Of a stretch of DNA of 33,857 nucleotides, positions 1 through 33,857 are shown piece after piece. This DNA comes from Actinomycetota bacterium (GTDB lineage: Bacteria > Actinomycetota > Actinomycetes > Actinomycetales > Microbacteriaceae). Below the pieces are notes generated by a model. That model saw nothing but the letters and a program-made list of their open reading frames with translations. It ran no database searches and was not told where the DNA came from. Where the stretch lies: NCBI GenBank assembly GCA_030840335.1, contig JAUZFR010000061.1, positions 1 through 33,857 on the forward strand, given 5' to 3'. Each line of letters begins with the position of its first letter. The first letter of the stretch is position 1. The position numbers and the translations under genes are program-made.

Positions 1-83
1 CCAGCAGCAGGAGCGGGCGCGTACGCCGGAGCAGCCGGAGCGGCTGGGGGCGGGGTGGGCTCTGGAGCGATTGGGTCGGTCAT
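1..83 (-). CDS. N-terminus of an unidentified Pro/Ala-rich protein (partial)
   Basis: Only the first 27 codons are inside the window; the gene runs off the left edge. The ATG is at 83-81 and the visible peptide is a short acidic start (MTDPIAPEP) followed by an almost pure Pro/Ala/Tyr stretch. Such leaders are common on small actinobacterial membrane proteins of the DUF4190 or DUF4870 type, but nothing here proves that. A good Shine-Dalgarno (AAGGAG, 98-93) lies 9 nt upstream, and a separate sigma-70-type promoter lies further upstream. It is therefore a real gene with its own transcription start, not a passive tail of the tsaD operon. Confidence 0.75.
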   Translation of the reverse strand, partial: MTDPIAPEPTPPPAAPAAPAYAPAPAA

Positions 84-128
84 GAGAGGGAACTCCTTAG
101 TGTTTGCTGATAAGCCTTCGCGGTGCCC

Positions 129-157
129 ATAGTGGCATCACCGTGGGGCCCTGTCAA
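129..157 (-). promoter_or_regulatory. Sigma-70-type promoter of the partial gene
   Basis: A perfect -35 box TTGACA (157-152) is separated by exactly 17 bp from a -10 box CACTAT (134-129). The predicted start, near 122, gives a leader of about 40 nt that contains the AAGGAG ribosome site. It lies in the 104-bp gap after tsaD. This is the best consensus promoter in the window. Confidence 0.7.
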
Positions 158-187
158 CGACGTGCGACGCGGCGTTTCGCGGTGTAT

Positions 188-1723
188 TCAGGCCTGAATG
201 GTGGTGACAGGCAGCGTGGAGTCCGCCCCGAAGTCGAGGCCGGATGGCGCGTTGCCCGCACGCACCAGTTGCGCGCCAAGCGCCGCGATCATCGCACCGT
301 TGTCGGTGCAGAGTGCAAGCGGGGGCACACGCAGTTCGATGCCCGCGGCGCTGGTCCGCTCCGCGGCCAGTTCACGGATGCGCGCGTTGGCAACCACGCC
401 TCCACCCAGCAGAAGTCGCGGAACCTCGAGATCCCGGCAGGCCGCAATTGCCTTTGTCAGCAACACGTCGGCGACCGCCTCGCGGAAGCTCGCCGCCACA
501 TCCGCAATCGGGATCTCCTCGCCGGCGTCGCGATGCTGTTCGACCCAGCGCGCGACTGCCGTTTTCAGCCCGGAGAACGAGAAGTCGTAGCGGTGCTTCT
601 CGGCGTCTTTCGGATGCGTCAACCCGCGCGGGAACCGGATGCTCGCCGGATCGCCGCCGATCGCCACCCGGTCGATGTGCGGACCACCCGGGTACGGCAG
701 CCCGAGCAACCGCGCAACCTTGTCGAATGCCTCCCCCGCCGCATCATCGATGGTTTCGCCAAGCAGCTCGACATCGGAAACCAGGTCGCGCACCAGCAGG
801 AGGGAGGTGTGGCCGCCCGAAACCAGCAGCGCGATCGTCGGCAGTTCGATTTCGGTGCCGTCGTCACGCAGAACGTCCGCACCGACGTGACCGACCAGAT
901 GGTTAACGGCGTAGAGCGGCTTGTCGATCGAGATGCTCAGCGCCTTGGCCGCCGCGACTCCGACCATGAGCGCGCCGGATAGCCCGGGACCCGAGGTCAC
1001 CGCAATCGCGTCGAGTTCGTCGAGCGTGATGCCTGCCTCGGCGAGCGCCGCGGACAGTGCGGGAGTGAGCGCCTCGAGGTGTGCCCGGGCGGCGACCTCG
1101 GGAACGACTCCGCCGTAGCGCGCGTGCTCCTCCATCGATGACGAGATCACGTTGGCGAGCAATGTGGTGCCGCGCACGATTCCGATGCCGGTTTCGTCGC
1201 AGCTCGTCTCGATGCCGAGCACCAGCGGTTCCTGAGTCGCACTCGCACCATGAGTTTGTCCGCGGGCGACCGCGAGCTTCATGATGTGCGCGTCAACACC
1301 GTCGGGCTGGTAGTACTTCGGGCGAACCGCGATTTGCTCGAACCCCAGGGAGTCGTAGAGTTCACGCGCCCCGGGATTGTCGGCTCGCACTTCGAGGAAG
1401 ACGGATCGGGCGCCGCGAGACCGGGCTTCCGCGATGAGCGCGACCATGAGCATCCGGCCCAGTCCCCGGCGACGGGTGACGGGCGCGACGGCGATGGTCT
1501 GGATGTCTGCATCCATGCCTCCGCGCGGGGCGAGCAGCCCGGCGTACCCCACGACTCGACCGGGATCGGCCGAGTCGGCGGCAACGAGGTAGTACGTGTT
1601 GGTGCTCGCGACGTCGGCGGCCATGACCGCGGGCGACCAGGCATCCGTACCGAAGGTCGATGACTCGAGCTGCATGATGGCGTCGACATCCGCGGGGGTG
1701 GCATTGCGCAGTTCGAACGCCAT
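188..1723 (-). CDS. tsaD: Fused RimI-like acetyltransferase / TsaD (t6A tRNA threonylcarbamoyltransferase)
   Basis: One 511-residue frame holds two enzymes usually made separately. Residues 1-150 are a GNAT domain of the RimI type, with the acetyl-CoA loop RRRGLGR at 84-90 and [15 protein letters not shown] at 114-128; RimI acetylates the N-terminus of ribosomal protein S18. Residues 168-511 are TsaD, which transfers threonylcarbamoyl to A37 of ANN-decoding tRNAs. It has IETSCDETG, the metal-binding His pair H275/H279 (HLVGH), [16 protein letters not shown] and CTDNGAMIA. The joint is a short linker (about 151-166) with no stop. An in-frame GTG at codon 168 (1222-1220), preceded by AGGA at 7 nt, could give a separate TsaD as well. 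The start ATG overlaps the tsaB stop by one base. It is the last gene of the glmS operon. A 14-bp perfect palindrome (186-199) covers the stop codon. Confidence 0.96.
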
Positions 1724-2340
1724 CAGCTCACCCTCTTGGGGCCGGACGACAAGGTGACATCGGGCGAGCGAAGGTAGAGCGCCTCCGAGCCCGCGAACGG
1801 GCGGCGATGCAGGTAAAGCAGCTCGGCGACCAGGCCGAGGGATGCGGCGGACACTTCGGCCGCGTCGAATCGGCGGTAACCGTCGTAGCCGGGAACGACC
1901 TCGCCGAGGGCGTCCGGCGGCGCGAGACCCGGGCCGGAGACGCGCACGGGGAGGCCCTGCTCGTCGGTGCCGGAGTAGGCGGACCAGTAGACCTCGCGGC
2001 GGCGGGCATCGGTCACGACCAGGAGCGGTTCCGTCGCGCCAAACGCGACCGCGTCGTGACTCACAACGGGGACAACGGGCTTACCCGCGCCCCATGCGAA
2101 CGCCCTGGCGGCGGCGATACCGACTCGCAGCCCGGTGAACGGGCCCGGACCCATTCCGACAGCGACGCCGCTCAGGTCAGCGACGGCTACGCCCGCTTCG
2201 CGCAGGGCGGTCGAGATCATCGTGCCGATGACTTCGGCGTGACGACGGGTGTCGGCCTCGTTGATCTCGGCGAGTACTCCGGCGTCCCGGTCGACGACGG
2301 CAACGCTTGTCCCGGCGGAGGTATCAATCGCGAGCAGCAC
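1723..2340 (-). CDS. tsaB: tRNA threonylcarbamoyladenosine biosynthesis protein TsaB
   Basis: A 205-residue member of the ASKHA fold and catalytically inactive paralogue of TsaD. It dimerises with TsaD and, with TsaE, forms the complex that makes t6A37 in tRNA. The N-terminus [16 protein letters not shown] and the [11 protein letters not shown] motif (64-74) are characteristic, and the length is normal. It overlaps tsaE by 17 nt upstream and the rimI-tsaD start by one base downstream (TGATG), which suggests translational coupling of all three t6A proteins. Confidence 0.97.
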
Positions 2341-2824
2341 CGACCCACCCTAAGTCTTCCCAGCGTCTGCCGTGGCCGGTGAACGTGACCTCCCTCGGTT
2401 CGACGAGGTCGTCGTCCAACGGCTCCAAGGTCATTGAAGGGCCAGCTGCGGGCCGCACGATGTCGACGTTCAACCAGTCATCCGTCAGCCCGTCGAGGAG
2501 CCCTGCGCCCCACTCGACGACGACGATCGAGCCCTCGAAGTCGATGTCGAGGTCATCCAGCTCGAGCGCGCTCGACAGCCGGTAGGCATCCACGTGCACG
2601 AGCGGAGCGCCTCCCTCTCGCGGGTGAGTGCGCGCCAGCACGAACGTCGGACTGGTGACGGCTCCGCGAACGCCGAGACGCTCCCCGAGTCCACGGGTCA
2701 GCGTGGTCTTGCCCGCACCGAGTTCGCCGTTCAGCAGAACGAGATCGCCAACCCTCAGCTGGTCGGCGATGAGCGCTCCGAGCTGCTCCATGCGTTCGGG
2801 CGAGTCGACGGCGAGCTGGATCAC
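2324..2824 (-). CDS. tsaE: tRNA threonylcarbamoyladenosine biosynthesis ATPase TsaE
   Basis: A 166-residue P-loop ATPase that drives turnover of the TsaB-TsaD complex. Walker A is GELGAGKTT at residues 33-41, followed by TSPTF and HVDAYRL, both typical of TsaE. The start is GTG at 2824-2822 and overlaps the alr stop (GTGA), as expected in a coupled operon. The C-terminal 17 nt overlap tsaB in another frame. Everything needed for the second step of t6A synthesis is encoded here; TsaC/Sua5, which makes threonylcarbamoyl-AMP, is not in the window. Confidence 0.96.
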   Translation of the reverse strand: MIQLAVDSPERMEQLGALIADQLRVGDLVLLNGELGAGKTTLTRGLGERLGVRGAVTSPTFVLARTHPREGGAPLVHVDAYRLSSALELDDLDIDFEGSIVVVEWGAGLLDGLTDDWLNVDIVRPAAGPSMTLEPLDDDLVEPREVTFTGHGRRWEDLGWVGAARD

Positions 2825-3924
2825 GACACGAACGTGCGCGTCACGCGCGGCCCGATACGGGTGACGATTTCGTAGTTGATCGTGTTCGCGGCTGCGGCCC
2901 AGTCGTCGGCAGAGGGAACGCCCGTCGCCGGATCGCCGAACAGGATTGCGCGGTCGCCTTCGCGCGCCGTGTCGGCGCCCATGTCGACGACGAACTGGTC
3001 CATGGCGACCCGGCCCGCGACGCGGTAGGTCTTGCCATTGATCGAAACCGGTGCCGCGGATGATGCGGAGCGCGGAATCCCGTCCGCATACCCCAACGGC
3101 ACGAGCGCGAGGGTCGAGTCACCGTCCGTGCGATGCGTATATCCGTACGACACGCCACTCCCCGAGGGCACCCGCTTGACCGACACGATTTCGGCGCTGA
3201 GTTCCATCACTGGTCGCAGACCGAGCGATGCCGAAGTTTCGCCGTCGAACGGCGACAGCCCGTATGCGCCTATTCCGAGCCTGACGAGATCGAAGCGCGC
3301 GGCCGGGATGCGAAGCGCGCCGGCTGTTGCCGCAAGGTGGCGCACCTCGGGCGTGAGCCCGGCATCCGCCGCCTGGACGAGTACGGCCTCGAACCGCCGC
3401 AGTTGCGCCGCATCCTCGACCGCACCGGCGTTGGCGAGATGGCTGAAGATGCCTCGAACCCGGATGCGCCCGCCGCGTTCGAGCTCGGCGGCTCGCGCGA
3501 GCATGCCGGCGGCGTCACGCTCCTCTATGCCGTTGCGGCTGAGTCCTGTGTCGAACTTGAGCTGCACGATCGCCAACCCGGGCGCCGCGGCCGCTCGCTC
3601 GAGCTGGTCGCGCGTCGAGACTCCCACGTCGATTCCCGAAGCGATTGCCGCGGCGAAGTCGGCATCCTCGCCGTGCAGCCAGGCGAGGATCGGCACCGCC
3701 ACGCCCTCGGCGCGAAGGGCGAGAGCCTCGGCGATATCGACGACGCCGAGCCAGTCGGCGCCAGCCTCGACGGCTGCGCGAGCGGCCTCGAGCGCGCCGT
3801 GTCCGTAGCCTTCCGCCTTGACAACGACCATGCACTTCGCGGGCGCGGTCGCGGCTCGCAGAAATTCGACATTGGCTCGCAGGGCACCCAGATCGACGCG
3901 GGCCTCACGCATCGGTCGGCTCAT
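2821..3924 (-). CDS. alr: Alanine racemase
   Basis: A 367-residue PLP enzyme of the Alr fold III family that interconverts L- and D-alanine for peptidoglycan. The PLP-binding lysine is K36 in VVKAEGYGHG (the usual form is VKANAYGHG, so the residues after the lysine are slightly atypical). The second catalytic residue is probably Y260 in GVSYGYTHRT. The N-terminal TIM barrel is followed by a C-terminal beta domain (GRVAMDQFVVDMG). The ATG overlaps the acpS stop by 4 nt, and the TGA overlaps the tsaE GTG. With glmS in the same operon it ties wall precursor supply to tRNA modification, an arrangement conserved in many actinobacteria. Confidence 0.97.
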   Translation of the reverse strand: MSRPMREARVDLGALRANVEFLRAATAPAKCMVVVKAEGYGHGALEAARAAVEAGADWLGVVDIAEALALRAEGVAVPILAWLHGEDADFAAAIASGIDVGVSTRDQLERAAAAPGLAIVQLKFDTGLSRNGIEERDAAGMLARAAELERGGRIRVRGIFSHLANAGAVEDAAQLRRFEAVLVQAADAGLTPEVRHLAATAGALRIPAARFDLVRLGIGAYGLSPFDGETSASLGLRPVMELSAEIVSVKRVPSGSGVSYGYTHRTDGDSTLALVPLGYADGIPRSASSAAPVSINGKTYRVAGRVAMDQFVVDMGADTAREGDRAILFGDPATGVPSADDWAAAANTINYEIVTRIGPRVTRTFVS

Positions 3925-4280
3925 CGGGGGACGCCTTCTGCAACGACATACGCGATGGCGACTCCGGCGTCGTGGGACATGGAGAGGTGGAACGTCGTAA
4001 TGCCCAGCCGCTCGGCGATTTCGGCGACCGCGTTGTGAAGAATGAACGACGGATTCCGCTCGCCATCCGAGACCACCTCCATATCGCGCCAGGTCACGCC
4101 GGTGGAGTCGCCGAGCGCCTTCATCAGCGCTTCCTTTGCCGCAAATCGGCCAGCAAGCGATCGCAGTGGAAGATCGCGCTCGCCCTCGGTGAAGATGCGA
4201 GTGCGCAGCGCGGGAGTACGGCCGACCGCGCGTTCGAAACGCGCGAGGTCGACGACATCCACTCCAATGCCGATGATCAT
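3921..4280 (-). CDS. acpS: Holo-[acyl-carrier-protein] synthase
   Basis: A 119-residue enzyme that transfers 4'-phosphopantetheine from CoA to apo-ACP, activating fatty-acid synthesis. The N-terminal GIGVDVVDLARFE contains the Mg-binding D8, and FAAKEALMKAL contains the second acidic ligand (about E50). SMSHDAGVAIAYVV near the C-terminus is also typical of the family. It begins 7 nt after the glmS stop and overlaps alr by 4 nt. The CoA it uses depends on CoaA, encoded just upstream on the other strand. Confidence 0.97.
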   Translation of the reverse strand: MIIGIGVDVVDLARFERAVGRTPALRTRIFTEGERDLPLRSLAGRFAAKEALMKALGDSTGVTWRDMEVVSDGERNPSFILHNAVAEIAERLGITTFHLSMSHDAGVAIAYVVAEGVPR

Positions 4281-4287
4281 CCGGAAA

Positions 4288-6138
4288 TCATTCGACCGTG
4301 ACCGACTTGGCGAGGTTGCGGGGCTGGTCGACGTCGAGGCCCTTCGCGGTCGCGAGCTCGAGAGCGAAGATGTGCAGGGGCACCACGGCCAGCAGCGGCT
4401 CGAACATCGGGGCGGCGAGTGGAATCGGGATCACCTCGTCGGCGAACGGCAGAACCGCCGCGTCGCCCTTCTCGGCGATCGCGATGACACGGGCACCGCG
4501 GGCCCGGATCTCCTGGATATTCGACACGACCTTGGGGTGCAACGACCGCGGGTCGCGGGGGCTCGGAACGATGACGAACACGACCTGGCCCGGTTCGATG
4601 AGCGCGATTGGTCCGTGCTTCAGCTCGCCGGCCGCGAAGCCTTCCGCATGGATGTAGGCCAGCTCCTTGAGCTTCAACGCGCCCTCGAGTGCCACCGGGT
4701 ACCCGACATTGCGGCCGAGGAAGAGCACGGAGCGAGTGTCCGCCATCCATCGGGCCAGCTGGCCGATGTCTTCGGATGCGATGAGCACGTCGGCGAGTTT
4801 CGCCGGGATTGCCTGTAACTCGACGATGTTCGCCGCGATGTCCTCGGGGAGGAGAGAGCCGCGCACCTTCGCCAGGTGCAGGCCAAGGAGGTAGAGGGCC
4901 GTGACCTGGGCGACGAATGCTTTGGTCGAGGCGACCGCGACCTCCGGCCCCGCGTGTGTATAGATCACCGCTTCGGATTCGCGCGGGATCGACGAGCCCT
5001 GCGTGTTGCAGATCGACAGGACGCGAGCGCCCGCTTCGCGAGCGAACTTCACGGCCATCAGGGTGTCCATCGTCTCGCCGGACTGACTGATTGACACGAC
5101 GAGGGTGCGTTCGTTGATCACCGGATTGCGATAGCGGAACTCGTGCGACAGCTCGACCTCGACCGGGATTCTCGCCCACGACTCGATTGCGTACGTGCCC
5201 AGCAGACCAGCGTAGGCCGCGGTACCGCAGGCGATGATGACGATGCGGTCGATAGCAGCGAGCACGTCCTCGTCAAGGACGCCAAGCTCGGGAAGCGAAA
5301 CCGCATTGTCGATAATGCGCGCGCGCAGGGTGTTCGCGACGGCATCCGGCTCTTCGCTGATCTCCTTGCGCATGAAGCTCGACCAGCCGCCTTTTTCAGA
5401 CGCGGACGCGTCCCAGGCGATCTCGTATTCGCGAGTCTCGACCGGGTTGCCGACGAAGTCCGTGACCTCCACCGAATCCGGGCGGATGGTGACGATCTGG
5501 TCCTGGCCGATTTCGACCGCACGACGGGTGAATTCGACGAACGCCGCGACATCTGAACCGAGGAAGTTTTCGCCGTCACCGAGACCGATCACGAGCGGGG
5601 AGTTGCGGCGAGCGCCGACTACTTCGCCCGGGCGATCTTCGTGCACGATCAGAAGAGTGAACGCACCGTCGAGGCGCGCAACGACCGAGCGCATCGCGAG
5701 TGTCAGGTCCCCGGTCTCCCGGTAGGCGCGACCGACCAGAATCGCGGCCACCTCGGAGTCGGTCTCGCTCGTGAAGGTCTCGCCGGCATCCAGCAGCTCC
5801 TGCTTGAGCGAGGCGAAGTTCTCGATGATGCCGTTGTGGATGAGCGCGAGTTTTCCGCCATCGCCGAGGTGCGGATGCGCGTTGCTGTCAGTCGGGCCGC
5901 CGTGCGTCGCCCAGCGGGTGTGTCCGATACCGGTCTGGCCGTCGGCGAGGGGAGAGGCCTTGAGCTCGTCGAGCAGAACCTTGAGCTTGCCCGCGTGCTT
6001 GCGGGTCTCGAGTTCGCCGTTTTCGCCGATGACCGCGACGCCCGCGGAGTCGTAACCGCGGTACTCGAGGCGCCTGAGACCCCCGATGAGTACGTTCAGG
6101 CTGCTATTCGGTCCGACGTACCCCACGATTCCGCACAT
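4288..6138 (-). CDS. glmS: Glutamine--fructose-6-phosphate aminotransferase (isomerizing)
   Basis: A 616-residue enzyme that makes glucosamine-6-phosphate from fructose-6-phosphate and glutamine, the first committed step to UDP-GlcNAc and peptidoglycan. The start at 6138 is fixed by MCGIVGYVG: after Met removal Cys2 is the glutaminase nucleophile. Upstream in-frame codons would bury that cysteine. Residues 2 to about 230 are the class II glutaminase domain (RWATHG at 75-80, HNGIIENF); two SIS sugar-isomerase domains follow (CGTAAYAG about 304-311, SQSGETMDTL 351-360, ELKHGPIALIEPG), ending in AKSVTVE. It is the first gene of the operon down to tsaD and appears to be translated from a leaderless mRNA. 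No glmS ribozyme fits in the short upstream gap. Confidence 0.98.
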   Translation of the reverse strand: MCGIVGYVGPNSSLNVLIGGLRRLEYRGYDSAGVAVIGENGELETRKHAGKLKVLLDELKASPLADGQTGIGHTRWATHGGPTDSNAHPHLGDGGKLALIHNGIIENFASLKQELLDAGETFTSETDSEVAAILVGRAYRETGDLTLAMRSVVARLDGAFTLLIVHEDRPGEVVGARRNSPLVIGLGDGENFLGSDVAAFVEFTRRAVEIGQDQIVTIRPDSVEVTDFVGNPVETREYEIAWDASASEKGGWSSFMRKEISEEPDAVANTLRARIIDNAVSLPELGVLDEDVLAAIDRIVIIACGTAAYAGLLGTYAIESWARIPVEVELSHEFRYRNPVINERTLVVSISQSGETMDTLMAVKFAREAGARVLSICNTQGSSIPRESEAVIYTHAGPEVAVASTKAFVAQVTALYLLGLHLAKVRGSLLPEDIAANIVELQAIPAKLADVLIASEDIGQLARWMADTRSVLFLGRNVGYPVALEGALKLKELAYIHAEGFAAGELKHGPIALIEPGQVVFVIVPSPRDPRSLHPKVVSNIQEIRARGARVIAIAEKGDAAVLPFADEVIPIPLAAPMFEPLLAVVPLHIFALELATAKGLDVDQPRNLAKSVTVE

Positions 6139-6144
6139 CCCGCA

Positions 6145-6150
6145 ATTGTA
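6145..6150 (-). promoter_or_regulatory. -10 element for a predicted leaderless glmS transcript
   Basis: TACAAT (6150-6145) stands 6 nt before the glmS ATG, so transcription should begin at or next to the start codon. No Shine-Dalgarno precedes the ATG. A clear -35 box was not seen. It shares the 79-bp divergent gap with the coaA promoter. Confidence 0.6.
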
Positions 6151-6204
6151 GTTCGACGCCCTCCCTGACTTGCTGCGAGAAAGAGGAGGAGGGATCAGAC
6201 GCAG

Positions 6205-6210
6205 TAGCCT
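6205..6210 (+). promoter_or_regulatory. -10 element for a predicted leaderless coaA transcript
   Basis: TAGCCT (6205-6210) is 7 nt before the coaA ATG at 6218, placing transcription start at the start codon. A purine-rich AGGAGGAGG run at 6184-6192 looks like a ribosome site but is 25 nt too far upstream to serve this start. Confidence 0.5.
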
Positions 6211-6217
6211 TGTGGTG

Positions 6218-7159
6218 ATGCACGAGCACGGAATTCCCCAGCCTTCACCGTTCGTGGAGATCGACCGGGACGACTGGGCCGCACTTGCTCCCGCTACCCC
6301 GCAGCCGCTCACAGAGACCGAGCTCGTGCAGCTCCGCGGTCTCGGCGACCGCCTCGATCTGCGCGAAGTCAGCGACGTGTACCTGCCGCTCAGCCGGTTG
6401 TTGAACCTCTACGCCGCCGGGGCGCGTGAGCTGCACCGATCCACCAGCGAGTTCCTCGGCGCGCGCGAACCCAGCACCCCGTTCGTGATCGGCGTCGCCG
6501 GATCGGTTGCGGTCGGCAAGTCCACCATCGCGAGACTGTTGCGCGAGCTGCTTGCCCGCTGGGATGACACGCCTCGCGTCGAACTCGTCACGACCGACGG
6601 ATTCCTCTTCCCCAACGCCGAACTCGAGCGCCGCGGGCTCATGGAACGCAAGGGATTCCCCGAAAGCTACGATCGACGCGCACTCCTTCGCTTCGTGACG
6701 AACGTCAAGAGCGGAGTCCCGGAAGTGCGCGCTCCGTTCTATTCGCACCTCAGCTACGACATCGTCCCCGACGCCGACATCGTGGTACGCAAGCCGGACA
6801 TCCTGATCGTCGAGGGACTCAACGTGCTGCAGCCGCCGATGCCGGGAGCAAAGCTCGCCGTCAGCGACCTGTTCGACTTCACGATCTACGTGGACGCGCG
6901 CACGAGCGACATCGAGAACTGGTACGTCGACCGCTTCCTCTCCCTGCAACGCGGCGCGTTCACCAACCCGAAGTCGTACTTCCACCGTTTCGCGAGCCTG
7001 TCCGAGGAAGCCGCGATTGCCCGCGCCCGCGAAATCTGGTCGGCTATCAACGAGCCAAACCTGCGGAACAACGTGCGTCCGACCCGTGCCCGTGCGTCCC
7101 TTGTACTGCGTAAGGACGCCAACCACGCGGTCTCGACCGTTCTCTTGCGCAAGATCTAG
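6218..7159 (+). CDS. coaA: Type I pantothenate kinase
   Basis: A 313-residue P-loop kinase that phosphorylates pantothenate, the first and usually rate-limiting step of CoA synthesis. Walker A is [12 protein letters not shown] at 92-103. [30 protein letters not shown] and [10 protein letters not shown] are all standard for CoaA, and the length matches the 316-residue E. coli enzyme. The frame is open further upstream, but [20 protein letters not shown] is the natural N-terminus and carries the leaderless -10. It is the only plus-strand gene in the first 10.6 kb, divergent from glmS and convergent with glmM. Confidence 0.97.
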
Positions 7160-7163
7160 CCTG

Positions 7164-7177
7164 CCCCGCGAGCGGGG
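7164..7177. terminator. Small hairpin between convergent coaA and glmM
   Basis: Perfect inverted repeat CCCCGC/GCGGGG fills the 18-bp gap between the coaA stop (7159) and the glmM stop (7178). It lacks a T-run on either strand, so it may only pause polymerase or protect 3' ends. The position between convergent genes supports a bidirectional terminator role. Confidence 0.45.
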
Positions 7178-8539
7178 TCAGATGGCGAGTTGCTCGCGCA
7201 CGACCTCGGCGAGTTCGTGGGCGATGCGGTCGGCTGTCCCCTGGTCTTCGGCTTCGACCATGACCCGCACCATGGGTTCCGTGCCGGATGGGCGCAGCAG
7301 TACGCGCCCGGTGTCGCCCAGAGCCGCCTCCGCTGCCGCGACCGCTGCGGCGATGGCAGCGTTCTGCTTCAGCCCGTGGTGATCAACGCCGCGGACGTTG
7401 ACGAGAATCTGCGGGTAGATGGTCATCACCGACGCGAGCTCCGCCAGCGACTTGCCGGTTCTCGCCACCTCGGCCACCAGGTGCAGGCCGGTGAGGATGC
7501 CGTCGCCCGTCGTCGCGAATTCGGTCATGATCACGTGCCCGGACTGCTCACCACCGAGCGAGAGACTCTGCTCGTTGAGCGCCTCGAGAACATAGCGGTC
7601 GCCGACGGCCGTCTCGAGCATCCGGATGCCGTGCTGCGCCATCGCACGCTTGAGTCCGAGATTGCTCATGACGGTAGCCACCAGCGTGCGCTCGTGCAGC
7701 GCGCCGCGTTCGTTCATCGCGACCGCGAGGATCGCCATGATCTGGTCGCCGTCGACGACTTTGCCCGTCGCATCGACGGCCAGGCACCGGTCGGCGTCGC
7801 CGTCGTGCGCGATCCCCAGGTCGGCGCCGTGTTCGAGTACTGCTGCGGCGAGGTTGTCGAGGTGGGTCGATCCGACGCCGTCGTTGATGTTGAGGCCGTC
7901 GGGATCTGCACCGATCACGGTGACTCGCGCCCCGGCATCCGTGAAGACCTCTGGCGATACGCCGGCCGCGGCTCCGTGGGCGCAGTCGAGCACGATGTGC
8001 ACGCCATCGAGTCGGTTCGGCAGCGTCGACAGAAGGTGCACGACGTAGCGGTCTTCCGCGTCGGAGAACCTGCGGATGCGACCGACGTCACCGCCCCTCG
8101 GGGCCAGTTTCGTCTCGCCGAGAGCCGCCTCGATGCGGTCTTCGACCTCATCCGGAAGCTTCGTTCCCCCGGTGGCGAAGAACTTGATGCCGTTGTCGGG
8201 CGCGGGGTTGTGAGACGCCGAGATCATGACGCCGAGGTCTGCCTTGAAGTCAGCGACGAGGAACGCCAGCGCCGGGGTCGGTACGACGCCGGCGTCATAG
8301 ACGTCAACGCCCGAGCTCGCCAGGCCCGACGCGACCGCCGCAGACAGGAATTCACCTGAGATGCGGGGATCGCGCGCGATTACCGCGATCGGACGGCGTC
8401 CGGATGCCCGACGACCGTCGGCCACCCGGCCCTTGCCGAGCACGACGGCTGCCGATTGAGCCAGCCCGAGGGCAAGCTCGACCGTCAGGTCGGAGTTCGC
8501 GAGACCACGAACTCCGTCCGTGCCAAATAACCGCGGCAT
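7178..8539 (-). CDS. glmM: Phosphoglucosamine mutase
   Basis: A 453-residue alpha-D-phosphohexomutase converting glucosamine-6-phosphate to glucosamine-1-phosphate, the step after GlmS. The catalytic phosphoserine is S109 in [17 protein letters not shown]. The Mg loop is DGDADR, the sugar loop GEQSGH, and the C-terminal phosphate site RPSGTEP. The start chosen is [12 protein letters not shown], the usual N-terminus; a second ATG two codons upstream (8545) is equally possible. No Shine-Dalgarno is visible, and translation may be coupled to rpsI, which ends 19-25 nt upstream. Third or fourth gene of truA-rplM-rpsI-glmM. Confidence 0.97.
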
Positions 8540-8546
8540 AGTCATA

Positions 8547-8562
8547 CGCGCTATGCAGCGCG
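8547..8562 (-). promoter_or_regulatory. Hairpin between rpsI and glmM
   Basis: A 6-bp perfect stem (8547-8552 with 8557-8562) and 4-nt loop occupy most of the gap between the rpsI stop and the glmM start. In the transcript it sits where a ribosome site would normally be, so it could limit glmM translation relative to rpsI. There is no T-run, so it is not a terminator. Confidence 0.35.
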
Positions 8563-8564
8563 GA

Positions 8565-9056
8565 TTAACGCTTCGAGAACTGCGACGCCTTGCGGGCCTT
8601 CTTGAGACCGGCCTTCTTGCGCTCGATGACGCGCGCATCCCGAGTGAGGAACCCGGCCTTCTTCAGAGCCGCGCGGTTGTTCTCGCGGTCGATCTCGTTC
8701 AGCGAACGGGCGATGGCGAGGCGCAGTGCGCCGGCCTGGCCGGAGGGGCCGCCGCCTGTGATCTTGGCGATCACGCTGTACGAGCCGAGCAGGTCGAGAA
8801 CCTTGAACGGGTCATTGATGAGCTGCTGGTGAAGCTTGTTGGGGAAGTACTCGGCGAACTCGCGGCCGTTGACCGTGAACGTGTCGCCCCCGGGGATGAT
8901 GCGAACGCGCGCGATCGCCTCCTTGCGGCGACCGACGGCTGCGCCGGGCACGTTCAGGATGGCACGGGGTGCCTTCGGAGCCTCGCTGGGTGTGCTCTCG
9001 GTCGTGAAGCTCTCTGGAACTTCCTCGATGTTGATAATGTCTTCGATCTTCGCCAC
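8565..9056 (-). CDS. rpsI: 30S ribosomal protein S9
   Basis: A 163-residue S9. The core from about residue 34 ([16 protein letters not shown]) to the C-terminal KASQFSKR is canonical; the terminal arginine tail reaches the decoding site and contacts P-site tRNA. The first 33 residues are an acidic, Pro/Ser-rich extension seen in actinobacterial S9. The start is GTG at 9056-9054 with AAGGA about 9 nt upstream. It lies 51 nt downstream of rplM, the universal L13-S9 pair. Confidence 0.98.
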
Positions 9057-9107
9057 TTGTCTAAGTCCTTAAAATTTCTGTGCTTGCGTGAATGCGCGAG
9101 GCCGGCG

Positions 9108-9554
9108 CTACTGAGCGACCTGGGAAAGGGTGTACGGCTTCGGCTGCTGCGCAGCGTGCGGGTGCTCCGGGCCGGCGTACACCTTCAGCTTGGTGAGCTG
9201 GGCGCGACCGATCGAGTTCTTCGGGAGCATTCCGCGAACGGCCTTCTCCACTGCACGCGTCGGGTGCTTTTCGAGCATCTCCGCGTAGGTGGTAGCCGTC
9301 AGGCCTCCCGGGTAACCCGAGTGGCGGTAGGCCTTCTTCTGAGCGAGCTTCGCACCGGTGAGGGCGATCTTCTCGGCGTTGATGATGATGACGAAGTCAC
9401 CCATGTCCATGTGCGGAGCAAAGGTTGCCTTGTGCTTGCCGCGCAGGAGCGTGGCAGCGTGGCTGGCCAGACGACCGAGAACGATGTCGGTAGCGTCGAT
9501 GATGACCCAGTCGCGCTGAACGTCAGCGGGCTTGGGCGAGAACGTGCGAGTCAC
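9108..9554 (-). CDS. rplM: 50S ribosomal protein L13
   Basis: A 148-residue L13, an early 50S assembly protein. The start is GTG at 9554-9552 (residues [16 protein letters not shown]), which gives the standard actinobacterial N-terminus; the frame is open upstream but the extra residues resemble nothing in L13. Core motifs include [19 protein letters not shown] and [18 protein letters not shown]. It lies 141 nt after truA on the same strand. The gap contains a leader hairpin, so L13 synthesis may be feedback-controlled as it is in other bacteria. Confidence 0.97.
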
Positions 9555-9607
9555 AGGTGTACTGCTTTCTGGTCGAAATGAGATGTTCGTGAATCCCGCT
9601 CCGTGGC

Positions 9608-9634
9608 GGTTCTCTGGCGGATCGCCAGCAAACC
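9608..9634 (-). promoter_or_regulatory. Candidate rplM leader hairpin
   Basis: In the rplM transcript a 6-bp stem (CTGGCG with CGCCAG, 3-nt loop) is extended by a U-G pair, a G-A mismatch and four outer pairs (GGTT with AACC). The complementary strand would have two mismatches at those positions, so the fold favours the rplM sense. It ends 53 nt before the rplM GTG. L13-S9 autoregulation through a leader is known in other phyla; function here is inference. Confidence 0.4.
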
Positions 9635-9695
9635 ATTCCGGTGGAGGGCTCAACTTCGGGTGTAGCGCACGGGGCGCAGGCACCAAGGGTCTAGA

Positions 9696-10607
9696 TTAGT
9701 CTGCTTTGGCGCTTCCGGCAACCGGAGCATCGCGCCGAGCCCGCGTCTGCTCTGCGCGCGCGGCCAGTTCGGCATCCGGCGGGTAGCCCACTTCGACGAG
9801 CGCGAGACCCTTCGCGGGCACGACCTTGAATTCGCTCGTGCGCTCGGCCGCCTCGAGGATGCCGACGATCCGGTCGACGGGCAGCTTGCCTTCGCCGACC
9901 GCGATGGATGCGCCGACCAGCGCCCGCACCATGCTGTGGCAGAACGCATCCGCTGTGACGGTCGCCCGGATGACGCCATCCGCGCCGCGTGCCCAGCCGA
10001 ATTCCTGCAGCGTTCGGATGGTCGTAGCGCCCTCGCGAGGCTTGCAATACGCAGCAAAGTCGTGCAGGCCGAGCAGGGACTTCGCGGCCGAGTCCATCGC
10101 CGCGACATCCAGTTCGCTCGGGTACCAGAGGGTGTGGTTGCGCAGCAGCGGATTGCGCGGCGCGGCGGTGTCGGCGACCGCGTATTCGTAGCGTCGCCAG
10201 ATCGCCGAGAAACGCGCGTCGAAGCCGGGCGGGGCAATTGTTGCGGACGTGACGAAAACATCCGAGCTGAGACCGGCGATGCCGTTGAGTCGCCGCGCGA
10301 GGCGGGCGGCGCGGGCCGGCGGGGAGGTGTCCTCCCTGCTTTTGCCCTTGCCCCGATGCGAGTCGTCGAGGCCCGCGAGCTGTTCGGGCGTGAGATCCAG
10401 GTGCGCAACCTGTCCGAGTGCGTGTACGCCGGCATCCGTGCGCCCGGCGACGGTGAGCGTCGGTGGAGGGCCGTAACGCTGCAGAACAATGGCGAGCGCC
10501 GCCTCCAACTCGCCCTGCACGGTACGCAGTGAGGGCTGCTTCGACCAGCCCGCGAAATTGGTGCCGTCGTATGCGATATCGAGTCGCACACGCGTCGCAG
10601 AAGTCAC
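9696..10607 (-). CDS. truA: tRNA pseudouridine(38-40) synthase
   Basis: A 303-residue enzyme that isomerises U38-U40 in the anticodon arm of many tRNAs. The catalytic aspartate is D58 in AGRTDAGVHALGQ. RLDIAYDGTNFAGW near the N-terminus and AFCHSMVRALVG in the second half are typical. There is an actinobacterial insertion rich in charged residues after about residue 70 (LTPEQLAG to LARRLNG). The start is GTG at 10607-10605, supported by a -10 box 7 nt upstream. The open frame extends further upstream but only as antisense of the ligase gene. truA normally follows rplQ directly; here about 6 kb of other genes intervene. Confidence 0.96.
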   Translation of the reverse strand: MTSATRVRLDIAYDGTNFAGWSKQPSLRTVQGELEAALAIVLQRYGPPPTLTVAGRTDAGVHALGQVAHLDLTPEQLAGLDDSHRGKGKSREDTSPPARAARLARRLNGIAGLSSDVFVTSATIAPPGFDARFSAIWRRYEYAVADTAAPRNPLLRNHTLWYPSELDVAAMDSAAKSLLGLHDFAAYCKPREGATTIRTLQEFGWARGADGVIRATVTADAFCHSMVRALVGASIAVGEGKLPVDRIVGILEAAERTSEFKVVPAKGLALVEVGYPPDAELAARAEQTRARRDAPVAGSAKAD

Positions 10608-10614
10608 CGGCCCA

Positions 10615-10620
10615 AGTTTA
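10615..10620 (-). promoter_or_regulatory. -10 element for a predicted leaderless truA transcript
   Basis: TAAACT (10620-10615) is followed by 7 nt and the truA GTG, with no ribosome site between. It sits in a 36-bp divergent gap shared with the ligase gene, so the two promoter regions must overlap. Confidence 0.55.
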
Positions 10621-10643
10621 GGCGAGAGTGCGAGGATCGAGAC

Positions 10644-11696
10644 ATGGAAACAGGCGCCGAACTCTCGATCGACCCCATGCTCGCCAAGCTGGTCACGACG
10701 GTGCCAGAGCCCGACAAAGTCGTCGGCGGCCTCGCCTACGAGCCCAAGTGGGATGGCTTTCGCGCCATCGTCTACTACGACGGGAAATCCGTCGAGATCG
10801 GCAGTCGTGGGTCCAAGATGTTGACGCGGTATTTCCCGGAGCTGGTCGAGGTGTTCACAGCGCAACTGACTGAGCCGTGCATCCTCGATGGCGAGATCGT
10901 GCTGCGCAGCGGCACCGCCGGACACGAGCGACTCGACTGGGAGGCGCTGTCGCAGCGCATCCATCCGGCCGCGAGCCGTGTCGCTCGGCTCGCCGTCGAG
11001 ACCCCGGCGTCGTTCGTCGCGTTCGACCTGCTGTCGCTGGGCGCCGTGTCGCTCGTCGAGAAGCCCTTTGAAGTACGACGCGCCGCGCTCGAGAAGCTGT
11101 TCGCCGAGACGAAGGCGCCGCTGCACCTCACGCAGACGACCCGCGACGTCGAACTGGCTCGCCGCTGGCTGACCGAGTTCGAGGGAGCTGGGCTGGACGG
11201 CGTCGTCTCGAAGCCCCTAGCGGCCCCGTATGCACAGGGCAAGCGGGTGATGTTCAAGACCAAGCACGAGCGCACCGCGGATGTCGTGCTGCTCGGCTAC
11301 CGCATCCACAAGAGCGGCGCGGGCGTCGGCTCGCTGCTGCTCGGGCTCTACGGGGATGACGGCGAATTGCACAACGTCGGCGGAGCATCCGCTTTCTCGG
11401 ATGCGCGCCGACTCGAACTGGTCGAGGAGCTCGCACCGCTCGTCAGGCGCGACGAGTCGGGCGACGTGGTGAAGAGCGAGACCGAGCGAAGCCGCTTCTC
11501 CGGCAACAAGGATGTCTCGTACGTGTCGCTCGAGCCCACGCGCGTGATCGAGGTGCGCTACGACCAGATGGAGGGATCACGTTTTCGGCACACCGTACAG
11601 TTCTTCCGCTGGCGTCCGGATCGCGATGCCACGTCGTGCACGTTCGAGCAACTCGAGAAGCCGATCGCGTACGACCTCAGCGAGGTTCTCGCCTAG
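10644..11696 (+). CDS. ligC: ATP-dependent DNA ligase, LigC type
   Basis: A 350-residue minimal ATP-dependent DNA ligase. Motif I is EPKWDGFR with the adenylated lysine K35; motif III is FVAFDLLSLG, motif IV EGAGLDGVVSKP, and motif V VMFKTKHERTADVVLLGY. An OB-fold follows (about 235-350). There is no polymerase or nuclease domain, so it is the stand-alone LigC form and not LigD. The ATG has GAGGA 7 nt upstream. It shares the accessory interval with a Prim-PolC-like polymerase (12411-13430). In mycobacteria LigC and Prim-PolC act together in base excision repair, filling and sealing short gaps. No Ku gene is visible, so classic end joining cannot be claimed. Confidence 0.92.
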   Translation: METGAELSIDPMLAKLVTTVPEPDKVVGGLAYEPKWDGFRAIVYYDGKSVEIGSRGSKMLTRYFPELVEVFTAQLTEPCILDGEIVLRSGTAGHERLDWEALSQRIHPAASRVARLAVETPASFVAFDLLSLGAVSLVEKPFEVRRAALEKLFAETKAPLHLTQTTRDVELARRWLTEFEGAGLDGVVSKPLAAPYAQGKRVMFKTKHERTADVVLLGYRIHKSGAGVGSLLLGLYGDDGELHNVGGASAFSDARRLELVEELAPLVRRDESGDVVKSETERSRFSGNKDVSYVSLEPTRVIEVRYDQMEGSRFRHTVQFFRWRPDRDATSCTFEQLEKPIAYDLSEVLA

Positions 11697-11753
11697 CCCA
11701 ACCCACTTACCCGCCCCCCTGCAGGCCCGTGCGGAATGGGAGGGAGGGCGCGC

Positions 11754-12389
11754 TCAGTCTCCGAAGAAATGCACGAGCGTCGGCAGCACCGGGGAAGCCA
11801 GCGCCACGAAGGCGACGACGTTCAGCAGCACACTCCCCCAGAACGCCGATCGAAATCGGGTCTTCTTCGTCTTGTGCCGAAGGATCTGCTGGGCGACGAT
11901 CGCGCCGGGCCATCCGCCAATGAGTCCGAGGGAGAGAAGGATGCTCTCCGAGATCCGCCAACGCCCGGCCACCGCCGCAGACTTGTCGACCGCGTACGCA
12001 ACGAAACACAACACGCTCGCACCGAGATACAGGATCGCAACCCAGTACGGCACCGGGCTCGCGAGAGACACCAGCACGTACACCGCCAGGAACGCGGGGA
12101 TAGCTACGAAGCTGACAATGCCCGGGCGCACCGGATAGCGCGCGCGACGGATGCCGTCGGCCGGCCCGCTGCCGACGATTTGCGCGCGCTTCGCCCTGCG
12201 CCGTCCATCCGGGGCGAGTTCGAGCTCGAACTCGAGGTCGTCGCCAAGCAAGGGGCGTCGAGAACTGAACGGAAAGGCCTCGATGTGAACGAAAACCTGC
12301 TCGCCGCCGGGCGGTGTTATGAACCCGAATCCGCGCGCATCGTTCCAAAACGTGAGACCGCCGGTGAGGCGCTCACGTGATGAAGACAT
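11754..12389 (-). CDS. Cold-shock domain fused to DUF1294 membrane domain
   Basis: A 211-residue protein. Residues 1 to about 70 form a cold-shock domain with RNP1-like RGFGFI and RNP2-like VFVHIEAF, a fold that binds single-stranded RNA or DNA. Residues about 85-211 are hydrophobic with four likely membrane segments and the DUF1294 signature (YAVDKSAAVAGRWRISE, GGWPGAIVAQQILRHKT). The function of DUF1294 is unknown to me; the fusion suggests a nucleic-acid binder tethered to the membrane. The start is set by a -10 box 6 nt upstream of the ATG. It is convergent with ligC and just downstream of the Prim-PolC-like gene, but has its own promoter. Confidence 0.9.
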   Translation of the reverse strand: MSSSRERLTGGLTFWNDARGFGFITPPGGEQVFVHIEAFPFSSRRPLLGDDLEFELELAPDGRRRAKRAQIVGSGPADGIRRARYPVRPGIVSFVAIPAFLAVYVLVSLASPVPYWVAILYLGASVLCFVAYAVDKSAAVAGRWRISESILLSLGLIGGWPGAIVAQQILRHKTKKTRFRSAFWGSVLLNVVAFVALASPVLPTLVHFFGD

Positions 12390-12395
12390 AAACCG

Positions 12396-12401
12396 ATGCT
12401 A
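12396..12401 (-). promoter_or_regulatory. -10 element for a predicted leaderless CSD-DUF1294 transcript
   Basis: TAGCAT (12401-12396) lies 6 nt before the ATG at 12389, inside the 21-bp gap after the polymerase gene. No Shine-Dalgarno is present, so the mRNA probably starts at the ATG. Confidence 0.55.
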
Positions 12402-12410
12402 ACCCGCACC

Positions 12411-13430
12411 TCAGTCGTGTTTGGCTCGACTTGGCTGTACGCGCGGCGGCTCCCCCGGCATCTTGGGAAAATCAGGTGGGAACGGAAGTTCGCCGAGACC
12501 GTTTTCGAGGTCGCGAGCCCACCACTCGAGCAGCACATCGATCGTGCCCGGGTTCTCCGACATGTCCGCCCACGGGTCTCCCGTGGCTTGCAGTCGAGCG
12601 GGGACGGTCAGCACCGTGAAGTCTCGGGGATCAACCGTCGGCAATTCGTCCCAGGTCACCGGGCAGGACACCGCTGCATGCGGCAGCGCCCGCGGACTGT
12701 ACGCGCCCGCCATGGTGCGGTCCCTGTTCGCCTGGTTGAAGTCGACGAAGATGCGCTCGCCGCGCTCTTCCTTCCACCAGGCCGTCGTGACGGCTTCGGG
12801 CATCCGCCGTTCGAGTTCTCGGGCGGCGGCGATGACCGCGTGCCGCACATCCAGAAACTCGCGAGTCGCTTCAATCGGCGCGAAGACGTGAACGCCGCGA
12901 TTGCCGGATGTCTTCACGAACGCGCCAAGGCCGGCTTCGGCGAGGACGGTGCGCAGTTCGAGCGCGGCAGTCACCGCATCGGCAAAGGTCGTCCCGGGCT
13001 GCGGGTCGAGGTCGATTCGCAACTGGTCGGGGTTATTCGAGTTTTCCGCGCGCGATGCCCAGGGATGGAACACGATCGTGTTCATCTGCGCGGCCCAGAC
13101 CGCGGCCGCCGGTTCGTCGAGAACGAGCTGCGGATGTGAGCGACCGCTCGGATACACGACCGGCACCGATCGCACGAAGTCAGGCGCGCCCTTGGGAGGG
13201 TTCTTCGAGAAGAACTGTTCGCCGTCGACGCCGTCCGAAAACCTCTGAAGCGACACCGGTCGATCACCGTTCGCCGCGATGAACGGAGTGCCCACCTCGA
13301 CGAGATAGCGAGCGAGATCCAGCTTCGTGATGCCGACCTCCGGCCAGAGCACGCGTGAGGGGCTCGAGATGCGCACGACGCGCGTTCCCGAAGGGCTGTC
13401 GATCTCGAGCAGTTCGGCTTCGGTTGCCAT
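12411..13430 (-). CDS. LigD-polymerase-family primase-polymerase (Prim-PolC-like)
   Basis: A 339-residue archaeo-eukaryotic primase-type polymerase matching the polymerase domain of LigD but encoded alone. The catalytic aspartates are D140 and D142 in LRIDLDPQPG and D230 in IFVDFNQANRDRT. KTSGNRGVHVFAPI (173-186) is the family nucleotide/phosphate-binding motif. N-terminal VLWPEVGITKLDLARYL is also typical. Enzymes of this family incorporate ribonucleotides to fill short DNA gaps. With the LigC-type ligase 1.7 kb away it fits a repair pair; the two genes are on opposite strands, so they are not one operon. The ATG follows a -10 box by 6 nt. Confidence 0.92.
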   Translation of the reverse strand: MATEAELLEIDSPSGTRVVRISSPSRVLWPEVGITKLDLARYLVEVGTPFIAANGDRPVSLQRFSDGVDGEQFFSKNPPKGAPDFVRSVPVVYPSGRSHPQLVLDEPAAAVWAAQMNTIVFHPWASRAENSNNPDQLRIDLDPQPGTTFADAVTAALELRTVLAEAGLGAFVKTSGNRGVHVFAPIEATREFLDVRHAVIAAARELERRMPEAVTTAWWKEERGERIFVDFNQANRDRTMAGAYSPRALPHAAVSCPVTWDELPTVDPRDFTVLTVPARLQATGDPWADMSENPGTIDVLLEWWARDLENGLGELPFPPDFPKMPGEPPRVQPSRAKHD

Positions 13431-13436
13431 GCTCTC

Positions 13437-13442
13437 AACCTA
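13437..13442 (-). promoter_or_regulatory. -10 element for a predicted leaderless polymerase transcript
   Basis: TAGGTT (13442-13437) is 6 nt before the ATG at 13430, with no ribosome site. It shares a 71-bp divergent gap with the acyltransferase gene. Confidence 0.55.
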
Positions 13443-13460
13443 CTCGCCACCTCCGCGAAG

Positions 13461-13489
13461 TTGACGGACCGACCAAGGTGGGCAAGGCT
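13461..13489 (+). promoter_or_regulatory. Possible promoter of the acyltransferase gene
   Basis: A good -35 box TTGACG (13461-13466) is followed after 17 bp by AAGGCT (13484-13489), a weak -10. The start codon at 13502 is 12 nt downstream. No clear Shine-Dalgarno precedes it. Confidence 0.35.
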
Positions 13490-13501
13490 CGTTGAAGTCT
13501 T

Positions 13502-15382
13502 ATGGCTAAAAAACTCCTCCCCACAACACCACCGCCGGTGCCGCCCGCCGTGCGGGTTCAGTCGTCGCAACTGCCGGGCCTCGATGGGTTGCGCGCAATT
13601 GCGGTGGCGGCGGTTGTGGTGTTTCATGTGTTTCCCGGCGTCGCCCCCGGGGGCGGTATCGGCGTCGATATCTTCTTTGTGATCAGCGGTTTTCTGATCA
13701 CTGGATTGCTGATCCGCGAGCGCGCGAGGAGTGGGCGCATCCGGTTCGGCAGCTTCTGGGTGAGGCGGGCGCGACGGCTGCTGCCCGCGCTCCTCATCCT
13801 GGTCGCCGTGTGCTCGACGGCAGCACTGTTCGTCGGCAGCGACCTGCTGGTGGGAATCGGCCGCCAGGTGCTCGGGGCTGGCACTTTTAGCAGCAACTGG
13901 CTCGCGATCGCGGACGGCACGAGCTATTTCACCGGCACCACGCCGGAGCTGTTCCGCAACCTGTGGTCGCTCTCCGTCGAAGAGCAGTTCTACCTGGTCT
14001 GGCCGTTCATCGTGCTTCTGGTCGTGCTCGTGCGGCACCGCTCGATTCGCACGATGCTCTTCGTGTTGCTGGCCGTCGCATCCGCGACGGCCATGGCGCT
14101 TCTCTACGTGCCCGGGGTGGATGCGACGCGCGTCTACTACGGCACCGACACCCACAGCTTCGGTCTGGCCATCGGTGCAGCTCTCGCGGTCCTGACCTCG
14201 GACATGTCGAGGACTCATCTCGAATGGTCGAGATGGCAGCGACGGCTGCTTCCGATCCCCGGCGCGATCGCGGTTCTCGCGCTCCTGGGGCTTGCGGTGG
14301 TTTTGCCCGCCGACACTGCGCTGACCTTCCGTGGCGGGCTCGCTCTCGTCGCGGTGCTGACGGCCGTCGCCATCTGGGCGTCGATCATCCCCGGCTCCGC
14401 CCTCGGGCGCGTGCTGGATGTCCCTCCGCTCGCCTGGGTTGGAAAGCGTTCGTACGGCATCTACCTGTGGCACTGGCCGGTTCTGGTGCTCCTCCTGGCA
14501 GCTCTGCCGACCTGGCAGGATGACCCGACTCTCGTCTGGGTTCTGGGCGCCGTCACGGTCGCCATCACCGTCGGAGCCGCCGCCCTGTCATATCGATTCG
14601 TCGAGTCGCCCATCCGCCGCAACGGTTTCCGGGCCGCGTTTGGATCCGGTTTCCGGGCCGGCCCACGACGAGGACTGCGCGTGATCAGCGCCATCCTTTC
14701 GGTGCTGCTGCTCTTCGGCGCCGTCGGCGCAACTTCGGTCGCCATCGCCGGGGCGCCGCGGGAGGGCCTTGCGCAGGAGGATATCGCCGCGGGCAAGGTC
14801 GCATTGGCGAACGCCCGCAGCCTGCCGCCGCCAACTCCAGGGGAGGCCGGCAGTCGTCTGACCGCGATCGGCGACTCCGTCATGCTGGCCGCTGCTCCCG
14901 AACTGCAACAGAAGTTCCCCGGGATCACGATCGACGCGGTCGTTTCGCGGCAGATGAGCAAGTTGCCTGCGATCGTTCACCGACTCGTGGAGCGCAACCA
15001 AATCCGCCACACGCTCGTGATCGGCCTCGGCACCAACGGATACATCGCCCGTCCGTCGCTCGAGGAGGTGCGGAAGATGCTCGGACCCGATCGGCAAATC
15101 GTGCTGATCAATATTCAGGCCCCGCGAGGATGGGAGTCGAGCGTGAACCGGATCCTGTCGAGCTTCGCAGCGGACTACAACAACGTCGAGTTGGCCGACT
15201 GGCACCGCGCGATCTCGAGCCGCATCTCGATCCTCGCGCCCGACCACATCCATCCGGGACCGACCGGCGGTAGCATCTACGCGAACGCGGTGGGCGCCGC
15301 GCTTCGTCGGCTGGCTGACCTGCCGCCATACCCGAACGTCAACGACCTGCGGGTGCCGACACCGACGGCCTCGCGTCGGTAG
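13502..15382 (+). CDS. Membrane acyltransferase 3 with C-terminal SGNH domain (OafA/YrhL type)
   Basis: A 626-residue protein. Residues about 25-375 are an acyltransferase-3 domain with about ten membrane helices, opening with PGLDGLRAIAVAAVVVFH and VDIFFVISGFLITG, then WSLSVEEQFYLVWP and SYGIYLWHWPVL. A further membrane helix (about 395-420) leads to an extracytoplasmic SGNH esterase-like domain with GDS (S459), GTNGY and the DHIH pair (D581/H584). Such proteins move acetyl groups across the membrane onto cell-wall polymers, peptidoglycan or glycolipids; the acceptor here cannot be read from sequence. A Pro-rich cytoplasmic N-terminus precedes the first helix. It stands alone on the plus strand in the accessory interval. 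Confidence 0.93.
   Translation: MAKKLLPTTPPPVPPAVRVQSSQLPGLDGLRAIAVAAVVVFHVFPGVAPGGGIGVDIFFVISGFLITGLLIRERARSGRIRFGSFWVRRARRLLPALLILVAVCSTAALFVGSDLLVGIGRQVLGAGTFSSNWLAIADGTSYFTGTTPELFRNLWSLSVEEQFYLVWPFIVLLVVLVRHRSIRTMLFVLLAVASATAMALLYVPGVDATRVYYGTDTHSFGLAIGAALAVLTSDMSRTHLEWSRWQRRLLPIPGAIAVLALLGLAVVLPADTALTFRGGLALVAVLTAVAIWASIIPGSALGRVLDVPPLAWVGKRSYGIYLWHWPVLVLLLAALPTWQDDPTLVWVLGAVTVAITVGAAALSYRFVESPIRRNGFRAAFGSGFRAGPRRGLRVISAILSVLLLFGAVGATSVAIAGAPREGLAQEDIAAGKVALANARSLPPPTPGEAGSRLTAIGDSVMLAAAPELQQKFPGITIDAVVSRQMSKLPAIVHRLVERNQIRHTLVIGLGTNGYIARPSLEEVRKMLGPDRQIVLINIQAPRGWESSVNRILSSFAADYNNVELADWHRAISSRISILAPDHIHPGPTGGSIYANAVGAALRRLADLPPYPNVNDLRVPTPTASRR
15361..15380 (+). terminator. Hairpin at the 3' end of the acyltransferase gene
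   Basis: A perfect 7-bp stem (15361-15367 with 15374-15380) and 6-nt loop overlap the stop codon. No T-run follows, so termination is uncertain. It may serve 3'-end protection. Confidence 0.35.
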
Positions 15383-15508
15383 ACCTTGCGCCCGGGCGCT
15401 CATCGGCTCGCATGCCCGGCACCGGGTGACTTGACGCAAATGGCTGCCACCCCGACGGAATAACAGCCATATGGGTCAACTCGAGGTCGGCGCGGGGGCG
15501 GGGGCGGG
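15383..15508. other. Convergent intergenic gap
   Basis: No gene is seen in these 126 bp between convergent acyltransferase and GNAT genes. It contains an inverted repeat ATGGCTG/CAGCCAT (15440-15446 with 15464-15470, 17-nt loop) and a G-rich run on the plus strand (about 15493-15508, three runs of G). Either may help transcription end from one side; neither is a standard intrinsic terminator. Confidence 0.4.
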
Positions 15509-16534
15509 TCAGTAGACCTTCGTGAAGGCGATCTGGCGGGTCGTCTCGGTGAAGCCCATGCCGCGGTAAAGGCCGAGGGCTCCGCTGGGGTTGTCGGAGT
15601 CGACATCCAGTTCCGCGCGTTCGTAACCGGCGGCGCGGAAAGACTGGAAAGCTCGGGCCAGCAGCGCGGGGGCGATGCCCTTCCTCCGCCATTCCCGAAC
15701 GACGCCGACGATCGCGATGTAGCCACTCGAGAAGCCCTCGAGCTCCCAGTCCGCTTCGACGACGTCCGTGATCAGCAGTCCAACCACTTCGCCCACATCG
15801 GTGACCGCCAGGAACGAGTGTTCGGCACGGAAACTCGGCAACGCCAACATCGAGTTCCACTGCTCGGTCGAGGTGGGCTGGCTGCCCCAGTGGTCCTGGA
15901 ACGCCGAGTCTTTCGCCTTCATCGCCGCCTCGGAGTAATCCGCCGAAAACGTGACAAGCCGGATGTCCGGCGGCAGTTCCACTTCGGGGATCGGGTCCGC
16001 GATGTCGCGACGCTGGCCAAGGAACCACCTGGTCGGCTCGAAGTCGAAGTGAGCGTAAAGTTGCGCCGCCGACGCAGCTCGCTCCTCGGTGAAGAGCATC
16101 AGCCATCCGGGCAGCGTCTTGTCGGAGGACGCGAGCTGCTGTAGACCGCGCGCGTTCTCCCATGCCAGCAGTGTCCGCCCAATGCCTTCGCCACGGCGAT
16201 CCGGATGCACGCCGCCGAGGAGGATGGAACGCACCAGTGTGTCTTGCCCCGGCGGCATGATAACCAGTCCGTGCGCGACAAACATGCCCGTGGCGGCATC
16301 GATCGCGATCAGCGAGTCATCAACGAGATCTACATAGGAATGGCCGAGTTCTTCGGCGATTTCTTCACGGGTTTCGACGTAGTTCGGATGATCCGCGAGC
16401 GCAATGGCGCGCGACAGGCCGACCAGGTCGTCAAGATCGGCGAGGCGGATCGGGCGCCAGACGAGCCGGTCGGTATCAGGTGGCTGTGTCACAGACGGCA
16501 CCGGGACCCGGCTGCTCAACGGAGAGTTCGTCAT
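15509..16534 (-). CDS. Tandem-GNAT N-acetyltransferase family protein
   Basis: A 341-residue protein with two GNAT folds: about 25-185 (acetyl-CoA loop VHPDRRGEGIGRTLL) and about 195-341 (loop VVREWRRKGIAPALL, then DVDSDNPSGALGLYRGMGF). The two-domain layout and the second-half motifs resemble mycothiol synthase MshD, but similarity by eye is not enough to assign that reaction; many uncharacterised actinobacterial tandem GNATs look alike. The start ATG at 16534 is chosen because a TAGGGT -10 box lies 8 nt upstream. It is 100 nt past the rplQ terminator and therefore a separate transcription unit. Confidence 0.85.
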   Translation of the reverse strand: MTNSPLSSRVPVPSVTQPPDTDRLVWRPIRLADLDDLVGLSRAIALADHPNYVETREEIAEELGHSYVDLVDDSLIAIDAATGMFVAHGLVIMPPGQDTLVRSILLGGVHPDRRGEGIGRTLLAWENARGLQQLASSDKTLPGWLMLFTEERAASAAQLYAHFDFEPTRWFLGQRRDIADPIPEVELPPDIRLVTFSADYSEAAMKAKDSAFQDHWGSQPTSTEQWNSMLALPSFRAEHSFLAVTDVGEVVGLLITDVVEADWELEGFSSGYIAIVGVVREWRRKGIAPALLARAFQSFRAAGYERAELDVDSDNPSGALGLYRGMGFTETTRQIAFTKVY

Positions 16535-16542
16535 GAGAATCC

Positions 16543-16588
16543 ACCCTAACGGCCGCAACTCTCGACGGTCGAGGTCGACGGCCTCGAC
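16543..16588 (-). promoter_or_regulatory. Promoter region of the GNAT gene with inverted repeat
   Basis: TAGGGT (16548-16543) is a plausible -10, 8 nt before the ATG, preceded after 18 bp by TCGACC, a weak -35. A 7-bp inverted repeat GTCGAGG/CCTCGAC (16568-16574 with 16582-16588) overlaps the -35 zone and could be an operator. The leader would be only one or two nucleotides. Confidence 0.4.
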
Positions 16589-16633
16589 GACTCCAACGCG
16601 CACGCCAACAGCGGTTAACCGGCGTAGAACTGC

Positions 16634-16661
16634 AAAAGGCCCGACTGCGAACAGTCGGGCC
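16634..16661 (-). terminator. Intrinsic terminator of the ribosomal block
   Basis: A perfect 10-bp stem (16661-16652 with 16647-16638) capped by a TTCG tetraloop and followed by TTTT (16637-16634). It begins 18 nt after the rplQ stop. This is the only textbook rho-independent terminator in the window and marks the end of the S10-spc-alpha transcription. Confidence 0.93.
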
Positions 16662-16678
16662 CCTTGGGAAACACAGAA

Positions 16679-17308
16679 TTACTTTGCGGCATCCTCGGCG
16701 GGAGCATCGTCGGCGACGACTGCTTCAGCGTCGGCTGCGTCCGCGACATCCGCCTCGGCGGCGTCTTCTGCGGCAACTTCGTCCGCGGCGACCTCGGTCG
16801 CCGTCTCGTCCACTGCTGGCGTCTCGGACTCGGCGACGATGTCGTCCTCGACCGGGGCGTCGACCGCTTCGTCCGAGGCCGCTGCAGCAACCGGAGTCGA
16901 GGCAGCCGCAGCAGCTGCAGTCTTCTTCGCGCTCTTCGGCTTCGGGTTCACGGGCTCGAGAACGAGCTCGATCTGAACCATCGATGCGTTGTCGCCCTTG
17001 CGGAAGCCCAGCTTCGTGATGCGGGTGTATCCACCCTCGCGCAGCTCAACGAGCGGTGCAATCTCGGTAAACAGCTCGTGCACGACGGCCTTGTCACCGA
17101 TGACGGCGAGCACGCGACGGCGAGCGTGGAGGTCTCCGCGCTTCGCGAACGTGATCAGGCGCTCGGCGACGGGACGCAGGCGCTTGGCCTTCGTCTCGGT
17201 CGTCTTGATGCTCTTGTGGGTGAACAGGGCAGCCGCGAGGTTCGCGAGCATGAGGCGCTCATGCGCCGGTCCGCCGCCGAGGCGGGGTCCCTTAGTTGGT
17301 GCAGCCAT
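16679..17308 (-). CDS. rplQ: 50S ribosomal protein L17 with acidic Ala-rich tail
   Basis: A 209-residue L17. Residues 1 to about 118 are the normal fold ([41 protein letters not shown]), which sits near the peptide exit tunnel. Residues about 128-209 are a low-complexity tail of Ala, Glu, Asp and Val with almost no basic residues. Such tails occur on actinobacterial L17 but this one is long. It is the last gene of the ribosomal block, 49 nt after rpoA, and is followed by the intrinsic terminator. Confidence 0.97.
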
Positions 17309-17357
17309 TAGTCGATTTCTTTCGTTGTCAAAGTGTCGTGGTTAGTCGAGACGAAAC

Positions 17358-18347
17358 TTAGATGTTCTCGTCGTCGTCGCCGCCGTAGAAGTGGGCACCG
17401 TCAAACCCGGGAACCGAGTCCTTCAGGCTGAGGCCCATCTCGACCAGCTTGTCCTTAACCTCATCAACCGACTTCTGTCCGAAGTTTCGGATGTTCATGA
17501 GCTGCATCTCCGACAGCGCAACAAGCTCGCTCACGGTGTTGATGCCCTCGCGCTTGAGGCAGTTGTAGCTGCGCACGGAGAGGTCGAGGTCTTCGATCGG
17601 CATGCTGAGCTCGCTCGAGAGAACCGCGTCAACAGGTGCCGGGCCGATCTCGATTCCCTCTGCGGCGGTGTTCAGCTCGCGAGCGAGACCGAACAGCTCG
17701 GTCAGCGTGCGGCCGGCCGAAGCGATCGCGTCGCGCGGGGTGATCGCGGACTTGGTCTCGACATCCACGACCAGGCGGTCGAAGTCGGTGCGCTCACCGG
17801 CACGAGTTGCCTCGACGCGGTAGGTGACCTTGAGCACGGGCGAGTAGATCGAGTCGACCGGAATCTGGCCGGCTTCGCTGAACTCGCTGCGGTTCTGGGT
17901 TGCCGAAACGTAGCCGCGGCCACGCTCGATGGTGAGCTCGAGTTCGAACTTCGCCTTGTCGTTGAGCGTCGCGATGACGAGCTCGGGGTTGTGGATCTCG
18001 ACGCCGGCCGGTGCAGAAATGTCTGCGGCCGTGACCTGGCCGGCACCCTGCTTGCGCAGGTACGCGGTGATCGGCTCGTCGTGCTCGCTGGAGACGACCA
18101 GTCCCTTGATGTTCAGGATGACCTCGGTGACGTCTTCTTTCACACCCGGAACGGTGCTGAACTCGTGAAGCACGCCGTCGATACGGATGCTCGTCACTGC
18201 GGCACCCGGAATGGACGACAGCAGAGTGCGGCGAAGAGAGTTTCCGAGGGTGTAACCGAAACCAGGTTCAAGCGGTTCGATCACGAACCGCGAACGGAAC
18301 TCTGAGATGTTCTCTTCGGCAAGAGTGGGGCGCTGTGCAATGAGCAC
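17358..18347 (-). CDS. rpoA: DNA-directed RNA polymerase subunit alpha
   Basis: A 329-residue alpha subunit. The N-terminal domain ([25 protein letters not shown] region to about 230) dimerises and holds beta and beta'. After a linker, the C-terminal domain (about 245-310; [20 protein letters not shown] and [19 protein letters not shown]) binds UP elements and activators. The start is GTG at 18347-18345 with AAAGGA 7-8 nt upstream. It is preceded by a 167-bp gap with a REP-like element and an inverted repeat; rpsD, which lies here in some actinobacteria, is absent. Confidence 0.98.
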
Positions 18348-18365
18348 TGGTTGTTCCTTTCGGCG

Positions 18366-18387
18366 AAGTGTCCGCTATATGACACTT
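18366..18387 (-). promoter_or_regulatory. Perfect inverted repeat in the rpoA leader
   Basis: A 7-bp stem AAGTGTC/GACACTT with an 8-nt AT-rich loop ends 5 nt before the rpoA Shine-Dalgarno. It could be an RNA hairpin adjusting rpoA translation or a DNA operator. The loop contains TATA, but no convincing -35 was found. Confidence 0.4.
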
Positions 18388-18452
18388 ATGAGGTGGCGGG
18401 TGGCTGGCCCGTCTAAAAGCTATTGAGTTGTGATCGGTGGAACGTGACTAAT

Positions 18453-18505
18453 CGCTCCCTGAGCGTGTCGAAGGGTTTTGGCCACTTCGACAAACTCAGT
18501 GAGCG
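18453..18505. repeat. REP-like palindromic element between rpsK and rpoA
   Basis: Two arms (18453-18475 and 18482-18505) form an imperfect inverted repeat built on CTGAG..TGTCGAAG, with a 6-nt centre. I recall this motif as a dispersed repeat in Microbacteriaceae genomes. It lies inside the transcribed block, so it will form a long hairpin in the mRNA between rpsK and rpoA. No T-run follows in the direction of transcription. Confidence 0.7.
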
Positions 18506-18514
18506 GAAAAAGAA

Positions 18515-18913
18515 CTAAACCCGGCGGCGCTTCGGCGGGCGGCATCCGTTGTGAGCCTGCGGAGTGACGTCACTGATGACGCCCACCTCGAGGCCAGCGG
18601 CCTGCAGTGAACGAATCGCGGTTTCGCGACCCGATCCTGGTCCCTTGACGAAAACGTCGACCTTCTTGACACCGTGCTCCTGGGCCTGGCGCGCGGCTGA
18701 CTCCGCCGAAAGCTGGGCGGCGAACGGCGTCGACTTACGCGAACCCTTGAAGCCGACCGTGCCGGACGATGCCCAGCTCAGTACGGCACCCGAGGGATCG
18801 GTGATCGTGACGATGGTGTTGTTGAACGTCGACTTGATGTGGGCCTGGCCCACGGCGATGTTCTTCTTCTCTTTGCGACGCGGCTTACGAACGGCCGACT
18901 TTGGTGCTGCCAA
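18515..18913 (-). CDS. rpsK: 30S ribosomal protein S11
   Basis: A 132-residue S11 of the 30S platform, near the E-site mRNA. Signature motifs are [39 protein letters not shown] and the C-terminal [12 protein letters not shown]. The start is TTG at 18913-18911, supported by AGGAG 6 nt upstream and by the standard MAAPKSA N-terminus. It lies 50 nt after rpsM. Confidence 0.98.
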
Positions 18914-18963
18914 TGTGTTCTCCTAAAACCTAAATGGCGACGCCGATGGGTTAGACCCAGCGA

Positions 18964-19338
18964 CTATCGGGCCTTCTTCTTGCCTGCAACGGTGCGCTTC
19001 GGGCCCTTGCGGGTGCGAGCGTTGGTCTTGGTGCGCTGGCCACGAACCGGGAGCCCGCGACGGTGGCGAACACCCTCGTAGCTTCCGATCTCGACCTTGC
19101 GGCGGATGTCGGCGGCAACCTCACGACGGAGGTCACCTTCAACCTTGTAGTTGCCTTCGACGTAGTCGCGGAGAGCGATGAGTTGATCATCGGTCAGATC
19201 CTTGACGCGGATGTTTCCGTCGATTTCGGTGTCGGCGAGGGTTTTGAGTGCCCTCGTACGGCCAACACCGTAGATGTAAGTCAGTGCGACTTCAACGCGC
19301 TTGTCGCGCGGGATGTCTACGCCGGCCAGACGTGCCAT
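18964..19338 (-). CDS. rpsM: 30S ribosomal protein S13
   Basis: A 124-residue S13 of the 30S head, which bridges to the 50S and contacts P-site tRNA through its basic C-terminal tail ([23 protein letters not shown] region). [26 protein letters not shown] is the standard N-terminus. GGAG (19350-19347) is 8 nt before the ATG. A structured 5' element lies in the 115-bp gap upstream, so translation may be regulated, as rpsM is in the E. coli alpha operon. Confidence 0.98.
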
Positions 19339-19437
19339 GGTGGCTTCTCCTTCAGGAGTAAGTGGAGGTGTTGAGCGACATCGGTGCCGGGGCCTCCACC
19401 CCGGGTGTCCCCTGATTGCTCAGGATCTGATGTCGCT
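19339..19437 (-). ncRNA. Candidate structured RNA leader of rpsM (three-way junction)
   Basis: In the transcript, a 9-bp closing stem P1 (19437-19429 with 19382-19374) encloses two perfect hairpins. P2 has five pairs plus a possible U-G pair and a GCAA (GNRA) loop (19424-19411); P3 has six G-C pairs and a TGGAGG loop (19404-19387). The P3 loop is perfectly complementary to CCTCCA at 19368-19363, just beyond P1, so a pseudoknot is possible. The Shine-Dalgarno GGAG (19350-19347) can pair with CTCC (19358-19355). The GNRA loop exists only on the rpsM-sense strand. E. coli S4 represses rpsM through a pseudoknot in the same place, but the ligand here is unknown. The fold was made by eye. Confidence 0.65.
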
Positions 19438-19453
19438 TGTATAAGTTGGGCTA

Positions 19454-19570
19454 TTAGCCCTGGCGCTGCTTGTGACGCGGGTTGCTCTTGCAGATGACCA
19501 TGACGTTGCCGTGACGACGAATCACGCGGCACTTCTCACAGATCGGCTTGACGCTTGGGTTGACCTTCAT
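19454..19570 (-). CDS. rpmJ: 50S ribosomal protein L36
   Basis: A 38-residue L36, the smallest 50S protein. The peptide runs [17 protein letters not shown] to RHKQRQG. The zinc ligands C11, C14, C27 and H33 are all present, so it is the zinc-binding C+ form. AGAGAG precedes the ATG at 19570. Position between infA and rpsM is the usual one. Confidence 0.97.
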
Positions 19571-19650
19571 TGTGGTTCTCTCTTCGCTGTCTTCGATACG
19601 AGTCGGCTAGCCGATTCGCTCGTTACTTTCCAGCAGTACTTATTTTCAAC

Positions 19651-19682
19651 GGGCACTACTTGTAGCGGGCGCTACTTGTAGC
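19651..19682. repeat. 16-bp tandem duplication at the infA stop codon
   Basis: Two copies (19651-19666 and 19667-19682) differ at one base and each contains the palindrome CTACTTGTAG. The second copy covers the last codons and stop of infA; the first repeats them just downstream. It looks like a recent slippage duplication without effect on the protein. Confidence 0.75.
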
Positions 19683-19893
19683 GATAAACGATTCGGCCGC
19701 GGGTCAAGTCGTACGGGCTCAGCTCTACGATCACGCGGTCCTCTGGGAGGATTCGGATGTAGTGCTGACGCATCTTCCCCGAGATGTGGGCAAGTACTCT
19801 GTGTCCGTTGGTCAACTCAACGCGGAACATTGCGTTGGGCAGAGCTTCGACCACTGCACCTTCGATCTCGATGACGCCGTCTTTTTTGGCCAT
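19672..19893 (-). CDS. infA: Translation initiation factor IF-1
   Basis: A 73-residue S1/OB-fold protein that occupies the ribosomal A site during initiation. [20 protein letters not shown] to [11 protein letters not shown] is the canonical sequence and length. The frame is open upstream but the start at 19893 matches the family. It has its own upstream gap of 155 bp with a candidate promoter, so infA-rpmJ and the alpha genes may be transcribed partly apart from secY-adk-map. Confidence 0.97.
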
Positions 19894-19992
19894 TGCCTCT
19901 TCGTCGCTAAAAATAAATGAATACTGGTCTTGCGGATGGGATTGTGGCGTACATGCGCGCACCGGTTAACGGGCAGCAGACACCAAAGATCA

Positions 19993-20022
19993 AGCTTAGG
20001 TCATTACTGAACTTTTAGCCAA
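19993..20022 (-). promoter_or_regulatory. Candidate internal promoter upstream of infA
   Basis: TTGGCT (20022-20017) and TAAGCT (19998-19993) are separated by 18 bp, in the 155-bp gap after map. The predicted leader is about 95 nt and ends in an unusually AT-rich stretch before the infA ATG. A short hairpin (20042-20056) overlaps the map stop codon just upstream. Confidence 0.5.
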
Positions 20023-20048
20023 CACCGGCGTATACTTTCGCTCCGCTA

Positions 20049-20879
20049 TCAGCGGACGGGGACAGGCACGATTCCGAACGGCGCGAGTCCGGCCGCTCCA
20101 CCGTCTTCCGCGGTGAGAACCCAGATGCCATCGGCGTGCCTGGCGACCGAGTGTTCCCAGTGCGCGGCGTCACTTCCGTCATCCGTGGCGATCGTCCAGT
20201 CATCCGCGAGAACGTGAGTCTCGATCGTGCCGAGGGTCACCATGGGTTCGATCGCCAGTACCAGCCCGGCCCTGATCTTCGTCGACCCGCCGCGCACCCG
20301 GTAGTTGAACACGGATGGCTCTTCGTGCATCGAGCGACCGATGCCGTGCCCGGTGTAGTCCTCCAGAATGCCGAAATCACCGACCGCGGCGATCGCATCC
20401 TCGACTGCCCCGCCGATCTCGTTGAGCCTGGTCGCCGTCGCAAACGCGGCAATTCCTGCCCACAGCGACGTCTCGGTCGTTTCAGAAAGACGTTGTCGAG
20501 CGGCGACGAGTTCCGGTCGAGACGAGTCCGGTACGACGACAGTGAAAGCTGCATCGCCGTTCCAGCCGTCGACATCCGCCCCGCAGTCGATCGAGACGAT
20601 GTCGCCCGCCTCGATCTTTCGATCGGTCGGCACGCCGTGCACGACTGCGTCATTGATGGATGCGCAGATCGTGTGGTGATATCCGGGCTCGAGTGCGAAG
20701 TTCGGAACGCCGCCGGCCCCACGGATGACCGACTCGGCAATCGCGTCGAGCTCGAGTGTCGAGATGCCGACCGCGATCCTGGCGCGCACCGCAGCAAGCG
20801 CGGCAGCCGTGACGAGGCCCGGCCGCACCATTGCTCGCAACTCGGCCGGCGTCTTGTACAGGCCGACTGACCGCGCCAC
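20049..20879 (-). CDS. map: Methionine aminopeptidase, type I
   Basis: A 276-residue dinuclear metallopeptidase that removes the initiator Met from nascent proteins. All five metal ligands are present: D98 (SIDCGADVDGW), D109, H178 (GHGIG), E211 (AIEPMV) and E242 (WEHSVA); H81 in VVHGVPT is the substrate histidine. The start is GTG at 20879-20877, sharing one base with the adk stop. GlmS and other enzymes with a catalytic residue 2 depend on this activity. A second map gene may exist elsewhere, as in many actinobacteria. Confidence 0.97.
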   Translation of the reverse strand: MARSVGLYKTPAELRAMVRPGLVTAAALAAVRARIAVGISTLELDAIAESVIRGAGGVPNFALEPGYHHTICASINDAVVHGVPTDRKIEAGDIVSIDCGADVDGWNGDAAFTVVVPDSSRPELVAARQRLSETTETSLWAGIAAFATATRLNEIGGAVEDAIAAVGDFGILEDYTGHGIGRSMHEEPSVFNYRVRGGSTKIRAGLVLAIEPMVTLGTIETHVLADDWTIATDDGSDAAHWEHSVARHADGIWVLTAEDGGAAGLAPFGIVPVPVR

Positions 20880-21490
20880 TAGTTGGTGGCCGTCGCAGTG
20901 TCCGACGTGTTCGCGACGATGCCGCGCTCCGCGAGTGATTCTGCGATACGGCCAGCGACTTCCTCCACGTCACCGAGGGCATCGATCTGGATGACGAGGC
21001 CGCGCTGCTTGTACACGTCGATCAGGGGAGCGGTTTCGCGCTGATAGAGCGACTGGCGGTATCGGATCGTCTCTTCGGTATCGTCAGAGCGACCCTCTTC
21101 GTGCGCGCGCTTCAGAAGGCGGGACACGACTTCGTCCGGATCCACGATGAGCTGGATCACCGCGTCAAGGGACTTGCCCTCGGCGCTCAGCATGGCGTCG
21201 AGGAATGCCAGCTGGTCGAGCGTGCGCGGGTAGCCATCGAGCAGGAATCCTCGCTGGCAATCATCCTCTTTGAGCCTGCTCGCAACCAGTTCGTTCGTGA
21301 GCGAATCCGGAACGAAGTCGCCGGCGTCGATGATCGCCGACACCTTCTTGCCGAGTTCGGTCTTGTTCTTGATGTTCGCGCGGAAAATGTCGCCTGTAGC
21401 GATCGCCGGAATGTCGAAGAGGAGGCTGATGCGGGCCGCCTGGGTTCCCTTACCGGCGCCGGGGGGACCGACGATAAGGAGCCGGGTCAA
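20879..21490 (-). CDS. adk: Adenylate kinase
   Basis: A 203-residue kinase catalysing ATP + AMP = 2 ADP. The P-loop is GPPGAGKGT at 8-16; ATGDIFR binds AMP, and [11 protein letters not shown] is the family signature. The lid (about 126-140) is the short form without zinc cysteines. The start is TTG at 21490-21488, overlapping the secY stop (TTGA), with GAGGG about 8 nt upstream. The frame is open far into secY, but that extension is only a shadow. Confidence 0.96.
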
Positions 21491-22827
21491 CGGAGCAGAC
21501 CCTCGTAGTGGCGCTGCTGAAGCTGCGAATCGATCTGCTTGACCGTCTCGAGTCCGACACCGACGACGATGAGGATGCTCGTGCCACCGAACGGGAAGTT
21601 CTGTGTCGCGCCGACCCACGCCAGTGCCGCGAGCGGAACGAGAGCGATCAAACCGAGGTACAACGAGCCTGGAAGCGTAATGCGCGTGAGCACGTAGTCG
21701 AGGTACTCGGCAGTCGGACGCCCGGCACGGATACCGGGGATGAACCCACCGTACTTCTTCATGTTGTCGGCGACCTCTTCGGGGTTGAAGGTGATCGCGA
21801 CATAGAAGTAGGTGAACCCGACAATGAGCAGGAAGTACAACAGCATGTAGAGCGGGCCATCGCCCTTGGTCAGGTTGTCGGTGATCCACTGAACCCAGGG
21901 TGCAACGATCGCGGCCTTGCCGGTCGCGCCGGACTTCGGCTGGTTGAACTGGGCGATCAGGGCCGGCAGGTAGAGCAGGGACGAGGCGAAGATGACGGGC
22001 ACGACGCCAGCCATGTTCACCTTGATCGGGATGTACGTGTTGTTGCCGCCATAGGTGCGGCGACCCACCATCCGTTTCGCGTACTGCACAGGGATTCTTC
22101 GCTGCGACTGTTCGACGAAGACGACAGCGCCCATGATCAGGATGCCGACCGCAATGACGAGAACGAAGATCGGGAAGCCCTTTGAATCGTTGATGCTGCC
22201 GAGGGCGGACGGGAAGCGAGCCGCGATCGACGTGAAGATCAGGATCGACATTCCGTTGCCGATGCCGCGCTCGGTGACGAGCTCGCCCATCCACATGATG
22301 ATTCCGGTTCCGGCCGTCATGGTGATGACCATGAGCAGGATCGAGTACCAGGAGTCATCGGTGATCAGCTCCGAGCACTCCGGAGTGCCGGAACTCGTGC
22401 CGAACAGCGCGCCGCTGCGAGCGACCGTGATCAGCGTGGTCGACTGCAGGATGCCGAGACCGATGGTCAGGTAGCGGGTGTACTGCGTGAGCTTCGCCTG
22501 GCCGGACTGGCCCTCTTTGTACAGGGTGTCGAAGTGCGGGATGACGACGCGCAGCAGTTGCACGATGATCGAGGCCGTGATGTACGGCATGATCCCCAGC
22601 GCAAAGATCGACAGCTGGAGCAGTGCTCCACCGCTGAAGAGGTTGACGAGCTCATACAGGCCGGACGTGTTGGAGTTGGCCTGAAGACAGGTCTGGACGT
22701 GCCCGAAGTCGACGAACGGCGCCGGGATGAATGACCCGAGGCGGAACAGCGCAATGATGAGGAGCGTGAACCCGATCTTCCTGCGAAGGTCAGGCGTGCG
22801 AAAGATTCGCGCGACAGCTCTAAACAC
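21487..22827 (-). CDS. secY: Protein translocase subunit SecY
   Basis: A 446-residue, ten-helix channel protein of the Sec translocon. The N-terminus [22 protein letters not shown] leads into helix 1; [31 protein letters not shown] and [13 protein letters not shown] are typical. The start is GTG at 22827-22825 with a strong AGGAGG 5 nt upstream. A 95-bp gap with two hairpins separates it from rplO, perhaps to lower secY expression relative to the ribosomal genes. Confidence 0.98.
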
Positions 22828-22861
22828 AAAGGCCTCCTGCTATTTCGTTCTTATTGCGGAT

Positions 22862-22894
22862 GAAGTGGAGCCCCCGGTTCGGGAGCCCCACTTC
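22862..22894 (-). promoter_or_regulatory. Strong RNA hairpin between rplO and secY
   Basis: In the secY-sense transcript the arms 22894-22880 and 22876-22862 form 15 continuous pairs, two of them G-U, around a 3-nt loop. On the opposite strand those two positions would be A-C mismatches, so the structure is selected, if at all, as RNA of the ribosomal operon. There is no T-run, so it is more likely a processing, stability or attenuation site than a full terminator. A smaller hairpin (22908-22923, 5-bp stem, T-rich loop) abuts the rplO stop. Confidence 0.6.
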
Positions 22895-22922
22895 ACTACG
22901 CGAGAGTGTCGCCAAAAAGCGA

Positions 22923-23708
22923 CTATTTGACGGAGCCGCCCGCTGCGACGATCTTCTGCTCGGCTGAGCCGGAGACCTTGTCGACAGCAACGTTTAGCTT
23001 AACCGCAATATCGCCATTGCCAAGAACCTTGACCTTCTCGTTGTTGCGCACGGCACCCTTCGCGACGAGGTCAGCAATTGTGACCTCACCACCCTTGGGG
23101 TACAGCTCGGCAAGCTTTTCGAGGTTGACGACCTGGTACTCGACGCGGAACGGGTTCTTGAACCCGCGCAGCTTCGGCGAACGCATGACGAAGTTCAGGT
23201 TGCCGCCTTCGAGGCCGGCCTTGACCTGGTAGCGCGCCTTGGTGCCCTTGGTTCCACGACCCGCAGTCTTACCCTTGGATCCTTCACCACGACCCACACG
23301 GGTTTTGGCCTTCTTGGATCCGGCAGCGGGACGGAGGTGGTGAACCTTCAGAACCTGCGGACGCGCGACGACATCGGCCTTCGGCGCAGCCTTCTTCGGT
23401 GTTGCCTTCTTGGCGGGGGCCTTGGCAGTCGACGTCGAAGCGGCAGCAGCCTTTTCGTCGGTCGAAGCCTTTGGCGCGGTCGCCTTGGGAGCAGCAGCCT
23501 TCGCGGCAGGAGCCTTCGCGGCAGGAGCCTTGTCGGCGGCAGCAGCCTTCGGAGCTGCAGCCTTGGCCGGAGCCTTGGTCGCAGCAGCCTTGGCGGCTGG
23601 AGCCTTCTTCTCGGCGGCGGCCTTGGGAGCTGCAGCCTTGGTCGCAGCAGCCTTCGGGGCAGCAGCCTTAGCGGCTGGCTTCTTTGCTGGAGTGGTTTCT
23701 TCGGCCAT
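22923..23708 (-). CDS. rplO: 50S ribosomal protein L15 with long Lys/Ala/Pro-rich N-terminal tail
   Basis: A 261-residue protein. Residues about 113-261 are a complete L15 ([37 protein letters not shown] region to IVAAGGSVK). Residues 1-112 are an added tail of KAAAPKA, KAPAAK and TKAPAK repeats, like the basic tails of histone H1 or mycobacterial HupB; usual L15 is about 150 residues. No ATG or GTG lies at the start of the core, and the long start has GGAG about 8 nt upstream and overlaps the rpmD stop, so the tail is translated. It could bind rRNA or DNA, or be cleaved after synthesis. Its role is unknown. Confidence 0.96.
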
Positions 23709-23893
23709 TAGTCAATCTCCTCGACCTTGACAAGGTGAGCAACCGTGCGGACGTACCCGCGGTTCTGCTGGTTGTCCTCGCGCACAACCACGTCACCGAT
23801 CCGATGGAGCCCAAGGCTCCGCAGGGTGTCACGCTGGTTCTGCTTCTCACTAATTTTGGACTTGATCTGGGTCACCTTCAGGCGCGCAGCCAT
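23708..23893 (-). CDS. rpmD: 50S ribosomal protein L30
   Basis: A 61-residue L30, normal for bacteria ([14 protein letters not shown], then [20 protein letters not shown]). It overlaps the rpsE stop and the rplO start by one base each, showing tight coupling. Confidence 0.98.
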
Positions 23894-24642
23894 CAGACAC
23901 CTGCCTTTGCGGTAACAAGCGCACCGGCGGCCTCGGCGTCCGCACGCACGAGGCGGGCGGGAGCGACATCCTCGAAGGGCAGACCACGGCGTGCGGCGAC
24001 GGCGCGGGGCTCCTCGAGCTGCTTGAGAGCAGCGACGGTTGCGTGGACGATGTTGATCGTGTTCGACGAACCGAGCGACTTCGAGAGCACATCGTGGATG
24101 CCCGCACACTCGAGTACGGCGCGCACGGGACCACCGGCGATAACACCGGTACCCGCAGCGGCCGGACGAAGAAGCACGACGCCAGCCGCGGCTTCACCCT
24201 GCACCGGGTGCGGGATGGTCGCTCCGACGCGGGGAACGCGGAAGAAGTTCTTCTTCGCTTCCTCGACGCCCTTGGAGATGGCGGTCGGAACTTCGCGAGC
24301 CTTGCCGTAGCCGACGCCAACGAGTCCGTTTCCGTCGCCGACGATCACGAGCGCGGTGAAGCTGAAGCGACGACCACCCTTGACGACCTTCGAAACGCGG
24401 TTGATGGTGACAACGCGCTCCAGGAACTGGCTCTTCTCGGTGTCGCGGGCTCCGCGGTCACGGTTGGGGTTGCGCTCACGACCGCCACGGCGGGCCTCGC
24501 GAGGCTCGTTCGTGGTGTCCGTGGGCGGCGCGTCAACGACGGCCGCCGTGGCAACAGCCTCAACGGTAACGGCCTCAGCCGGTACGGCCTCGGGTGATTC
24601 AGCCACAGTTGGCTCCTCATTCGTGTTGCTTGCGTCGGTCAC
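23893..24642 (-). CDS. rpsE: 30S ribosomal protein S5 with extended N-terminus
   Basis: A 249-residue S5, which helps define the mRNA entry channel and decoding fidelity. The core begins near residue 72 ([23 protein letters not shown]) and includes [11 protein letters not shown] and [15 protein letters not shown]. The first 50 residues are acidic and Ala/Val-rich, followed by an Arg/Gly-rich patch ([19 protein letters not shown]). A shorter basic extension is normal in actinobacteria; the acidic part is additional. The GTG start overlaps the rplR stop by 4 nt. Confidence 0.97.
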
Positions 24643-25010
24643 AGGTCCAGTCCACCCTCTCGAGCTCCCTCGGCAATAGCAGCGACGCGTCCCGCGTACT
24701 TGCTGCCACCACGGTCAAATACGACGGCTTCGACGCCGGCCTTCTTGGCGCGCTCGGCGACGAGTTCGCCAACCTTGTGCGCCTTGGCGGTCTTGTCACC
24801 ATCGAAGGTGCGCAGATCCGTCTCGAGCGTTGACGCGGAGGCCAGCGTGTGACCCTTGCTGTCATCGACGACCTGCACGAATACGTGCCGGGCCGAACGG
24901 GTGACAACCAGGCGCGGACGCGCCTCGGTGCCGACGACCTTCTTGCGAAGACGTGCGTGCCTGCGGCCCTTTGCGGCCGACTTGCTCTTGCCTCTTGTTC
25001 CGAGACCCAT
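24639..25010 (-). CDS. rplR: 50S ribosomal protein L18
   Basis: A 123-residue L18, which binds 5S rRNA in the central protuberance together with L5. [20 protein letters not shown] and the C-terminal [26 protein letters not shown] region are canonical. It starts 2 nt after rplF and overlaps rpsE. Confidence 0.98.
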
Positions 25011-25012
25011 GA

Positions 25013-25549
25013 TTACTTACCTGACTTTCCGGCCTTGCGGCGGACTACTTCGCCTGCGTAGCGAACGCCCTTGCCCTTATAGGGCTCCGGCTTGCGCAAC
25101 TTACGAATGTTTGCGGCGACTTCGCCGACGGCCTGCTTGTCGATCCCACTCACGGTAATGCGGTTGTTGCCTTCGACCGTGAAGCTGATGCCTGCCGGTG
25201 GAGCGACGGTGATCGGGTGCGAGAAGCCGAGCGCGAACGTAATGTTCTGCCCGTCGGACGCGACGCGGTAACCGGTTCCGACGACCTCGAGGCCCTTCGT
25301 GTAGCCATCCGTCACACCGATGATCTGGTTGGCGATGAGCGTGCGGGTGAGGCCGTGCAGCGAACGCGATTCGCGCTCGTCGTCCGGGCGGGTGACCAAC
25401 AGCTGGCCATCCTCGATCTTCACCTCAATGGGGCTCGCGACGGTGAGAGCGAGCTCACCCTTCGGGCCCTTGACCGTGACGGCCGAGCCGTCGACTGTGA
25501 CATCAACACCAGCTGGGATGTCAATGGGAAGTCTTCCAATACGCGACAT
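25013..25549 (-). CDS. rplF: 50S ribosomal protein L6
   Basis: A 178-residue L6, located near the GTPase centre. [23 protein letters not shown] and the C-terminal [20 protein letters not shown] are standard. It starts 6 nt after the rpsH stop. Confidence 0.98.
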
Positions 25550-25555
25550 GACGAA

Positions 25556-25954
25556 TTACCACACGTAGGCGAGGACTTCCCCACCCACGCCCTTCTTGCT
25601 TGCCTGGCGGTCCGTAAGGAGACCGGAGGAGGTCGACAGGATGGCGACGCCAAGCCCGCCGAAGACCTTGGGGATCTCGGTCGACTTTGCGTATACGCGC
25701 AGGCCCGGCTTCGAAACGCGCTTGATGCCCACGATGGAGCGCTCGCGGTTCGGGCCGTACTTGAGGTCAATGGTCAGCGTCTGTCCGACGCGGGCGTCTT
25801 CGACCTTCCACGCGGAGATGAAGCCCTCGGACTTCAGGATCTCGGCGATATTCGTCTTGAGCTTGCTGTTCGGCAGCGACACGGTGTCGTGAAATGCCGA
25901 ATTCGCGTTGCGCAGTCTGGTCAGCAGGTCTGCGACCGGATCTGTCATTGTCAT
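25556..25954 (-). CDS. rpsH: 30S ribosomal protein S8
   Basis: A 132-residue S8, a central-domain 16S rRNA binder and in E. coli the repressor of the spc operon. The N-terminus [17 protein letters not shown] and C-terminal [20 protein letters not shown] and GGEVLAYVW are canonical. AAGGA lies about 9 nt before the first ATG; a second ATG two codons in is possible. rpsN (S14), usually just upstream, is missing here. Confidence 0.98.
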
Positions 25955-25977
25955 GCGATTTTTTCCTTAATTCGTCT

Positions 25978-26061
25978 GGTTTCGACATCCATTACATGAA
26001 TGCCGACCTTGCCGATCGGTGTTACTACGGTGTTACTTCGGTGGTTGAGCTTGTCGAAACC
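25978..26061. repeat. Inverted and tandem repeats in the rplE-rpsH gap
   Basis: GGTTTCGACA (25978-25987) and TGTCGAAACC (26052-26061) are perfect inverted copies flanking 64 bp. The right arm extends to a fuller TTGAGC..TGTCGAAACC form (26045-26061) that I recall as a dispersed repeat in this family. Between them CGGTGTTACT occurs twice (26017-26026, 26028-26037). The right arm abuts the rplE stop. The gap has room for no S14 gene and no coding sequence was seen in it. Confidence 0.65.
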
Positions 26062-26658
26062 CTAAGAAGGCGTGTTCTCGGCGTTACGGAACGGGAAGCC
26101 AAGCGCCTTGAGCAGCGCGCGACCCTCGTCGTCGTTACGAGCCGTGGTCACGACGGTGATGTCGAATCCACGAACACGGTCGATCTTGTCCTGGTCGATC
26201 TCGTGGAACATGGACTGCTCGTTGAGACCGAAGGTGTAATTGCCGTTGCCATCGAACTGCTTGTCCGACAGGCCACGGAAGTCACGGATGCGGGGAAGAG
26301 CGAGCGACAGAAGTCGGTCGAGGAATTCCCAGGCGCGGTCGCCACGAAGCGTGACGTGTGCGCCGATGGGCTGGCCCTCGCGCAGCTTGAACTGTGCGAT
26401 CGACTTGCGTGCGTTGGTGACCTGGGGCTTCTGGCCGGTGATGGCCGTGAGGTCCTTGACCGCGCCGTCGATGATCTTGCCATCGCGGGCCGCCTCGCCG
26501 ACACCCGTGTTGACGACGATCTTCACGAGTCCGGGCACCTGGTGCACGTTCGTGAAGCCGAAATCTTTCTGGAGCTGGGCCGAGATCTCGGTCTTGTACT
26601 TCTGCTTGAGGCGCGGCTGCACCTTGACAGCTGGCGCAGCAGTTGCAGTGTTCGTCAT
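26062..26658 (-). CDS. rplE: 50S ribosomal protein L5
   Basis: A 198-residue L5, a 5S rRNA-binding protein of the central protuberance that touches P-site t[42 protein letters not shown] region and RIRDFRGL are typical. The first 12 residues ([12 protein letters not shown]) are a small non-conserved extension. TAATG overlap with rplX. Confidence 0.98.
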
Positions 26659-27008
26659 TACAGGTCCTCACCTGAACTCTTTGCGTAGCGAATGCGGACG
26701 GTCTTGCCCTCTGCGTTCTTCTCTACGCGGAAGCCGACGCGAGTCGGCTTCTTGGTCTTGGGGTCGACCAGGGCAACGTTCGAGACGTGGATGGGCGCCT
26801 CATGCGTTTCGATGCCACCGGTCTTGGTGCCGCGGTCGGTCTGGCCGACGCGCAGGTGCTTGGTCACGAAGTTGATGCCCTCGACGACTACGCGGTTCTT
26901 GTCCGCGTCGACTCCGATGACACGACCCTGCTTGCCGCGGTCTCCGCCGCGAGCCTGGGTCGGTCCGCTGATGACCTGAACCAGGTCACCCTTTTTGATG
27001 TTTGCCAT
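26658..27008 (-). CDS. rplX: 50S ribosomal protein L24
   Basis: A 116-residue L24, an assembly initiator with a KOW motif ([21 protein letters not shown]). [12 protein letters not shown] and [20 protein letters not shown] are standard. The start lies 2 nt after the rplN stop. Confidence 0.98.
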
Positions 27009-27010
27009 GA

Positions 27011-27379
27011 CTAAATGACCTCCGGTGCGAGCGAGATGATCTTCATGAACTTCTTGTCGCGAAGCTCGCGACCGACCGGTCCGAAGATGCGGGTACCACG
27101 GGGGTCTCCGTCAGGCTTCAAGATCACTGCTGCGTTCTCGTCGAACTTGATGTACGAACCATCCGAGCGACGGGTTTCCTTCTTGACGCGAACGATGACT
27201 GCCTTGACGACGTCACCCTTCTTGACGTTGCCGCCAGGGATCGCATCCTTCACGGTGGCGACGATGACGTCGCCCAACCCGGCGTAACGACGGCCAGAGC
27301 CGCCGAGCACGCGAATGGTCAGAATCTCCTTGGCGCCGGTGTTGTCGGCGACCTTGAGTCGGGATTCCTGCTGAATCAT
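27011..27379 (-). CDS. rplN: 50S ribosomal protein L14
   Basis: A 122-residue L14 of normal length, located at the intersubunit face. [20 protein letters not shown] region, [18 protein letters not shown] and [20 protein letters not shown] are canonical. A 34-nt gap separates it from rpsQ. Confidence 0.99.
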
Positions 27380-27413
27380 TGGTTTCTCCTGCTAATCAAG
27401 CAAGCGCGGACGC

Positions 27414-27728
27414 TTACTTGGCCTTCTCGAGGATCTCGACGAGGCGCCAGCGCTTCGTGGAACTGAGCGGACGGGTCTCGTTGATGAGAACCAGGTCGCC
27501 GACACCGGCGGAGTTCTCTTCGTCGTGAGCCTTGACCTTGGAGGTACGGCGGATGACCTTGCCGTACAGCGGGTGCTTTACGCGGTCCTCGACCTCGACG
27601 ACGATGGTCTTCTCCATCTTGTCGCTCGTGACGTAGCCGCGGCGAACCTTGCGGTACCCACGCGCTGCGGCGTCCTTGACGTCGTGCGCTGATGACTCGT
27701 GGCCAGCAGGTGCTTTAACTTCAGCCAT
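27414..27728 (-). CDS. rpsQ: 30S ribosomal protein S17
   Basis: A 104-residue S17 that binds 16S rRNA early in assembly. The core ([56 protein letters not shown]) is normal; the first 25 residues are an actinobacterial extension. It overlaps the rpmC stop by one base (TAATG). Confidence 0.98.
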
Positions 27729-28062
27729 TACTTGGCCTCCTCAGCCGGTGCGGTCTCGTCGGTTGTGGTGTCGTCGGACACCGCTTCGGCGGACTTCTTC
27801 GTGGCCCTCTTGGCCTTCGGTGCGGTCTCGAGAGGAACGGGCGTGGCACGGATGCCCAGCTCGCGCTCACGGATGACCGTGTAAATGCGGGCGATGTCGC
27901 GCTTGACCGCGCGAAGTCGTCCGTGGCTCTCGAGCTGCCCGGTAGCCGACTGGAAGCGCAGGTTGAACAGCTCTTCCTTCGACTTCTTCAGCTCGTCGAG
28001 CAGTCGCTCGTCTTCGTAGGTGTCGAGCTCATCTGGAGCAAGCTCCTTGGATCCGATCGCCA

Positions 28063-28063
<1 letters not shown>
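27728..28063 (-). CDS. rpmC: 50S ribosomal protein L29 with C-terminal extension
   Basis: A 111-residue L29, at the exit tunnel near the SRP and trigger-factor docking site. The helical hairpin ([40 protein letters not shown]) ends near residue 72. The remaining 39 residues are Lys/Ala then Asp/Glu/Thr-rich, a disordered tail beyond the usual 65-80 residue length. One-base overlaps on both sides. Confidence 0.97.
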
Positions 28064-28482
<419 letters not shown>

Positions 28483-28484
28483 GA

Positions 28485-29279
28485 TTACGCCTCTGCTCCT
28501 ACTGTCGGTGCCGCAGCTGCCACGGGGGCAGCGTCTGCACGCGGGGCACGACGAGGACGGTCGCCATCGCGGCCACCGCCATCACGACGCTCCGGGCGCG
28601 ACGACTTCTGGTTGGCCTGCTCGCGAGCAAGCTCCTTGTTCGTAATGTCGCCCTTGTAGATCCAGACCTTCACGCCGATGCGGCCGAAGGTGGTGCGAGC
28701 TTCGTAGAAGCCGTAGTCGATGTTCGCGCGCAGCGTGTGCAGTGGCACGCGACCTTCGCGGTAGAACTCCGAGCGGCTCATTTCTGCTCCACCGAGACGA
28801 CCCGACACCTGGATGCGGACACCCTTGACGGTCGGCGTGCGCTGTGCACCCTGCAGGCCCTTGCGCATCGCGCGGCGGAAAGCCACACGAGCGCTGAGCT
28901 GCTCGGCAATACCCTGCGCAACCAGCTGAGCCTCGGCCTCGGGGTTCTTCACCTCGAGGATGTTCAACTGGATCTGCTTTGCGGTCAGCTTCTCGAGGTC
29001 CGTGCGGATGCGCTCCGCCTCGGCACCACGACGGCCGATGACAATACCGGGGCGCGCAGTGTGGATGTCAACGCGAACGCGGTCACGCGTGCGCTCGATC
29101 TCAATGCGGGCAACACCGGCGCGGTCAAGCGACGTCTTGAGCAGGTTGCGGATCTTGATGTCTTCTGCGACATAGTCGCTGTACCGCTGGCCGACCTTCG
29201 TCGAGTCGGAGAACCAACGCGACACGTGGTCGGTGGTGATTCCGAGACGGAAGCCGTACGGATTTACTTTCTGGCCCAT
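28485..29279 (-). CDS. rpsC: 30S ribosomal protein S3
   Basis: A 264-residue S3 at the mRNA entry tunnel. A KH domain is included ([26 protein letters not shown] region), followed by the C-terminal domain ([20 protein letters not shown]). The last 45 residues are Arg/Gly/Asp- then Ala/Pro-rich and probably disordered, as in other actinobacterial S3. TAATG overlap with rplV. Confidence 0.98.
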
Positions 29280-29686
29280 TACTTCTTTCCTGCCTTCGTG
29301 CGGCTCGAGCCCGTCGAACCGTCGGCAACGAGTTCGTCTGGCGTTGCCAGAACGATCGTGATGTGGCTGGTGCGCTTCAGAATCTGGAACGCGCGACCCT
29401 GTGCACGCGGCTGGAACCGCTTCAGGGTCGTTCCCTCATCCACATACGCTGCCGAGACGAACAGGTCTTGTTCGTCGAGGTACGTGTTGGCGGCATCCGC
29501 CTTGACGCGTGCGTTAGCGATCGCGGATGCGACCAGCTTGTACACGGGCTCGCTCGCACCCTGGGGTGCGAACTTCAGGATTGCCAGTGCCTCTGTTGCC
29601 TGCTTGCCGCGGATCAGATTGACGACGCGACGAGCTTTTGTGGCGGTGACGCGGATGTGCTTCACGCGAGCGATCGACTCAACCAT
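29279..29686 (-). CDS. rplV: 50S ribosomal protein L22
   Basis: A 135-residue L22 whose hairpin lines the exit tunnel and contributes to macrolide binding. [18 protein letters not shown], the loop [20 protein letters not shown] and a short C-terminal extension are seen. Strong AGGAGG before the ATG. Confidence 0.98.
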
Positions 29687-29710
29687 TTCTCTCCTCCTTA
29701 CGCCACCGCG

Positions 29711-29992
29711 TTAGCGGCGACGACCCTTCTTGTCGTCCTTCTCGTGGCCGCGGAAGGTGCGGGTGGGCGAAAACTCGCCGAGCTTGTGGCCAACCATCGT
29801 CTCGGTGATGAACACCGGGATGTGCTTGCGACCGTCGTGCACTGCGATGGTGTGTCCCAGCATTGCCGGGATGATCATCGAGCGACGCGACCAGGTCTTG
29901 ATTACGTTCTTGCTTGCGGCCTCGTTGGCGACAACTACCTTGCGAAGCAGGTGCTCATCGACGAAGGGGCCCTTCTTCAGACTGCGTGGCAT
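29711..29992 (-). CDS. rpsS: 30S ribosomal protein S19
   Basis: A 93-residue S19 of the 30S head. [38 protein letters not shown] and [13 protein letters not shown] are canonical. AGGAG is about 10 nt upstream; 24 nt separate it from rplV. Confidence 0.99.
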
Positions 29993-30004
29993 CTTCTACA
30001 ACTC

Positions 30005-30844
30005 CTACTTGCGCTTCTTGCCGGCGTTGCGCCGACGGACGATGAGCTGGTCGCTTTCCTTGTGAGCATGACGCGTGCGGCCCTCTTTCTGGCCCCACGG
30101 GCTGACCGGGTGGCGTCCACCGGAGGTCTTGCCCTCACCACCACCGTGTGGGTGGTCGACCGGGTTCATGGCGACACCACGGACGGTTGGGCGAACGCCC
30201 TTCCACCGCATGCGGCCGGCCTTGCCCCAGTTGATGTTCGACTGCTCGGCGTTGCCGACCTCGCCGATCGTGGCGCGGCAGCGAACATCCACGTTGCGGA
30301 TTTCGCCCGACGGCAGTCGAAGCTGCGCGTAGGGGCCATCCTTGGCGACGAGACGAACGGATGCTCCGGCCGAACGCGCCATCTTGGCGCCTCCGCCTGG
30401 CTTCAGCTCGATCGCGTGGATAACGGTACCGACCGGGATGTTCTTCAGCGGAAGGTTGTTTCCCGGCTTGATGTCAGCGGACGGGCCCGACTCGACGATG
30501 TCACCCTGGTTGAGCTTGTTCGGCGCGATGATGTAGCGCTTCGTGCCATCCAGGAAGTGCAGCAGCGCAATGCGCGCCGTGCGGTTCGGGTCGTACTCGA
30601 TCTCGGCGACCTTGGCGTTGACGCCATCCTTGTCGTTGCGCTTGAAGTCGATCACGCGGTACTGGCGCTTGTGGCCACCACCGATGTGACGCGTCGTGAT
30701 CCGGCCAGCGTTGTTGCGGCCACCGGTCTTCGGCAGCGGGCGCAGCAGCGACTTCTCCGGGGTCGAACGCGTGATCTCGGCAAAGTCTGCGACCGAGGAA
30801 CCGCGACGACCAGGAGTCGTGGGCTTGTATTTGCGAATAGCCAT
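30005..30844 (-). CDS. rplB: 50S ribosomal protein L2
   Basis: A 279-residue L2, near the peptidyl transferase centre. [15 protein letters not shown], the [17 protein letters not shown] loop with the conserved histidine, and the C-terminal [17 protein letters not shown]-like tail (here [19 protein letters not shown]) are all present. 12 nt before rpsS. Confidence 0.99.
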
Positions 30845-30861
30845 GATGTTTTCCCTTGCCC

Positions 30862-31161
30862 CTAGCCGACAGCCGTGAAGATGTCGATAGTGCCGGACTT
30901 GAGCGTGACAATTGCACGCTTCGTGTTCTTGCGGTGGCCGATGCCGAACTTCGTGCGCATTGCCTTACCGGTGCGGTTGAGCGTGTTGACCGAATCGACC
31001 TTGACGTTGAAGATCTTTTCAACGGCGAGCTTGATCTCGGTCTTGTTGGCACGCGGGTCAACTACGAAGGTGTACTTGCCGTCGTCGATCAGGCTGTAGC
31101 TCTTCTCGGAAACAACCGGAGCGATGATGATGTCGCGCGGGTCCTTGTTTGCGGCGCTCAT
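30862..31161 (-). CDS. rplW: 50S ribosomal protein L23
   Basis: A 99-residue L23, the exit-port protein that docks trigger factor and [42 protein letters not shown]-like core and the C-terminal strand are standard. ATGA overlap with rplD. Confidence 0.98.
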
Positions 31162-31805
31162 GCGCTGACCTCTTCCTTGGTCTTGGAGGCGACAAATGCC
31201 TCGAAGGCGGCCTTGGTGAAGACGATGTCATCGCTCACGAGCACGTCGTAGGCGTTGAGCTGGTCGAAGCGCAGCACGTGAACCGTCTGGATGTTGCGGA
31301 CGCTCTTCTCAGAGAGGTCATCGCCACGATCAAGGACGATCAGGACGTGCTTGCTGACCGCGACACCATCGAGGTAAGCCACAACGGCCTTTGTCGATGG
31401 GGTGTCTCCGAGTGACAGCGTCTCGACGACGTGAAGGCGGTCACCGCGTGCGCGATCCGAGAGGGCACCGAGCAGGGCTGCGGCGATCATCTTCTTGGGG
31501 GTGCGCTGCGAGTAGTCGCGCGGGTGTGGCCCGTGCACGATGCCACCACCGGTCATCTGGGGAGCACGGATCGAGCCCTGGCGAGCGCGACCGGTTCCCT
31601 TCTGCTTGAACGGCTTGCGGCCGGCACCGGAAACTTCACCACGACGGAGCGTGTTGTGCGTTCCCTGGCGTGCGGCAGCGAGCTGCGCAACCACGACCTG
31701 GTGGATGAGTGGAACGTTGGTCTGAACGTCGAACAGGTTGGCCGGAAGCTCAACGCTGCCGGACTTGTTGCCCTTGACGTCAACCACATCAAGTGAGGTA
31801 GCCAT
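31158..31805 (-). CDS. rplD: 50S ribosomal protein L4
   Basis: A 215-residue L4, whose loop reaches the exit tunnel ([40 protein letters not shown]). In E. coli L4 represses its own S10 operon through the leader. GGGAG lies 9 nt upstream of the ATG, and 4 nt separate it from rplC. Confidence 0.98.
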
Positions 31806-31809
31806 GAAA

Positions 31810-32460
31810 CTACGCTCCCTTCACTGCGTTGCGAACGAAGACGATACGACCGCGAGCACCGGGTACCGCGCCCTTGACGAGCAGCAGACCCTTCTCGAGA
31901 TCGACCGAGTGGACCTTGAGGTTGAGAACCGTCACGCGGTCACCACCCATACGACCCGCCATGCGCATGCCCTTGAAGACACGGCTCGGGGTCGAGGAAG
32001 CGCCGATCGAGCCGGGCTTGCGGTGGTTGCGGTGCGAACCGTGCGATGACGAAACACCCTTGAAGTTGTGGCGCTTCATGACACCGGCGAAGCCCTTGCC
32101 CTTGCTGGTGCCCATGACATCCACGAACTGGCCGGCTTCGAAGCGGTCAACCGTGAGTTCCTGGCCGAGCGTGTACTCGGAGGTGTCATCGGTGCGCAGC
32201 TCCGTGAGGTGACGGCGCGGCGTGACGCCAGCCTTCTCGAAGTGGCCGGTCAGTGGCTGGTTGACCTTGCGGGGATCGATCTGGCCGTAGGCGATCTGAA
32301 CTGCCGTGTAGCCGTCGACCTCAGGGGTGCGAAGCTGCGTAACGACGTTCGGCGTGATCTCCACGACGGTAACGGGGATGAGCTTGTTGTTCTCGTCCCA
32401 GACCTGGGTCATACCGAGCTTCTTGCCCAGCAGACCCTTGGTTGCCTTAGTTGTAGACAT
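31810..32460 (-). CDS. rplC: 50S ribosomal protein L3
   Basis: A 216-residue L3, an assembly initiator whose loop approaches the peptidyl transferase centre. [62 protein letters not shown] region and [19 protein letters not shown] are canonical. AGAGGA is 5 nt before the ATG. Confidence 0.99.
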
Positions 32461-32486
32461 GATTTTCCTCTTCGACCGATCGCTCG

Positions 32487-32795
32487 TTAGAGCTTGATCT
32501 CGATGTTGACGTCAGCCGGCAGGTCGAGACGCATCAGCGAGTCGACGGCCTTGGGCGTGGGGTCAATGATGTCGATCAGTCGCTTGTGGGTGCGCTTTTC
32601 GAAGTGCTCGCGGCTGTCCTTGTACTTGTGAGGGGAACGGATCACGACAATCACGTTCTTCTCGGTAGGCAGCGGCACCGGTCCGACGACGGTTGCACCC
32701 GCGCGGGTGACCGTGTCAACGATCTTGCGTGCCGAGCTGTCGATGACCTCGTGGTCATACGACTTAAGTCGAATGCGGATCTTTTGTCCCGCCAT
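32487..32795 (-). CDS. rpsJ: 30S ribosomal protein S10
   Basis: A 102-residue S10, 30S head protein and NusE partner in antitermination. [20 protein letters not shown] region, [20 protein letters not shown] and [19 protein letters not shown] are standard. The start at 32795 gives the normal length. It is the first gene of the ribosomal block. The str operon (rpsL-rpsG-fusA-tuf), often directly upstream, is not here. Confidence 0.99.
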
Positions 32796-33249
32796 GTCTG
32801 ACTCTCTTTCTTTAATGCATCGTGGCCAGCGCCCGGTTCTCACGAACCAAGCGCAACTATTGGATGCTGTGTTAGCTCAGCGTTTCTGCTGACGCACCAC
32901 TATTGATCTGTCAAATGCTGCTGATGTTGCGACTGTTGCTATTGCTGTTGCGTTCGATCAAACCCGCGCACAACACAGGCGTCGCTAGACGCTCGCGAGA
33001 GCATTCGGGATTTGATTAAGCTGTGTTCTTCCCCCCGCGGCCTAGAACCTCGAGTCTGCTCATGCGAATAACATGAAAACTCGGCCTATGCACTGCCTGG
33101 TGGTGATCCGCGCACGCGTGGTGGCGAAATGTTGAACTAGACGAGTTTGCCACATCCGCGGCATTGCTGCAACCCGGGCGTGTCGCGCTCGGCGCCTCTC
33201 ACCGTGTGGGCGGAGATATTGGCCCCGGGCGGATTAACAACTCCGCCCG
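32796..33249. other. Non-coding region upstream of rpsJ
   Basis: No convincing gene lies in these 454 bp. It should contain the main promoter of the S10 block. A perfect TTGACA (32914-32909, minus) is present but has no acceptable -10 at 16-18 bp, so the promoter was not fixed. A GCAACA/GCAATA-type triplet-like stretch (about 32917-32951) and a 5-bp hairpin (32979-32992) are also seen. Confidence 0.6.
32829..32854 (-). promoter_or_regulatory. GNRA-capped hairpin in the S10 leader
   Basis: The rpsJ-sense RNA forms 11 continuous pairs (32854-32844 with 32839-32829), two of them U-G, closed by a GTGA tetraloop. On the other strand the two wobble positions are mismatches and the loop is not GNRA. 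It ends 33 nt before the rpsJ ATG. S10 leaders regulate via L4 in enterobacteria; whether this one binds L4 is inference. Confidence 0.55.
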
Positions 33250-33268
33250 CTACTGGGTTTCTCCGCCC
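33208..33268 (-). terminator. Nested inverted repeats at the 3' end of the DUF1275 gene
   Basis: GGGCGGA/TCCGCCC arms (33227-33233 with 33242-33248) form a 7-bp stem directly after the stop codon. A second pair of the same 8-mer (33208-33215 with 33261-33268) can form a larger alternative. There is no T-run. It probably marks the end of the upstream gene's transcript. Confidence 0.4.
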
Positions 33269-33857
33269 GCAGCGGGAACGGGTGGGATCGCGTGCCTCCG
33301 CGCATCCCGCGCCGTCAGCACGAGCGTGAGCGTGCCCGCGCCATAGACGATTGCGGCGGCGTAGAGGGCGATCGATCCGTCCGCCCATTGAATGACGGAT
33401 GCGCCGATCGCCGCCCCGACGCCCATTGCGATTACCGCGAGCAGGCGCGGAACCCATCGCTCGCCCCTGCCGCCGGCCAGCCGACTGTCACGAGCGAGGT
33501 TCGCCACCGTATTCGTCACCACGATCGTCGTGACGTCGCTGTTGCCGATCGGCTTGACCGCGGAAACCTGTGACCCCATCACGACGGCCAGCAGAAATGT
33601 GAGCGCGAGCAGCACCGGTTGCGGAAGGGGGCCGATGATCGTCCACGTCGTCGCAAGAATGATTGCAAGGATCCCGCCGGCGAGAAGTATGTATGCCGAA
33701 ACGCGCGGGAACCCCTTCGCGTGTCCGCGACCGACGATGCGTCCGCTGACGATCGACCCCACGATGAACCCCAGGAGCGCGATCGAGTTGTTCGCAAACG
33801 GAATGCCTGCGACCCCGACCAGCGCGAACCCGATGAACAACAGGTTTCCGGTCATAT
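33250..33857 (-). CDS. DUF1275 / YoaK family membrane protein (3' part)
   Basis: The last 202 codons of a multi-pass membrane protein; the 5' end lies beyond the right edge. The frame begins at MTGNLLFIGFALVGV, which in this family is an internal motif (usually preceded by an N-terminal helix of about 40 residues), and the partial codon before it fits Asn, so 33855 is not taken as the true start. Five or so hydrophobic segments follow, with GSQVSAVKPIGNSDVTTIVVTNT typical of DUF1275. The function is unknown to me. It ends in a hairpin and is separated by about 450 bp from rpsJ. Confidence 0.85.
   Translation of the reverse strand, partial: MTGNLLFIGFALVGVAGIPFANNSIALLGFIVGSIVSGRIVGRGHAKGFPRVSAYILLAGGILAIILATTWTIIGPLPQPVLLALTFLLAVVMGSQVSAVKPIGNSDVTTIVVTNTVANLARDSRLAGGRGERWVPRLLAVIAMGVGAAIGASVIQWADGSIALYAAAIVYGAGTLTLVLTARDARRHAIPPVPAAGGETQ

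Follow-up and report, generated by a model that had tools for sequence, protein, structure and literature searches.

What does a very stable hairpin that lacks a T-run do between two co-directional genes of a ribosomal-protein cluster? The question is raised by the minus strand of the window (the whole stretch of 33,857 nucleotides analysed here, from an actinomycetal bacterium of the family Microbacteriaceae), which according to the ORF list carries such a cluster from rpsJ to rplQ. The genes on either side of the hairpin are rplO, encoding ribosomal protein L15 (22923..23708, minus strand; taken from the ORF list and located in relatives by tblastn), and secY (21487..22827, minus strand; taken from the ORF list, with relatives from genome searches), which has a GTG start, with adk and map downstream of it. 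Between the end of the rplO ORF at 22923 and the secY GTG at 22827 lie 95 nt. An AGGAGG motif at 22833..22838 (minus strand), the likely Shine-Dalgarno sequence of secY, is located outside the hairpin and is retained in four same-genus gaps. The best 80 named SecY relatives belong mostly to the Microbacteriaceae. L15 is usually close to 150 residues long; the ORF of 261 amino acids found here has a long N-terminal extension rich in Ala, Lys and Pro (about 23375-23708, minus strand), which is seemingly common to relatives, the conserved core beginning a median of 302 nt past rpmD in 83 genomes.

The original prediction placed a 15-bp hairpin at 22862-22894, and both these coordinates and the sequence are correct. 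All 15 of the 15 positions pair in the minus-strand RNA, including two G-U pairs, around a 3-nt loop, and one U-A plus one more G-U pair extend the stem to 17 bp, giving a main hairpin at 22860..22896 (minus strand) that is defined by the fold and by covariation in relatives. Folding of the whole gap adds a basal extension of 3 bp (GCG/CGC; 22856..22901, minus strand) and a small hairpin of 6 bp around a UUUU loop, whose first base is also the final base of the rplO stop (22908..22923, minus strand). The 40-mer containing the 17-bp stem has a folding energy of -30.3 kcal/mol at 37°C (z -6.6), and none of 200 shuffles was equally stable. The opposite strand is indeed weaker, with -28.7 kcal/mol (z -4.1) for the antisense 61-mer vs -35.0 kcal/mol (z -6.5) for the sense one, although for either strand 0/200 shuffles were as stable. 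The claimed absence of a T-run also holds, as the 8 nt past the 17-bp stem contain a single U. A canonical intrinsic terminator was therefore rejected for the window, since the stem is GC-rich and stable but the U-tract is missing; the hairpin is absent from the 19 terminator-like sites returned by a terminator scan. A known Rfam RNA, such as a ribosomal-protein leader or attenuator, was likewise rejected, as the hairpin matched no covariance model up to E 5.

We analysed 83 rplO-secY gaps (80 named genomes, the window and two same-genus genomes) using a strand-neutral inverted-repeat search in which every mismatch is penalised equally. The stems contained 35 G-T departures, which pair in the sense RNA, against 8 A-C departures, which pair in the antisense RNA (p=4e-5, an optimistic value because the sequences are related). 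Counted per stem over the 68 distinct stems, weak ones included, the balance was 24 vs 2 in favour of sense, with 42 ties. The fold itself behaves in the same way: for 58 distinct hairpins of score at least 24, the sense fold was the more stable in 43 and the antisense fold in 12, with 3 equal, and 13 of 34 four-base loops are GNRA whereas none of the 34 is the reverse complement of GNRA. The prediction had taken the wobble asymmetry of the window stem as a sign of selection; the argument gains significance over the relatives, but the two wobbles of a single stem prove little. For comparison, a 300-kb portion of a same-genus genome, with home-made gene calls, gave hairpin wobbles (sense vs antisense) of 8/8 in convergent, 20/9 in co-directional and 7/10 in divergent gaps.

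Covariation among relatives, a check that had been suggested for this stem, points in the same direction. In seven hand-picked relatives 94.5% of the cells in the 13-pair core are paired, and double changes occur at 6 of the 13 core pairs, a number reached by 24/500 shuffles. The covariation score was 0.473 vs a shuffled mean of 0.309 (0/500 as high) and a maximum of 0.253 for slid partners, in an alignment from which the structure had also been predicted. A Leifsonia-like set (n=8) gave three double-change pairs, a number reached by 37/500 shuffles, and a covariation score reached by 8/500. The most divergent same-genus gap, L112, was misplaced in alignment A2, and alignment A4 omits it and adds four hand-picked relatives; by eye, L112 has a hairpin with a different stem. 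The sense-wobble bias and the double changes therefore argue for selection of an RNA structure in the operon sense, the sequence of which turns over. Together with the stability of the sense fold in 43/58 stems, this makes RNA-level selection well supported and upholds the view of the hairpin as a selected RNA structure and not a DNA palindrome.

To describe its distribution, we used a family set of about one genome per genus (40 searched per gene and 30 loci read for each). Hairpins of score at least 27 are present in 22/30 rplO-secY gaps (shuffles 11/600), leaving 8/30 without a strong hairpin, and in 22/30 rpsK-rpoA gaps (shuffles 9/600). The sole length-comparable control, map-infA, which comes from only 11 of the 30 map loci, has them in 2/11 gaps (shuffles 6/220). 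None was found in 32 rpsM-rpsK and 29 rpoA-rplQ gaps, which have low median lengths of 44 and 49 nt, nor in the 10 adk-map gaps that reach 30 nt; a genome may be counted twice in the rows for rpsM-rpsK, secY-adk and adk-map. Among the nearest relatives an adk-map hairpin of score at least 24 occurs in 6/64; in this set the rpmD-rplO and infA-rpsM gaps are artefacts (of a shortened query region and an intervening gene, respectively), and L083 was omitted, its rplO stop not being located. Strong hairpins are not unique to the ribosomal cluster, since in a same-genus genome 16 of the 95 other co-directional gaps also carry one of score at least 30. Convergent gaps of that genome have a hairpin in 13/19, with a score of at least 30 in 9. 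T-rich tails are uncommon in the family, 12/64 hairpins being followed by 4 or more T within 8 nt and 52/64 by fewer.

Beyond the family, 120 wide regions of the order and class were drawn from two overlapping sets of 89 and 88 genomes, and 116 gaps remained after exclusion of L157, L190 and L233 (rplO not within 1.2 kb) and L222 (gap above 450 nt). A hairpin of score at least 21 is present in 105 of these 116 rplO-secY gaps. The counts for gaps outside the family omit L114-L118, which belong to it. These gaps are longer (about 203 nt vs a median of 103.5 nt in the clade of the window), and their hairpins are stop-proximal in 62/100 long gaps vs 23.8 expected, are followed by a U-rich tail (at least 4 T in 8 nt) in 21 of the 86 best hairpins, and show 63 G-T vs 10 A-C departures (best hairpins, 86 of 111 gaps). 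Motifs resembling a -10 element number 53 in the 12467 nt located 3' of the best hairpin and 3 in the 2353 nt located 5' of it; over all 116 gaps there are 80 in sense, 24 in the reversed control and 16 in antisense. The outside-family order of hairpin, putative promoter and secY thus reads as one transcription unit ending and the next one starting.

From sequence, the hairpin, its selection at the RNA level and its recurrence at the rplO-secY junction can be considered established. For its role we propose, with about even confidence, that it is a leaky, U-less boundary at which the ribosomal-protein transcript is set apart from secY-adk-map. Once rplO has been transcribed, the nascent RNA would form this very stable stem-loop, 26 nt beyond the stop codon, and the stem-loop would pause or partly release the polymerase without a U-tract, perhaps aided by Rho or NusG. 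The hairpin would also block 3' exonucleases and thereby let a stable rplO-ended message build up, and only part of the transcripts would read through into secY-adk-map, whose products may be needed less than ribosomal proteins. The block would be leaky in the window because no clear secY promoter is seen in the gap, where a sigma-70-type scan found none, and pairing would be kept while the sequence varies freely because mainly stem stability counts. Operon-internal partial terminators tune neighbouring genes, and the window hairpin resembles them in separating two genes of the same direction whose required levels probably differ. It shares with canonical intrinsic terminators a GC-rich stem-loop after a stop codon and the existence of U-rich versions at the same junction outside the family, and differs from them in its missing U-tract.

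The closest precedent comes from Term-seq of Streptomyces clavuligerus, the main text of which describes RNA 3' ends at stable U-lacking hairpins (HS-U-lack TEPs) and likens them to the I-shaped terminators of GC-rich bacteria (PMC8269248). Operon-internal read-through is there highest at weakly structured ends, lower at U-lacking hairpins and lowest at U-rich hairpins (PMC8269248). The threshold for an HS-U-lack hairpin is below -23 kcal/mol per 40 nt, set at 30°C (PMC8269248); the window hairpin has -30.3 kcal/mol at 37°C, 1 U in 8 nt (limit <3) and a distance of 26 nt past the stop (limit 50). The likeness thus extends to a GC-rich hairpin soon after a stop codon, fewer than three U in 8 nt and co-directional genes (PMC8269248; PMC12288462). 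The HS-U-lack TEPs differ in being mapped RNA 3' ends, whereas the window hairpin is a predicted structure, and it concerns another gene pair in another family. For mycobacteria, a review states that termination occurs at U-less hairpins lying no more than 50 bp from stop codons, and a title in its reference list makes the opposite claim, that the mycobacterial polymerase needs a U-tract (PMC12288462). Termination at U-less hairpins is therefore contested, and a role as a 3' stabiliser or processing site is possible.

The roles named in the original prediction (processing site, 3' stabiliser or partial attenuator) are all candidates; the post-stop placement and the U-rich versions outside the family would favour a 3'-end or partial-termination role. 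The recurrence of the hairpin at this junction across the class and before rpoA, and the alternative of a secY leader, go beyond that prediction. The proposed boundary is further supported by the convergent gaps of the same-genus genome, where hairpins are rarely T-tailed (at least 4 T after 2/21, with tails counted in the plus reading only). Against it stand the missing U-tract, the 8/30 family gaps without a strong hairpin and the similar hairpins in 16/95 other co-directional gaps, as well as the observation that among the nearest relatives hairpin position is tied more closely to secY than to rplO, which is unnecessary for a terminator.

This last observation fits a secY leader, the main rival of the boundary reading. 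Here the stem would sit close to or at the start of a secY transcript that arises by processing or from a weak promoter within the gap, and it would protect the 5' end or keep upstream RNA from pairing with the ribosome-binding site. Stem-loops at the 5' terminus are known to protect mRNAs such as E. coli ompA; the window hairpin is similar in being stable and upstream of an exposed ribosome-binding site, and dissimilar in that rplO is transcribed towards it from upstream. In 31 of 50 nearest-relative gaps of at least 100 nt (11.4 expected), the distance from the hairpin end to the secY start is 22-36 nt, and the wobbles of these secY-proximal hairpins are sense-biased (56 vs 14). A stop-proximal hairpin is found in 23 of the same 50 long gaps (15.6 expected), and 15 have both positions. 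In same-genus gaps the distance to rplO is variable and that to secY nearly constant. Some longer gaps (L006, L014, L020, L035, L041, L050, L053 and L061) have a -10-like TAGAGT or TAAAGT just 5' of the secY-proximal hairpin or at its base, and a promoter with its transcript start at the hairpin is possible in loci of this type; six of the eight also carry a stop-proximal hairpin. The position effect is, however, missing from the one-per-genus family set (5/20 vs 3.6 expected) and from outside the family (22/100 vs 29.9 expected, with unbiased wobbles, 36 vs 38). The window gap is not among the 17 -10-like matches of the 83 family gaps (17 sense, 7 reversed), the looser TANNNT shows no enrichment (38 sense, 41 reversed), and in Leifsonia-like relatives the TAAAG stretch is also paired within the basal stem. 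Tethering to secY was accordingly rejected as a family-wide rule, being present in the nearest relatives and absent at about one genome per genus; the secY leader thus stays in contention for this clade but not as a family rule, and for the window we hold it to be rather unlikely. A literature search for transcription-start-site data in the family found no paper.

An element acting purely in stability or processing, which would protect the ribosomal message at a 3' end left by an RNase cut within the gap and involve no termination, would agree with the missing U-tract, with the scarcity of T-rich tails (at most 3 T in 8 nt for 52/64 family hairpins) and with a selection that apparently concerns only stability. 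The U-tailed hairpins at the same junction outside the family (21/86) resemble terminators and argue against this explanation, which we consider unlikely. A chance or relic hairpin devoid of present function could account for the 8/30 family gaps that have no strong hairpin, but is highly improbable given the 0/200 equally stable shuffles, the 22/30 gaps vs 11/600 shuffles and the compensated changes. A DNA palindrome or mobile repeat with no RNA role is scarcely credible, for although the element is an inverted repeat and Cryobacterium relatives have a longer-looped palindrome, TCGAGCTTGTCGA, in this gap, the hairpin sequence has one match in its own assembly (88.2% complete), its arm pattern has 20 matches vs 53 in a reversed control, and the wobble asymmetry and compensated stem changes speak for RNA. 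A REP-like dispersed repeat was rejected on the single copy in this incomplete assembly and on pattern matches below control.

Other palindromes of the cluster share the core TTCGACA(A/C)GCTC and look like a candidate dispersed repeat; they are located at 18453-18505 in the rpsK-rpoA gap and at 26043-26061 in the rpsH-rplE gap (minus strand), and the palindrome upstream of secY in Cryobacterium relatives is similar to them. The rpsK-rpoA gap also contains a leader hairpin at 18366-18387 (minus strand) with a 7-bp stem and an 8-nt loop, AUAU(A/G)GCG, followed by GAAAGG at 18356-18361. This rpoA leader hairpin is present in 30/30 family rpsK-rpoA gaps, and in 18 aligned gaps double changes affect 6 of its 7 pairs (0/500 shuffles). 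Among 148 genomes of the class, 23 contain its pattern (reversed control 0), and of the 25 places the 10 that were read all lie 33-35 nt upstream of rpoA. It has no Rfam match up to E 5 and is possibly the binding site of a regulatory protein.

Judged from titles and abstract openings, none of the openly licensed papers found in literature searches deals with this junction in actinobacteria, and secY is unmentioned in the main text of the S. clavuligerus study (PMC8269248). The kind of signal is already known, and the more interesting part is its recurrence before secY and rpoA. We tentatively suggest that in actinomycetes hairpins selected for stability alone, with freely replaceable sequence, just before these two non-ribosomal genes of the conserved cluster form a class-wide rule that may set the levels of translocase and RNA polymerase relative to ribosomes, to which the clade of the window may add a secY-leader role. 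If the boundary reading is true, the hairpin marks the point at which secY-adk-map, and perhaps rpoA, are uncoupled in actinobacteria from one of the most highly expressed clusters, and the junction would provide a recurrent, easily mutated site at which to test transcript ending by U-less hairpins in GC-rich bacteria.
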